Positions 1-64,000 of a stretch of 64,000 bases of DNA are shown here, piece after piece. The DNA comes from Gambelia wislizenii (taxonomy: Eukaryota; Chordata; Lepidosauria; Squamata; Crotaphytidae): positions 63,253,501-63,317,500 of the forward strand of contig JAUMIR010000001.1 in assembly GCA_030847615.1 (NCBI GenBank), given 5' to 3'. The position numbers and the translations under genes are program-made. How positions within the stretch are numbered: the first letter of the stretch is position 1; each line of letters begins with the position of its first letter. The notes under the pieces were generated by a model. That model did not search any database. It was not told the DNA's origin and saw nothing but the letters and a program-made list of their open reading frames with translations.

Positions 1-955
1 GGGGGCTGGATTGTAAGTTTTTATGTCAATGCATTTAGTGGGTTTCTAAAATAAATATAAATATTACTTTGGTGTCACATTTAAACTGACTTATTTTAAT
101 TTTTATCCTAAATCCTGTAGAGCATCTCGCTGCCCTTAACCATAGCAGTAGGTAGGGGGGCCGCCCAAAGAACCTGGCCTGGGGGTCTGCTTCAGGATGT
201 GGGGGTCATGCTCAATAAATAGCCCTGCTCAGGTCTTGCGGACTTGGGGCCGTGGTTTCCTTGACTGAATTGATGGCACAATCTGACCGGCGAGATCTCC
301 CGAGCAAACAACTGGAAGTCGGATGGGGAGGCCTGGAAGGCAAAGGAAACCCGTGCCAAAAATGGGGGCCAGGCTTTTGAAATCCAGGATCAGGGTGGAA
401 AAGAAAGAGAGGAGGAAGAGGCGTTCAGCCAACCCCTCCCCAGGAAGTCCAACGTAACTCCACTTCCACCTTTCCAGGTATTGGGATTATGAAAATATTT
501 GAGACTGGTGGTCTCAGTTAGCAGAGAAAAATGTAGCATGTCAGCAGAAGCTTTCTAATGTCAGTACCACTAAGCCAAGTCCCCAAGAAACCAATCTAGC
601 TACGAATAAAGAATCTCAAACTTTGTTAGAAGTATATAAAACAGTTTACTTACAGTAAATATCTTGTGTATGGATGCACAGGTATATCAACTTGAAATAA
701 GCAAGCAGAAAAGATAAAAAAAAATACATCCTATGAACCATCTACAAAATGTGGGTTCTCCATAGTTAAAAGAAAGTGTTTGTGAAGACATCAAAAATCC
801 TGTTCTGGACATATCCACAGTGTATTACACAGCAGTGTTACTCAAAGTGCTGGTTCCTGGAGTTATGGGCTGTCTCTCCCTGAGCTATGGGCTGCCAGTC
901 ACTCATGTGTTTCCAGGGAAGAAAGAAACAGTTGTAACCAATGGAAACAAATATG
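1..955. other. no recognised gene
   Basis: AT-rich sequence with short unrelated open frames on both strands. None has a recognisable motif, splice context or repeat signature, and I see no feature I can support here. Confidence 0.5.
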
Positions 956-971
956 GGACCATTCCCTGGTG

Positions 972-1009
972 CACACGCACGCACGCACGCACACACACAC
1001 ACACACACA
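972..1009. repeat. (CA)n/(CGCA)n microsatellite
   Basis: A short CGCA-repeat run passes directly into an uninterrupted CA dinucleotide run. Confidence 0.95.
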
Positions 1010-1090
1010 ACCTATCCTCCAACGTTAGATAGCCTGAGAAGTTTGTGGTGCCTCTAGAGACAACTGCCAGGACAGTAGGATGCAGGAGAT

Positions 1091-1196
1091 CATAGAATCA
1101 TAGAATCATAGAATTGCAGAGTTGGAAGAGACCACGAGGGCCATCCAGTCCAACCCCCTGCCACGCAGGAAATCTTGATCAAAGCATCCCCGACAG
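1091..1196 (-). mobile_element. CR1 LINE 3' end fragment
   Basis: In plus orientation it reads ATAGAATCATAGAATTGCAG followed by the TTGGAAGAGACCA...AGTCCAACCCCCTGCC block. This is the reverse complement of the end of the CR1 element at 12,440-12,524, including its 8-bp ATTCTATG tail repeats. It is a 5'-truncated minus-strand copy. Confidence 0.9.
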
Positions 1197-1505
1197 TCTT
1201 GGGGACTAAACTCTCCCCCCTTTCTCTCTCTCCTCAGGTTCTTTCCCTTCCCTTCCTTCCTCAGGTTTCCCATTGAGGAAAACAAGGGGAGAAAAGTTGC
1301 TGCTAAGGAGCTTTTTCTGTGAATTCCACACTGCCCAAGCAGCGGGAAAGATTTGTTGACAACTTTTTTGCCTTTGTGGCTGGTGAGCCCTCCCTCTTCT
1401 CCTCCCCGCTTAAGCTGGCTCAGAGAACCTCTGCCCTGCGTCCTCAGACCTGCGTGTCCTCCCTGCAATTAATAGGCACCAGCATCAAAGATGCCCCGCC
1501 ACAGG

Positions 1506-1512
1506 AAAAAAA

Positions 1513-1556
<44 letters not shown>

Positions 1557-1558
1557 AA
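1506..1558. repeat. (GAAA)n microsatellite
   Basis: About twelve GAAA units follow an A run. The run generates lysine-rich and serine/phenylalanine-rich spurious open frames on the two strands. Confidence 0.95.
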
Positions 1559-1865
1559 AGGGGGTGAGGACGCCTCTCTCTCTTGCTCAGTAGAAACTTT
1601 TCCCTGTCCTTTCTTCTTTGTTTCTTCCTTTTTTTGCCAACCTGACTTCAAGGTTCCAAATTAGACTGAATTCTACAGATCGGTTGTCTACTGATTAGGA
1701 ATGGGAAAAGGGGATCCTAGGCTGGGGTGAACATGTCCTCCTTACATGCAGGGGTCACTTCCCCCCTTGCTGTAAGAAGTTTTAGTGTTTTACAACCCTT
1801 TGTCTTCTAAGCCAGCAGCCATCGCGCATGCATGAGAGTCAGCCTTAGGAACTCTTTCATCCAAG

Positions 1866-1904
<39 letters not shown>

Positions 1905-1918
1905 ATCTATCTATCTAT
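1866..1918. repeat. (TATC)n microsatellite
   Basis: TATC tetranucleotide tandem repeat with one interruption. It produces a spurious Tyr-Leu-Ser-Ile open frame. Confidence 0.95.
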
Positions 1919-2069
1919 TTTTCTCATCTAAGATGTAGTCTCTGCCATAATAAACATAAATTCTGCTTTATAACTTTACTGGAGCATCCTGCATGTTTTA
2001 TGTCCAGTTTCGTACCAGAACCTCATATTGCACTCACTTCTCCCCCCACCAGCAGAGTTCAACTTTGGC

Positions 2070-2162
2070 ACATTTCAATTAATGGATTTTTGGCAGGGAG
2101 TTGGACTGGATGGCCCTTGTGGTCTCTTCCAACTCTACAATTCTATGGTTTTATGGTTCTAT
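2070..2162 (+). mobile_element. CR1 LINE 3' end fragment
   Basis: Contains GGCAGGGAGTTGGACTGGAT, then the GGCCCTTGTGGTCTCTTCCA block, and ends in degenerate ATTCTATGG/TTTTATGG tail repeats. It matches the 3' end at 12,450-12,524. Confidence 0.88.
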
Positions 2163-3440
2163 CTCAGTAGGGTCCCAGATGTGGTGTCACTGGGAGGCCC
2201 TGCTAGCACTTTGAGAATCCAGCAGCTGCCTGAGGGTCCCAAATCCTGTTATAGATCTTGTTGTTAATCTCTCTCAGATGGTAACTATGGAGTAATCTGG
2301 GAGCCTTTTTTATTACCTTCAGATGAAGAGAAAGATACAGACTAAATCTAGCCATATTTAGAAAAAAGAAGCTCAATTTCACAGGTTAAACACACACAGT
2401 TAGTTTAGGAAATAAACTTGCCTTGGGATGCAGACTTTAACTTTATGCATAATCCTTCCCTAACCCATATGATGGAGTTATAAATAAATGGCTCTTTTGA
2501 CACTTGGGTACCAGACAGCACTGGGTTATCACTTGTCAGCTCAGTTTAAGGCATAGTTGTGAAAATATCCCACAGAAAAGAAAACCTTGTCAGCAAGATC
2601 ATTGCAAGGTTCATGGGAGCAGGGAATGATCAAAACTGAGGATCTTTTAAAAAAAAATTCACAAAAAGCATTTTAATGTCAGTATAATCATATGGACAAA
2701 TTTTGTGGAAGACAGTTTCATGGATGTCATTAACTATAAGGGGAAACTATGCATAAATACATGGGATCTTATTTGATTTTGAATTAAAATTTTGTAATAA
2801 AGGTAAGAAATCATAAGACTGTTTTTATATGGCTATATGTGATGGGCAGATCTGTCTGTTTTTGATCTGTGCCAGTCTCACAGGTGCTCAGTCATAACAC
2901 TGTTCTGTCTCAGCTTTTGTAATTTTTTTTAATGTATGAAAGACCACATTTGAACTAAATACAATTCTTCTTTAAAAGTATTTTATATGTATTTTCTAAT
3001 AAAGTCTACATTTTAGTATGCAATTTCCCCTCAGATATATAATTTTGTACATATTTTGTATCCAAGAACTGCACCTCAACATTCATATACGTGCAAAATA
3101 GTCAAAAGATAACTGTGTTCCAATCTGTGTACTCATCTGAGAAGTGTGAGGAAGGTTAACTCACTCAAATATACAGGCCAAGCAATTTCTTCCTCATCAC
3201 TAGCTGCAAGTAAACCTTGTTGCATCTTCTGTACAAATTGTCTTTGCTCTAGCACAGAAAAGGAAGAGAGCACTTCAGGATGTTACACATTGACTATTTC
3301 AGATAGACCACTTGTTGCTGCCTCCCCCATGAATTCTGCCTAGGACATGATACTTTGCTAATTCCTTTCCTGAAGGAAGCAACAAATAGTTTTAGTAATT
3401 TTCTTCCCACTGAGACATGGGTGTTGAAATCTGTACAGTT
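2163..3440. other. no recognised gene
   Basis: AT-rich sequence. I see no open frame with a recognisable product and no repeat I can name. Confidence 0.4.
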
Positions 3441-3715
3441 TTTGAAGACTATTTGCACTCAGGGCTTATTTTGTGAAAAAGTTACATGTTGTTATTGTGC
3501 TGTTTTGTGTAGAAAATGCTGTTTCCTGTGTAGAATATGATTTTGTACAGAAAATAGCAATTTCTATGCAGGAAACAGATAAAAATGCTGTTATCTGCAC
3601 AAAACCTTTGTGACTTTTGTGCAGAATAAGTCCCCAACTGCAGCATTTTCTGCAGAGGATTGCACAGAATGTGCTGTTTTCTGAGCTAAAAAAGAAAAAG
3701 GGGGGGAAAGCTTCA
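3440..3715. repeat. degenerate array of TTCTGTGCAGAAA-like motifs
   Basis: Many diverged copies of a roughly 20-35 bp motif built around TTTTGTGCAGAAAAT or TTTCTGTGTAGAA. The motif is close to its own reverse complement, so open frames on both strands are rich in Cys, Phe and Lys. Similar arrays occur at 13,690-14,000 and 49,170-49,400. Confidence 0.6.
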
Positions 3716-4880
3716 TGCAAACTTGCTGCAGAATATGTCCCACACTGTGAACATTTTCATTAGTCCACATTTCTCCTTATCAGGATTTTCCAAAACCCAA
3801 GAAATAATTTTTTCAACAATTTTTGAAACATTTTGATTCTTCTTATCCCTGCCTCTGACCACACATTGTGTTTCAGCCTTAGATTTAGAAGTTCAGCACA
3901 TGATTGGTACAGAAAAATGCCCACCAAGAGATTCCCTTTCTTGGAATCCTTTCCTCCCAGCTGAATTTCTCTTACATTGTGGCAAACATGCACCCTAAAT
4001 CCCAAGTCAGATAATCAATGGTGAGAGATTATAGGAGCTGCATGTGACAATATCTGCAAGTCTACTTGTGCCCTATCCCTGGAAGAGAAGGACAATAATG
4101 TATCTTGCTCCCATCCACTTTGTTCCTTCCCATTTTACAGTTGCATGGCAGCAACCCAACCTGAGAACAGGATTGGCCCCTGAATGTGTAGTTTGGCCTT
4201 GATAAACAAGAAACAAAAACAAACAAAAAAAACCTAATAGTATATTTTTAAAAAGAAACACCAAATGACTGTGTGGTAGAGCACAGTAATTAGTGATGAT
4301 AAGGGATATAGGAGATTACCAGATGGGGACAAAGAAAGCATTCCTGTCTCACAATCTCCTCTCCCGCCCCCATCCCAGCATGGTAACATAAAATTTCACA
4401 CTTGCCTTGTTCATGCGATCCTCCCCTCCCCTTAGCAGCCCAGGAGTGAATGCAGCTCAAACAGAGCTGCATTCACTTCCTGGAATTGAAATCCCGGCAG
4501 TTCTCACGAGAGGATGATTGTGTGGGAAATTCAAAAGTAAAAAGCAAAACACACTTTAAAGAGTTAAGCAAAGCACCTAAACACACTTAAAAAAAAATAC
4601 AAGTAACCCAGGGAGGGTACAAAAAAGTATGTTAGCTCATTGTCCTGATCATACCTGGAAGTGTTCTGGAACGGACCTCCCACTAATAGAGACAGGGATG
4701 CTGGTGTATAATGGGGCACCTTTTCACTCGCCTGTCATTCCGTGACAGAAAAGGAATGGACAATTTATTGATGGCTTAGCCTGTTAATAAAAAGAAATGA
4801 TGGTGGAACGGGAGCAGCACAGGAGCATGATGCCACTGGGATGATGTCATCTGAAAGGGAAGCCCTTTCGTGATCTCCTG
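3716..4880. other. no recognised gene
   Basis: Mixed unique-looking sequence. Short open frames on the minus strand show no family motif. Confidence 0.4.
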
Positions 4881-4935
4881 GTGTCGTTGTCACACTATAT
4901 TTAGGGCATCTGATAATCTCCATAGAAAGATAAGT

Positions 4936-5150
4936 TTATCATACTACACTGTTATAGCGCTATTATTCCACTTTAACTGCTATGGTTGCCTCCTCTGGAA
5001 TTCTGGGGTTTGGAGTTTAGTGAGCCCTAGAGCCCTCTGGCTGAGCATTCTAAATGCCTCTCCCTAAACTGCAAATCCCAGGATTCCACAGGAGGCAGTT
5101 ACATCACTTAAAGTGGAATAATAGTGCTATAACAGTGTAATGTGATAAAG
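4936..5150. mobile_element. hAT-like MITE with long inverted repeats
   Basis: The left arm contains ACACTGTTATAGCGCTATTA, then TTCCACTTTAACTG and GCCTCCTCTGGAATTCTGGG. The right arm is its reverse complement (CCCAGGATTCCACAGGAGGC ... TAATAGTGCTATAACAGTGT). Both arms are roughly 70 bp with no coding capacity, typical of a non-autonomous DNA transposon. Related copies lie at 51,625 and 23,790. The superfamily is inferred from overall form; an 8-bp target duplication was not clear. Confidence 0.65.
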
Positions 5151-5620
5151 TTATTCAAGGGTAACAAAGGTAACAATGATAAGCAGGGGGTTGGCCACTG
5201 GCCGGCAGGCCGTTTTGCAGCCCAACCGGCAGCCCACATCACCAGCCCTCCAACCCTCCCACCCACCCCCAACCCCGCTCAGCCTTTCGGCCTGGCGGGG
5301 GGCGGGGAAGGGAGGGCCAGCTGCATGGCAAGCCATGGGCACAGCCATCTTCCCTTTCTCCTTCCCAGAGGCCTCTGCGGCATGGGAGGGAGAAAGGAAG
5401 AAGGACCAATCAGGGAGGGCCCTGCCCGGCCCTGATTTGTAGGGGAAAGGTTGGGAAACTGGGCATAAAAGGCCGCACAGTGGGGGCGGCCTGCCCAGTT
5501 TGGAGGCAGCGATGGAGGTAGCAGCAGTGCTCCATCGCTGCAACGAGGGAAAACCCACCCACCCTCCCTTTGGTTCTAACTCTATGTCACAATTTGCATG
5601 CGGATGTATTGGGTCGTGAT
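5151..5620. other. GC-rich segment with promoter-like motif
   Basis: GC-rich stretch adjoining the repeat at 5,620-6,065. It contains CATAAAAGGCCGC near 5,463, resembling a TATA box, downstream of a G/C-rich block. Together with the next segment it could be an LTR, but no paired LTR or target duplication was found. Confidence 0.3.
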
Positions 5621-6065
5621 AGGAAATGAACCTGGGGCCTCAATCAAGTACAAGTTCAAGTGCAAGTTCAAGGGAGGCCCTGGGTAAGTTTGCTAACATT
5701 ACCTTGTTTGCAGGGGAGGAGAGAGCGTCGGGCGGGCGGCTCGGCCATTGGCTCTCTCCTCCAAGAGGGGTTCAGAATGGACCAACCCCAACTCTGCCCA
5801 CACGGGTGGGCAGTGATGAGATCACGACCCATACATTGACGCCAACCATTTAGCTTGCAAATTGTGGCCAAATTTTGCCAAAAATTTATTTACTCACATC
5901 TACCTCAATATGTATCCACATTACTAACCTGTACCTAACATTATATTTTGAAAGTTTACGTAGTATGTAGAAAATACAAATAGCAAAAATAGAAGTGTGT
6001 CCGTGTCTCATTCAGGTGGGCGGTGGGGATTTACAGTCTGGGTCCGCAAGTAGGGAGAAGAAAAC
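5620..6065. repeat. unnamed LTR-like repeat, copy 1
   Basis: Shares ordered blocks with 50,740-51,160: a CAAGTTCAAGTGCAAGTTCA-type stretch, a GACCCAT...GCCAA(C/T)CATTTA block, (G)TTGTG(A/G)CC...TTGCCAAA, and CAGTCTGGGTCC. The copies are strongly diverged but collinear over about 420 bp. The family is not recognised. Confidence 0.5.
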
Positions 6066-6455
6066 CTCTAGAAAGTTGAGTTGGTTCAGCCTGGTGAAGA
6101 GAAGACTGAGGAGTGACATGATTGCCTTTAAATATTTAAACGGGTGTCACAGGGAGGAGGTTATAAGTTTGTTCTCTGCTGCCTCAGAGGGTAGAATTTG
6201 GTCTAATGGTTTTAAGTTACAGGAGGGTAGATTTTGATTGAACATTAGAAAGCACTTCTTGACAGTGAGAGTGGTTCAGCAGTGGAACCAATGGCCTATA
6301 GGTAATGGGGTCTCCTTTTCTGGATTTCTTCAAAAAGAGGCTCCCAACTCCCTAAGGGGCTGCTCTAGCTGGAGTCCCTGCATTGAGCAGGGGGTTGGAC
6401 CTGATGGTCCATAGGGCACCTCCTAACTCTTAGGATTCTATTATTCTATTTTTAA
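6045..6455 (+). mobile_element. CR1 LINE 3' region (diverged subfamily)
   Basis: Encodes remnants of the CR1 ORF2 C-terminus (KRRLRSDMIAFKYLNGCHRE, then LFSAASEGR), followed by the 3' UTR block GGGTTGGACCTGATGGTCC and a TTCTATTATTCTA tail. It is a 5'-truncated copy closer to the one at 62,418-63,050 than to the element at 8.8-12.5 kb. Confidence 0.85.
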
Positions 6456-7140
6456 GGGCAAAACATGTGGCACTTGACAAATGAACAAAAAATGAAAAAC
6501 AAATATAGACTGCATGGCCAATGGTTTATATGTGCCCCCTAAGCATGGTTTTCATTAATATGGCTCTTGCATGTGTAAGCATTAACTATGAAATGCTTTC
6601 AGTAGTCCTAGCAAGCCAGGCACACAGGCAAAAGGCCTATAAAGTCAAGGCTGTCACAGCAGCATCATTTCAGTCAGTGAAAGAGCAATCAAAAATTGTA
6701 TGCTTCACATCTGCTGTCTGGCCATTGTCTATAAGGCAGAAACAGTGGGATATTTACTTCTGTGAGGTTTCCTGGGATTACTGTTATGTGATCATAGACA
6801 TAAGCACACATAACTCTAAGCCTTTCACTCAGCCACAACATGACACAACCATTCTATGCTACAAAATGTAGGCTTCAGCTTCCTTCATGCTGTGGCATAG
6901 TAACTTTTTCCATCCACCCTCATCTTCAAGATGAAAAGTTTTTTTAAAAAAAAGTCTCAAGAATAAAGCAGAAGGTCAAGAGATTTGTCTTGGAATAAGG
7001 TCACAGGTCTTGCTTAAGTTGTTGGTAAAACTCAGCTTTCCAAATTTTCAATGGAAAATGCAAGATACAAAATACAGAATAGATATACTGTATAAAAATC
7101 ACAAAACACACACTCTGTCTGCAAATGCAATCAACATTAT
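6456..7140. other. no recognised gene
   Basis: A plus-strand open frame at 6,521-6,871 has no recognisable domain and no splice context. I regard it as chance. Confidence 0.4.
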
Positions 7141-7300
7141 TTTGTATTTATTTATTTATTTCCTGTTTTTCTCCCAGGCTTGGGACACAAGGTTGGGATC
7201 CTACCTGAAGGAAGGCCAGGCAGAGCTGGGAAAGATTCCCCCTCAGAAACTCAGAAGTGCTGCCAGTTATAAGGTAGATGGACTAATGGTCTAACTCAGT
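7140..7300 (+). mobile_element. possible LINE 3' end fragment
   Basis: TTTATTTATTTATTT followed by CTCCCAGGCTTGGGAC and ending in GATGGACTAATGGTCTAACT resembles LINE 3' UTR fragments. The family is uncertain. Confidence 0.35.
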
Positions 7301-7324
7301 ATATGCTCCATGTTTCTTATGCTC

Positions 7325-7583
7325 CATGTAGAAGATGGAACAAGCTTGTTTTCTGCTGCTCCAGAGAACAGAATATGAACCAATGGATTTGCATTACAAG
7401 AAAAGAGTTTCCACCTGAACATTAGGAAGAATTTCTTTACTATAAGAGCTGTTTTGACAGACTGCCTTGGAGTCTGTCATCCTTGAAATTCTTTAAACAG
7501 AGGTTGTTTGGCCCTCTTTCGGGAATGCTTTAGTTGCATATTCCTGCATGGCAGGAGGTTGGACTAGATGGCCCTTGTGCTTC
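7325..7583 (+). mobile_element. CR1 LINE 3' region fragment
   Basis: Begins within the ACAAGCTTGTTTTCTGCTGC block, runs through the CCACCTGAACATTAGGAAGA block and ends in GGTTGGACTAGATGGCCC. It is collinear with 12,225-12,475 and 5'-truncated. Confidence 0.85.
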
Positions 7584-7599
7584 TTTCTGTTACCCAAAT

Positions 7600-8830
7600 T
7601 ACTGGGGTCTGTGGGGACTCACTTGTGACACTAACATTATACTGTTAGGTAGTAGAGGTTCGTGCAGAAAAGGAATACTCAGAATTGGAACTGAGGGTGG
7701 TGCAGCAGTCTGGCTGAGTGATGGTGTCCAGCTGTAGCGCATATGGCTATTATTTGAGGGTAATATTTATGCCCACTATCATACCCTTAAGGGGTATTTG
7801 GAGTATAAAACAATGCTTAGATGATTTTTCATAGTTAAACAAAGGAAATTCTGGCTTCGGTGATTGCCGCTAATGATTAAGAAATTAAGACATGGTTAAG
7901 TTGATGGGTTTATGGCAGCCTTTATATTGTGGAGATGAGAGGTGCTAGGAAAGGCATTTGTGGGGATGAGTGGGGATAATAGGTGTTCCAGCCATTGGTT
8001 TTTGGTTTTGTTTTGTTTTTTAGAGTATGACTCATTGCCAGGTACATCCAGGAAAGATTAGCACATTCCTTAATGACTCTGACTAACGGTTTCTGCATTA
8101 ATCTTGTCCTGGGTGTGTTTTTTGGGGAATTTCCACAACATCTTCATAGGGCCTAGTGACCTCCACTTGACCCTATCTTTAGTCGGCCCTGGTCTACCTT
8201 AGACCTCATGAACTGTCCAATATGTCAAATTATGAATTATAGAGGGGTGTGTGTGAAAGGGCAGGTAACACTTCCAACTCTAAGGTTCTATTATTCTATT
8301 ATTCTCGTATCATGTTTGCTTTTATGTTGGGGCTTGTAACCTTTTAAAGGCCAGGGGTCATTATTTACTGTCCCAGGAAGTACTCTGGGATGTCCTCCCA
8401 CCAAAAATGTAGGGTATTTTTCTCCAAAGCAGGAAGTGACTAGAAATTAACTTTCCTCTTCTTGTGATGCAAGCCCCATTTGGTCTAATATTTGTATGCC
8501 TACAATATAGCAAGGGGTATAAATTCAAATTTCCAAGGACCACACAGCTTGTGACTAGGCATGTAAAAAATATTTACACATTCTCTCATCCTTGATAAGA
8601 AAGAGTGACTTAACATGTCAAGACTCCCAAATAAAAGCAGCCTTCATAAGATATTTTCCCCAGGCACAAGACAACACAAGCCAAGATCTTGCGCTGCAAG
8701 ATGTATCATAAGGTTCCACCATGGCAGTACTTAGAAACATCTCCTCACTCACTCCCACAGTATTCAACTTCTTCCAAGCCCAGCATGGCCATATAATGGC
8801 CAGTGGAAGGAGAGATGACTGAGAAGCATC
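7600..8830. other. no recognised gene; small CR1 tail at 8,268-8,306
   Basis: Mostly unassigned sequence. A CTTCCAACTCTAAGGTTCTA stretch followed by TTATTCTATTATTCT at 8,268-8,306 is a residual CR1-type 3' tail. The last ~200 bp may be 5' untranslated sequence of the following CR1, but I cannot place its true 5' end. Confidence 0.4.
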
Positions 8831-8864
8831 TGGCTATGGGATTATCAATGGGCTTGGAAGAAGC

Positions 8865-9756
8865 TTGCAGCTACAGAATCGATTCGAAGCCCTTTCCCTT
8901 ATCAAGGAAAATGAGGAAGAACAGCATGCACAGACTTCAGGGGTAGAGCAGGGGACCTTGAGAGGACCACCGCAAGGAAAAGCAGCTGCGAAGCCTCGGC
9001 GGAGGCGTGTGGTGGTGGTGGTGGGGGGACTCCTTGCTGCGGGGTACAGAAGCAGTGGTATGTGGGCCTGACAAGATGACTCGGGAGGTGTGTTGTCTCC
9101 CTGGGGCAAAGATCCGTGATGTGATGGAGCGGCTAACAAGACTTGTCAAGCCTACGGATCATTACCCCTTCCTTTTGGTCCATGTGGGAACCAACAATAC
9201 AGCAAGGCACAGCTTTCCCAAGATCAGAAGAGATTATGAGGCCCTGGGGAGGAAGCTGAAAGAAATGGACGCACAGGTTGTCATCTCGTCTCTTCTGCCA
9301 GTTGAAGGGCATGGTCCAAGAAGGGAGAGGAAAATAGCTGACGTAAACAACTGGCTCCGTAGATGGTGTCGCCGAGAACAAATTGGATTCTTGGATCATG
9401 GACTGCGCTTCCATGAGGGGGGACTTCTAGCAAGAGATGGGGTGCATCTTACGACAGTTGGAAGAAATATTTTTGCCAACAGTCTCAAGAATTTGATCAG
9501 GAGGGCTTTAAACCGAGTCAAATCGGGGAGGGAGACAGTATTCTGGAAGGCAAAAGGGCTGGAGAAAATAGTCAAACTGTCACAGAGGGAACAAGGCAAA
9601 CAGCACAAGGACCCAACAGTGGGAGGCAAAAATACTTGCAGAGGCAGCAAGCAAAGGGAACACATGGTCTTCGATGTCTCTACACTAATGCACAGAGCAT
9701 GGGAAATAAGCAAGATGAACTTGAACTCCTCGCACTACACAACAAATATGATATAA
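8865..9756 (+). pseudogene. CR1 ORF1, SGNH-hydrolase (esterase) protein, one frameshift
   Basis: The N-terminal part (8,865-9,025) is Glu/Gln-rich, coiled-coil-like, and ends in a basic RRRR patch. The frame then shifts inside the GTGGTGGTGG/GGGGGG run near 9,010-9,030 and continues from 9,007 in another frame with GDSLLRGTE (nucleophile Ser at 9,031), VHVGTNNTA (block III, near 9,187) and DGVHLT (catalytic Asp/His, near 9,436-9,447). These are the catalytic blocks of the SGNH esterase known from ORF1 of CR1-clade LINEs. The esterase is thought to act on membranes or lipids in the ribonucleoprotein, but its exact role is unproven. The frame runs about 120 bp into the start of ORF2. All three catalytic blocks are intact. 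Confidence 0.85.
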
Positions 9757-12257
9757 TAGGCATTACTGAAACCTGGTGGGACGAGTCTCATGATTGGAAT
9801 GTAGGAATAGAGGGGTATAACCTTTATAGGAGAAACAGGCCAAACAGGAAAGGAGGAGGAATAGCATTATATGTCAGGGATATTTACACCAGTGAAGTGA
9901 TCCATGACATCAATACTGGAAGCCAGGTGGAGAGCATCTGGATAAAAATTAAAGGGGAAGGAAACAACAGGGATGTTATTGTGGGACTCTACTACAGACC
10001 CCCAAATCAGACGGAGGAATTGGATGATGCCTTTCTAGAACAGATGAACACACATGCAGAAAGGAGACATGTAGTAGTGATGGGTGACTTCAACTATCCT
10101 GATATTTGCTGGCAATCTAACTCAGCCAAAACTTCAAGGTCTAGCAAATTCCTTACATGCCTAGAAGACAATTTCATGGTCCAAAAGGTGGAAGAGGCAA
10201 CAAGGGGGTCAGCTATTTTAGATCTGATCCTAACCAACAGAGATGACCTGGTTAATGGGGTGCAAGTGGTGGGATCCTTAGGTGAGAGTGATCATGTTCT
10301 CCTGGAGTTTGTTATGCAATGGAAAGGAGAAGCCAGGCATAGTCAGACACGCATTCTTGACTTTAGGAGAGCTGATTTCAATAAACTCAGGGAAATACTG
10401 GGGGTGATCCCATGGTCAGGAATACTAAAAGAGAAGAGACCTCAAGACGGATGGGACTTTCTCAAAAGGGAGATACTGAAGGCACAATTTCAAACAGTAC
10501 CATTGAGGAAGAAAAATGGGAGGTGTCTCAAGAAACCAGGAAGGATGACTAAAGAAATATCAACAGAGCTAAGTTTTAAACGGAACATGTATGGGAAATG
10601 GAAAAGGGGGAAATCACCAAAGAAGAATTCAAACAGATAGCGAACACGTGTAGGAGTAAAGTCAGAAAAGCTAAAGCGCAGAATGAGCTCAGGCTTGCTA
10701 GGGAGGTTAAGAACAATAAAAAGGGTTTTTTCGGGTATGTCCGCAGCAAAAGGAGGAAGAAGGAAATGATAGGGCCACTACGTGGAGAAGATGGCAAAAT
10801 GCTAACAAGGGACAGAGAGAAGGCAGAATTACTCAACACCTTCTTTGCCTCAGTGTTTTCAGAAAAGGAAAAGGAGGACCAACTTGAGGAGAATGGAACA
10901 GAGGACACAATAGAGCAAATCCAGCTCAAAATAAGTAAAGAGGTAGTACAGGAATACCTTCTTAATCTAAATGAATTTAAATCTCCAGGACCAGATGAAC
11001 TACATCCAAGAGTATTAAAAGAGCTGGCAAATATAATCTCAGAGCTATTGGCAATAATCTTTGAGAACTCCTGGAGAACAGGAGAAGTCCCAGCAGACTG
11101 GAGGAGGGCAAACATTGTTCCCATCTTCAAAAAGGGGAAAAAAGAGGATCCCAACAATTATTGTCCAGTTAGTCTGACATCAATACCAGGGAAGATTCTA
11201 GAGCAGATCATTAAACAGAGAGTCTGTGAACATTTAGAAGGCAATGCCATAATCACAAAAAGTCAACATGGGTTTCAGAGAAACAAGTCATGCCAGACTA
11301 ATCTGATCTCTTTTTTTGATAAAGTTACCAGCTTGGTAGATGAAGGGAATGCTGTGGACATTGCATACCTTGATTTCAGTAAGGCCTTTGACAAGGTTCC
11401 CCATGACATTCTTGCAAACAAGCTTGTAAAATGTGGCCTAGACAAGTTAACTGTTCAATGGATTTGTAATTGGTTGACCGGTGGAACCCAAAGGGTGCTC
11501 AGCAGTGGCTCCTCTTCGTCTTGGAAAGATGTGACCAGTGGGGTGCCACAGGGTTCTGTCCTGGGCCCAGTGCTATTCAACATCTTTATCAATGACTTGG
11601 ATGAGGGAATTAGTGGCATACTTATCAAATTTGCAGATGACACCAAATTAGGAGGAGTAGCTAATACCCTAGAGGACAGGATCAAAATTCAGAATGACCT
11701 GGATAGACTGGAGAGCTGGGCCAAAGCTAACAAAATGAAATTCAATACGGAGAAATGTAAGGTACTGCATTTAGGGCGGAAAAAATGAAATGCATAAATA
11801 TAGGATGGGAGAGACCTGGCTGAATGAGACCACGTGCGAAAGGGATCTAGGAATCCTAGTAGACCACAAGTTGAACATGAGCCAACAGTGCGATGCGGCA
11901 GCTAAAAAGGCCAATGCGATTTTGGGCTGTATCAATAGAAGTATAGTGTCTAGATCAAGGGAAGTAATAGTGCCACTCTATTCTGCCTTGGTCAGACCTC
12001 ACTTAGAATACTGTGTCCAGTTCTGGGCACCACAATTAAAAAAGGATATTGATAAATTGGAGCGTGTCCAGAGAAGGGCAACTAAAATGGTGAAAGGTCT
12101 GGAAACAATGCCTTATGAGGAGAGACTTAGGGAGCTGGGTATGTTTAGCCTGGAAAAAAGACGGTTAAGAGGCGATATGATAGCCCTGTTTAAGTATTTG
12201 AAGGGATGTCACGCTGAGGATGGAGCAGGCTTGTTTTCTGCTGCTCCAGAGACTTGA
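9636..12257 (+). pseudogene. CR1 ORF2, endonuclease-reverse transcriptase, two frameshifts
   Basis: The first segment (9,636-10,640) is the apurinic-type endonuclease: NAQSMGNK, GITETWWDES, GGGIALYVRD, GLYYRPPNQ, VVMGDFNYPDICW and GESDHVLLEF in order. The second (10,598-11,788) is the reverse transcriptase: [48 protein letters not shown] and the catalytic FADD at 11,630-11,641. The third (11,790-12,257) is the CR1 C-terminal region with [13 protein letters not shown] and [11 protein letters not shown]. Frame changes fall at the AAAAGGGGG run near 10,601-10,609 and the A6 run near 11,780-11,786. The protein would nick target DNA and prime reverse transcription of its own RNA. All catalytic residues I can see are present. 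Confidence 0.93.
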
Positions 12258-12524
12258 ACATGGAGCAATGGGTGCAAGCTCCAGGAACAGAGATTCCACC
12301 TCAACATGAGGAGGAACTTTTTGACAGTAAGAGCTGTTCGGCAGTGGAACGTACTCCCTCGGAGTGTGGTGGGGTCTCCTTCCTTGGAGGTCTTTAAACA
12401 GAGGCTGGATGGCCATCTCTCAGGGATGCTTTGATCGTGATTTCCTGCATGGCAGGGGGTTGGACTGGATGGCCCTCGTGGTCTCTTCCAACTCTGCAAT
12501 TCTATGATTCTATGATTCTATGAT

Positions 12525-12880
12525 CATCTTCCAGGACCTCTGGAGGACACCTTCATCATTTTGCACCTGGCCATAGTCACATAGCCAGATGTTTCTCAAC
12601 CATTGACTAATGTCTACCAGCCACTACATGGCTGTGCAAGGGGGATAGCTACAGAAGGAAGGTTGGTTGTTGGGGCCAGAGGGGTTGGTTGTTGCATGAA
12701 GAGAATTCTAACCCCTGCAACAACAACAACAACAAAAAAAAAGGAAAGAAAGAAAGAAGGAAAGAAAGAAAGACTTGTGCAGGTATAAGTTGGACATCTG
12801 TATTTGTATGTCACTGTCAGGATGCCAGTCACTGTTTACAGAAACACGTTACCCAAAATGCTCCTTGGAAAATTCCAAGA
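12525..12880. repeat. (CAA)n and (GAAA)n microsatellites, otherwise unassigned
   Basis: CAA repeats at 12,717-12,733 run into an A run and GAAA/GAAG repeats to 12,772. No gene is visible in the remainder. Confidence 0.8.
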
Positions 12881-12884
12881 AAAT

Positions 12885-13680
12885 ATCGAGTTTCTTATAT
12901 GTTGGGGAAATTAGCAGCAACTCGACTTTAGCTATGCAAACCTGTGCCTACCGGTACACAGCCTGGATGGGATACACACACATGTAAAATTAAGTATGGT
13001 TTTTATTACAGAATTCAAAAATAGCACCAAACACACATACATCCACCCAGAAAAAGCATTCACACAAGGCTATAGGAAAAGCAGTAGGAAAACGTGGGAT
13101 AGGGGGTAGCAAGAGGATTTTGTTGGGGTGAAACAGATCTGTCCTGTAGTCAATCCAGCAGAGTGGATGGAGGAAACTGGGTTGGCTAACACAGAGTGAT
13201 AAGGGTTTCCCCCTATAACTGACTGTGCAATGAGGGATATTTTGGGGGTGATATTTATACTTCCAAATATACCTGAGGGGATTGGTTGCTTCATGGGTTG
13301 AAACAATGGATTCCATGAGCCTTAATGGATTAAGCACAATAAGTTCCCTTGTCCTGACAAAAGGTGAAAGAGATGCTAATGTGTTTCTTAATGTCCAGTG
13401 ATTGGATTTTAACAGCTAGAGCAACTTATCTTTAAGGATGGGATTTGAGGGAAAGAAATTTCATAATCAGCAAATACAAAGGTTTTCGCCCACCCATTAT
13501 CTGTTTGGCTTTTAGCTTTTAGGCTTTACAGGGTAAGACATCGATGACCTTTTGAGACCATCCTGTCTATTCCCTTGTGGAAGACCACATTAATGAACCA
13601 AAATTCTGCCAGTTTCTGAAGCCTGTAAAAATAGGGTTGTCTGGAAGTGGGGTATAAGCTGTGCTTAACACACATGGGTG
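12885..13680. repeat. unnamed repeat, block A of a direct pair
   Basis: Collinear with 14,520-16,940 once the inserted element at 14,656-16,136 is removed. Shared blocks in order: GTTGGGGAAATTAGCAGCAA, AAAATTAAGTA, CACCCAGAAAAAGCATTCAC, AAGGCTATAGGAA, CAGAGTGGATGG, CTTCATGGGTTGAAACAATG, TTTCTTAATGTCCAGTGAT, TCAGCAAATACAAA, GAGACCATCCT and GCCAGTTTCTGA. There is no long open frame. The block ends GTGCTTAACA, and the TG...CA form suggests a possible LTR, but no target duplication, primer site or coding interior was found. Confidence 0.75.
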
Positions 13681-13689
13681 TTTTTTTTA

Positions 13690-14000
13690 GTGCAAAATTT
13701 GTGATTTTTTTGTACAAAAACCCCACCAATTTTGTACACAACATGCATATTTCAGGAAACGATTTTTGTACATGAGAAACATGTTATTCACACTGAAACA
13801 CAATTCTCTGCAAAAAAAGAAAAGAGCTTTGCTTTCAGAAACTCATATAGGATTTTGTGCATAATTCTGGTAGTTCTTTGTTCAAAATCCACCAATTATG
13901 TACAACCCCCCCCCCATGTGTATTTCTGTGCAAAATTATTTCCAGAAATACCCAGCAAAATCTGCACAGAAATATTCATTTTTTCCCACGGCAGGGAGAA
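13690..14000. repeat. degenerate array of TTCTGTGCAGAAA-like motifs
   Basis: Diverged copies of the same quasi-palindromic motif seen at 3,440-3,715: TTTTGTACAAAAA, TTTCTGTGCAAAATTATTT, TCTGCACAGAAAT. It lies between the two direct repeat blocks A and B. Confidence 0.55.
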
Positions 14001-14655
14001 ACCTATGGAAATTATTCATCTTTGCATGCAAGGATGAAATAGTTGAAGATGTACATGGCTCATCCATACAACCCTGCAATTTACTACATGCACTCGTTCC
14101 ATTTATTCCGGGGCAGGGAGGAGGTCATGTGAACTGCCATATCCAAGTTTTGAATTATAGCTATATGTGCCGAGTATTGGAATACTGTATATGTTGGATC
14201 ATGCCTGTTGTTACCCTGGTTTGTATTGTGCAGTTGGTGAAGAAGAGTTGTTTTCTTTTCCAATTTCTCCCCTTTTAAGCTTGTGCAGTTAAATAATTAC
14301 ATCATAAAGAACAGGAACTGTTATTTTATTAAGGAAAAGTGGTAAGGAACTGTTACTGTGTATATATTTAATTACTGCTGTTTTTAATTTCTAGCTCTTA
14401 TGTTTAATGTCTGTTGTTTTAATTAAAATGTGGTGCTCATGAACCTGAAATGCAATGAGCAACAAGTATTGAGGCAGCAACTGCAGAAGTAAATTGAATG
14501 CCAGCCCATTTCACAGAAGCTCGAGTTTCTAATAGGTTGGGGAAATTAGCAGCAACTTGACTTTAGCTATGTGAAAGGGGGAACAAGAGGACCTTGAAAA
14601 CCTATGTCTACTGGTAATAGTCTGGATGGAATACATACACATTTAAAATTAAGTA

Positions 14656-16136
14656 CAGTTGTCCCTCCACATTCGCGAACTTGACATTCGCGGTTTCGGT
14701 TATTCGCGGTTTTGGGAGGGCCCCCCCGAGCCCCCCCAAAACCGCGACACGGGGCCTCCAGAGGCCCCGTGAAAGACCTGGGGAGGGGTGGGGAGGCCTT
14801 CGCGGGACGCCCGGAGGCCCTCCGGAGGCCCCGCGAAGGCCTGGGGAGGGAGGGAGGGCCGGTGAGGCCTCCGCGGGGCCTAGGAAGGCCCCGCGAAGGC
14901 CTGGGGAGGGAGGGAGGGCCGGTGAGGCCTCCGCGGGGCCAAGGAAGGCCCCGCGAAGGCCCGGGGAGGGTGGGAGGGAGGGCCGGTGAGGCCTCCGCGG
15001 GGCCTAGGAAGGCCCCGCGAAGGCCCGGGGAGGATGGGAGGGAGGCCCGGTGAGGCCTCCGCGGGGCCTAAGAAGGCCCCGCGAAGGCCCGGGGAGGGTG
15101 GGAGGGAGGGCCGGTGAGGCCTCCGCGGGGCCTAAGAAGGCCCCGCGAAGGCCCGGGGAGGGTGGGAGGGAGGGCCGGTGAGGCCTCCGCGGGGCCTAAG
15201 AAGGCCCCGCGAAGGCCCGGGGAGGGTGGGAGGGAGTGCCGGTGAGGCCTCCGCGGGGCCTAGGAAGGCCCCGCGAAGGCCCGGGGAGGGTGGGAGGGAG
15301 TGCCGGTGAGGCCTCCGCGGGGCCTAGGAAGGCCCCGCGAAGGCCCGGGGAGGGTGGGAGGGAGTGCCGGTGAGGCCTCCGCGGGGCCTAGGCAGGCCCC
15401 GCGAAGGCCCGGGGAGGGTGGGAGGGAGTGTCGGTGAGGCCTCCGCGGGGCCTAAGAAGGCCCCGCGAAGGCCCGGGGAGGGTGGGAGGGAGGGCCGGTG
15501 ATGCCTCCGTGGGGCCTAGGAAGGCCCCGCGAAGGCCCGGGGAGGGTGGGAGGGAGGGCCGGTGAGGCCTCCGCGGGGCCTAGGAAGGCCCCGCAAAGGC
15601 CCGGGGAGGGTGGGAGGGAGAGCCGGTGAGGCCTCCGCGGGGCCTAGGAAGGCCCAGCGAAGGCCCGGGGAGGGTGGGAGGGAGGGCCGGTGAGGCCTCC
15701 GCGGGGCCTAGGAAGGCCCCGCGAAGGCCCGGGGAGGGTGGGAGGGAGAGCCGGTGAGGCCTCCGCGGGGCCTAAGAAGGCCCCGCGAAGGCCCGGGGAG
15801 GGTGGGAGGGAGGGCCGGTGAGGCCTCCGCGGGGCCTAGGAAGGCCCCGCGAAGGCCCGGGGAGGGAGAGCCGGTGAGGCCTCCGCGGGGCCTAGGAAGG
15901 CCCCGCGAAGGCCCGGGGAGGGTGGGAGGGAGGGCCGGCGAGGCCTCCGCGGGGCCTAGGAAGGCCCCGCAAAGGCCCGGGGAGGGTGGGAGGGAGAGCC
16001 GGCGAGACCTCCGCGGGGCCTAGGAAGGCCCCGCGAAGGCCTGGGGAGGGAGGGGGAGGGGTGTAGTTATTCGCGGATTTTTCACATTCGCGGGGGTCCG
16101 CGGAACGGAACCCCCGCGAATGTGAAGGGACGACTG
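14656..16136. mobile_element. Tigger/pogo-type non-autonomous element carrying a minisatellite
   Basis: Terminal inverted repeats CAGTTGTCCCTCCACATTCG and, on the other strand, CAGTCGTCCCTTCACATTCG bound the element. TA dinucleotides flank both ends (14,654-14,655 and 16,137-16,138), as expected for the Tc1/mariner-pogo group. The inner flanks repeat TTCGCGG motifs. It is about 1,480 bp, whereas its relative at 28,276-28,489 is 214 bp; the difference is the GC-rich minisatellite. It has no transposase, so it would depend on one supplied in trans. Confidence 0.9.
14797..16050. repeat. 64-bp GC-rich minisatellite, 19 units, G-quadruplex-like
   Basis: The anchor GGTGAGGCCTCCGCGGGGCC starts at 14,861 and recurs, with a few base changes, at 14,921, 14,985, 15,049 and onward to 16,001. 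That gives 19 anchors with spacing 60, then 64, one 56 and two more 64. Each unit contains GGCCTAGGAAGGCC and CGCGGGGCC...GGCCCCGCG inverted repeats, plus a G-run block of the form GGGGAGGGTGGGAGGGAGGG that fits a G-quadruplex pattern. Predicted open frames through it (Gly/Arg/Pro-rich) are by-products of the repeat, not genes. Confidence 0.97.
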
Positions 16137-16940
16137 TATCGTTTTTTATTAAGGAGTTCAAAAATAACACCAAACACACACACATTCACCCAGAAAAAGC
16201 ATTCACACAAGGCTATAGGAAGAAACAGTAGGAAAGCTTAGGATAGAGGGTTTCACGAAGGTTATGCTGGGGTAATACAACCTATCCTGTAGTCCATCTG
16301 CCAGAGTGGATGGAGAAGCTGGATGTGGCTAACACAGAGTAACAGTTTCCCCCTATTACTAACTGTGAGCTGGTTGGCTAACACAGAGTAACAGAGCTTC
16401 CCCCTATTACTGGGGGGGGGGGGCTGTGCGCATTGAGGCATATTTTGGGGGTGATATTTATACCTCCAAATACACCTGAGGGGATTGGTTGCTTCATGGG
16501 TTGAAACAATGAATTCCACAAGCCTTCATGGATTGCACAATGAGTTTCCTGGTCTTGACAAAAGATAAGAAAGATGCTAAATGTGTTTCTTAATGTCCAG
16601 TGATGGGATTTAAACAGCTCTGAACACTTCTAAGGTTGGAAGTTGAGGAGAGGAAATTTCACAATCAGCAAATACAAAAGGGTTTCTCTATATCCATTAT
16701 CTTCCCATTTATGTGGAATGTGTCTTCTTTTGGCTCTTCAGTCCCAGGCCTTCCTTTCCAGGGAAAAACAAAAATGACCTTTTCTGAGACCATCCTATCT
16801 TTTACCTTTGTAAAAGGCCACAATAATGAACCAATCTTGGCCAGTTTCTGAGGCCTGTAAAAATGGGGTGCAGGGCAATGCTAACATTCCAGGAGTGGGG
16901 TGCCTTGGAAGTGGGGTGCAAGCTCGTGCTTACAGTTCTA

Positions 16941-17429
16941 TGTTGGAGAGCTCAAAGTACACAGTTGTAGGTGCTAGGGCCACACACGCACATGTCACAT
17001 TTTATTGCTCAGTGAAGCAAGGTTAGGGGCTGATGGCACACTTGGAGAATGAGAGGATGGGGCCCCGTCACCTTACCAGAGCTTGGGAAAAGTTACCATC
17101 TTGGATTTCAACTCCCTGAATCCAAGGGGCGACACTGGTTTGGGGTTCAAGGGTGCCATAGTCCAAACAGTACATTTTCCAAGCTCACAAGCTCTTCTCA
17201 CAAGCTCTTCTGTGCTTGTGTGCTTCTGTGCTTCTGATTGCCACCACATTCAGTCCAGTTCCGAAATCAAACAAAACAAAAGGCTAGAGTGGAACATTGT
17301 TCTAGGGTTCTTCCGGCTGCAACGCTGTATGGCTCAGCATAGGATAGTAGTACTGTATGCAGGCCTATGTTAGGCTGAGACATAAAGCACCATCTGGACT
17401 TAGCACACAGCCTCTGGAGCCCCCACCTA
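16941..17429. other. no recognised gene
   Basis: Unassigned sequence. Short open frames have no motif. A CACAAGCTCTTCT duplication occurs near 17,186-17,212. Confidence 0.4.
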
Positions 17430-17733
17430 CAGGGCTGGCTTAACCATACCACCAAATCAGCATCTGTGGGGGGGGGGGCTCACATAGCCAGGGTCCCCTG
17501 CCCTCTTCCTTTAAAAAAAAACCATCTCCCAAACTAGAAAGAGAAAGAGAAAGAAGGAGCTGCGCTCCCTGTTGCTGAAGCTGGAGGGAGTTTGCTGGTC
17601 CCTCACCTCCTCCTTCCAGGATCATCATCAAAAGGCAAGCCAACCAGGTGTGTATCAGAGAGGGGTGAGTGTGTGTGAGAGAGAGGGGGGGGAGGGAAGT
17701 GTGAGGGTCTTCTCTTCCTCCCAGAAAGGGCTT

Positions 17734-17756
17734 CTTTCTTTCTTTCTTTCTTTCTC
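17734..17756. repeat. (TTTC)n microsatellite
   Basis: Short CTTT tandem run in a polypyrimidine-rich context. Confidence 0.85.
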
Positions 17757-17896
17757 CCCCTTTCCTTCCTAACTTCCACCCCATCTTTCCAGCTGCTCTT
17801 AACATGTCTTGGTTTCTCTCCCCTCCCTCCCTTTCCCCCTTTCTCCTCAGCTTCCTTCCCTTGCTACCAGCTGAGTTCAACCTGCAAAAGGAATTT

Positions 17897-18117
17897 GGGT
17901 GTGTTTGCCTATGTGCCTTCAAGTCATTTCTGACTAAGGCGAACCTACCATGGGGTTTTCTAGGCAAGGTTTGTTCAAAGGGGATGTGCCTTTGCCTTCC
18001 TTTGAGACTGTGAGAGTGTGACTTGCCCAAGATCACACAGTGGGTATTCATGGCTGAGTAAGGATTCAAACCCTGGTCTCCACAGTCATAGGGCAATGCT
18101 GAAACTTCTACAGCACT
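17897..18117 (-). mobile_element. tRNA-derived SINE (Sauria SINE-like)
   Basis: The plus strand shows the reverse complement of a SINE: GTGCCTTCAAGTCATTTCTG, GGGGTTTTCTAGGCAAG, TGAGAGTGTGACTTGCCCAA, then the B-box region as GGATTCAAACCCTGGTCTCC. In minus orientation it begins with the tRNA-like head. Other copies: 46,208-46,315, 56,999-57,258, 57,301-57,370 and 58,632-58,858. Confidence 0.85.
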
Positions 18118-18252
18118 CTAGATCTTTTAACAGCAGAATATAAAGAATATAAATAAAAATTTGGAGTAATGTTACTATGAACAATGGTTTTATTGTTGTC
18201 ACTAAAACAAACCAGTATCCCATTAGTGTTATGTGAGAGCCTTTGGGAAGAG

Positions 18253-18579
18253 CAGTGGTTCTTAACCTTTTCTTTACCAGGGACCTTTTGTTGTCCCAAG
18301 ACTTAACTCAAGATTTAAAACCCTAATAATAATAGCTAACAACAACAATACAATTACACCTTCCATTAAACTTTGCCTCAAAGGCACTCTTGCTTCTTCC
18401 TGCAAGTTTGTGGCTGGACTGGATTGAATGGCAATGTGCAGGCCAAACCAGCCAGCCAGCCTTTGCCTTGCTTCCTGTCATGTGGCTGCTCCACTACAGG
18501 GAGGAGGTGGGCCAAGCTGCCTTCAAGTCTTTGTGGACCCCCTGTGAGGACATCGTGGACCCCAGGTTAAGAACCACTA
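18253..18579. mobile_element. hAT-type MITE
   Basis: The left end CAGTGGTTCTTAACCTT is matched by the reversed right end TAGTGGTTCTTAACCTGGG. The flanking 8-mers GGGAAGAG (18,245-18,252) and GGCTAGAG (18,580-18,587) match at 6 of 8. This is typical of Charlie/SPIN-like hAT non-autonomous elements; no coding region is visible. Confidence 0.75.
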
Positions 18580-18693
18580 GGCTAGAGAATGCTGGGAAAG
18601 GAACAATGCAACCAGACCTTGAGAAGGGTGCTAGCAGGGGGATTCTGGGAGGTGTAATCCAAAAGTAACTTTCCCAGGCTCTGAATGCAGCCT

Positions 18694-19345
18694 AGAATCA
18701 TGGAATCATAGAACTGGAAGGGACCCCAACAGCCATCCCATCCAATTGGCTTCTGCCCTGCAGGAACACACAATCAAAGTCCTCATGACGGATGGCCATC
18801 CAGCCTCTGCTTAAAAACTTTCAAAGGAGACTCCATCACACTCCAAGGCAGTGTATTCTACTGCCAATCAGCTCTTACTGTCAGGAAGTTCTTCCTAATG
18901 TTTAGGTGGAAACTCTTTTCCTGGAGTTTGAACCCATTGCTCCATGTCCTTGTCTCTGGAGCAGCATAAAACAAGCTTGCTCTATCCTCAGTATGACATC
19001 CCTTCAAACATTGAAACATGGTCATCATGTCACCTCTCCACTTTTTCTTCTCCAGTCTAAACATACCCAGCTCCCTAAGCCGCTCCTCATAGGGCATGGG
19101 TTCCAGACCCCCCACCATCCTAGTCACCCTCTTCTGGACACGTTCCAGCTTGTCCATATCCGTCTTGAACTGTTGTGGCCAGAACTGGAAACAGTATTCC
19201 AAGTGAGGTCTGGCCAAAGCAGCATGGAGTGTCACTATTCTTCCCTTGATCTAGACACTATACTCCTATTAATACAGCCTAGAATCGCATTGGCTTTTTT
19301 TGCTGCAGCATCACACTGCTAACTCATGTTCAGCTTGTAGTCCAC
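18694..19345 (-). mobile_element. CR1 LINE 3' region fragment
   Basis: The minus strand encodes the CR1 ORF2 C-terminus: ARPHLEYCFQFWPQQFKTDM, LERVQKRVTRMVGGLEPMPY, then FYAAPETRTWSNGFKLQEKS. The 3' UTR and TAGAATCATGGAATCATAGA tail follow. It is truncated at the 5' side. Confidence 0.9.
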
Positions 19346-19370
19346 TCTTTCTTTTCTTTGAGGAAATCTA

Positions 19371-19955
19371 CTCTCTGGCTTTTCTTCGTAAACGAAGATT
19401 CAGGAAGGGCTCATCCCGCCCTTTCTGCAAGTGTGCTGATGACTAAAAAGGCAAATCCGAGATAAACAAGTCCGGTTGCAAAAAGCACAGTATAAGGTCT
19501 CCTTGGGTTATGTTTTTGGGTTGTGATTCTTTCTGCGTTGTCGTTTCTCTTCAAGACTTGTTCGGCATGAGTTCTCAAATAAGGCTGCAGTATTGTGGAT
19601 AGTGCGTCCCCATGCCTCCCGATGTGAGGCCAGGGCGGACCACTATTGGTGATCAATTTGGCCGAGCCTGAGATGTTGTTTCAGGGAGTCTTTGTATCGC
19701 TTTTTTGGAGCACCCCTCTTACGCTGACCCGTGGCGAGTTCACCGTAGAGTACTATTTTTGGGAGGCGATGGACCTCCATCCTAGAAACGTGCCCTGCCC
19801 AGCGCAGCTGTGTTCTCAATATCATGGCCTCAATGCTGGTGATCCCTGCTTGCTCAAGGATAGCAACATTCGTCACATAGTCAGTCCAGTGTATATTTAG
19901 GATTGTGCGTAGACAGCGCTGATGAAAGCGCTCAAGGAGTCGTAGGTGGTCACCA
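19371..19955 (-). mobile_element. non-LTR retrotransposon 3' fragment (RTE/Vingi-like, family uncertain)
   Basis: The minus strand encodes MTNVAILEQAGITSIEAMIL, RTQLRWAGHVSRMEVHRLPK and YGELATGQRKRGAPKKRYKD, the typical C-terminal region of a reverse-transcriptase protein. The element ends in a CTTCGTTTACGAAG hairpin and AAGCCAGAGAG. The same 3' end occurs at 33,313, 35,703-36,004 and 52,859-54,285. Confidence 0.85.
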
Positions 19956-20001
19956 TTACGTTAATTGCTAAACTAAATTATTGGTGGCAAATTATGCAAT
20001 A

Positions 20002-20237
20002 CAGTAGCCCCCCCTTATCCATTGGGGATTGGTTATGGGGGGGCATGGATACTGAAAACTGTGGATAATAGTGAATGCTATGGAAAATAATGTGACTTCT
20101 GATTTAAAATATCATAGAGTTGCCTTGGAGGACCCAGAAAATGGCTAGAGAGGACACATTTTCTAGGAAGACTCTATGGTAGATGTGCTGTTTTGTGTCT
20201 CATGGATAATGAATCCATGGATACGGGGATCCTACTG
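20002..20237. mobile_element. Tigger/pogo-type MITE
   Basis: The ends CAGTAGCCCCCCCTTATCCA and, reversed, CAGTAGGATCCCCGTATCCA are flanked by TA on both sides (20,000-20,001 and 20,238-20,239). It is 236 bp and non-coding. Confidence 0.85.
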
Positions 20238-20353
20238 TAATCTGAACATCCTGTACTGAGAATAGGTTAGGTTACATTGACCTGAGATTAACATATGCCC
20301 CCCCAAAAAATAAAGCATTGCAGGGGGGCCCAAAATTCCTTAAACCGGCCCTG

Positions 20354-21519
20354 CCCATCTGGACATATGGTCATTTTATGCCTCATGGAGAGTGGGCAGA
20401 GAAGTGTCTGCTGCTAGCCAGGTTTAGCCAGATGCTAAAGGATTACATCAAAACTGAGATCTGATAGAGCCCTCCTGATGTCTCATTGCTGCTGTAATTA
20501 TATAACGTCTGGCTACAGGGACATAACCAGACACTTCTCTGTTCCTGCCTTCTCCCCACAAGGTATGAAAAGGCTGTGAGTGGGACGGGCTCTTGGGAGG
20601 GCTCTTGGGAGGGTGGGTGCTATAGAGGGAGGAAGAGAATACCAATCTCCACAGTGCCCCAAATAAGAAATATGTAGCCATAAGGGAAACTTACATACAC
20701 ATATATCACTAACAGGATGTGAGCCTCTCTGTGTGAAGGGAATAGAGGCTAGGTGACAGATGGTCAGCAACCACAAGCAGTGAAAAGTATACTTTCTCCC
20801 CAGAGGAGTTTACATATTGGAGTGGGTAGCCCCCATGGCTGAAAAAAAATATTTAGAATTCAAAAATTTCCCCTTTCCCAAATATACATGAAATGGCCTC
20901 CACATTTGTTACCTATAAATGCAATGGCAGATTCAAGGGGCTATTTTTTTCCCAATTTCAGTGAACACGATCAACTAATTTGGGAGTGAACAGTCTGCCT
21001 GAAAGCATTGTATTTTGGAAATCTGGCCAGGCAAGATTAAAAAATGGATCCATCATAAACACCACACCTCACTTATCAGCCAATCAAGCTTCCAATCCCC
21101 AAAGGAGACAGTTTAGCTCACAATGCATCATAATAATCATCACAGTTGACTTTTCTTACATACTTGATTCACTAGGAAAGAAGTGTGCAAAGCTGTTATT
21201 TTCTGGTGTGCCTGAAGGCCTTTGCATTGTCAGAAATGTTATCCTTTCTTTCTAATGGTGCAAGTCAAACCAAATTGATAGAAGGGCTGGGCACAGGCAG
21301 TAAAGAAAGAAGAGCTCTTTTGAAGAGTGTGAGAGACACAGTTGTATTTTTCCCCTCAGTATGAGTATGCCAGCAGGAGATGAGGTCTCTCTTAATAGTC
21401 AGACAGTTCACAAAGTTGGAAGGGAAACAGAACTGAAGCTTATCTGATGGCCAGGCTGCATTTTCAGGGATTTCAAGAAATAGGAAGACTGTGTAGTATT
21501 GTCAGGAGAGAGAAGCATG
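20354..21519. other. no recognised gene
   Basis: Short open frames on both strands without motifs. No repeat that I can name. Confidence 0.4.
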
Positions 21520-22101
21520 GGGCCAAGCCCACACTATTTTTAAGTATGTGGTCCAGAATGCTGCGGCTAGAATGCTGACTGGGGCCAGTTACAGCAAACA
21601 TATAACTCCATTGTTAAAACAGCTTCACTGGCTACTGGTTTATTTCCAGGCAATATTCCAAGTGCTGGTTATGACCTATAAAGCCCTAAATGGCTTGGGT
21701 CTAGACTATTTGAAAGACCGAATCCCCCGATGCAATCCTGCCAGAAACCTAAGGTCATCAGGAGAAGGCCTTCTCTTGGTCCAACCTCCATCAGAAGCTT
21801 ACTTGGTGAATACTTGTGAGAGAGCCTTCTTAGTGGTTGCTCCCATCCTTTGGAACTCCCTTCCACAGGAGGCTAGGCTGGCCCCTCCCTGATTTCTTTT
21901 TTTCTTTTTGGCAAAGACTTTTCAAGCAGGCCTTTAATGTATAAGCAGCAGGGCTTGTTTTATCTTCCATGTTTTGGATTTTATAGGTTTTAATTTGATT
22001 TTATAATATTTTAATTGTACATATTGTATTTTTAAATCTGTTTTATGGAATCTGCCTTGGGGGAAAGGTGGTATACAAATGAAATGAAATGAAATGAAAT
22101 G
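21520..22101 (+). mobile_element. L2 LINE 3' end
   Basis: The open frame 21,548-21,892 reads VQNAAARMLTGASYSKHITP, LLKQLHWLLVYFQAIFQVLV, then MTYKALNGLGLDYLKDRIPR and CERAFLVVAPILWNSLPQEA. This is the conserved C-terminal region of L2-type reverse-transcriptase proteins. It is followed by a 3' UTR with GGGGGAAAGGTGGTATACAA and a terminal GAAAT repeat (22,077-22,100) that acts as the tail. Truncated upstream. Confidence 0.88.
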
Positions 22102-22286
22102 GATCTTATTGGATTAATTTCTTTCTAACTTTACCTCCAGTGGGCTTAAAGCAGCACACATGGCTCTCCTCCTCTGTACTTTATCTTCTCAATAAACTTG
22201 TAAGGTAGGCTAGGCTGAGAGACTGGCCAAGGTCACTTCAGTGAGTTGCATAGCTGAATGCTGACTTGAACCTGGATTACCCTTTG

Positions 22287-22785
22287 CTTTGATCAGACTT
22301 CACCTGGAATATTGTGACCAGTACTGGGCACCACAGTTCAAGAACATCATTGATAAGACAGAACACATTCAGAGGAGAATGGCAAAATGTCTGGAAACCA
22401 AGACCTATGAAGAACAATTTAAAGAGCTGGGTATAATTAGCATGGAGAAGAGAAGACTGAGAAGTGACGTGATAGTCATTTTTAAGTGCCAGAAGAGATG
22501 CCAGGTATAAGATGAAACAAGCTTGTTTTCTGCTGTTCTAGAAGCTACCACATGAACCAGTGGATTCCCATGACAAGAAAAAAGATTCCACCTAAAATAA
22601 GGAGGAACTTCTTGACTATAGGAGCTGTCCAGTGGTGGAACAGACTGCCTCAGAGGGCAATGGAGACTTGTTCTTTGGGGTTTTTCAAAGGCTGGATAGC
22701 CATCTTTCGGGAGTGTTTTAGTTGCATATTCTTGCTTGGTGGGGATTGGGCTAGATGGCCATTGCAGTCACTTCCAGCTCCATGA
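22287..22785 (+). mobile_element. CR1 LINE 3' region fragment
   Basis: Encodes IRLHLEYCDQYWAPQFKNII and MEKRRLRSDVIVIFKCQKRC from the CR1 ORF2 C-terminus, followed by the 3' UTR to GATTGGGCTAGATGGCCATT. Diverged, with several frame lesions. Confidence 0.88.
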
Positions 22786-23789
22786 TTTTATACCCAAGTC
22801 CCAGACCAGCACTTTATCTGCTACAGGCTTATCTACACAGGCAATTTACCCCATCTTGCCCTCATCTTGGAGCCCTGCAGTCCAGATGATGCAGGGCTTT
22901 TGCCCCATTTTGCCCCTGGGCATTCCTCATGATCCCTAGGTCAAAGATGGGGCTAAGAAGAGGAGAAAGACGGAATAGGGCCGATAAAATAGTTTTTTTA
23001 AAAAATACCCAGGAAAACCACTCCCACTAGGAAAAAATGGACTGGGCCCTGCGTGACCACAGGAGCCCATTCTGGCATGCTGGCCCTCACTGCAGCTGCC
23101 TTCTGCCACTGCTCTTCTGCAGCAGGAAGCAGGCCCACTGCATGTGACCAAGGCTAGTTGTATTCAGGAGGCTTTGGTCACTGTTATGGGCCAGCTGCCT
23201 GCCTTCAGAGAGAGTGAGGGAGACAGCGGTGGTGGCTGCAGTGATGGTCCAGCATGCCTGTCTGGACTTCCTTCTGTTTTGTGGAGGTAACGGGGGGGGG
23301 GGGGGGCAGATCCACAGGCCCATGGAGATGAGCCCTACCGCTCACTGGCTTTTGGGTTCTCATTGGCTGTCTGATATTGTGGAACTACTGTTGCTGCTGT
23401 ATCTTGGATGGTGGGCTGTCAGCTTCTGTCATGACTGCCATCACCTATTAGTACCATCAACTTATGGTAATACTTTCTAAATTGATTGAGGACCATACAT
23501 CCTGAAAACCAAACCACAGAAAGATACCAATGATAATTTCTTTATAATACTTAGGAGGGGAAGGGCCTCTGTCTGGGTTTCCCTACTTCATGGGTTCCAT
23601 TTGGGCTCAAATCATTTTGAGAAAAAGCAATACCTGAAAATTCTGATAATAGAGGAATTAAGCAACAAGATACAGCCTGGTGAAAGTTATGAAGTCCTAA
23701 CTTAGGTGTAGCTTTTAGTTTTCTGCAACTATATGTATTGCTGTTTACTGATATACTTATAATTCTTTGTTGAGAGTTGTGGTTCCCCC
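22786..23789. other. no recognised gene; poly-G run at 23,291-23,306
   Basis: GC-moderate sequence containing a run of about sixteen G. The open frames across it on both strands lack motifs. Confidence 0.4.
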
Positions 23790-23945
23790 AACCCTACTTA
23801 ACTAAACCCAAGATACTAAATTCCTAACCAAAATACAATTCTTAGGCTTCTGTAGAATGGAACCACGGCAGTTAAAGTGCTGTCAGACTATTATAATATG
23901 TAGTGTAGATAAAGTATAAATTAGTCTTAGATTAGACAACCTATC
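23790..23945. mobile_element. fragment of the hAT-like MITE family
   Basis: Contains CTTCTGTAGAATGGAACCAC, GCAGTTAAAGTGCTGTCAGA and ATATGTAGTGTAGAT, matching the right arms of the elements at 4,936-5,150 and 51,625-51,853. The left arm is missing. Confidence 0.5.
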
Positions 23946-24269
23946 ATAAAGAGGCTGACTTCAAATGGAGGATGTATGGGCACTCTCTTACCAGCATTAG
24001 GTATTGGGTAAAGGCTTATACAGTGGATACAATTGTCTGCTTAAATTTCACTGAATTTCTGCCACACAACTTTTCTTTGCTGATCTTTGTGGGAGAAAAA
24101 CAGTGACTGCAAAGCATGGACATTTCCCTCAGTTGTCCTATGGGGCCAAACATTTTGAGATGGACTTTTCTATGAACCCTTCAATATCAGCCTATGGGAT
24201 TTGCCAAGGAGGGGATACACAGTTCTATTTCATCTATGAGCAGTGCCCATGACTTGGGACTTTATTGGA

Positions 24270-25360
24270 TGCAGCAAAAATAATAGGATAATGACATTAG
24301 GATAGTGTGAATGTGTCCCGCTACTGCTTGATGTCATGATTATCCTGTTCCCCAGCCATGAAAAACTCAACACTTTTAATTGATGGGTTAACCCATCAAT
24401 AGATCTTCAATAGCACTGTTTTCGCAGAATTGAAAGCACCCAAAACCACATCCCATTATAATAACGAGACTACAATGTGAATGGGCAGTCTGGGAAAACG
24501 TCTGGGTGAGAACATGAAAACAAAACACAGGGTGCTCATTTTGCTGAGAAGTGTTTAGGTTTGTTTCAGTATTTCTGTATTCATTTACTTTTTAAAATTA
24601 GTTGTTTTTGGATTTTTAAGAACACTTGCATCTTCTTGCGAGACCCGCCAAAATCTCATCTGTGCCAAATCATGGAAGTAAACTCCCATTCATAAAATGC
24701 TAGTGGTCATTGTGCAATGATTCTGTGGCGGGTCTTTCACATGTTTACAGCAACGTGCGAAGGTAAGTGTTATAATGCCATAATATTTCCACTATCCACA
24801 TTTGTGTGATTACACCATTTTTGGACTCTTGTCTGATAAAGTCCTTGGACTAAAAACAGATCAACTGTTAAGGGGCAACTGAAAACATAAGGGGATACAC
24901 AAAGGCCCATCTGCTCATGAGTCTATGTTTGGAAGTCAGATTAGAATTATTTCACTTAGGGGAAGAACATTCAGGAAAATAGGCTGATTGTGAATTCCTG
25001 CTGTATTGCTTTCTGTTTGCACACATGCACACACATTATTTATATCCTGCCATTCTCCTGTGGTTTTACTTTTCTTTAGTTAAGTACATCAAACCTAAAA
25101 GAACAGGCTGAGCAATCAAAAAGATGGGAACAGTGTACCCAGTGCTACTCTTTTGTACTCAGTGCTACTACTTTTTAATAGTTCATGCAACAAGGCCAAA
25201 TTTATCCAACATTTCACAGATGAAAACTGGGACATGTGATCAAGCCTCATCAAGATAACAAAATTAATGAGGAAGAACAGAAAAGATAGGTGAGGCAGCA
25301 GTAGTTTGCTTTTGCCTGAACATACTGGGAAGAGCCAGATTCTGCTCCCTGCTTTCCTCT
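24270..25360 (+). repeat. unnamed ~1-kb repeat, copy 1
   Basis: Collinear with 61,500-62,415. Shared blocks in order: ATTGATGGG...CCATCAATAG, AATATCACTGTTTTC-type, CCCATTATAATAACGAGACTACA versus CCCACTGTAATCACTAGATTACA, GGATGAGAACATGAAAACAA-type, GCCAAAATCT, CCCATTC...AAA(A/G)TGCTAGTGGT, TGTCTGATAAA, AACATTTCACAGATGAAAAC, and GCAGTAGTTTGCTTTTG. No open frame supports a protein. Probably an old interspersed element. Confidence 0.65.
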
Positions 25361-26188
25361 CCCTCCTGCTGAGTTAACTCAGTGCAAACCACTTTTATGC
25401 ATTTTGAACTCCATTTGCAGCAACTGAAGTAAGCTGAGGACAAAGGGGAAAATAGAAGAGAAAAACTGGGACATTTTAAAAGCAGCTGAACAGAGAAGTT
25501 ATGCCATCCTTTGATTCTCTCTGATTGGTCAGTAATATGTCATTTTGCTACCATAATGATATTCTCCGGGGGGGGGGTGGAATCAAAAGAGAAGAGAGGC
25601 ATTCAAAACTTAATCCAATTTCTTGCCCCTGAAGGCTATTTAGATGTGGTAGCACTTTTCAAACTGTAGATGACTGATGGCTCACAAAGGACCTTTTGAT
25701 GATATATGCATTCCTGTTTCCAACAACTAAATCTTTAGTGACACTTCCTACATATGAAAAAGAAGCCTGTAAGCTAGAGATAGAGTTTTCCTCCTGTCCC
25801 TGTAAACTGTCAGATTTTATCTAAGGCACAGTAGTACACTATGGGAACATCACCGCTTGGTGATAAAAGGAAGATCTCTGATACTGAAGGACATAATGCA
25901 GTGAAATCCAAAGCCAAACAAAGTACAGGAAGGACAGCTCCTGAGAAAGCTTTGTGTACTTGCCTAGGTACAATATAAATTTATTGGTATGAGTGTATAG
26001 ATATTTTTTAAATGAATACTTTTCATGGCAAAATGCATCAAATCTGAGCCCTCTGTATTCACTATATCTGCATCTTTTGTAGAACAACAAAAACATAGAG
26101 ACTAAATGTGAGTGTATGGTAAGGACTCTGGAGGATTTTGCTTGGATTTCCTGCTCATAAAGTCAATGGGAGAAATGTAGGATTTAAA

Positions 26189-26219
<31 letters not shown>

Positions 26220-26340
26220 AAGCAAATGTAGGAGAAAGTGAAATTAAAAGATTTGCCAATCCCACTAGAAGGTTTTCATTGTTAGCTCTGTGTTTGAATC
26301 CCTGTGATTTTGTGGTGCATGATTAGAATTTCACAGCTAC
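25361..26340. repeat. unassigned, with (CA)n at 26,187-26,214
   Basis: No gene recognised. A clean CA dinucleotide run lies near the right end and an eight-G run near 25,569. Confidence 0.5.
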
Positions 26341-26344
26341 ACTA

Positions 26345-26431
26345 CATAGATTGTTTTGACAGAGGGGCGGGTTATAAATAAATATTATTATTATTATTAT
26401 TATTATCATCATCATCATCATCATCATCATT
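26345..26431 (+). mobile_element. LINE 3' tail ending in ATT/ATC trinucleotide repeats
   Basis: GGGGCGGGTTATAAATAAAT followed by (ATT)n then (ATC)n is the usual form of an L2/CR1-group 3' tail that has grown into a microsatellite. The body of the element is not visible. Confidence 0.55.
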
Positions 26432-27630
26432 AGAGATACAACATGGTTCTCTTCATCTTGGAGAATGCTGTATGTATTGAATTTGGCCAGTGCAGATGGG
26501 TAAGAATTTAATTCAGTTCATTTTTTATAAGAACTTACCAAAATCTGCAAACCTCTTCAAACATGTGATAGAAAAAAAAAAAAACCTTGAGATTTTGAGG
26601 GGGGGTGAATGTGGAAAAAAGCAAGGCAAACATGTTGGGGAATAGGAGAAATAGGATTAGCACTCTCAAACAGAGTAAGAAAATTGGCAGAAGCTTAATA
26701 ACAACCAGTCCTACCAATACCAATACTCACCCACACATAGGACCTACCCACACATAGGACCACCCAGAGAAAAGAAATAACCTTAGTCTATTTAGTAACG
26801 GTAGTTTTAGTTATAGTGTATCTCAAATGCATGGAGGAAAGTCTAAATGGAGGAAAGAGAAGGGAAGAAGAAAATGGTGGCAGATTAGAGTGATGCAGGA
26901 AAAGAAAGGGTGGGGAAGCAAGAAAACAGGAAGTCACTATAACATAAACTAGCAGTTAGTGAGCATAGACATGGAAAGATTGCTAACACTAATAAACACA
27001 TTGTTTAGGAGTAATGTGTAATGATTATGGCTGAAATTCTCCCACCCTGGAATGAAATTAGCTTTTTCTTTCCAATCTTCCTTGGAAAACTCCCTAAGAA
27101 GACTCTCCCATCATCATTCCACATTGTCTCCAAAGAATTCTCCTAAACTTGGAATAATCCTACTGTCATGATGGAGTGACTGCAATGCCCATCAAGGAGT
27201 CAAACCTACATCTGCAAGAACTGAACTATAATTCCCATTCCAACTTCACACCAACCCAGATGAGCTTCTCCACTGGTGGCATCATCACTGTGTAACTGGG
27301 CTTCCTCCAACTCCTGCTCTCACATTTCCCCAAATTTACTAACTTGTGAGATGAAGAAGGAAAACAGAAACTGAAAAGAATGGCAAAAACTGGAGGAGAT
27401 CATTCATTTCTTATGGTTATGGTCTACAATAAAGGCTTGAATCTCCATTTCCAATGGGAATGCTGAGAATTACACAGATTTATTTCTTCTCAGAAGAAAT
27501 AGGAAGGCTTGCAACAATGAAGCTGGGCTATTATGAGCAAAGCCAACTCTCAGATGGGAAAGAAAATTCTGCCTTTTCTCTGTCAGAAAGAAAATGTTCT
27601 CACTAAGAACTAGAGCACGAGTTTGTTTGT
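26432..27630. other. no recognised gene
   Basis: AT-rich sequence with no motif-bearing open frame and no repeat that I can name. Confidence 0.4.
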
Positions 27631-27639
27631 TTTGTTTTT

Positions 27640-27805
27640 TCCCTTCCCTCCCAAATCCCTTTCCTTTTTTGCCTCATGCTTTTTAGATTGTAAGCCTGAA
27701 AGCATGGACTGCTGTATTGATCTTTATAAGCTGCTGTGGGAGCTGTTTTGACCAAAGATGACTAAAAATGCTTTTTAAAGCAATAATAAATAATTATGAT
27801 TGGGA
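27640..27805 (+). mobile_element. probable LINE 3' end (L2/L3-like)
   Basis: TTTTTAGATTGTAAGCCTGA ... AAGCTGCTGTGGGAGCTGTT ... AATGCTTTTTAAAGCAATAA with a TAATAAATAATT tail resembles LINE 3' UTRs of the L2/L3 group. Confidence 0.5.
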
Positions 27806-28275
27806 TATTTGAACTCAGGAGTTCATATTTGGAATCCCCATTTTGCAAATTTGTCAGCCTCAACCCTGATTTAAAGCACCTGGGTTTTGTACATGAGTAT
27901 TTGATCCCATTCAAAAAGCATGAATAGCCCAAAAAGGGGAGCCGGAGGAGTAAGTATATAATAAAACTACTAGTCACGTCTGGGGAAGAGTCCAAAGACT
28001 GTTTAGTCAGAGTAAGAGTTTTCTTTCACATGTTTAATATGCATTCTGATTGTTACCTTTTATGGTTTCAAAAGCAGAGATTCTACAACCATGATGCACA
28101 ATTTATTCTCTGGCAAGTGAGGTTTCCAGATCCCAATAAAGTATGTATTCATTCTCCTGCACCATGTTTGGGCCCTGCTATCTAAAGATAGGCAAGGACA
28201 TTTGTACATGATAACTGGCAAAATAGCAGGTACTTGATTTCTTTTTTTGAAAAACAAAACACCAAGACACTATTA

Positions 28276-28489
28276 TAGTTGTCCCTCCACATTCATGGAT
28301 TTGGTATTCATGGCTTGAAAATATTCTTAAAAAAATAATAATCCAAAAAGCAAACCTTGATTTTGCCATCTTATATAAGGTACACCATTTTCCTATGCCA
28401 TTGCATATAATGGGACTTGAGTATTCACGGATTTGGGTATTCACGGGGGGTCCTGGAACCAAACCCCAGCGAATGTGAAGGGACAACTG
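28276..28489. mobile_element. Tigger/pogo-type MITE, complete
   Basis: The left end TAGTTGTCCCTCCACATTCA pairs with the reversed right end CAGTTGTCCCTTCACATTCG, with TA flanks at 28,274-28,275 and 28,490-28,491. It is 214 bp. It shares the terminal repeat with 14,656-16,136 and much of its body with 50,046-50,243. Confidence 0.9.
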
Positions 28490-28491
28490 TA

Positions 28492-29513
28492 TATGTCCTG
28501 ATAGCCTCCACCTTTGTGATATCACATAATTGGCAATATTTAATAATTTGGCTTGTGGAAACCTTCCACGAGGGTGCCAGTAAATCTAAAACTTCCTAAG
28601 TACTGAGACTCAGGGAATAAACACACTAGGGAGGGGCTAATCAAGTTCCAAAGAAGGGTCATACCCGGGTTGAGATACATCCTAGGAACATCTGATGGTG
28701 AGTCATCCACTAATCCACGCAAAGATAGCAGAGTCCTCATGGATTGCAAAATGGTTTCTTCCTCCCCATTCCTCACAATGGAAGTTGCCTACTTCTATTC
28801 AATTCCAAATATGCCACCCATTAATGATCATTAACTCTTCCAGAGAATCCTTTGTCTAGCTCTGAGAAACTCCAAGAGACATTGTATTTCACTCTAAATG
28901 CCATCACTTCAGGGGAATTATCAGATATAAATATCCACTAAATCTCTACCAAAGTGTCCAAAGTTCCTTCTCTTACATCCATACTGCAAGTTTGCCATGA
29001 GACCCTCAGAACACATCTCTGAGAATCCTCTGCTGCACAAATCTCTGCTCCTTGGAGAAGTATTGTATCACCCATCATTCCCTCACTCTAATTCCTCTAT
29101 CCAAAGATTTCCTACTTTCTTTGTCAGCCTTGTGTGATTGCTTGAAGCCTGAGTACTTGTATGAATGCTGTTGACAATGGTTTTGTTCTTTCCTGGAAAC
29201 ACACCATGGACCTCAGCCAATGGTTCCTGTACCGGAGCTGGTTCAACCCATGGGCGAGCACTTTGAGTACCACTGGTCTAGCAAATATGTATTTTGGAAT
29301 ACAGATGATTATCATGGCTTACATATTGACAAGTGCTTATGTTAACTTTTTAAAAATGTATTGTTATTAGAATTATATAATACATAATAAAACATACTAA
29401 AGAAAATTATCTACATAATAACAAATTACAAGCCCAGCAATAAAGATTATTCCATTCATCCAACATAAAAGTAGGAAAAGATTAAGAAAGAAGAAGAAAG
29501 AGTAAAGAGGAGT
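28492..29513. other. no recognised gene
   Basis: Unassigned sequence. The last ~170 bp before the provirus are very AT-rich. Confidence 0.4.
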
Positions 29514-30023
29514 TGATGCAGAAATCATGGAACAGCAGACCCACGGATTGGAAAGTGAATTTTATTACACCGGTGGGCCTGACTGGAATATCTTCCAAAG
29601 AGTCAGAACCCCGAGTCACTTTGAAAGCAACTTTTTATAGAGAAATACAGTATGTTGTGAAATACAAACAGGAGCACTTCCCTCCACCCATATTTGGGTG
29701 TCCATATTTGGCACTTCCCTTTCTTGCAATACTGTTTACATTTCAGGAAAGCAGTTTCCCTTGAGTTTTCCTTGAGACAGTGTGTTGATAGTTCAAGGCA
29801 AGATAGCTTAGGAACATTTAGGTACAGTTCGACCGCTATTAGAGAAAGAATTTGTTTACCTCAGCTTATCATATGTTTCTGGAACATAGAGTTGATTAGT
29901 AAGGAACATTGAAAAGACTTTGCAGACTTCTAGAGTCTCATGGGCTATCTAGTCTGACCCCAAATAGTAATTGTAAGCAACAGCATTCAGCAAATATACA
30001 TTAGAATGCAAATGGCTACCACA
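29514..30023 (-). repeat. ERV 3' LTR
   Basis: On the minus strand it begins TGTGGTAGCC and ends TTTCTGCATCA. It carries CTATAAAAAG (29,631-29,640) as a TATA box and AATAAA (29,561-29,566) as polyadenylation signal. Apart from one base (C near 29,833 versus T in the partner) it looks identical to 35,032-35,541. Confidence 0.93.
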
Positions 30024-30035
30024 TTCCCCCCTTTA
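30024..30035 (-). other. ERV polypurine tract
   Basis: The minus strand reads AAAGGGGGGAA immediately before the 3' LTR, where a plus-strand priming site is expected. Confidence 0.8.
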
Positions 30036-30128
30036 AATTAAATGATTAATTTCAAAGACAATTAATACATTTCACACAAGTAAATCCCTATTTAAGCCAT
30101 CAAAGCATATCTAGTATTGATTTGTGTA

Positions 30129-30380
30129 CTATAGCAGGCAGGAAACAAAAGATACATAAGATGAGCATGCATAGCAGAATAACAATGAAACAATGCCAAC
30201 AAGTATAACATAAACCATCCTTTTAACCATCTTAGGTCTATTAAAATTAATCTCCCTGAATGAAAACAATGAAAAATTCACCCCTGAAATAGTTGCCAAT
30301 TGTAACCATATATTTTCTGAAAACCTTTTGTAACAGAGGCCTTCCCTTTTGGTTATAGCATAAGACAATAAAATCAACAT
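30129..30380 (-). pseudogene. possible ERV envelope C-terminal remnant
   Basis: The open frame ends in a hydrophobic stretch (MVYVILVGIVSLLFCYACSS) with a short Cys-containing tail. It lies at the 3' side of the provirus, where the transmembrane subunit would end. Position and hydrophobicity support an Env tail, but no other Env landmark is visible, so this is an inference from position. The next frame upstream (30,394-30,612) is not recognisable. Confidence 0.35.
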
Positions 30381-30929
30381 TACAGCATGCAGGTTAATTT
30401 TGTTTGGGATCTGACCATATGTTGAGCAGCCTGATGGAACTTCTAGTCATCTGGTAAGCTGAAGTTCTGTCTTCTTTCCTCTCCAGTTGCAGGTTTGATT
30501 TACGTTGAATGAGGAGCTTCCGGAGTCCCCATAGTATAATCAAACCTGGGTTCTTCTTGCCTGTCTCTTCATGATCACCTTGAGTTTTTAACAAGTGCAA
30601 TATCCCTGACACATTGAACTAACCTACTGAGTCTGTACACAAACAATTGCTGTGAATATGGGAGGTTTTTTTTTTTTTTTTGCTGCTGCTCTTGCACTCT
30701 GAGAGGATTCTTGAACTACATACAGTTAAAATTTCACTCAAGTTACTGCTTTTTCTGTAACAGATATGGGGGTATAGAACTTTAACTCACACCTCATTCC
30801 CTGTTTGGAAAGTGTGAACTTCTGTGATGGGGATTGGGGCATGTTTTTCTAACACATAACAGCATTGGGCTTGCAATACATTATCTAGCATTTGCATCTC
30901 TTATTGCAAACTAACATTTACTAACTCTT

Positions 30930-31150
30930 GCATGTTCCCCCCTTAACTCAACCAAAATCTGGGGTGGCCTACCATACATCAATTTAAATGGGGATAAGCC
31001 AGTAGTCTTATGTGGGGTATAATGAATCCTAAACAGGGCCAAGGACAGTATTTTCTGTCCACTTTTGCTTGGTTTCCTGGCACAGCTTAGGCAGATGAGT
31101 TTTGATAGTTTAATTCATCCTCTCCACTTGTCTGGAACTCTGAAGATGAT
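30930..31150 (-). pseudogene. ERV integrase C-terminal remnant, frame-broken
   Basis: Minus-strand reading gives THLPKLCQETKQKWTE in one frame and IHYTPHKTTGLSPFKLMYGR in the next, the region at the end of the integrase core in gammaretrovirus-like pol. A frame change and stop codons interrupt it. It lies only ~70 bp from the gag nucleocapsid frame, so nearly all of pol is missing. Confidence 0.7.
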
Positions 31151-31217
31151 ATGCACAACATAAAGTCCACTGGATTTAGGGTGTCCAGTCTGTTATATTC
31201 AATGAACTCTGCTTCTG

Positions 31218-31496
31218 TCATTCTGATGAAAGGAGCCTCTGCAAATATCTCTGCTTGTGTTTTCGTCTGCCAGTTGTCTCCTCCCTCTTCCATTTCAGTC
31301 TCTCTCTTCTTCTTCCATCTGGTCTTTTGTATTCACGCTGCCAATGTCCTTCTTGTCCACACCAGGCACATTGATTCCTTCTCTGCCTCTTCCAGGCTTT
31401 TTCTTTCATCTCCACATCTCCATGTCTTTTTTTACACTGCTCCACCAGTGCTGCTGCAAGAAACTCCAGCTTCTTGTCTATTTTCCAGTCCTTCAC
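31218..31496 (-). pseudogene. ERV gag nucleocapsid remnant with altered zinc knuckle
   Basis: A 92-codon frame carries basic clusters and a single zinc-knuckle motif, CAWCGQEGHWQREY (31,329-31,370). A gammaretrovirus-like nucleocapsid has one CCHC knuckle; here the last cysteine is replaced by tyrosine, a one-base change. A Lys/Arg-rich tail follows. It would bind and package viral RNA, but the altered knuckle and the broken frames around it argue it is non-functional. Upstream minus-strand frames (31,800-32,700) look like capsid and matrix remnants but are too broken to delimit. Confidence 0.75.
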
Positions 31497-33312
31497 TCAC
31501 TTCTCTTCCTCGTCCCTATTCACATACTCTACACCTTCTGTTCACATGCACTATGCCTTCTGGATTACAAAAGTCATGTTAACCATCCTCATATTATTCA
31601 GGGTTGAGGGGGTATACTGGTGATAGGCACCTAGAAGGCACTCAAGTTAGGCTCCAGGGGCTTCAGGGGCTCCCTCTAGTACTTTTGAGACTTCAGTCAT
31701 GTTAACTTGCTTTTTTTATCCCATCATGGCTTCTAATAGTAGGATCTGATATTGGATGAGGCGCTTTATCTGTTCCAGCTCATAAGGATCCCAGCGGGGT
31801 TGCCCTGATGGCATTCTCTCTCGCAATCTCCTTTGAGCATCAGCATGATTCTTGGGAGCTCTGGCCAAAGCTTTCTGCTCCTGCTTGTTGTGTAATGCAT
31901 CGCCTCTCTTCAGTGGTGAATAGGGTTAATAGCTGCTGTTGGCAATCTAGCCAATTTCGCATATGTGAAGCCATAGTGTTAGCACATAGCTCTATTATCT
32001 CTTGAAGCTTCTCTGTATATGAGGTGTAGTGGATTTTTCAATTCATATAGTTCCAGGTCATTAGGGGAACCTTGTGCTAGTCAGTTGGAAGTCAGGCAGT
32101 TGCCCTGTAGATCAGGGGCTGAATGGGTAACATACCTTGTTTAAATGACTGGGATGACTGTAACCGTGTCTTCCTCTGTGGAGGAATTCACATTCCTGTA
32201 TTTTCTGCTTTGTCTGTTCTGGTAGGGAGGCTGGAAGAACCAGTGCAGCATGGGCAGTAAAATGAGGATCACAAGCAGGCATGGATCCCTTCTCTTTAGT
32301 TAAGGCAGCATTCTTTGGCTTATCCAATAAGCTAGGTGGTGGTGAAGACTGTTTTTTTCCTTGGGATGAGTTTGCATAGCTGCTGAAATTTAATTGTCAG
32401 CTCAGGATGCATCTGTAGTACTGGGCATTTTACTCTTTGCAATATAAGAATAGAAGGGCTGAGTAGCGTTATTGTAAAATATACTGTCAGCAAGTTATCT
32501 CTGTTTTCTCCCTGTCCCAGAGAACAGTTTACATTTAGATTTTGAGGAGCTATTTTGTTTAGTTCAGATTTCTGTGGTGTGTTAGGGAGCGAAGAAGCTG
32601 CCATTGCTGCCACTGAGAAAAGTCAGTAAATTCTAATCTCATCTGGGTTCTAGTGTTATTGCTGGGGCTATGCTGAATTCTTTTCTTGTCATTGGGTGGC
32701 ATTTTTAGGTATATGAAGTGATAATACCGGATAGTGATGGGAGGACAGTTCAGAAGTTATTAGTCTGTTGCCATCTTGCCCCTCCTTTCTTCATAATAAG
32801 GCTGCTGGTGCTGCGCTTCCAGTGTAATGTACGGTGGGGGTGTCATTGGCCCTATCAGGTCATTTCCCCAGGGAATCTAACACTGGCTTTAAGTTATTGG
32901 CCAATTTTCCTTTTCTAATTACCAGAACCTTGGCTTGGGATCTCTTGGCACTTTTCAATCACTGGGGGGGATTCAATAGGATATCAACAGCTTAATAGGA
33001 TTCAGAATCAGTATAGCTTTTGCAGGAATTATCTGCAAATAATAGATTACATTCCTGACAACTCTTGCCAACTGAACTACTCTAAAAAAGCCATTTAGAT
33101 TTTACATTCTAGTGTAACATTTTCCACATTTCTATTCCTCCATAAGGGAAGAATATGTTGAAACAACCAAAAGCTGTTATATTTTATTTTATCAGCCATT
33201 AAAATTGTTAAGCGTGCTTCTAAGTGACACACCCTTTTAAGGATATTTGGAGCTTACATACTTTACTGAAACTCGCAGAAGCAATATACAGGTAACTACA
33301 TATACATACATA

Positions 33313-33365
33313 CTCTCTCTCTGGCTTTTCCTCGCAAACGAAGATTCAGGAAGGACTCATCCTGC
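33313..33365 (-). mobile_element. very short non-LTR retrotransposon 3' end nested in the ERV
   Basis: CTCTCTCTCTGGCTTTTCCT followed by CGCAAACGAAGATTCAGG is the 3' terminal ~50 bp of the family at 19,371 and 52,859, in the same orientation. It is extremely 5'-truncated. Confidence 0.7.
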
Positions 33366-35009
33366 GCAAATTGAATAAAAAACTTAATTGCTTAAAAAAC
33401 TGAAAAAAAACTATAATTTACCCTTTTAGACAATATCAAAAATAAACATATTTTGATATTATCCCTAAAAGCTTTTTATAGTGCTATTATTTCTCAAGAT
33501 GGTACAAAAAAAACCCACAATTGAAAATATTAGCTTTTTAGTGGACATTATAATCAATATGCTACATGTTAAGCAAACAAGCCCCCAACTGTACACAAAG
33601 TCTTCCAACATGACAAACTGGAGGATATATGCTGAAATTCACTGCCCTGCTCCTTTCTTAAACTCTCTTGGTATATAAAATGCATTTTTCACAATCATAA
33701 CAGCATGTCAGATTATTTATCTCTTCTTTCTTTTTCTGCATTTGACAACTCTCACAATTCTTGGGATCTTCTCCATCTAGCCTAATCCATTTCTTCTCAA
33801 TTTCAACCTGGCAATTATAATATGCTTTCTGGGTCACATGTTTCTGTAGGGGGATTCAAGGACCACTATATCTCCTGAGTCAATATTTTTCCTACTTAAT
33901 GACCACATTTGACACCTTAAAACATTACACGTTACACATTAAACAATTAACCATTCAAACAAAAAGACACTTAAATGACTTATATACCTGACCAATAATT
34001 ACAGTCTTCAAAACAAAAACAAACATACATAAAGATCAGCAAGACACCACATCTACACTCTTTTTAAACATACCTAAAATACATTTACACATTCATAAAT
34101 CAAGCATATGACTTCCCCCTTGGTCTGATTAATTCTCTGACCATTACTTCACACTTATTTCTGTTGTTGCTTATACTGTTTTAGCTAAGCTTCTTTTCAT
34201 TACCTTTCTCTCTTTTTTTTAATCTTAATCCACAGAGATCTTTATTAAATCTGCTTTGGATGTTCTGGGTCACCAACATTTACAAAATGCACACACCAAA
34301 TTTTATCTAACTTCAAAGATACTCCACTGGGCCATCCTACTATGAAAGAGGGCTTAATCAGGACAATTTTTCAACAAACAACTCTAGGGGTGCAAATATT
34401 GCTTCCTCCACCACCCATATCCACCCTCCTAAAATAGACACAGACAAGAGACACAAGGGAAAAACAAAAAAATGCATGGACAGTAGATAAGGGGTCCTAT
34501 TGCCCAAACCAAGATGAAATGGACACCAGTATCAAGAACCGCGGCAGTCATGCATACAGACTCACACACACATTGCATATATTCAATTCACAGGCATTTG
34601 TTCCTACCTCCCACTTTTCCCAAATTGCCCTATATTACACTATTACCACTTTCTCAATGCTTCAATGGTACAACAGTTTCACCAGTGCGCCCTCACTGCG
34701 TCTTATCTGGGTACTTGGGTTGCCCTTTAGGGGGTGATCAAGCCCCTCTTCCACTCTTATGGAGTGGGTCACAATATTTCCCTTGTTTACTTGCCTGTTT
34801 TCTTTGGAGGTAGGGCTGCTCAGTTTCCTTCTCCGTTTACTGGGTTCTCCTTGTGCGCGTTGCTGTTCAGGCAGCCATGGCACAGACTCCCGTTCTTCCA
34901 ACAAATGGTTGGTGGTGCCCAGAATGAGTGTGCGTGCTCATGGCCCCTTCCCAGCCACGGCAGTTAGAGCAGGCAAATGCCACCTCCTGTTCCATTACCT
35001 GCTGCTCCA

Positions 35010-35027
35010 ATCCCGGATGAGCCCCCA
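35010..35027 (-). other. ERV primer-binding site, tRNA-Pro type
   Basis: The minus strand reads TGGGGGCTCATCCGGGAT, four bases inside the 5' LTR. It corresponds to the tRNA-Pro primer sites used by many gammaretroviruses, with one difference that I can see. Confidence 0.85.
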
Positions 35028-35031
35028 TTTA

Positions 35032-35541
35032 TGATGCAGAAATCATGGAACAGCAGACCCACGGATTGGAAAGTGAATTTTATTACACCGGTGGGCCTGA
35101 CTGGAATATCTTCCAAAGAGTCAGAACCCCGAGTCACTTTGAAAGCAACTTTTTATAGAGAAATACAGTATGTTGTGAAATACAAACAGGAGCACTTCCC
35201 TCCACCCATATTTGGGTGTCCATATTTGGCACTTCCCTTTCTTGCAATACTGTTTACATTTCAGGAAAGCAGTTTCCCTTGAGTTTTCCTTGAGACAGTG
35301 TGTTGATAGTTCAAGGCAAGATAGCTTAGGAACATTTAGGTACAGTTCGACTGCTATTAGAGAAAGAATTTGTTTACCTCAGCTTATCATATGTTTCTGG
35401 AACATAGAGTTGATTAGTAAGGAACATTGAAAAGACTTTGCAGACTTCTAGAGTCTCATGGGCTATCTAGTCTGACCCCAAATAGTAATTGTAAGCAACA
35501 GCATTCAGCAAATATACATTAGAATGCAAATGGCTACCACA
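35032..35541 (-). repeat. ERV 5' LTR
   Basis: Partner of 29,514-30,023. As the upstream LTR of a minus-strand provirus it would carry the active promoter: TATA box CTATAAAAAG at 35,149-35,158 and AATAAA at 35,079-35,084, a distance consistent with a short R region. Confidence 0.93.
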
Positions 35542-35702
35542 GAGTAACAAATAGAAAGAAAGAAAGAGTAAAAGTGACTTCCAGTCTTTTCCACAACTGC
35601 TATAACTTAATCCTAAATAAGCCTTCTCCAATTTAAAAATAAAGCAAGATACACTTCTTTCTATACTCTATCAATTTTGTTAGTACACCCAACAACATAT
35701 CA

Positions 35703-36004
35703 GGCTCAGCCAAATTGATCACCAACAATGGTCCGCCCTGGCCTCACATCAGGATGCATGGAGAAGCACTATCCACAATGCTGCAGCCTTATTTGAGAAC
35801 TCATGCCGAACAAGTCTTGAAGAGAAACGACAACGCAGAAAGAATCACAACCCAAAAACATCACCCAAGGAGACCTTCTGCTGTACTTTTTGCAACTGGA
35901 CTTGTTTATCTCAGATTGGCCTTTTTAGTCATCAGCGCGCTTGCAGAAAGGGCGGGATGAGTCCTTCCTGAATCTTCGTTTGCAAAGAAAAGCCAGAGAG
36001 AAAG
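35703..36004 (+). mobile_element. non-LTR retrotransposon 3' fragment (RTE/Vingi-like)
   Basis: Plus-orientation copy of the family at 19,371 (minus) and 52,859 (minus). It starts at CAGCCAAATTGATCACCAAC and ends with CTTCGTTTGCAAAG and AAAGCCAGAGAG. One base breaks the terminal hairpin stem in this copy. Confidence 0.85.
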
Positions 36005-36662
36005 TATGACTTGCCATACTAAATAGTTGTTCTACATAAAATTAATAAAAGATTGGCTGTCCAATATCTATCCATTAATGCTGAATGCTAATTCTGGTTA
36101 CTTCTATTTGAACAAAAACAATCTTCCATTCTTCATTAATCTTATGATCCCTAAAAGTAATATTTATGCATAAAAATTAACAGTTAAACACATCCATTAT
36201 CTCTTATTCTGATATGATTACTCTAATAACTTTTCTATGAATTAAGTCCATTGTCCCCATTATATAGTTACAATTTTTCCCATAATGTAACCCCAACTTA
36301 AAAATTAATATACTTTGTTAAATCAAAAATCCTTTACTCCTTTTAACTGTAACCATAAAATGCATTTGTTAATCATCTTCAGAACTCAGGTAAAAAACAA
36401 AAAACAAAAACCACACAATCCTACATTAAAACCATGTAATTAGACCCTTTAAACCCATATTAATCTGGATTATACCTTAATCTTGACACACATGCCATCC
36501 CTCAAATAGGTAAAATACCAATTGAGGCAAGCACCTCATATTCAACAACAGATACTTTAAAGATGCATTTCCAAGCCCTTCTTCCCTGTTGATCTCTGCC
36601 TCTTTTTTTATAAATTGCCAATATTTTCCCCCATCTTATCTCTAATTATTTTTCTCACAATT

Positions 36663-37235
36663 TCATCTGCAGTAGTCTGTCATAATTTTGATACTTCCAC
36701 TATTCTCCATCATAATAATTTGTTTTTCATCCACCTGCTTCTTCAACTTTTCATCTAATATCGAGGTTATACAGCCCCACATTGTGTAAGGTTCATTTTC
36801 CTTCCCCTCCTCTGACAATATATCTTGCTGTTTGAGCACAATCAAAGCTTGTGATTGTTGGTTCATTATTTCTTCTTCTTCTTCTTCTTCTTCCTCCTCC
36901 TCCTCCTCCTCCTCCAATTGTTCTGAATATTCATTGTCCTTTAGTTTCCCAACCTCTTCTCTAACAGACTTTGACATAGAGTTTAACATTCCCCTTATTC
37001 CTCTCAATTCATCAAACACAGTTTGAAAAAAAAGCAGCCTCTGCTATGCACTGAGGGAAGCCACACTTTCTTTCTTGAAACACGAACATTTCTCCACATC
37101 CACCACTAAAGCACCAGGCAAACAGTAAGCAACCACATCACTGTTTTTAAAACTATCTCCAATCCAATGCCTCCTTTTGACAAAACAGTTTCTCACAATG
37201 TCTCCCTCTTGTAATCCAAAATTAATTAAACCCAA
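36663..37235 (-). pseudogene. unrecognised ORF with a poly-Glu run, one in-frame stop
   Basis: Two minus-strand frames, 37,235-37,044 and 37,019-36,663, lie in the same phase, separated by a TAG at 37,044-37,046. The upstream part reads GDIVRNCFVKRRHWIGDSFK; the downstream part has FDELRGIRGMLNSMSKSVRE, a run of Glu encoded by a (CTC/TTC)n-type repeat (36,870-36,915), then SILDEKLKKQVDEKQIIMME. It is coiled-coil-like. I do not recognise the family. Its AT-rich setting suggests a LINE ORF1 or similar retroelement protein remnant, but that is a guess. Confidence 0.35.
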
Positions 37236-37682
37236 TAAAAAAAAAACTCAGCAATTCTTTCAAATATTGTGAAGTCGAAGGCTTTCATTGCCGGCATCCA
37301 TAAATTTCCCTTGGGGTTTTTACGGGCCGTGAGGCCATGTTCTGGAAGAGTTTCCTTCTGACGTTTCGCCTGCATCTGTGGCTGGCATCTTCAGAGAATG
37401 GTTGGGTAGGAGCATGTGGAGGATTTATATATTGTGAACCCCTGTTGGGGAGGATATGTAAATTTGTGTATTTGAATGGTTAGTTTCTGGGTGTAGAATG
37501 CAAGGAGGATTAATCTCTGTTTGGCTAATGGTTGGTTGATGGCCCATTAACTGCTGGAAGTCTCCCTGTCCCTGGGAGGAATTCCTTTGTAAATGTTGAG
37601 TTTTTATTCTACTGTTTTTCAAAACTGGCAGCCAGATTTTGTTTACTTTTAGGGTTTCTTCTTTCATGTTGAAGTTGTCCAG

Positions 37683-38070
37683 GGGCTGGTTTATACAGCA
37701 GATTTATTGCGGCAACTTGCGTTTTAATTCTTTTCCGCAGCTGTGCCAGTCAGGTTTTTTTTTTTCTAATTATGCCACTTTTACGTTCAGAGTTGAAAAA
37801 GTGTGGGGGCCATGGCCTCCCAAGCAGACAAAGGCAGAATGTGGAAGGGCATAGACCAAGACTCACAGACTGTCCAAATAGCAGGGGGGGAAATCAAAGT
37901 AGTGGCTCTGTGTGTCTCTGTAAATGTGCCTGTAAATGAACTCACTCCGTGAAGCAGAGGGACAGTAATCTCTCTGCTAAAAGACCTTGCTGCCATGCCG
38001 TGGATCCTAAGGTGAACCTATCACAAGTTTTTCCAGCCTCCCCCTCCCTCCCCCATCTCTCTTGCTCGTG

Positions 38071-38103
<33 letters not shown>

Positions 38104-38470
38104 CCTCTCCCAAGCACAGCTGACAGATGGGAACTGACTTTGGAATCCTTTTTCTTGGCAGACCTTCTGCAAAATAGCAGAAAGGATTTTTCTCCTGATG
38201 CTACTGAACACAGTCCCTCTCTTTTAAGCCCACCCCTTACATCATAGCAACCAATCGCAATGCAGATCTGATGCAGCCCTTAGTTTACACTGCCAATAAA
38301 GCACTACATTGCAAATATGCCGGCAAAAGTAGCGACATCCCTTGGCACACTATATTTGGGTATTTTACCTTCCCCCTTCTGAATGAGGCGATGCTGTGCT
38401 GCGATCCATGGGAACTATGAGCTATCTTAGCATTATTTTTAGAGGAATATTTGCCCGTGTGAACGACCCC
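37683..38470. mobile_element. small Harbinger-like element inserted in the Penelope-like copy
   Basis: The left end GGGCTGGTTTATACAGCAGA and the reversed right end GGGGTCGTTCACACGGGCAA are similar inverted ends. CAG flanks both sides (37,680-37,682 and 38,471-38,473). Removing the element and one CAG restores a continuous GTTGTCCAGGAGTTTGTGG in the host repeat. The 788-bp interior has no transposase. It carries a CCCTTCTGAATGAGGCGAT block (reverse complement near 57,590). Confidence 0.7.
38078..38107. repeat. (CT)n microsatellite
   Basis: CT dinucleotide run inside the small Harbinger-like element. It yields spurious Ser/Leu and Arg/Glu frames. Confidence 0.9.
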
Positions 38471-39308
38471 CAGGAGTTTGTGGATTTCAATAGCTTCTCT
38501 GTGCATTCTGACATGATAGTCGTTGGCCTGATCCAGAATTTCGGTGTTTTTAAATAACATTTTGTGTCCAGGTTATAACATGTTCTGCTACTGCTGATCT
38601 TTCAAATATTGTTGTTGCTAACCCTTTTGGTCATCACAAACTTTATTATTTCCAGTTCTAATTAAACTTTCTGCCCTTATTTCAAAAAGAAAGCAGCTTA
38701 CAGAGAAGAAGTTATCACAGCTGGGACCAAGATTCCTTTAATTCCAAGTGTTACAAAATAAAATTTAAAACCAGAAGTTGCATAAAGAAAGAGAAGATTT
38801 ATAGGTCTACTGTCCATAAAAAGCTGTTTTCCAGATCTTCAGGCAAGCAGATGACTGGAGGGCATAATGAAAGCCCAGGTCTCCCAGACAGTTTCACTGA
38901 CTGCTCCTTGCAATTTCCAGGGTGCCAGTTACACAACAAAAATTGTTACGGGGCTTACCATGACATTGTGATCCTGAATCCATCCCTCGCTGTTTATATG
39001 ATTTTTGTCACTGATCTGGATATCCTGGGTGATCCTGTGACTGATATTTACACGTCCAAAGTTCCGTTTTTTATTTTTGGTACCGCGACGCTTTATCCCA
39101 TGCTTTTATTGTTTACACATGGTTAGCATACCTGGATTTTTTTTTTTTTTGACTGTCAATCAGGGATGCGATTACTTGTTTTTTCAATCTTTGGGCTATG
39201 TGTTTCCGGTTCTTCTTCCCGTCACGGATGCTGCGATTGGCTACAGTTTAAACAAAGAAGGACATCACATGTCCTTTTCATGCACCTCTTGTTCTTCTTT
39301 ATGGCAAC

Positions 39309-40929
39309 ATGGAGGCGGCCACATCGGCTGCTCTGGCTACTGCTGCCCATTTGCGATTATCTCTTTTAGCTCTTAAGAGGCGGGTAATAATCATGCATAG
39401 GAGAAGGATGTTTCTTATTTTCCTTTTACTTCTCTGTTTCCAAGCAATGGAAACAGCAATTTTTCGACCACAGGTTATGTACTTTGCTGCCGTGGAACCC
39501 CCAGAGGTTCTGAGGCATGTTCGCCCCGACCGGAGGAAGCGATGGTGGTGGGTGTACCCGACAACAGATGGGTGGTGGGAGAAATTTGTGATGAACATCT
39601 GGTCGGACGAATGGTGGATACTGTACTTCAGGATGCCTCGGTTCCTCTTCATGCACCTTGCCGAGTTACTCTGTCCAGAGATTGCTAAGTTGGACACGAA
39701 CATGAGAAAAGCCATCCCTGTTGAGAAGAGATTCACTATTGCCATTTTCCTTCTCGCCCACCGCTGCTCATATGGTGCAGTTTCCCACCTGTTCGGTGTC
39801 AGAATAGCAACTGTGTGTAAGATTTTTGTGGAGGTTGTCCTCGCTATGGAGAAGTTACTTCTTAAGTGGACAGTCTTCCTGGGAGATCACAGAAAGGTAT
39901 TTTTTTTTCTTTTATTTTATGTGCTTGTGAAAAATCGTCTAATTGCATCAATTGCTATGTGTAAAAATAATGAACTATGCAGTCCCGTATGTGATACCAT
40001 AATGATAACCATTACAGGTTCCCCATATGTTGTTATTAAGGAAATTGGGATCATGCCACAGGATATTGCAATTCTTATGTCTGAACATATATGTTTAATC
40101 GAAAACTCGTTTTTCCTTTTTTTATATTATTTTATTTAAGAGAACATTTTACAAAAACTCGTTTTTCCGTGCTCTCATTGTTCCCTTTTCTTTGCATTTG
40201 ATATTTTTCAGGTAATGGATTCCTTTGCAGCAATGGGATACCCACAAGTGGTCGCTTGCCTGGATGGATGCCATGTTAATATAATCCCCCCCATCCACCA
40301 AGGGGACGAATTTATCAACAGGAAAAATAGATAAAGCATTCTTCTGCAAGGGACTTGTGACCACAGGGGGGTTTTATTGACACAGAGATTGGTTGGAGCA
40401 GGAAGAATCATGACGCCTGAATGTTAAGGAACTCTGGTTATTTTGAGACTATGGAGGCTGGCATATTTGTCCCTGGTAATCCTACATTGACAATTATGGG
40501 GAAGCAGGTAGTACCTCTAACTCTGGTAGATGGTGCATATCCCATAAGGAATTGGCTGCTGATACCTTTTAGGGGGACCACAAATCCCAAACAGAGACTG
40601 TACAATAGGTACCATAACAAAATTCGATCATTGGTGGAGAGGTGCTTCGGGCATTTGAAATCGAGGTGGAGGGCATTAAAATACTTTTTGAGGTTGCTGA
40701 GGAGAATGTATGTTCTGTAATATGTGCATGTGTTATTCTACACAATATATGTGAAACAAAATGTAGTATCCTTGACGATCCTCAATGGCATGTGCAGAGG
40801 TTTGTCCTGGACACGCTGGTAGCACCGATGGTTAATAATGATGCTGCAGAGAAGGAGCGGGGGGAGGCGGTACGCAATGCTTTAAAAGAATATTTTTGGC
40901 TTGAACATCACTGGGGAGGTGGGGAATAA
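39309..40929 (+). pseudogene. Harbinger transposase (HARBI1-like nuclease), two exons, decayed
   Basis: Exon 1 (39,309-39,896) contains PDRRKRWWWVYPTT, YFRMPRFLFMHLAELL and the helix-turn-helix-like AIFLLAHRCSYGAVSHLFGV. It ends at an AAAG|GTATTT donor; the acceptor is TTTTTCAG at 40,204-40,211. Exon 2 holds the catalytic triad: Asp in CLDGCHVNI (40,263-40,265), Asp in LVDGAYPIRNW (40,529-40,531) and Glu in SLVERCFGHLKSRW (40,637-40,639), then VICACVILHNICE. Lesions: TAA at 40,332, a one-base frame change near 40,365-40,372, TGA at 40,418 and a frame change near 40,680-40,690. AATAAA follows at 40,985. It would cut and paste DNA through terminal-repeat recognition with a Myb-like partner. As written it cannot make a full protein. 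Confidence 0.92.
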
Positions 40930-41433
40930 TGTAATGAATGGTTTGTCTTATTATCAATGTCTTTAATTAATTGACAGTCTGCTTAATAAAGCATTGGCAT
41001 TCTTAACGGAGTCTGCATTTCTTTGCCCTACTTAATTCGATTCATACTTTACCAAAGGGAACACTAGCATTGTCTTTTTACTGTAGAATTGTTAATGTAT
41101 AGAATAAATCTTAAGGGCAGTTGAAGTGCACCCTAGAAAGTAGGTCAGACTGGATACAAGTTTCTTTTAAAACAAGCAGCCAGAACCGATACATTGTTGT
41201 GGTTAAAGGAATTGGCGGGCTTTTGCAGGGATTACTCTTTCTGGTAAAGGATCCAGGACTGCCGAATTCCTTTGGGGAGTATCCTCTGGTAATTAACCAA
41301 TCAATTAGCCAAAACTATTTAAATTTTAAAAAATTAAGCCTATTCATAACATCATAGGCTTCTTTTAAAAATGAAATGGTCAACACGAAAACTTATGAAC
41401 TCGAGTTTTCGTATCCCGCCACATGGCGTTACG

Positions 41434-42340
41434 ATGGCCGAAGGGGGGAGAGGACATGTCCGGCCGGGTCGGCACATCGCCTACTGGGGCACCAGGGAGA
41501 CCAACCTGATGTTGGAATCCCTGGCCCAGCAGGCCGGTGCACTGGACCGGCTGGTGCAGTCCTCTAACCAGAGGAACCACAACTTCTTTTTGGAGGCAGC
41601 GCGGTTCCTCCGGTCGAGGGGCTACATACGTACTGGCCTCCAATGCCTCTCCAAATTTAAGACCCTGAAGGGTAAATTCTTTGTGGCATTGGAGGCCAGT
41701 AATGGTAGCCCCCCCCAAAGGCGGCCACCTTTTTATGCCATCCTGCACGACCTGTGGGTCCGTGTAGGACGGCCAAGCTCATGCGACAGGCTCCCCAGAG
41801 GTAAGTTTCGCCACGGCATCTATGGTGCCAAGTTGTGTGTGCCCGTGTGAGTGTGTGTGTGTTCTCCTCTGGATGCTGCTAATTTTATTCTGTCTATGTT
41901 TTGTTATAGCAGTCCGGATCCAGAGACGGGTTGCTGGGGAGCCCGTTTCAGATTCCTCCTCTGATGAGGATGATCATGCAGGCCCAGCACTGGCTGCACC
42001 ACCACCCCCCCAGGTTAGTTTCATTGCAGTAACTTTTTGTCATAGATATGGGGGGCATAGCATAAGAAATATTATTGTTTAGTACTGAAAACTTAAAGCT
42101 ATGCTTAATTCATTTAAAGGTCCCCAGGAGGCCACAGCCCAGCTGGCTGGGCTTAACATTATCGCCAGAATTGAGGAGCTAGGTAAATATGTTTAAGTAG
42201 AATTTTTTTTTTAAAAAAAAGGATAATCTGCTATGAACATAGATCAGTTGATTCTAATTAAGAATTACTTTTTTTCCAATACAGGGAGGAGTCTAAGAGA
42301 GGAGATTAGGGACCTGGTGAGGAGGGTGCAAGCCTTGTAA
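41434..42340 (+). CDS. Myb/SANT-like DNA-binding protein 1 of the Harbinger element, four exons
   Basis: Proposed exons: 41,434-41,800, 41,910-42,013, 42,128-42,182 and 42,285-42,340, joining in phase to about 193 residues. Donors are GTAAGT, GTTAGT and GTAAAT; acceptors end TTATAG, CCCCAG and ATACAG. The N-terminal domain has the Myb/SANT (trihelix-like) pattern: IAYWGTRETNLMLESLAQQA, FLRSRGYIRTGLQCLSKFKT, then PPFYAILHDLWVRVGRP. A Ser/Asp/Glu-rich linker and a short C-terminal helix (IIARIEELG, SLREEIRDLVRRVQAL) suggest dimerisation. In-frame ATG also exists at 41,371; I prefer 41,434 because the conserved region starts soon after. AATAAA at 42,654. Presumably it binds the element's subterminal DNA and the transposase. 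No lesion is visible. Confidence 0.8.
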
Positions 42341-43151
42341 GAGAGGCTTGCATTGTAAATAACGTATATATTTAACTTGTTCATTTGTAAATACTTCTTT
42401 TTGTTTATAGTGTGTGATATTTCAATTTGTATATAGAGTAAATATTGTACATCATCCCCTCCAGTCCTAAGTGTTTGTCCTTCCTTGTTCTATGCATCCC
42501 ATCTGTTGTGTTGTTTCCTTTGCCATGTAAATACTCTAAATCATGTAAATATTGTTTTCCGTGTAAATCTGTAAGTATGTGAAATTTTATGTCTGTAAAT
42601 ATGTGAATATGTTTTTAAAAATGTAAATATTTATTTTCAGATTATTTTTAAAAAATAAACTGTTAATTGTTTGTACATATTGTTTGTACTCTTTATTTCC
42701 CATAAATTCACTATCTCCCTTCTATAAGCTGTAAAAAAAATTCTTAAAAGAAAACTGTTTTAACAGGGTACCTATACAAGGTAGAGTAGTGTAAGATACA
42801 CAGAAATTAACTATGTAAAAACTTAACATTTTTTACTCCCCACAAGTAAGGGTAAATCAATTGCCACTGATAATAGAGCTACAGTGACAGGGGAATTTTT
42901 TTTAAATTAACCTTGCTAGTCTCCTGGGGTTTAAGAACTTCCAGGTAAACTTTCTGTCGGTGTTGTATGATTATTCTCATGTGAATTCTCCTTATCTTCC
43001 TCATCTACATAGTTAGAGTTACCATTTCTTTTCTCCACTACACTTTTTTTTAGCATTTCCCATGGACTTAATGTGAGTTACCAAGTCCCCAAACAGATCA
43101 TTTTGTCTTTGTATTTCTTTGAGCATCCACTCTGATTCATCCACGGAATGC

Positions 43152-44739
43152 TCATAGATTTTTTTCTAGGTACCCTTGCAAAGACATTGTCTGTTCTTTA
43201 GATATTTTCTCAATTTGAGACACAAACATTTCAGCTGTTGATCTTGAATTCACCATCAAATCATTCACATCAGAAGAACGCTTCTTCCTACAAAATAAGG
43301 CCAACCTCTCAGCGGGGGACAATGTGGCAGTAGGATTACTCAAATCTGCAACTGAAGAAAATTGGAAATAAAAAATCAGTAACATAGTTTATTACAGTAC
43401 TGACAAAGATAAAAGTATTATCCAGCCCTGTAACGATTAGATACATACCATTACATGCAGGTGTGGTTGACCACACAGTGTCAATCTCTTCTACCATGAC
43501 CGTGTTGGTACCCTCAGTTTCAATGACTGCCAAGGTTTCAGTATTCTCACCAGTTAAGGTTAAAGTTACAGTAGATTCATCAGATCCCTGGGTGCCAGAA
43601 CCATCTGGATAAAAATGAAAAGTAAAGGAAAATAAGAACGTTTGTTAATAGAAGAAATCAAAGCACTTTAAATAATCAACAGCACTTCCGCGCCGCTTGT
43701 GGAAGAGGTAAACAAGTAATTGGCTTCTTTGTTTATGGCTACATCCAGAGACGCCATTGCAAACGCGCCAAGGTGCATGCATCATTTCACAGTCCCAGGG
43801 CACACAAACAAAAGTGCGCCATTTGCCTTTTACAGCCTTCATTTGCAAAATAAAGGGGAAACCACAGACCAAGGTATCACCACTTCAGGGCATATTGGTA
43901 AATATGGCAAAGAGTTTCTGAATAGGTAGAAGTCTATGGACTAATGCAACATTTCATCATTCAGCACGGGAATTTAAAGATTATATTTGGATGTTGTGAA
44001 AACAGAAAATTAAATATCCGTGTTTTCACTTTGATTCCAAACATTTCTTGTAATGGCAGCAAAAAGCTAAAGCTGTAATTTTAGCAGCCTACACAGTAAA
44101 GACACATAGCATGCATATCAGTAATGGGTTAGCCATGAACATTTATAGAACTTCTACTTGGCTAAACAATGAAATTCAAGAACAGGATTAATTGAGTTTT
44201 CACATACTTCTTAATGCTTAAAGAAAATTAACAGAAAACTTACCTAGGGGCTGTGAGAACAATTCCTCAGAGAACCCCTGAAGCATCTCTTGGAATGAGG
44301 GAGGGAATCCCACATCTTCTTTGATGAGGGGGGCATGATGGGGAACCTCTGACCTACATGGAACACACACAATGTCGGTGGTGCTCCCCAGCCGCTTCGG
44401 GTGGTAGTTGGCATCACTGCCCAGAATGGCATGCAGTTCTTTATAAAAGGGCATGGTTTCCACATTGTTGCTACTTTTAGAGTTGTGGTCATTTACCTGG
44501 CAGTAATTCTTGCGCATCAGTTTCGTCTTCGTACGGCACTCTTCTGCAGTGCGATCATGCCCTTTGGTTTTTATTTCAGCAGCAATCTTTTCAAACAGGT
44601 CAATATTTCTGTGGGACCCCCTCAGCTGTTCCTGCACCTTTTCCTCGCCCCATATGGCCAAAAGGTCTATGGTTTCGTTGTAGGACCAGGAGATCCCACG
44701 GCCGACTTTCCTGGGACGAGGTGCGCTTTTGGCATCCAT
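43152..44739 (-). CDS. Myb/SANT-like DNA-binding protein 2 of the Harbinger element, three exons
   Basis: Proposed exons on the minus strand: 44,739-44,244, 43,604-43,449 and 43,351-43,152, joining in phase to about 283 residues. Donors are GTAAGT and GTATGT; acceptors end TATCCAG and TCTTCAG. Residues ~17-110 carry a Myb/SANT-like domain: ISWSYNETIDLLAIWGEEKV, IAAEIKTKGHDRTAEECRTK, KLMRKNY and ETMPFYKELHAILG. The middle exon is Thr/Glu/Val-rich; the last has SPAERLALFCRKKR and a helical C-terminus (FVSQIEKISKEQTM). A reversed AATAAA lies at 42,692-42,697. It differs clearly from protein 1 in sequence and exon layout, so it is not a recent duplicate. Role inferred as a DNA-binding partner of the transposase. 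No lesion is visible. Confidence 0.8.
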
Positions 44740-44954
44740 CGCTTTAACTGCTCAGGTAAATGGCGAAGAGAACAATGGAGAGGTATCTTCTTCAAATTTT
44801 GGTATGGCCAGAAAGGGGGCAGGTACACCTCCTACTTACTGGCCAGAGCTCGCCCATGGACAGGGCAATTTCCGGGCATCTCCTGTGCCCGTGATATGTT
44901 GTCACGGGCAGTTTACATTTCCAATTTTCCGCATCCCCCCATGACTTTTTTAAA

Positions 44955-45259
44955 AACCAGCACAACCTGCGGGATTTAAAGTCCCGCAGGTTGAGAGACA
45001 AATGGTGGCCGCCCTTCCGAAAAACATGTGTCCAACCCGATGTACGTGTAAACTGCCAGGGATCAACACGAATTCTTCCCGGGACATTTTCATCGTGTAA
45101 ATGGCACCTGGCACAACCCGCGGGATTGAAAGTCCTGTGGGTTGAGAGACAAACGGTGGACCCCCTTCCGAAAAACACGTGTCCGACCCGATGTACGTGT
45201 AAACTGCCAGGGATCGACAGGAATTCTTCCCGGGACATTTTCATCGGGTAAACGGCACC
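44955..45259. repeat. 151-bp tandem duplication at the Harbinger right end
   Basis: Two units offset by 151 bp share CACAACC(T/C)GCGGGATT, GTTGAGAGACAAA, CTTCCGAAAAACA(T/C)GTGTCC and TGTACGTGTAAACTGCCAGG. Each ends in a terminal-repeat-like TTTTCATCG(T/G)GTAAA(T/C)GGCACC (at ~45,106 and 45,259). Each also holds an inverted repeat around CTGCGGGATTTAAAGTCCCG. The unit thus contains a complete spare right terminus. Confidence 0.9.
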
Positions 45260-45262
45260 CAG

Positions 45263-46040
45263 AACAACTGCTAGGTTAAGGAGCCCTCTTGGGCGATCCC
45301 TTTGATCTTTCCCTTGATCCAGGAAAATAATTGTTGACCAGAGCTTACCTCCAGCTGGTGAAAACACTCTCATTGCTACTTTCCCCTACAGAACCCCACT
45401 AAAGGAAAGGCATAAACTCTCTATCTTCTCCCAGAAGTCATTTGTGCTAACTGTTCATGGCCAGTTTAAATTATACAAATATCACTTTCTAAATCCAAAT
45501 TTTGCTCTCCACATCCATGTACACTTTGCATATATATGTGAGCTTGAACATTATACTCTATGCATCTGAAGTGCTGGATTTTTATCTATGAAAAGCTCGT
45601 GCTAAAATAAACCAATTTAAAAAACACAAAGATATGCATGCAAAACACATATATCCCAGCAGAACCATTAACAGAGATTGGCAAAGAAATATATACAATG
45701 AGTTTGAGACTATAAGTACAAAGACTTCAAACAGCTGTCACAGCAGCACTGTCCAGTACTGCTGGTATGGAGGAATGATACAGAGTGTGGTGAGGATGGG
45801 ACAAAGGATTCTACCAATACATTTGTACATTACAGTCATGTGCCGTATAGTTGCCCATTCCTACATACACGGTTTATACCATCTTTCCCAGGGTGATCGT
45901 GACTTTATATCTATCTCACACTATGCTTCTCACACAGGATATTGTCAACATCAGTACATTGTCAACACCAACTGTGTCTTGTTGGCTGCCACTACTGACC
46001 CCTGCTGGCAACAGCTCTTTACAATATAAAATTTACAATG
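45263..46040. other. no recognised gene
   Basis: Flank of the Harbinger element. The open frames have no recognisable motif. Confidence 0.4.
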
Positions 46041-46049
46041 ATTATACAT

Positions 46050-46195
46050 CCCATAATCCTGACAAGGCCTGCCAAAACAAGAAGGTTTTTAATTGGCTCC
46101 AGAAGGAATACAGGGAGAGTGCCAATTTGACTTCTCTGGGCAGGGAATTCCAGAGCCTGGAGGCAGCCATTGAGAAGGTGTCACAAAATTCTTTT
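46050..46195 (-). mobile_element. L2 LINE C-terminal fragment
   Basis: Reversed, it encodes SRLWNSLPREVKLALSLYSF and LKTFLFWQAL, the extreme C-terminus of an L2-type reverse-transcriptase protein. Confidence 0.75.
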
Positions 46196-46207
46196 TCTTA
46201 TTTGGAA

Positions 46208-46315
46208 GGCAATTGTTGTGTGCCTTCAAGTAATTTCCATGGGTGAGTGGGGATTCTAACCCTAGTCTCCACAGTCATAGTCCCATGTTCAAACCATTAC
46301 ACTATGCTGGGTTTT
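46208..46315 (-). mobile_element. tRNA-derived SINE with internal deletion
   Basis: TTGTTGTGTGCCTTCAAGTAATTTCC jumps straight to CATGGGTGAGTGGGGATTCT and CCAAACCATTACACTATGCT-type head sequence. The central ~110 bp of the SINE are missing. Confidence 0.7.
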
Positions 46316-46319
46316 CCAT

Positions 46320-49165
46320 CCATATTCCAGTTTAATTGCGCAGAGGGACAAACCTGGATTTCCTTTAAAAAAAATAACAGGCTTCTTGCTCACCTGTCTA
46401 TTTTTTTCCTTAGTTGCCTTAAATTTCCTAAACCTTGTAAGAGTAGAAAAGGACGTGTAAATGATGACTGTACAGTCCTCTTAACGGTGAAGGACATGGT
46501 GGGTATGTTGAGCTGAGGACATCTGGAGAAGGTAATTGCAAGAAGAGCACTCAAAGTAGCATGTGGGAGTGTTTAAAGCACAACGGCTCTTCACAGAGCA
46601 GACAGAAGTCTTGTTCTGAATGAATTAACACTTGTCCAGGAACAAAATGTTCAATCTGGAAAAAAAGGCTGTTAACTTCTGATTCCACTTTGTCCATCAC
46701 ACCCACCTGCGTAAGCATCATAACATGTTTGCAAGCCTCGGGTGTTTTTTTAAGGCAATTGTGTGTTGCTATTTTTTTCCCCTGCACATGTTAGACTTTT
46801 TCAGGTTTGAGGCAGCATAGAAAAACATTTTTCAGGTTCTCTTTTAGAGTGCCCCTTCTTAAAAGCTTGCATTGATCCCAGCAGAGAAAGCAAGGGCAAG
46901 AGGGAATGTGTGGACATGTGACACAGAAAATCCAATAATGAATAATGTTCAATCACAGCTCAGAGCTAAAACTCTGCTTCTGACATCCCTATGATGCTAT
47001 TTCTCTGTTGCTGCCTTATTATTTCTTTTGGGGCTGTTGAGGCTACTGAGAAACACACAGAGCTCTTGTTTCAATTTAAGTTGTGGAGCTCCATTCAAAT
47101 CAATGGATGCTATTTCTAAACTGGGGGAAATGAAAAAGGGCATTTGATAGCAGGCAAAACGTGACTGATGTCCATGTGTCTTCTTGTTGTTACATTGTTG
47201 TTACATTAGAGTTTGACCAAAATGAGTAATCCCTATTCACTAAGACTTCCATCTTCATCAAAGAGTGCCAACCACTTCCATAGTCTTTTCAGGATCACTG
47301 CAAAATGAACAGGCAAATGGAGTTTATTTATTTAGGACTTACCTGACCACATTAGCATGGACCTGAATATGCCACAATTGCCCTCTCATCACCAGGAAGA
47401 CTTGTCCTTGCTGTAAATAAGCTTTCCTCACTCTTCATGACTTCATTGTGAAGCAAAAGCTCTTTAATTGCATAGTACTATGAGGAGACCATATTCATAA
47501 TATGAAATCTGGTTATGATTGCATAGTGAACTAGAAGGAAACGTTAAGCACATACAGATAATGGAGTTATCAAAGTAGGGCGAGGGAATAGTGGTCATAA
47601 ATAGTTATGAAAAAAAGAACACCTTCTACAATAGGAATTTTCAGGAAAGTTTCAAGACCCAAATTCATCTTAAAATGTAAAATAGATGAGGACACAGTTC
47701 AGCCCATCATTATACTGCACCATCAACAGTAATACTACTACAGCCCCCATTTTAAGAGAAATCACTGAACAGTTTCGGGATTTGAGATGGGTCATCTTAA
47801 TTTTCCTTTTCACCTTATTTTTTTTAACAATTTAAAGTCTATATTATATCTCAGAACCTCAAGTCAGGGTACAATAAAATAAAGTTTATATTTAAAATAT
47901 TTTTTAAAATATTTTATTTATAAACTTAAGTACAATAACTTTGTTCAAAACAATTTAAATCAGTAAGAGTAATATCCTTGATATATTAAGCCACCTTGAC
48001 AAGTTTAAACCAAACAATGTAGAACTAGTTAGCACAGCTGAAGACAATTTAAAACAACTTACTGATTGGAATTAAATCAACTGGCCACAAAGGCTCGGGG
48101 GGGGGGAGACATGTTTGTTTTTTTTTACTTGGTGCAGTAATGACATCAATATTGGTGCCAACTAGACCTCTATGGGGATGGGATTTGATAACTGGGGTGC
48201 CACAGCAGAGAAGGCCCTCTCTCATGCCCTCCCACAGTGTATTGCCTCCAGTGATGGTACACAGAAGAGGGCCTTTCCAACAGACTCAATCCTCAAGCAC
48301 GCCTTGTTCATTTCATTTCCATAGATTTTCAGCTAAGTATACAGTGGGACTTAATAGTGATGGGATCTCATCTGGGTCTCCCATCCCAGATACTACCTAC
48401 AAACTCATTCTATGCTGCCTCCAAATCTGTTCTAAACCAAGTCCATCTCCCTGTGATTCAGGCCTAGTTCAGAATGGGTAGCTTAATAACATCCCTTTCT
48501 CTCATCACTGATGAAATGTCTTCCTTCTTTTTTCCTGATCCAAATTTATCAGCATACAAGAATGACAAAGAGGCTTCATTCTTCCATTAGTTCCACGGTG
48601 CAGCCATAGGAACATCCTAGTTGTTGGAAAACAGGGAAAATGTCACTCCCAGAAATTCTGAGCCTTGCTAGGGACATCAGGTGTCCCAGGAATTACATTG
48701 TCCTGGGTTACCTATCCCTGACTGGTCCACTGTTACAAGCATGTGCAGCAGCAGTGCAGAAATATCCCTTTCAGAAATCTTTGACTGTCCATAGCTATGG
48801 AGACTAGGGCCAACTTCCTATTAGACTGGTGGTGGAGTGTTAAACTTCCCCAATGTGCCTGTTTTGATGCTCCAAGAGGCAGTGACTCATATGTGTCCCC
48901 TGGTTGTGCAATGGCAACAGAGTAGCTCACTAGAGCATCTTCACACACACCCCAGTCCCAGCTGATGATTGGCTGTGGGGTGTGCTTAAGTGCTATTAGT
49001 CAATTCAGCCAGGGAACAAGAAGCAGTTCCTTCCTCCCTAGACAAGCATTAAAGATTCTACTGCTTTCCCAACTGCACTGTAGGGATGAAAAGAATGTCT
49101 TTAAAATATTCAGAAAATCATTAAAAAATTGAGTGTTGAGAAACTGAGAAGAATCCTTGATTGAT
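46320..49165. other. no recognised gene; L2-like piece near 48,180-48,300
   Basis: Long AT-rich stretch. The GGGGTGCCACAGCAGAGAAG segment at ~48,196 resembles an L2-related 3' region. Nothing else could be supported. Confidence 0.4.
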
Positions 49166-49169
49166 GGTA

Positions 49170-49400
49170 ATCTTTGCTGTTCAGGATATAGTCTGTGCAA
49201 AACTCACACATGGTGTTTTGTGCAAAAAACAAACAAACAAACAAACAAAACAACTCAGCATTATATGCACAGAAATATTATTTGCTGTGCTGAAAAAGTG
49301 GTTTCCTTTGTAGAAAATGCAGTTTCTGCATGTTGTGGAGGACAAGTCCTGAACTGCATATTGGCTTCAAAAACTTGAGTGGTTTTCCAAAAACTTTCTC
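49170..49400. repeat. degenerate TTCTGTGCAGAAA-like array with (AAAC)n
   Basis: Third occurrence of the quasi-palindromic motif family (TTTTGTGCAAAAAAC, TATGCACAGAAATATTATTT, TTTGTAGAAAATGCAGTTTC). An (AAAC)n run lies at 49,227-49,249. Confidence 0.5.
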
Positions 49401-49722
49401 ACAGTGGGAAGAAAATTGCTAAAATTACTCATTGCTTTCTTTAAGAAGAAAATTAGTGAAGAATTCTGTCCCTACTGCAGAATGGCAGTGGGATGACATC
49501 TGATTGCTCCCCTGTGCCCCATTAGTTTCTGGGGGATAGAACTGTGCTAGGGAGTCAAACAGCGACTGTGGTGTAGCCAGGCTAAAGGCATCACAGAAAG
49601 AGGTGCTGTATACCTCCTTACACAATTCCCCCAAAGTATTTATGCTGGCATAAAACTGGTAATCAAGTGGGCACTGAATAGTTGGGAGTGTCCAAAAATT
49701 GATTGATAAAGGTCCATCCTGA

Positions 49723-49775
49723 ATCTCGTTAGCTAATTTAAGATAAGAGCACAGATACTCTTGTGGGTCAGTAAC
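49723..49775. repeat. short direct repeat, copy 1
   Basis: TAGCTAATTTAAGATAAG(A)GCACAG and ACTCTTGTGGGTCAGTAA are repeated at 50,241-50,292 with a few changes, same orientation. Confidence 0.85.
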
Positions 49776-50045
49776 TGGCTGCAGAATAGGGGACACAGAC
49801 TAGAAATAAATGGATAATTTTTCATAATGGAGGGATCCTCCATGGATCTGTATGTGCACAGAGTGGTGCTATGTATTCAGAGCCAGCAGTCTAGACTGAG
49901 ACATCCAAATTTGCAGATGGAAAATGGGACCAAATTATCCAGAATACTGAGAACCCAAACAGACTGTGAGGAGTTCACAAGAGATCTTTCCAAACTGGGT
50001 GATGGAAATCAAAATGGCACCTAAGCTTCAATGTAAAGATGCATA

Positions 50046-50243
50046 CAGTTATCTCTCCATATCCATGGATTCGGTATCCATGGATTTAAGTATTCACGGC
50101 TTCAAAATATTCTTAAAAAAATAATAATCCAAAAAGCAAACCTTGATTTTGCCATCTTATCTAAGGGGCACCATTTTGCTATGCCAGTGCATATAATGGG
50201 ATTTGAGTATTCACAGATTTCGGTATCTGCGGGGGATCCTGGA
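50046..50243. mobile_element. Tigger/pogo-type MITE, right end missing
   Basis: The left end CAGTTATCTCTCCATATCCA follows TA at 50,044-50,045. The body (ATTCTTAAAAAAATAATAAT, CCAAAAAGCAAACCTTGATT) matches 28,276-28,489. The right terminal repeat stops at GGGGGATCCTGGA, where the short duplicated segment begins. Confidence 0.85.
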
Positions 50244-50292
50244 TCTCCTTAGCTAATTTAAGATAAGCGCACAGGTACTCTTGTCGGTCAGT
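50241..50292. repeat. short direct repeat, copy 2
   Basis: Copy of 49,723-49,775, placed exactly where the MITE loses its right end. Confidence 0.85.
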
Positions 50293-50739
50293 AAGCTACA
50301 AATTCCCTTTACATACTGATCCAGATTAACGCAGCTATGTCTTTGAATTCTGCCAATTTCAAATCAGTTTGCAGGATCAGTAGGAAGTTGGGGAACTGTT
50401 AAGGATTGTTAGGGAAAGGTCTGAAAATAAATTGGCCAAGATCATAAGCCTTTTATATAAAATCAGTGATAAAGCTATGTATGAAATACATTTTTGGTCA
50501 TCCTAGTGCAAAGAGAATATTGTAGAAATCGAAAAGCTTCAGGAGGGAAGCACCAACATTATCAAAGTGTTGAAGGTTAAAATATTTTGGGGTCTTTTTA
50601 ACTGTAAAGAAGAGATAACTGAAGAAAGAGATGTTTATTCTGAAGAAACCCAAGAGAAGTTTTCTCTTTTTCATCATATTAGAACCCAGGGTCAAACACT
50701 GAAGTTATAGTCATAAGAAGTGACAGGGAAGGGGTCTCC

Positions 50740-51160
50740 GTCAAGGTCAAGGTCAAGTTCATTGTCAAGTTTAAGTTAATGGAGACCCCCTTTTACTGCT
50801 TTTGCTTGTTTCACAGGGGAGGGTCGTCAAGCAGGCAGAGCTTGGCCAGGACTCCTCTCCTCCATGTGGAGTGGTTTCGGTGGTGACCGACAGGTGCCAT
50901 TGATCAATAGTGGTTTGGTTGATGAAGGGATCCAGACCCATGTGATATGCGCCAATCATTTACAGCCATTAGCAAAGTTGTGACCTTTTATTGCCAAATA
51001 TATCTATATAATCAAACATATAATCATCACACTTTCATATTTGTATGTTTATCTACATTATTCCTGTACTCAATACATTTTGTGAAGATACATTGTGTAA
51101 GTGTCCTTTGTTAAATGGGTGCAGGGAGAAGTCTGGCCTGGGTCCACAAAGAATGGTTAT
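50740..51160. repeat. unnamed LTR-like repeat, copy 2
   Basis: Partner of 5,620-6,065. It begins with GGTCAAGGTCAAGTTCA-type repeats and runs through GACCCATGTGATATGCGCCA, TTGTGACC...TTGCCAAAT and CTGGCCTGGGTCC. On the minus strand it contains GGCAATAAAAGGTCACAAC, with an AATAAA signal. Confidence 0.5.
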
Positions 51161-51431
51161 ATTCATACTCTCCTAGTGTGCTTCCTTGAACTATCTGACT
51201 GATTATAGTTGAAAATAAGATGATGAGTAGGTAGACTTGCATCAATATGCAATGTCCACACCCAGTGACATTCTCACTCCATCCTATTTCATCAGCAATA
51301 ATGATAATGAAAAGCAATACCACCAGGGTGGTGATGGAAGGGAGACAATCTAGTGCTAATAGAGAGTCTCTCCTATGTGAAACTATGAGGTAGTTCACCC
51401 TAGAGAAATATGATGAAATGCTCTCCCCCAA
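51111..51431 (-). other. unrecognised ORF with two hydrophobic segments
   Basis: A 106-codon minus-strand frame has two membrane-like stretches (TLVVLLFIIIIADEIG and ILMQVYLLIILFSTIISQIV) separated by an NVTG glycosylation-type site and two cysteines. It runs into the LTR-like repeat at 50,740-51,160. It could be a fragment of a retroelement membrane protein, or chance in AT-rich DNA. No family recognised. Confidence 0.25.
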
Positions 51432-51624
51432 TTTCTCTTCCTATAATATATGACAGAAAATTTCAAGATTGTGTACATAGCTCTACCTAACGCTTAATCC
51501 TTGTACATTTGAATGAGATGTTTTAGTCACTGAAAGTCATGTTTTGTTACAAAATTCATCAGAATGAGACCTAGAAGGTTGGGATCTTACAACATTGTCA
51601 TCTGAAAAGTTGTAAACAATGTTT

Positions 51625-51853
51625 ATATCCACACTACATGTCTATGCTGTTCCGCTTAAGCTGTTATGGCTTCATCAAACCGAATCCCAGGATTTGTAGT
51701 ATGGCGAGGAGTTCAGAAGAGGACAATAGAATTCTCTAGCATTGAATTCTAAGGGCTTCAGCAAAGTACACCTTCCAAGATTCCATTGGATGAAATTACA
51801 GCACTTAGAAAGTGCTATCAAACTGCTTTGATTGTGCAGTGTAGATACATCCA
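51625..51853. mobile_element. hAT-like MITE, second complete copy
   Basis: The ends TATCCACACTACATGTCTAT and, reversed, TGTATCTACACTGCACAATC are similar. The interior shares AATCCCAGGATTTGTAGTAT and CTTCCAAGATTCCATTGGAT with the family at 4,936-5,150. Confidence 0.6.
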
Positions 51854-52195
51854 ACTGTCTCTTAGCTACTTACCATGTACAGTGTTTGTTTTTACAGACA
51901 AAAAGGGACAGAGAGAAAATTGTCCCAACAAATCAACTGTTTTTGCCATTAAGGTACCTTTTTCCCCCTCAGTCAACATAATGCCCCATGCTATTTTTCA
52001 GGAATACAAAAACCAGACAGGACATATTCTGGTTGTCAGCAGACTGGTCCTAATTTGGAAGGAGGGACAGGAATATTGGAATTCTCAGAAGGTTCAGAAA
52101 ATATAAGACAGATACAATTAACCCTTTATCTGAGCTCTAACCCTATTGCTAACTTGATACATTTGAGATCTCACGGAGTCAGAAAATAACCCAGG

Positions 52196-52798
52196 CCTGG
52201 GGTTGTCTAAACAGCAAAAATACACCTCATGGAATTCACTGGGAATCCTACCTGTCTAAATGGGATCCTGCACCAATCCACACTATTCAGAAGGAGGGGG
52301 ACCCCAAACAGCAGAAACAACACAGGAAAAACCTCGGCGGCTTTTCCCGCAGTTTTTTAAAAACAGCAAGGGGTGTGTGCATTCCTGCTTGTTGAGGCAA
52401 GCAATTCGAAGGGAAGAGAAAAGCTGATTGGCTGGGTGAGCTCAAGGGTGGGGCCTGCTAACAGGGCAAGCACCCACTGCCGCCATGTTGGATTTCCACC
52501 TTAGCAAGCAATCACTAAGGCGATAAAAGAGCATGGGTTTCTTGTTTTGATTTTTTGCTTTCTTGTTAAATTGAAAAATCACTATATTGCTCCAGTGCAC
52601 CTTAGATTACCTCTTAAAAAAAAAAAAATTGGCGGCAGTAAAGAACAAACTTTAGTAAACCACTAACGACGGCCATCTGTCATGCAAAGCTTCTGGGGGC
52701 TTCTGAGGCCAAAAACACTGTTAAGACATGTTGTTACTGCTGTGAAATGTCATTACTGCAAGGTACTCTGTTTTTCCCCCTTCTTGTAGATGGGCCCT
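52196..52798. mobile_element. possible non-autonomous Harbinger-like element
   Basis: The left end GGGGTTGTCTAAACAGCAAAA and reversed right end GGGCCCATCTACAAGAAGGG resemble the ends at 57,519 and 37,683. The interior has CACACTATTCAGAAGGAGGGGG. No target duplication was confirmed. Confidence 0.4.
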
Positions 52799-52858
52799 TA
52801 GTGAAAGTTTTCTTTCATCTATCTGAAGAGGGTTAAACCTGAAACTGTTTGCAGGGAT

Positions 52859-54285
52859 ATCTCTCTCTCTCTCTCTCTGGCTTTTCTTCGCAAACGAAGA
52901 TTCAGGAAGAACTCATCCCGCACTTTCTGCAAGCACGCTAATGACTAAAAAGGCCAATCCGAGATAAACAAATTGGGTTGCAGAAAGCACAGCAGAAGGT
53001 CTCCTTGGGTGATGTTTCTGGGTTTTGATTCTTTCTGTGTTGTCGTTTCTCTTCAAGACTTGTTCGGCATGAGTTCTCAAATAAGGCTGCAGCATTGTGG
53101 ATAGTGCGTCTCCATGCCTCCCTATGTGAGACCAGGGCGGACCATTGTTGGTGATCAATTTGGCCGAGCCTGAGATGTTGTTTCAGGGAGTCCTTGTATC
53201 GCTTTTTTGGAGCCCCCCTCTTACGCTGACCTGTGGCGAGTTCACCATAGAGTATTGTTTTGGGGAGGAGATGGTCCTCCATCATAGAAACGTGCCCTGC
53301 CCAGTGCAGCTGTGTTCTCAATATCATGGCCTCAATGTTGGTGATCCCTGCTTGCTCAAGTATAGCAACATTCGTCACATAGTCAGTCCAGTGTATATTT
53401 AGGATTGTGCATATACAGCGCTGATGAAAGTGTTCAAGGAGTTGTAAGTGGTGGTGATAGGTGACCCATGTTTCAGATTCATAAAGCAGAATAGACAGTA
53501 GAATGGCCCTATAAACACTGATTTTTGTGCTTCGTCTCAGGTGTCTATTACTCCAGACTCTTTTGTGAAGTCTTCCAAATGCACTATATGCCTTTGCTAA
53601 TCTGTGATTGATCTCTTTGTTAATCTTGGCATCTGAGGAGATGTTGCTTCCCAGTAGGTGAACTGCTGAACGGACTTGAGCACAGATTTGCTGATGGCAA
53701 TGTGGGGATGGTGATGTTCATCCTGTGGTGCAGGCTGGTAAAGAACTTCCGTTTTCTTCAGGTTGACTTCCAGCCCAAACAGCTCTGCAGATGTTGCGAA
53801 GCAGGATGTTAGGTGCTGCAGAGCTGCTTCTGTGTGGGCAACAAGGGCAGCATCATCAGCGAAGAGCAGCTCAAGGACTAGATGGATTAGAGTCTTAGTG
53901 TGAGCCCTCAGACGGCTTAAGTTAAACAAGCTACCATCAGTACGGTAACATATATAGATGCCGTATTCTTCTTCAAGCTATGCCATAGCCCTTTGGAGTT
54001 AGAGCAAGAACACAACTTTGCTTCACTCCATTAGTTATTAGAAAGGGCTCTGAAAGAGCACCACCACATCTCACTTGACTGCGCTGGCCCTCGTGTAGCA
54101 AGATAATCATTTTAAGGAATTTGGGGGGACATCCTAGTCTTTCCAGGATCTGCCACAGACCTTTTCTACTCACAGTGTTGAAGGCTTTAGTGAGGTTGAC
54201 AAATTTTACATAGAGACCCTTGTTCTGCTCCCTACATTTTTCTTGCAGTTGCCTAAGGGCAGGGATATATAAGGCAGGCATATAT
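52859..54285 (-). mobile_element. non-LTR retrotransposon, RT core to 3' end (RTE/Vingi-like)
   Basis: The minus strand encodes reverse-transcriptase motifs YVKFVNLTKAFNTVSRKGLW (54,281 downwards), ITNGVKQSCVLAL and ELLFADDAALVAH (catalytic FADD). Then follow RTQLHWAGHVSMMEDHLLPK, YGELATGQRKRGAPKKRYKD and a terminal zinc-finger-like CAFCNPICLSRIGLFSH. It ends with a perfect CTTCG/CGAAG hairpin, AAAAGCCAGAGAG and a (GA)n tail that extends the microsatellite at 52,859-52,880. Several frameshifts and stops make it inactive. It is the longest of four copies; the exact clade name is uncertain. Confidence 0.85.
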
Positions 54286-54289
54286 AGGG

Positions 54290-55045
54290 AGAGGCATTCC
54301 TTGTCATTCTCTGTGAGCCTGATGAGGCTGTAGAGTCACAGGAGGAGGGGGCCATGGCAGGGAACAGCCCTGCAGGGACCCTGCACAGTTTAATATACAT
54401 CTGTGCCATCAGGGAAACCTACCAACCTGGACGCTCAAGCAGAAGAAGAGCCTGGTCTGAGTGGGTTGGCATTAGGTCCAGCAGAGAGTCCTGCTACTCA
54501 GATAAGGAAGAGGAAGAGGAGAGGGACTTACCTCCACCATCGTATACCCAGGAGTGAGCTCAAAAGGAGGCTCAAAGGAGGTCTTTGAGAATTTATGAGA
54601 AGAACTTGTTCATTAAGAAACACTTGGCAAAGCCTTAATTGTTTTATATAGGCTGGAAGAGTCAATGGAGGCTTTGTCAGAGATCAACTGATCTCCCTGG
54701 AGAAAGCTTCCTGTTGATTTCAGTGCCTGAATCCTTGCTGCCTTGACTCATGCCTTGACCTTGGACTGTTCCTGACCACCCTGTTGCCTGATCCTCCTGA
54801 CCCATGGACTGGCTTCTGGACAACTAAGCCTTGACCTTTGGACTGTATTCTGGACTCTTCTCTGTGTGCCTTCTTGCCTGTATTGCTGCTTCTCCAAGAA
54901 AGGGAACCTTGCTTGTTCTGAACTTTATCTCACTCCCCCTAATTAACTATCACTGGGACTTGGCTGCTTTCCCAGCCCTTGCTTATCCTGCTGGCATTTT
55001 GAGCTGTTTTTCTGGACATTCCTTTAAATATCAAGACCCTCAGAC
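54290..55045. other. unassigned, repeat-like
   Basis: Contains TATATAAGGCAGGCATATATAG and a later stretch with repeated CTTGACC/TGGACTG words (54,740-54,850) of the sort seen in LTR retroelement flanks. I cannot name it. Confidence 0.3.
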
Positions 55046-55047
55046 AC

Positions 55048-55108
55048 ATAGAATCATAGAGTTGGAAGAGACCACAAGGGCCATCTAGTCCAACCACCTG
55101 CCATGCAA
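55048..55108 (-). mobile_element. CR1 LINE 3' end fragment
   Basis: ATAGAATCATAGAGTTGGAA followed by GAGACCACAAGGGCCATCTA and GTCCAACCACCTGCC; about 60 bp of the CR1 3' end. Confidence 0.85.
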
Positions 55109-55192
55109 GGCTTTAAATGTCATTGCCAGCACTTTGAATTCAGACCAGAAACTATAAGGGTGTGCTGCCAAGGCTTCTCATATGATGCTTCT

Positions 55193-55303
55193 CAAATGAT
55201 GGTCCTCCAGATGCTGAGAATTTCAACTTCCAGAACTCATGATCATTAGCAATACTGGCTGAGACTACTTGGATGACGTCCAAAACATTTGGAGGACCAC
55301 TGG
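55193..55303. mobile_element. palindromic MITE-like repeat
   Basis: TGATGGTCCTCCAGATGCTG is mirrored by CAAAACATTTGGAGGACCAC. The centre includes TTTCAACTTCCAGAACTCAT. Fold-back structure with no coding capacity. Confidence 0.5.
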
Positions 55304-55309
55304 TCTAGA

Positions 55310-56380
55310 ACTCAGTGAAGAAATCTCCTTTTTCAGAAGTAACAAAATAGATCCAGTAAATTGTTCTCACTGAAAGCAGCAGGACTCAGAAGTACTTAAC
55401 TTTGGGTGATTCAGGTCATTTATTTTTCATGTCCTTTCTCTGACTTACGGAGCCTTCTGTTCAGATTAAAGTACAGTAATAACTAAGCTGTATTTTTCCC
55501 ATAAAACAAGTTCTGTTTCCATTCCTTTAATGTATCTTAGACCCTCCCCACTAATATCAAGGCTTAAACACTTTCATATTTTTGTGTTTGGAAAAGATGA
55601 ATGTCATCCGATTAGAAGGGCAAGAGCCTTGATCTCATAATGAGCTTTTCCAACACAACATCAACATACTAAATAAACAAATACACATTTGCAACTACTT
55701 CTAATCTCCAAAAACCATGGCTTAATATTTGTGGGTGGGATTAGTGTTCAAAACTAAAATGAAGAAATAGAGGGAGAAGTCCTATCTTGTGTGAATAAGG
55801 ACAAGGTGGCCCAAGGTATATCATGAGCCCATTCTATATCTTTGTTCCCATAGTTAGTATTGTGGTAAGAATTGTCATAAGAGTGGTTCATCTCTAATAA
55901 TTTCCAGTTTATTTTTCCAGTTTAAATGTCCACTTACTAGCTGGGTGTTCCTCTGTCTGTACCTTTTTAATGCACTTTAGGTTGATTTTCATTACAGTCC
56001 AATTTCTGTTATAAAAATGGCCATTTTAGAGAATTTCCACTCTTTGTCGCACCTGTATGCAGCTGTTATTCCCATCATATCCTTCTGGAAAGTTTTTTTT
56101 TCTACTTTGCTTTCTGATTCCAGCAAATCAAGAAACAGGTACTGAACAAGATAATACTATAATAGCCCACAGCCAAGCAGATTTGATTATACCAACCAGT
56201 GCAATTTATTTGATAGCAGTTAGAACTTTCTGCTTTACAATTATAAGAAAAGAGAAGAAGTGCCTAAGCTTCCCTCATTTGGGGGATAGTTCCCCAGTGC
56301 CTAGGCAGCCAAAGAGAGGCTCTCATGTTGCTATATTATAGTGTCGATTTCACTGCCCATCATGTCAAGACATCCACCTT
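55310..56380. other. no recognised gene
   Basis: AT-rich. The plus-strand frame 56,057-56,341 has no recognisable motif. Confidence 0.4.
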
Positions 56381-56385
56381 GATGC

Positions 56386-56713
56386 ATAGAATCATAGAAT
56401 TGTAGAGCTGGAAGAGACCACAAGGGCCATCCAATCCAACCCCCTGCCATGCAGGAAATCACCACCAAAGCACCCCTGACAGATAGCCATCCAGCCTCTG
56501 TTTAAAGACCTCCAGGGAAGGAGACCCCACCACACTCCGAGGGAGTGTGTTCCACTGCCAAACAGCTCTTACTGTCAGAAAGTTCCTCCTAATGTTGAAG
56601 TGGAATCTCTGTTCCTGGAGCTTGCATCCATTGTTCTGTGTTCTAGTCTCTGGAGCAGCAGAAAACAAGCTTGCTCTATCCTCAATGTGACACCCCTTCA
56701 AACACTTAAACAT
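56386..56713 (-). mobile_element. CR1 LINE 3' region fragment
   Basis: The minus strand reads MFKCLKGCHIEDRASLFSAA and FHFNIRRNFLTVRAVWQWNT, with the ATAGAATCATAGAATTGTAG tail in plus orientation. Close to the end of the 8.8-12.5 kb element. Confidence 0.92.
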
Positions 56714-56998
56714 CTCTATTTGTTCTTAAGCATTATTAATTGAAACAGCATGTATCCAAATGTTCACTCTGATCCATAGCCTACCAGTAAACTACATTTG
56801 ATTAGACTCGAATGAGGGAAAGCTGCAAAATTATAAAGAGGAAAGATTTTTTTTCTTTAACAAGGGCCGGAATTTAGTGAGGAATATATAGAATAAACTG
56901 ATGAACATTCAAGAAGTCTATACACCAGGCAAAAATAAGAAAGCTAACAATCTAGCTCTAACTGATGTCATGAATCTCACAAAGCTCCATGCGCACCA

Positions 56999-57148
56999 GT
57001 GAGCTGTAGCAATATGAGTGTTGGGCTAGTACTCTGGAAATCTACAGTTGGAATCCCTACTCAACCAGAGAAATCCTCTGGGTGACCTTGGGCAAGGCAC
57101 ATTCTCTCAGCCTCAGAGGAAACCAGTGGCAAACCTCCTCTGAATAAA

Positions 57149-57186
<38 letters not shown>

Positions 57187-57258
57187 ACACACACACACTT
57201 GTGATAGGTTGGCCATTGAGTTGCCATAAGTCAGTAACAATCTGAAGGCAAACAACAA
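56999..57258 (+). mobile_element. tRNA-derived SINE with internal (CT)n(CA)n microsatellite
   Basis: Head GAGTGTTGGGCTAGTACTCT, then TTGGAATCCCTACTCAACCA (B-box region) and GGGTGACCTTGGGCAAG. A CT then CA run (57,147-57,201) replaces part of the body. The 3' part is TTGCCATAAGTCAGTAACAA and GAAGGCAAACAACAAC. Confidence 0.8.
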
Positions 57259-57300
57259 CTTATACAACTTTGCTTTCAAGGTTCAACTTTGTGAGGTGCT

Positions 57301-57370
57301 TGTTGTTGTTGTTGTTGTTGTGTGTCTTCAAGTTGTTACTGAATTAAGACAAACCTAAGGCCAACCTAAG
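57301..57370 (-). mobile_element. SINE 3' end fragment with (GTT)n tail
   Basis: (GTT)n followed by GTGTGTCTTCAAGTTGTTAC, inverted relative to the SINE 43 bp to its left. Confidence 0.65.
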
Positions 57371-57518
57371 TTATATCAAAGACAAAACAAAGTTCTCATG
57401 ATAGTGAGGACAAAAGAAGAACGAAGCTCTATCCATGCTTACAGGAAAGCCTAGCCATGGCTCAGGCAGACCATTGAACCAATCAGAAACCATAAAAATG
57501 TGACTATTCTAGCATCAT

Positions 57519-57974
57519 GGGCCCCATTTACACAGCAAAATAAGTCCATTAAGAATTCGCTAAGATTCTTAATAGTTCACACACATCGCACCACAATATC
57601 GCCTCATTCAGAAGGGGGGAGCTCCAAAACTCAAAAGTAGCATAAGGGCTTTTGCTACTTTTCCCGACTTTTTTGAAAAGTAGCACGACTTAGCACACTA
57701 TCGATTGTGCTATCATTTCCAAAAAGTCTGTGTGTATTACCAGCAATCTTCCCAAAACAGCAACTGCAGAGCTCAGCCGTGATTGGTTGGACTGACCAGG
57801 GAGGCGGTAGACTTGTAGGAGATGGAGGAGCCTCAAATGAAAAGATCCAGCCACTGTTGTTTCCAGCCATGGAAAAGATCCAGCCAGTGCTATTCCCATC
57901 CCCATCGCCCAACTGTCTGCCTCCCGGCTTGCTTGGCTGCTGCTGCTGAAGAATCCCCAGTTAGCCTGTTGCTC

Positions 57975-58018
<44 letters not shown>

Positions 58019-58476
58019 TAGTGATCTGCTTCTCCAACTGTTCACTCCCTCACCCTGTTGTGATTGCCTGTGTGTGTGTGTGTGTGTGTGTGTGTGGGAG
58101 AGAGAGGAGGGAGAGTGGGTTAGGGGAAGGGGGGCTTGACGGGGAATGGCTCCTCAGTGGCTGAAAGGCTGCCTCCTTCCTCCCACCCTTCTCACTTTGG
58201 GAAGAAGAGGGAGCACTCCCTGCTAAGGGATTAAAACTAGTAGTCATTCCTCTGGTAATCAGAGGAGGGAAACATGCCAGCACTTTCTCTCTCTCATCTT
58301 CCTCCCACATGTGCTTGGGAGGCCACACACCCCACCTTTTTCTATGTGAACTAGGAAGCAGAAAACTAAACAGATCAACTGATTTCACAGTAAATCATGT
58401 AAACTCTGCAGCACTGGTGCAAAAATGCACTAAAGCGCAAACTATCGCAATAAAAACTGCAGTGTAACTGAGCCCT
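57519..58476. mobile_element. possible non-autonomous DNA transposon (Harbinger-like family)
   Basis: The left end GGGCCCCATTTACACAGCAA resembles the reversed right end GGGCTCAGTTACACTGCAGT. An internal ATATCGCCTCATTCAGAAGG block is shared, inverted, with 38,370-38,395. Two TG/AG microsatellites (57,973-58,018 and 58,069-58,098) lie inside. No coding region and no clear target duplication. Confidence 0.45.
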
Positions 58477-58631
58477 TGGTATATAAGCAGATTCCCAGCA
58501 GAACTCAGATAATTCATTCCCTTGCTAATGAGGAGACTTTTGAAGAGTATTGTTATGGTTATTGTTAATACATTTATTATGTTTATTTCTATTCCCCCCC
58601 CCTTTTCCCCAGTTTGGGACTCAAGGAGGGT

Positions 58632-58858
58632 TGTTGTTATGTGCCTTCAAATCATTTCTGACTTATGGTAACCCTAAGATGAACCTACATGGGCTTTTCT
58701 TGGCAGAATTTGTTCAGAGGGGATTTGCCCTTGCTTTCCTCTGAGACTGAGAGAGTGTGACTTGCCCAAGGTCACTCAGTGGGGTTTCCATGGCTAAGTG
58801 GAGACTTGAACCCTGATTTCCCAGTGTCCTAGTCCAACACTCAAACCACTAGACTTTA
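58632..58858 (-). mobile_element. tRNA-derived SINE (Sauria SINE-like), near complete
   Basis: TATGTGCCTTCAAATCATTT, CTTGGCAGAATTTGTTCAGA, GAGAGTGTGACTTGCCCAAG, CTTGAACCCTGATTTCCCAG and CAACACTCAAACCACTAGAC in order: the reverse complement of a full SINE. Confidence 0.88.
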
Positions 58859-58989
58859 CAAAGGCTTACAAAGGTTAAAACAGATACAACTTTAAAATTC
58901 ATATTATACAAATGTTAAAGAATATACTTAAACTCACAACAGAATAAAAAGCAGCTGAAAGCAAGACCATTAAAAAGAAAACAACAAAC

Positions 58990-59180
58990 AGTACAGCACA
59001 TTCTGAAAGGTCCTTTCCCCTCAAGCAGTCAGTCATCAAAGGCCTGCCAAAACACAAAAGTTTTCATCTGCCTATGGAAGGACAGCAGGGAGAATGGCAG
59101 CCTCACCTCTATAGGAAGAGAGTTCCAGGGCCTGGGAGCAGCCAGGTAAAGGCTCTCAACCATGTTCCCACCAGATGTAC
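58990..59180 (-). mobile_element. L2 LINE C-terminal fragment
   Basis: Minus-strand frame with APRPWNSLPIEVRLPFSLLS and FHRQMKTFVFWQAFDD, the L2-type C-terminus. Truncated on both sides. Confidence 0.75.
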
Positions 59181-59299
59181 CAGATGCAAAGCCCAGAACA
59201 AGAGGTGTTTCCAGAACAGTATGAGATCTTGTCATGTTTGCATTCCCAGATGCAGAGACCAACAGTTTCAGAATGAACAGAAATCCCAAAAGCATATCA

Positions 59300-61495
59300 T
59301 ATAAAGTAGTTGCTGAGAACTGAAACTGAAAGGCTAAACACTATAATAAAAACATTCTACAATCTGTAAAATCTGACGGGCTTTAATGCCATTGGCTAAC
59401 CATCATCCCCTGATATGACATTCCATTACACTGGATGGCCTCCTTTTGCCAGGCTGATTTTGCAGCTGCATTCTTATCTTTCCCTAAACCAGCTGAAATC
59501 AATACCACCGCCCTCCACCATTGGCAAAGAACAGTCATTAGCAAGAACTAGAAAGCAAAACACAATGAGTATCAAGGTAAAAATAACTGAAAATGACAGG
59601 ATTACACATCGTCAGGGACTGGTCCTGACAGATCTTTAGTTCTTCTGAGAACATTATATGAACCCTGTCTATTAGAAAATGGAGTTCATACACATACACC
59701 CTCCCCCCCAAAAACCCAAAATATCACACAGGTGATTCTAGTACAGTAGATGAACTTTGTTTCAAGAACACTACATGACCCCTGGCTGTTAGAAAATGGA
59801 GTCTACAGATGGGCTCAAAAAGGAACAAAAGAATCTCAGAATCAAGAGGTAGCACAAGTGCCTCCAGAACATTTCGTGATCCTTCGAGATCATTAAATGA
59901 GCCCTGGTTATTAAAAATGGACTTTTCTGCTAGAAAATGGATCCTACAAAAAGACACAGAAGACAGACATGATTTCTTAACCCTTTCTACTTTTTTCTGT
60001 TTTAATATGGTGGCTCTTGCTTTAACAAAGATGCAAATCAAAGACAGATGGGTTTATTCAAATAGTCAGTGCTAGTGTTTCATTTAAAGTACAGAATAGG
60101 GGTCATTTCTGTGTCATTGCTGCAATTTCAGCCCATTGTGTTCTGCATTCCACATGGTACTTCAAATTAGAGTCTCTGTTTGTCTATGTTTTCCATCTCA
60201 ACTGTTTGTGTTGCTTCAACAGCTGTGGCACCCATGAGAGGAACAAAATCATCACCTGAGGTGGCTGCACTTTAAAGGGCTAATAAAATGGGTCCTCTTT
60301 GTGTCCAGATACTGCTGCCTGTGTTTGCCAAAGCCCTATGAGATGAAAGGAGAGGTAGAAATCCATATGATGGTATCATTACAAGTTGAGGGAGAAAAAG
60401 ACTGGAGTATTAATGAACAACAGAACCAATGTCTTCTCCTGCCTGACATTTTTATGACTGACATCTACAGAAAAGGCAACCCTGACTGTCACAAAGCCTC
60501 ACTGCACAAATCAGGACCCAATAGCATTCAATAACCTATTCTTAGTTTAAAGGTAGCTGCAGCCTAGGAAACTTCAATTAGGTCTCCACAGAAGGAGGGC
60601 GGTATATTTTATTTATGCTCTGAGGGTTTTTCCACGAACCAGTCAATATATGCCAATTTTATTAGGTGCAAGGTTTTGTACTACTGAGATGTACTTCTGA
60701 ATCTCCTTGGGTTTTAACGCTCATTGGCACAGACAGGTAATCAATAACAGCATCTCAGTAGGACCATAGATATTGACTTTGGTCTCCAAAAGACTTTATA
60801 AAGAGTCGTTTGGGGGATACTTTCACTTCAAATTGAATTGTGGACCATTAAATCTCTTTAGTAAAAGACTGGAACTAATATCTGATGCCTTTTGAATTTT
60901 TAACTAGGACACAGAGGCAAATGGCAGGGCAGGATCCTAGCTACATTCCTTTGCCCGGTTTTCTTTCTTCAGCAGATTCTTTTAATTGCTATAGATTTTC
61001 CTGCAGATAGAATGGATGAGTCTTCATTCCCTTCTTCCTCACAATAAATGAAGAGGAAGACCATGTATGTTTCATGTTCTATGGGCCATACTTTCTCTGT
61101 TTCAGTCCCATTATGTGTGGAATTTACTCCTTTTAAATACTCAGCTGGCCTTTTTGTTAGCAACAGCTTATGAATTATGTGAGTTCTGTGCAGAAAGCTT
61201 GGTGAAACACATGTTTACTAAATTGTTAAGACAGAGAGAGACAGACATGGCTACAAAGCACTGAAGAAATAGAATACCTAACTCATAACTCATACCTGTA
61301 TATGTTAAAGACAAAAGGTAGGGGGGAAAAAGAAAGGCCTGTTCTGCATTCTGCATGGCCTCTGCTAGCACATGAGCAAACTGCAACAAAACTAAGAAAA
61401 ACCAACCCTTACAGGTACTTTTCTTTTGTAGGTTTCCTGGGACTTTATCAGAAAAGGCGAAAATTGCACAATTACAACACCACAGTAGTACAAAC
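59300..61495. other. no recognised gene; internal GAAAATGGA-type repeats
   Basis: A word like TTAGAAAATGGAGT recurs at ~59,673, 59,791 and 59,932, together with GAACA(C/T)T(A/T)(C/T)ATGA-type words, giving a weak ~110-bp periodicity over 59,640-59,950. No gene is supported. Confidence 0.35.
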
Positions 61496-61499
61496 AGGT

Positions 61500-62415
61500 T
61501 CCCATTATCACATGATGTTGTTGGCCTCCCTTGGCCATTGTGTGACCATGCATCCCTTTTCATTGATGGGACAAGCCATCAATAGCTCTCAATATCACTG
61601 TTTTCAAGATATTGAAGAGCGTGTGAAAATCACGTCCCACTGTAATCACTAGATTACAGCATGAATGGGTGGTCCTCTTTCCTCCTTCACTGTTCCCAGC
61701 AAGAAAACCTCTGGATGAGAACATGAAAACAATCTGTATGATGCTCTTTTAATGAGATTTCCCATTTTGTTTGCATGTTTTAAGGTTTGCTTAAGTGTAT
61801 AGGTGTTGATTTACTTTGTTAATTAAGTTTGTGTGTGTGTGTGTTTTAAGCACACTCACATTTTCTCATGAGAACTGCCAAAATCTTACCCATGCTAAAT
61901 CACAGAAGCAAAATCCCATTCTTAAAGTGCTAGTGGTGGTCATGCAATTACAGCAACAAGTGCTACTTAGTGTAATAAAGTTTCCACTTCCCCCAACAGT
62001 GGAATTACAGCATTTTTAGATGCTAGTCTGATAAATTCCCTGATATACTTATCACAACACTATTTCAGTTTATAAAATTTAATACCCATCTACTCTCTCT
62101 AATGTTTTCTTCTTGATATACACATCTTAGCTTTTTTTAAAAAATCTAGTTTCATATTAATTCTTGCTTTCTTTCACTCTCTTTCCCTCTTTACACAAAT
62201 TCCTTCCTTTCTTTCAAATTTCTCTTTCATTTTGTGTTATGATCTGAGGGCAGATGCATACCCTCTAACATTTCACAGATGAAAACCAGGATAAATGCAG
62301 CCAGGCAGTACCTGAGTGTGATCAAGATGGCAAATGCTATTAATAAGGAAGAGCACACAAGTAGGCAGAGCCTGCAGCAGTTTGCTTTTGTTTGAGCTTA
62401 CTGAGAAGGGCAAGA
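61500..62415 (+). repeat. unnamed ~1-kb repeat, copy 2
   Basis: Partner of 24,270-25,360 in the same orientation, with matching blocks in the same order. It contains a (GT)n run at 61,830-61,845 and stops where the CR1 fragment at 62,418 begins. Confidence 0.65.
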
Positions 62416-62417
62416 TT

Positions 62418-63050
62418 TCATAGAATCATGGAGTTGGAAGGGGCCCCATGAGCCACTGAGTCCATGTTCCTGCTCAATGGAGAAATTCCTGCTAAAGCAT
62501 CCCCAGCAGGTAGCTGTCCAGCCTCTTTTTGAAGTTGTCCAGAGAAGAAGACCCCACCACCTCTCTATACAATTGGTTCCATTGCTGTCAAGATGTTCCT
62601 TCTAATGTTCAATCAAAATCTACCCTCCTGTAACTTAAAACTATAAAACCTGGCCCTACCCTCTGGGGCAGCAGATAACAAGCCTGCCCCCCTTCTCTAT
62701 GATAGTCCTTAAGGTATTTAAAGAGTGCAATCTTGTCAACTCTCAGTCTTGTCTTCATCAAGTTAAACATGCCCAGATCCTTCAACCTTTCCTCTTATTT
62801 TTTTGTTCTCCATACCTCCTATCTTCCTTGTTGTCCTTCTCTGAACCTGTTCCACCTTATCTATATCCTTCTTAAAATGAGGCATCCAGAACTGTACTCC
62901 AGATGAGTCCTGACCAGTGAAGAACACAAGGAGGCTATTACTTCCCTAAACTCAAAAACTATGCTTCCATTAATACAAGCAAAAAAGAATTTGCCTTCTT
63001 TGCTGCAGCATCACACTGCTGGATCGTGTCCAACTTATGATCAACAAGGT
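62418..63050 (-). mobile_element. CR1 LINE 3' region fragment (diverged subfamily)
   Basis: Plus orientation: ATAGAATCATGGAGTTGGAA, CTGTCCAGCCTCTTTTTGAA, TGTTCAATCAAAATCTACCC, TAAACATGCCCAGATCCTTC, CCAGAACTGTACTCCAGATG and TTTGCTGCAGCATCACACTG. These are reversed CR1 3' UTR and ORF2 C-terminal blocks. Confidence 0.88.
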
Positions 63051-63055
63051 AAAAC

Positions 63056-64000
63056 TGGTGAGTGTTGAAAGGATATCAAGAACCAAGACCCACAAAAATT
63101 CAAGCATAGCATGAACTGTGCTTCACAGAGTAGGGATGTGGCTTTGTTGCTTATGGCAGGGACATCATGCAATGTTGAAGGGCAAGGGATAGGTGGGGCC
63201 TCTTGGCCCAATAATAGATCTGTTTTGATTGGGTGGAACAAATTCCCCAAACATTCAGCTTTTTCTTTAAATATCATAATCAAAACCTTGACGATGTCCA
63301 AATTTTCATCCTCCCCACCTCATGTGATTCTTCCTTCCTAGAGCTGAATACAAAGGGCATTGCTACAAAGCAGCGGTACTGGCATACTTAGAAGCAGAAA
63401 ATTTTTTTTTTAAAGAACAGCATTTATCAAGACTGTTCCGAATGGTGTTGAACATAAGCCCAGAGAACTTGACTGATGATAGGACAAGTTGGTCATCTCT
63501 CCTCAAGACTGACCACTGCCAATTTCATGTTTCCTGATATATACAGCAGTTCTGCTCTATCTCTGTAGTTCTCTAATCACAGGAATTGCTGGAAAATGTC
63601 TCAGACAAACCAGCTTACATTACCAGTCCTGAACTGAATACACAATGTAACTCATCCTGCCTTCCTCTGCATACCATCACTCATGTTTGCACTTGTGTGG
63701 GCTGTTCTATTGATATTTCCCTTAACTGTTTGATGATCTGTAAAAGTGCATAGGAGGCATATTTGGCTTGGATCCAGAACAAATTAATAACAATTAGGTC
63801 TCATTTAAATCAATGGGGCCTAAATCACTTCAAACCAGATTTAGGTGTAAGGGCTGGCAGAAGGGAACCTCTACACATACTCCTCCCCAAAGCAGCACCC
63901 CAGAAACACTACAGAGGCTCAGGATAAATGAAGTAAATTGAAGTAGAGCAGGAAAGGAGGTCTCTGAAATCTAGTGGAGGCATTTTCCACTAGCAGAGAG
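63056..64000. other. no recognised gene
   Basis: Short open frames on both strands without motifs. No named repeat seen. Confidence 0.4.

Follow-up and report, generated by a model that had tools for sequence, protein, structure and literature searches.

Elements of the NuwaI group, within the PHIS superfamily, are described as having a CWG target duplication, a DDE transposase, a Myb/SANT protein and inverted ends. Most of their autonomous candidates carry two ORFs, for the transposase and one Myb/SANT protein; the mean consensus is about 4.46 kb, the terminal inverted repeats (TIRs) measure 12-61 bp and usually start with GGG, and the hosts described are 12 bony fish and four invertebrates (PMC4482050). 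Canonical PIF/Harbinger elements are reported to have TWA as their target and a single Myb-like gene (PMC9710019, PMC9179366, PMC4482050). The Myb-like protein of Harbinger3_DR is described as recognising a subterminal motif of 9 bp and as required for the nuclear entry of both proteins (PMC9710019). Among squamates, Harbinger-Snek of sea kraits is described with two proteins and as closest to sea urchin elements (PMC8437027). Harbinger-like elements with an extra gene are described from fungi and oomycetes, namely PHISTA with TET/JBP and HarbingerS with SET; in that description, none of the third proteins of the TET-bearing families has a Myb/SANT domain (PMC12730594). Among the titles, abstracts and passages surveyed from open-licence papers, we found no description of a Harbinger with two Myb genes.

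The 64-kb stretch of Gambelia wislizenii DNA that was analysed (hereafter the window) contains a 6.3-kb PIF/Harbinger element at positions 38921-45259, with imperfect inverted ends and CAG on either side. It holds a broken transposase and two Myb/SANT-like genes, here called A and B. No other copy was found in the window outside the element at E <= 1e-3. Its ends and flanks are the following.

38918..38920, unstranded: left CAG, presumed target-site duplication
38921..38996, + strand: left inverted end, with GGTGCCAGTTACAC and a further block common to the right end
44960..45110, unstranded: right end, inner of two tandem 151-nt units, carrying a TIR-like end of its own
45111..45261, unstranded: right end, outer 151-nt unit (89% identity between the units); last position of the element 45259
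45260..45262, unstranded: right CAG, presumed target-site duplication

The sequence between the CAGs starts with GGTGCC and finishes with GGCACC. Over its first 14 nt, the left end agrees with the outer right end at 11 positions and with the inner right-end copy at 13. In a scan for a 3-bp duplication with 14-nt inverted ends, a match of 11/14 was reached by 3 of 30 shuffled pairs and is not significant alone. When the 150-nt ends were aligned locally, the left end matched the inner right unit over its first 32 nt with a score that none of 1000 shuffles reached, and its block at nt 52-76 matched the outer right unit with a score reached in 6 of 1000. By this alignment the element has terminal inverted repeats, and the inverted ends with CAG flanks reported by the initial annotation are borne out. 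The flanks come from one copy and the right one (45260-45268) resembles the repeat unit, and the right CAG could be part of a third unit rather than a duplication.

With CAG in place of TWA and with two Mybs instead of one, the element differs from canonical PIF/Harbinger elements as they are described; Harbinger3_DR itself has a TWA target. It is like them, Harbinger3_DR for example, in having a transposase with a Myb-like partner and a near-end motif (PMC9710019, PMC9179366, PMC4482050). With the NuwaI group as described it shares the DDE transposase, Myb/SANT protein and inverted ends, and its CAG flanks, seen in one copy, would fit CWG if they are a target duplication. In contrast to that group, it has two Mybs, three genes, a length of 6.3 kb and a squamate host, and its TIR starts with GGT, if CAG is the duplication, where GGG is usual (PMC4482050). 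A NuwaI-like placement suits the CAG flanks, the comparison with NuwaI being made by description. Harbinger-Snek, likewise compared by description, is also a squamate Harbinger with a transposase and a Myb-like protein, but is described with two proteins where we found three genes (PMC8437027). As in PHISTA and HarbingerS, a gene is added to a Harbinger-like element, and PHISTA families have three proteins; in those elements, however, the added gene is described as an epigenetic enzyme (PMC12730594).

The transposase lies in the left part of the element, its two exons separated by a GT-AG intron.

39309..39896, + strand: transposase exon 1
40212..40929, + strand: transposase exon 2, encoding the DDE_Tnp_4 domain and interrupted by two stops and two frame changes
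40985..40990, + strand: AATAAA, possible transposase polyadenylation signal (consensus match only)

With X placed at the lesions, the protein matched DDE_Tnp_4 at E 1e-24, and an unbroken piece of 99 amino acids gave E 5.7e-11 by itself. The enzyme is of the DDE_Tnp_4 type found in the PIF/Harbinger (PHIS) superfamily, and it is broken as first proposed. Both frame changes fall at homopolymer runs and may be assembly errors, in which case the copy would be less decayed than it appears. We consider this unlikely as an account of the locus, since homopolymer error does not account for the two in-frame stops. When the transposase was placed in a tree with all 16 of its database hits, it formed a clade with P0014, a protein model of Phrynosoma platyrhinos, and four Sceloporus proteins (local support 0.978). 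No relatives of the transposase were confirmed in viral contigs or in prokaryote genomes.

Gene A lies downstream on the same strand, and gene B lies on the opposite strand at the far end.

41434..41800, + strand: gene A exon 1, Myb/SANT-like (trihelix) domain, PF13837 E 2e-9 in the 214-aa form
41910..42013, + strand: gene A exon 2, acidic and proline-rich
42128..42182, + strand: gene A exon 3
42285..42340, + strand: gene A exon 4, C-terminal tail and stop
42654..42659, + strand: AATAAA 3' of gene A (consensus match only)
42692..42697, with another at 42635, - strand: AATAAA 3' of gene B (consensus match only)
43152..43351, - strand: gene B exon 3, C-terminal region and stop
43449..43604, - strand: gene B exon 2
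44244..44739, - strand: gene B exon 1, Myb/SANT-like (trihelix) domain, PF13837 E 5.5e-17

Gene A has four exons and encodes 193 amino acids from the ATG at 41434, or 214 from an upstream in-frame ATG at 41371; we favour the start at 41434, as P0014's A-type piece likewise opens with MA. Gene B has three exons (44739-44244, 43604-43449 and 43351-43152) and encodes 283 amino acids. Both are above the Pfam cut-off for PF13837 (Myb_DNA-bind_4), so that the Myb/SANT partner gene of the superfamily is present twice. The joined exons of each gene stayed open in 0 of 3000 mononucleotide shuffles. All six introns (three in A, two in B and one in the transposase) are GT-AG, and the junctions that had been predicted at 41,800/41,910, 42,013/42,128, 42,182/42,285, 44,244/43,604 and 43,449/43,351 proved correct, as did the description of two spliced, lesion-free genes on opposite strands.

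The initial annotation also called the two Mybs unrelated, which did not hold. The score of the A-B alignment was reached by 0 of 1000 shuffles, and the first intron is in phase 1 in both; judged from this comparison, A and B are distant homologues of one domain family. A joint profile of A, B and P0001, the Sceloporus relative of gene B, matched the plant trihelix protein GT-1 (2ebi) at E 9e-7, and a search with gene A alone gave no relevant match. Fold predictions for exon 1 had a mean pLDDT of 52.6 for gene A and 44.5 for gene B, with a helix order that would suit a trihelix. Gene A had no match at E <= 0.001 in a fold search of the PDB, and for this reason the predicted structures are given little weight.

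The absence of lesions in A and B, against four in the transposase, had been read as preservation of the Mybs while the enzyme decays, a pattern said to fit dual-partner transposition, supply in trans or early co-option of one partner. The contrast has a chance of 0.047-0.052 under equal rates and is marginal, and preservation is not established by it; the open Mybs are most simply explained by decay so far confined to the transposase. The contrast is what would favour host selection keeping one or both Mybs (early co-option), or a Myb protein supplied in trans, and host genes derived from Harbinger proteins are known (PMC9710019). With the difference marginal and two of the four lesions at homopolymers, we regard such selection or supply as improbable.

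A database search with gene A gave no match at E <= 1e-3, and no relatives were confirmed in viral contigs. Its counterpart was spotted by reading through the 16 transposase hits: the automatically predicted gene model P0014 joins a same-clade transposase to an A-type Myb domain, in the order and on the strand seen in the element. Gene A aligned to P0014 with a z of 23.3 (0/1000 shuffles), and gene B with a z of 2.5 (28/1000). Since this join occurs in another lizard, gene A is probably native to the lineage rather than a chance nest. Nesting is common in genomes, and gene A could in principle have come from another element that inserted into an ordinary two-gene Harbinger. We searched for a TIR/TSD pair around A, at duplication lengths of 2, 3, 4 and 8, and around B, and none exceeded 20 shuffles; a nested element around either gene was rejected on this weak evidence, the scan having low power, as the element's own ends fail the same kind of scan. 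The order and strand in P0014 also speak against an insertion of A, and we consider it very improbable.

The tails of P0004, P0012 and P0015 were tried as further cases of gene A, and none matched it beyond shuffles. There are matches among some of these tails, or between them and P0014, at 2 to 18 of 500 shuffles; they lie in stretches of low complexity or helix-like character.

Gene B has a single database relative, P0001 (LOC121925552) from Sceloporus; its other match, P0007, had E 0.18 and is attributed to chance, and no relatives were confirmed in viral contigs. A SPAERLA stretch in exon 3 is common to gene B and P0001 (1/500 shuffles). The contigs of P0001 and of the transposase P0002 have one and the same listed length (275,632,209). 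Among the 16 transposase hits, the A-type domain is attached in one and the B-type in none. The proposal of a three-gene variant is thus supported elsewhere as regards an A-type Myb behind a related transposase (P0014), but not as regards a linkage of B to a transposase (0/16 hits). That only A is so attached would suit a Harbinger that began with two genes (transposase and A) and, in a small subfamily or this one copy, recombined with another Harbinger to take up B and perhaps the right end too. The right end is indeed duplicated, and of its two units the outer one is the poorer match to the left end. Nonetheless, left and right ends align beyond shuffles (0 and 6 of 1000), P0001 comes from Sceloporus, a genus with transposases of the same clade, on a contig listed at the same size as that of P0002, and the low-power scan gave no TIR/TSD pair around B that exceeded shuffles; such a gain of B seems to us rather unlikely.

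The three genes have best identities of similar size: for the transposase 50% over 80% (to P0002), for gene A 46% over 56 aa, and for gene B 55% in the exon 1 alignment with P0001. We think it likely that the element belongs to a squamate PIF/Harbinger lineage whose working form had three genes. This copy would be a decayed member, NuwaI-like by its CAG flanks, and the working form would have had a DDE transposase, then gene A downstream on the same strand, and gene B on the opposite strand at the far end. A and B may have arisen by an old duplication or by recombination inside the lineage.

Candidate binding sites for the Myb proteins were found near both ends.

39047..39054, + strand: left subterminal TTTACACG, picked post hoc from words in common
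39111, + strand: left subterminal GTTTACAC, picked post hoc from words in common
45045, 45094 and 45196 (within 45045..45203), - strand: right-hand TTTACACG sites, inverted with respect to the left site

The sites at 45045 and 45196 are one site duplicated across both tandem units, and that at 45094 is within the inner TIR-like end. Counting both strands, TTTACACG is present at both ends of the element and has one occurrence in the 5.77-kb interior; a single motif type was found at the ends, not two. DNA-affinity sequencing has been applied to the SANT1 protein of melon (PMC11161486). In the three-gene lineage, the Myb proteins would recognise sites like TTTACACG at the two ends and might carry the transposase into the nucleus and onto the ends, the two dividing the work or functioning as a pair. 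Divided labour between the two Mybs is a tentative suggestion drawn from sequence comparison. An obligate dual-partner Harbinger, whose transposition would need a three-protein complex, with Mybs recognising different parts of the ends and perhaps pairing through their C-terminal tails, is equally conjectural.

How the Myb partner of Harbinger elements picks the ends, and what its other roles are, is still poorly known. In a lineage with two divergent partners, nuclear import and end binding would be separable experimentally. Moreover, each insertion would give the lizard genome two genes of the Myb DNA-binding type, which bears on the origin of host regulators.

The element under study (38921-45259) is a DNA transposon of 6,339 bp whose ends, GGTGCC...GGCACC, form imperfect inverted repeats with CAG on either side, as the initial annotation had described. 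All the DNA evidence on it comes from this single copy, which contains the following features.

Features of the element (window positions)
39309-39896 and 40212-40929, + strand: transposase, with a GT-AG intron between the two segments
ATG at 41434 (193 aa) or 41371 (214 aa), + strand: gene A, Myb/SANT-like, four exons, open, GT-AG introns
Minus strand: gene B, Myb/SANT-like, three exons, 283 aa, open, GT-AG introns
Right end: two 151-nt tandem units (inner and outer), 89% identical to each other
39047 and, inverted, 45045, 45094 and 45196: TTTACACG word, chosen post hoc, with one more in the 5.77-kb interior; 45045 and 45196 are a single site duplicated with the unit

A scan for a 3-bp duplication with 14-nt inverted ends gave 11 matches, equalled in 3 of 30 shuffled pairs and alone not significant. 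The left end matches the inner right-end copy at 13 of 14 positions. When the 150-nt ends were locally aligned, the first 32 nt of the left end aligned with the inner unit (0 of 1000 shuffles as good), and a second block, left-end nt 52-76, aligned with the outer unit (6/1000). The TTTACACG site at 45094 lies within the inner TIR-like end. At the right end and just beyond it, 45259-45268 is alike in 9 of 10 bases to the start of the 151-nt unit (44957-44966), and TRF extends the tandem array as far as 45268; the right CAG might be part of a third, cut-off repeat unit rather than a target duplication.

Both Myb genes were again read as spliced, free of lesions and on opposite strands, as had been proposed. 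Their products match Pfam Myb_DNA-bind_4 above the cut-off of 27 bits (38.1 for gene A, 62.4 for gene B), the first intron is in phase 1 in both, and the genes converge at about 42,635-42,700, each with an AATAAA downstream. They had been called unrelated; in fact, the alignment score of the two domains exceeds all of 1000 shuffles (z 10.2), so that genes A and B are, judged by sequence, distant homologues.

The broken DDE transposase of the initial annotation was recovered with two in-frame stops, two frame changes and a DDE_Tnp_4 match (E 1e-24, lesions read as X). Both frame changes are at homopolymers and might be assembly errors. All four lesions fall in the transposase (1,306 nt), whereas the coding sequence of the two Mybs (1,434-1,497 nt) has none; at equal rates such a split has a chance of 0.047-0.052. 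As evidence that the Mybs are preserved while the enzyme decays, this contrast is weak, and we do not claim selection on them.

The transposase was searched against a database, scoring only the 7,999 candidates with most words in common. At E <= 1e-3 it has 16 relatives there, 13 of them from the squamate genera Sceloporus, Rhineura, Elgaria, Salvator, Heteronotia, Eublepharis and Phrynosoma, which suggests that the window is squamate as well. In a tree built from the window sequence and all 16 hits, the window transposase forms a clade with P0014 and four Sceloporus proteins (local support 0.978). P0014, a predicted Phrynosoma platyrhinos protein (JD844_023912), begins with a Harbinger transposase and continues, from MAAWQVPF to its end, as an A-type Myb domain, in the same order and strand as in the window. 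Gene A is 46% identical to it over 56 aa (52.4 bits; z 23.3, 0/1000 shuffles), as against z 2.5 and 28/1000 for gene B. This protein is the key evidence that gene A is probably a native part of the element; it is an automatic gene model, whose fusion was spotted by inspecting the 16 hits and occurs in one of them. That gene A instead came with a nested element received no support from a TIR/TSD scan of low power. Gene A itself had no database match at E <= 1e-3, and the tails of the matched proteins P0004, P0012 and P0015 showed no significant match to it. In the transposase models P0015 (Sceloporus) and P0012 (Eublepharis) these tails are helix-like and may represent exons of a partner gene lying downstream.

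Gene B was attached to a transposase in none of the 16 hits. The search with gene B gave a single relative at E <= 1e-3, the Sceloporus undulatus protein P0001 (41% over 82%; 55% in the alignment of exon 1). The contigs of P0001 and of the transposase P0002 have the same listed length (275,632,209), and therefore the two probably share a chromosome, whether close together or far apart.

In P0005, a transposase relative from Salvator merianae, a KRAB domain is listed ahead of the Harbinger transposase, and Tyr replaces the Asp of LVDGAYP, presumably the second catalytic residue; P0005 may be a fusion gene of the host, or else an artefact of gene prediction. Elsewhere in the window, a non-LTR retrotransposon, perhaps CR1, lies at 9417-12254 (+); its endonuclease domain (PF03372) and reverse transcriptase domain (PF00078) are divided among three overlapping open frames. 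A G+C-rich minisatellite occupies 14826-16054 (64-bp unit, 19.5 copies, 95% matches), and open frames of a second non-LTR reverse transcriptase lie at 52941-54335 (-), with PF00078 at 22.4 bits, below the cut-off of 29.6.

We class the element with PIF/Harbinger (PHIS), as a variant that is NuwaI-like judged by its flanks. NuwaI elements, listed as of 2015 from 12 bony fish and four invertebrates, have CWG duplications, which the CAG flanks would fit if they are a target duplication; they encode a DDE transposase and, in most cases, a single Myb/SANT ORF (PMC4482050). Teleost Harbingers are described as encoding one transposase and one Myb-like protein (PMC9179366), whereas this element has two Myb genes. 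Fungal and oomycete relatives with extra genes carry TET/JBP or SET (PMC12730594), while here the extra gene is a second Myb. Among the literature matches listed, with Repbase outside the scope, none described a Harbinger with two Mybs. The Myb-like protein of Harbinger3_DR interacts with the transposase, is needed for nuclear entry of both proteins and recognises a 9-bp subterminal motif (PMC9710019); by analogy, the TTTACACG sites are candidate Myb-binding sites here. The second Myb might add a division of labour at the ends, act as one of a pair, serve as a regulator, or be redundant.
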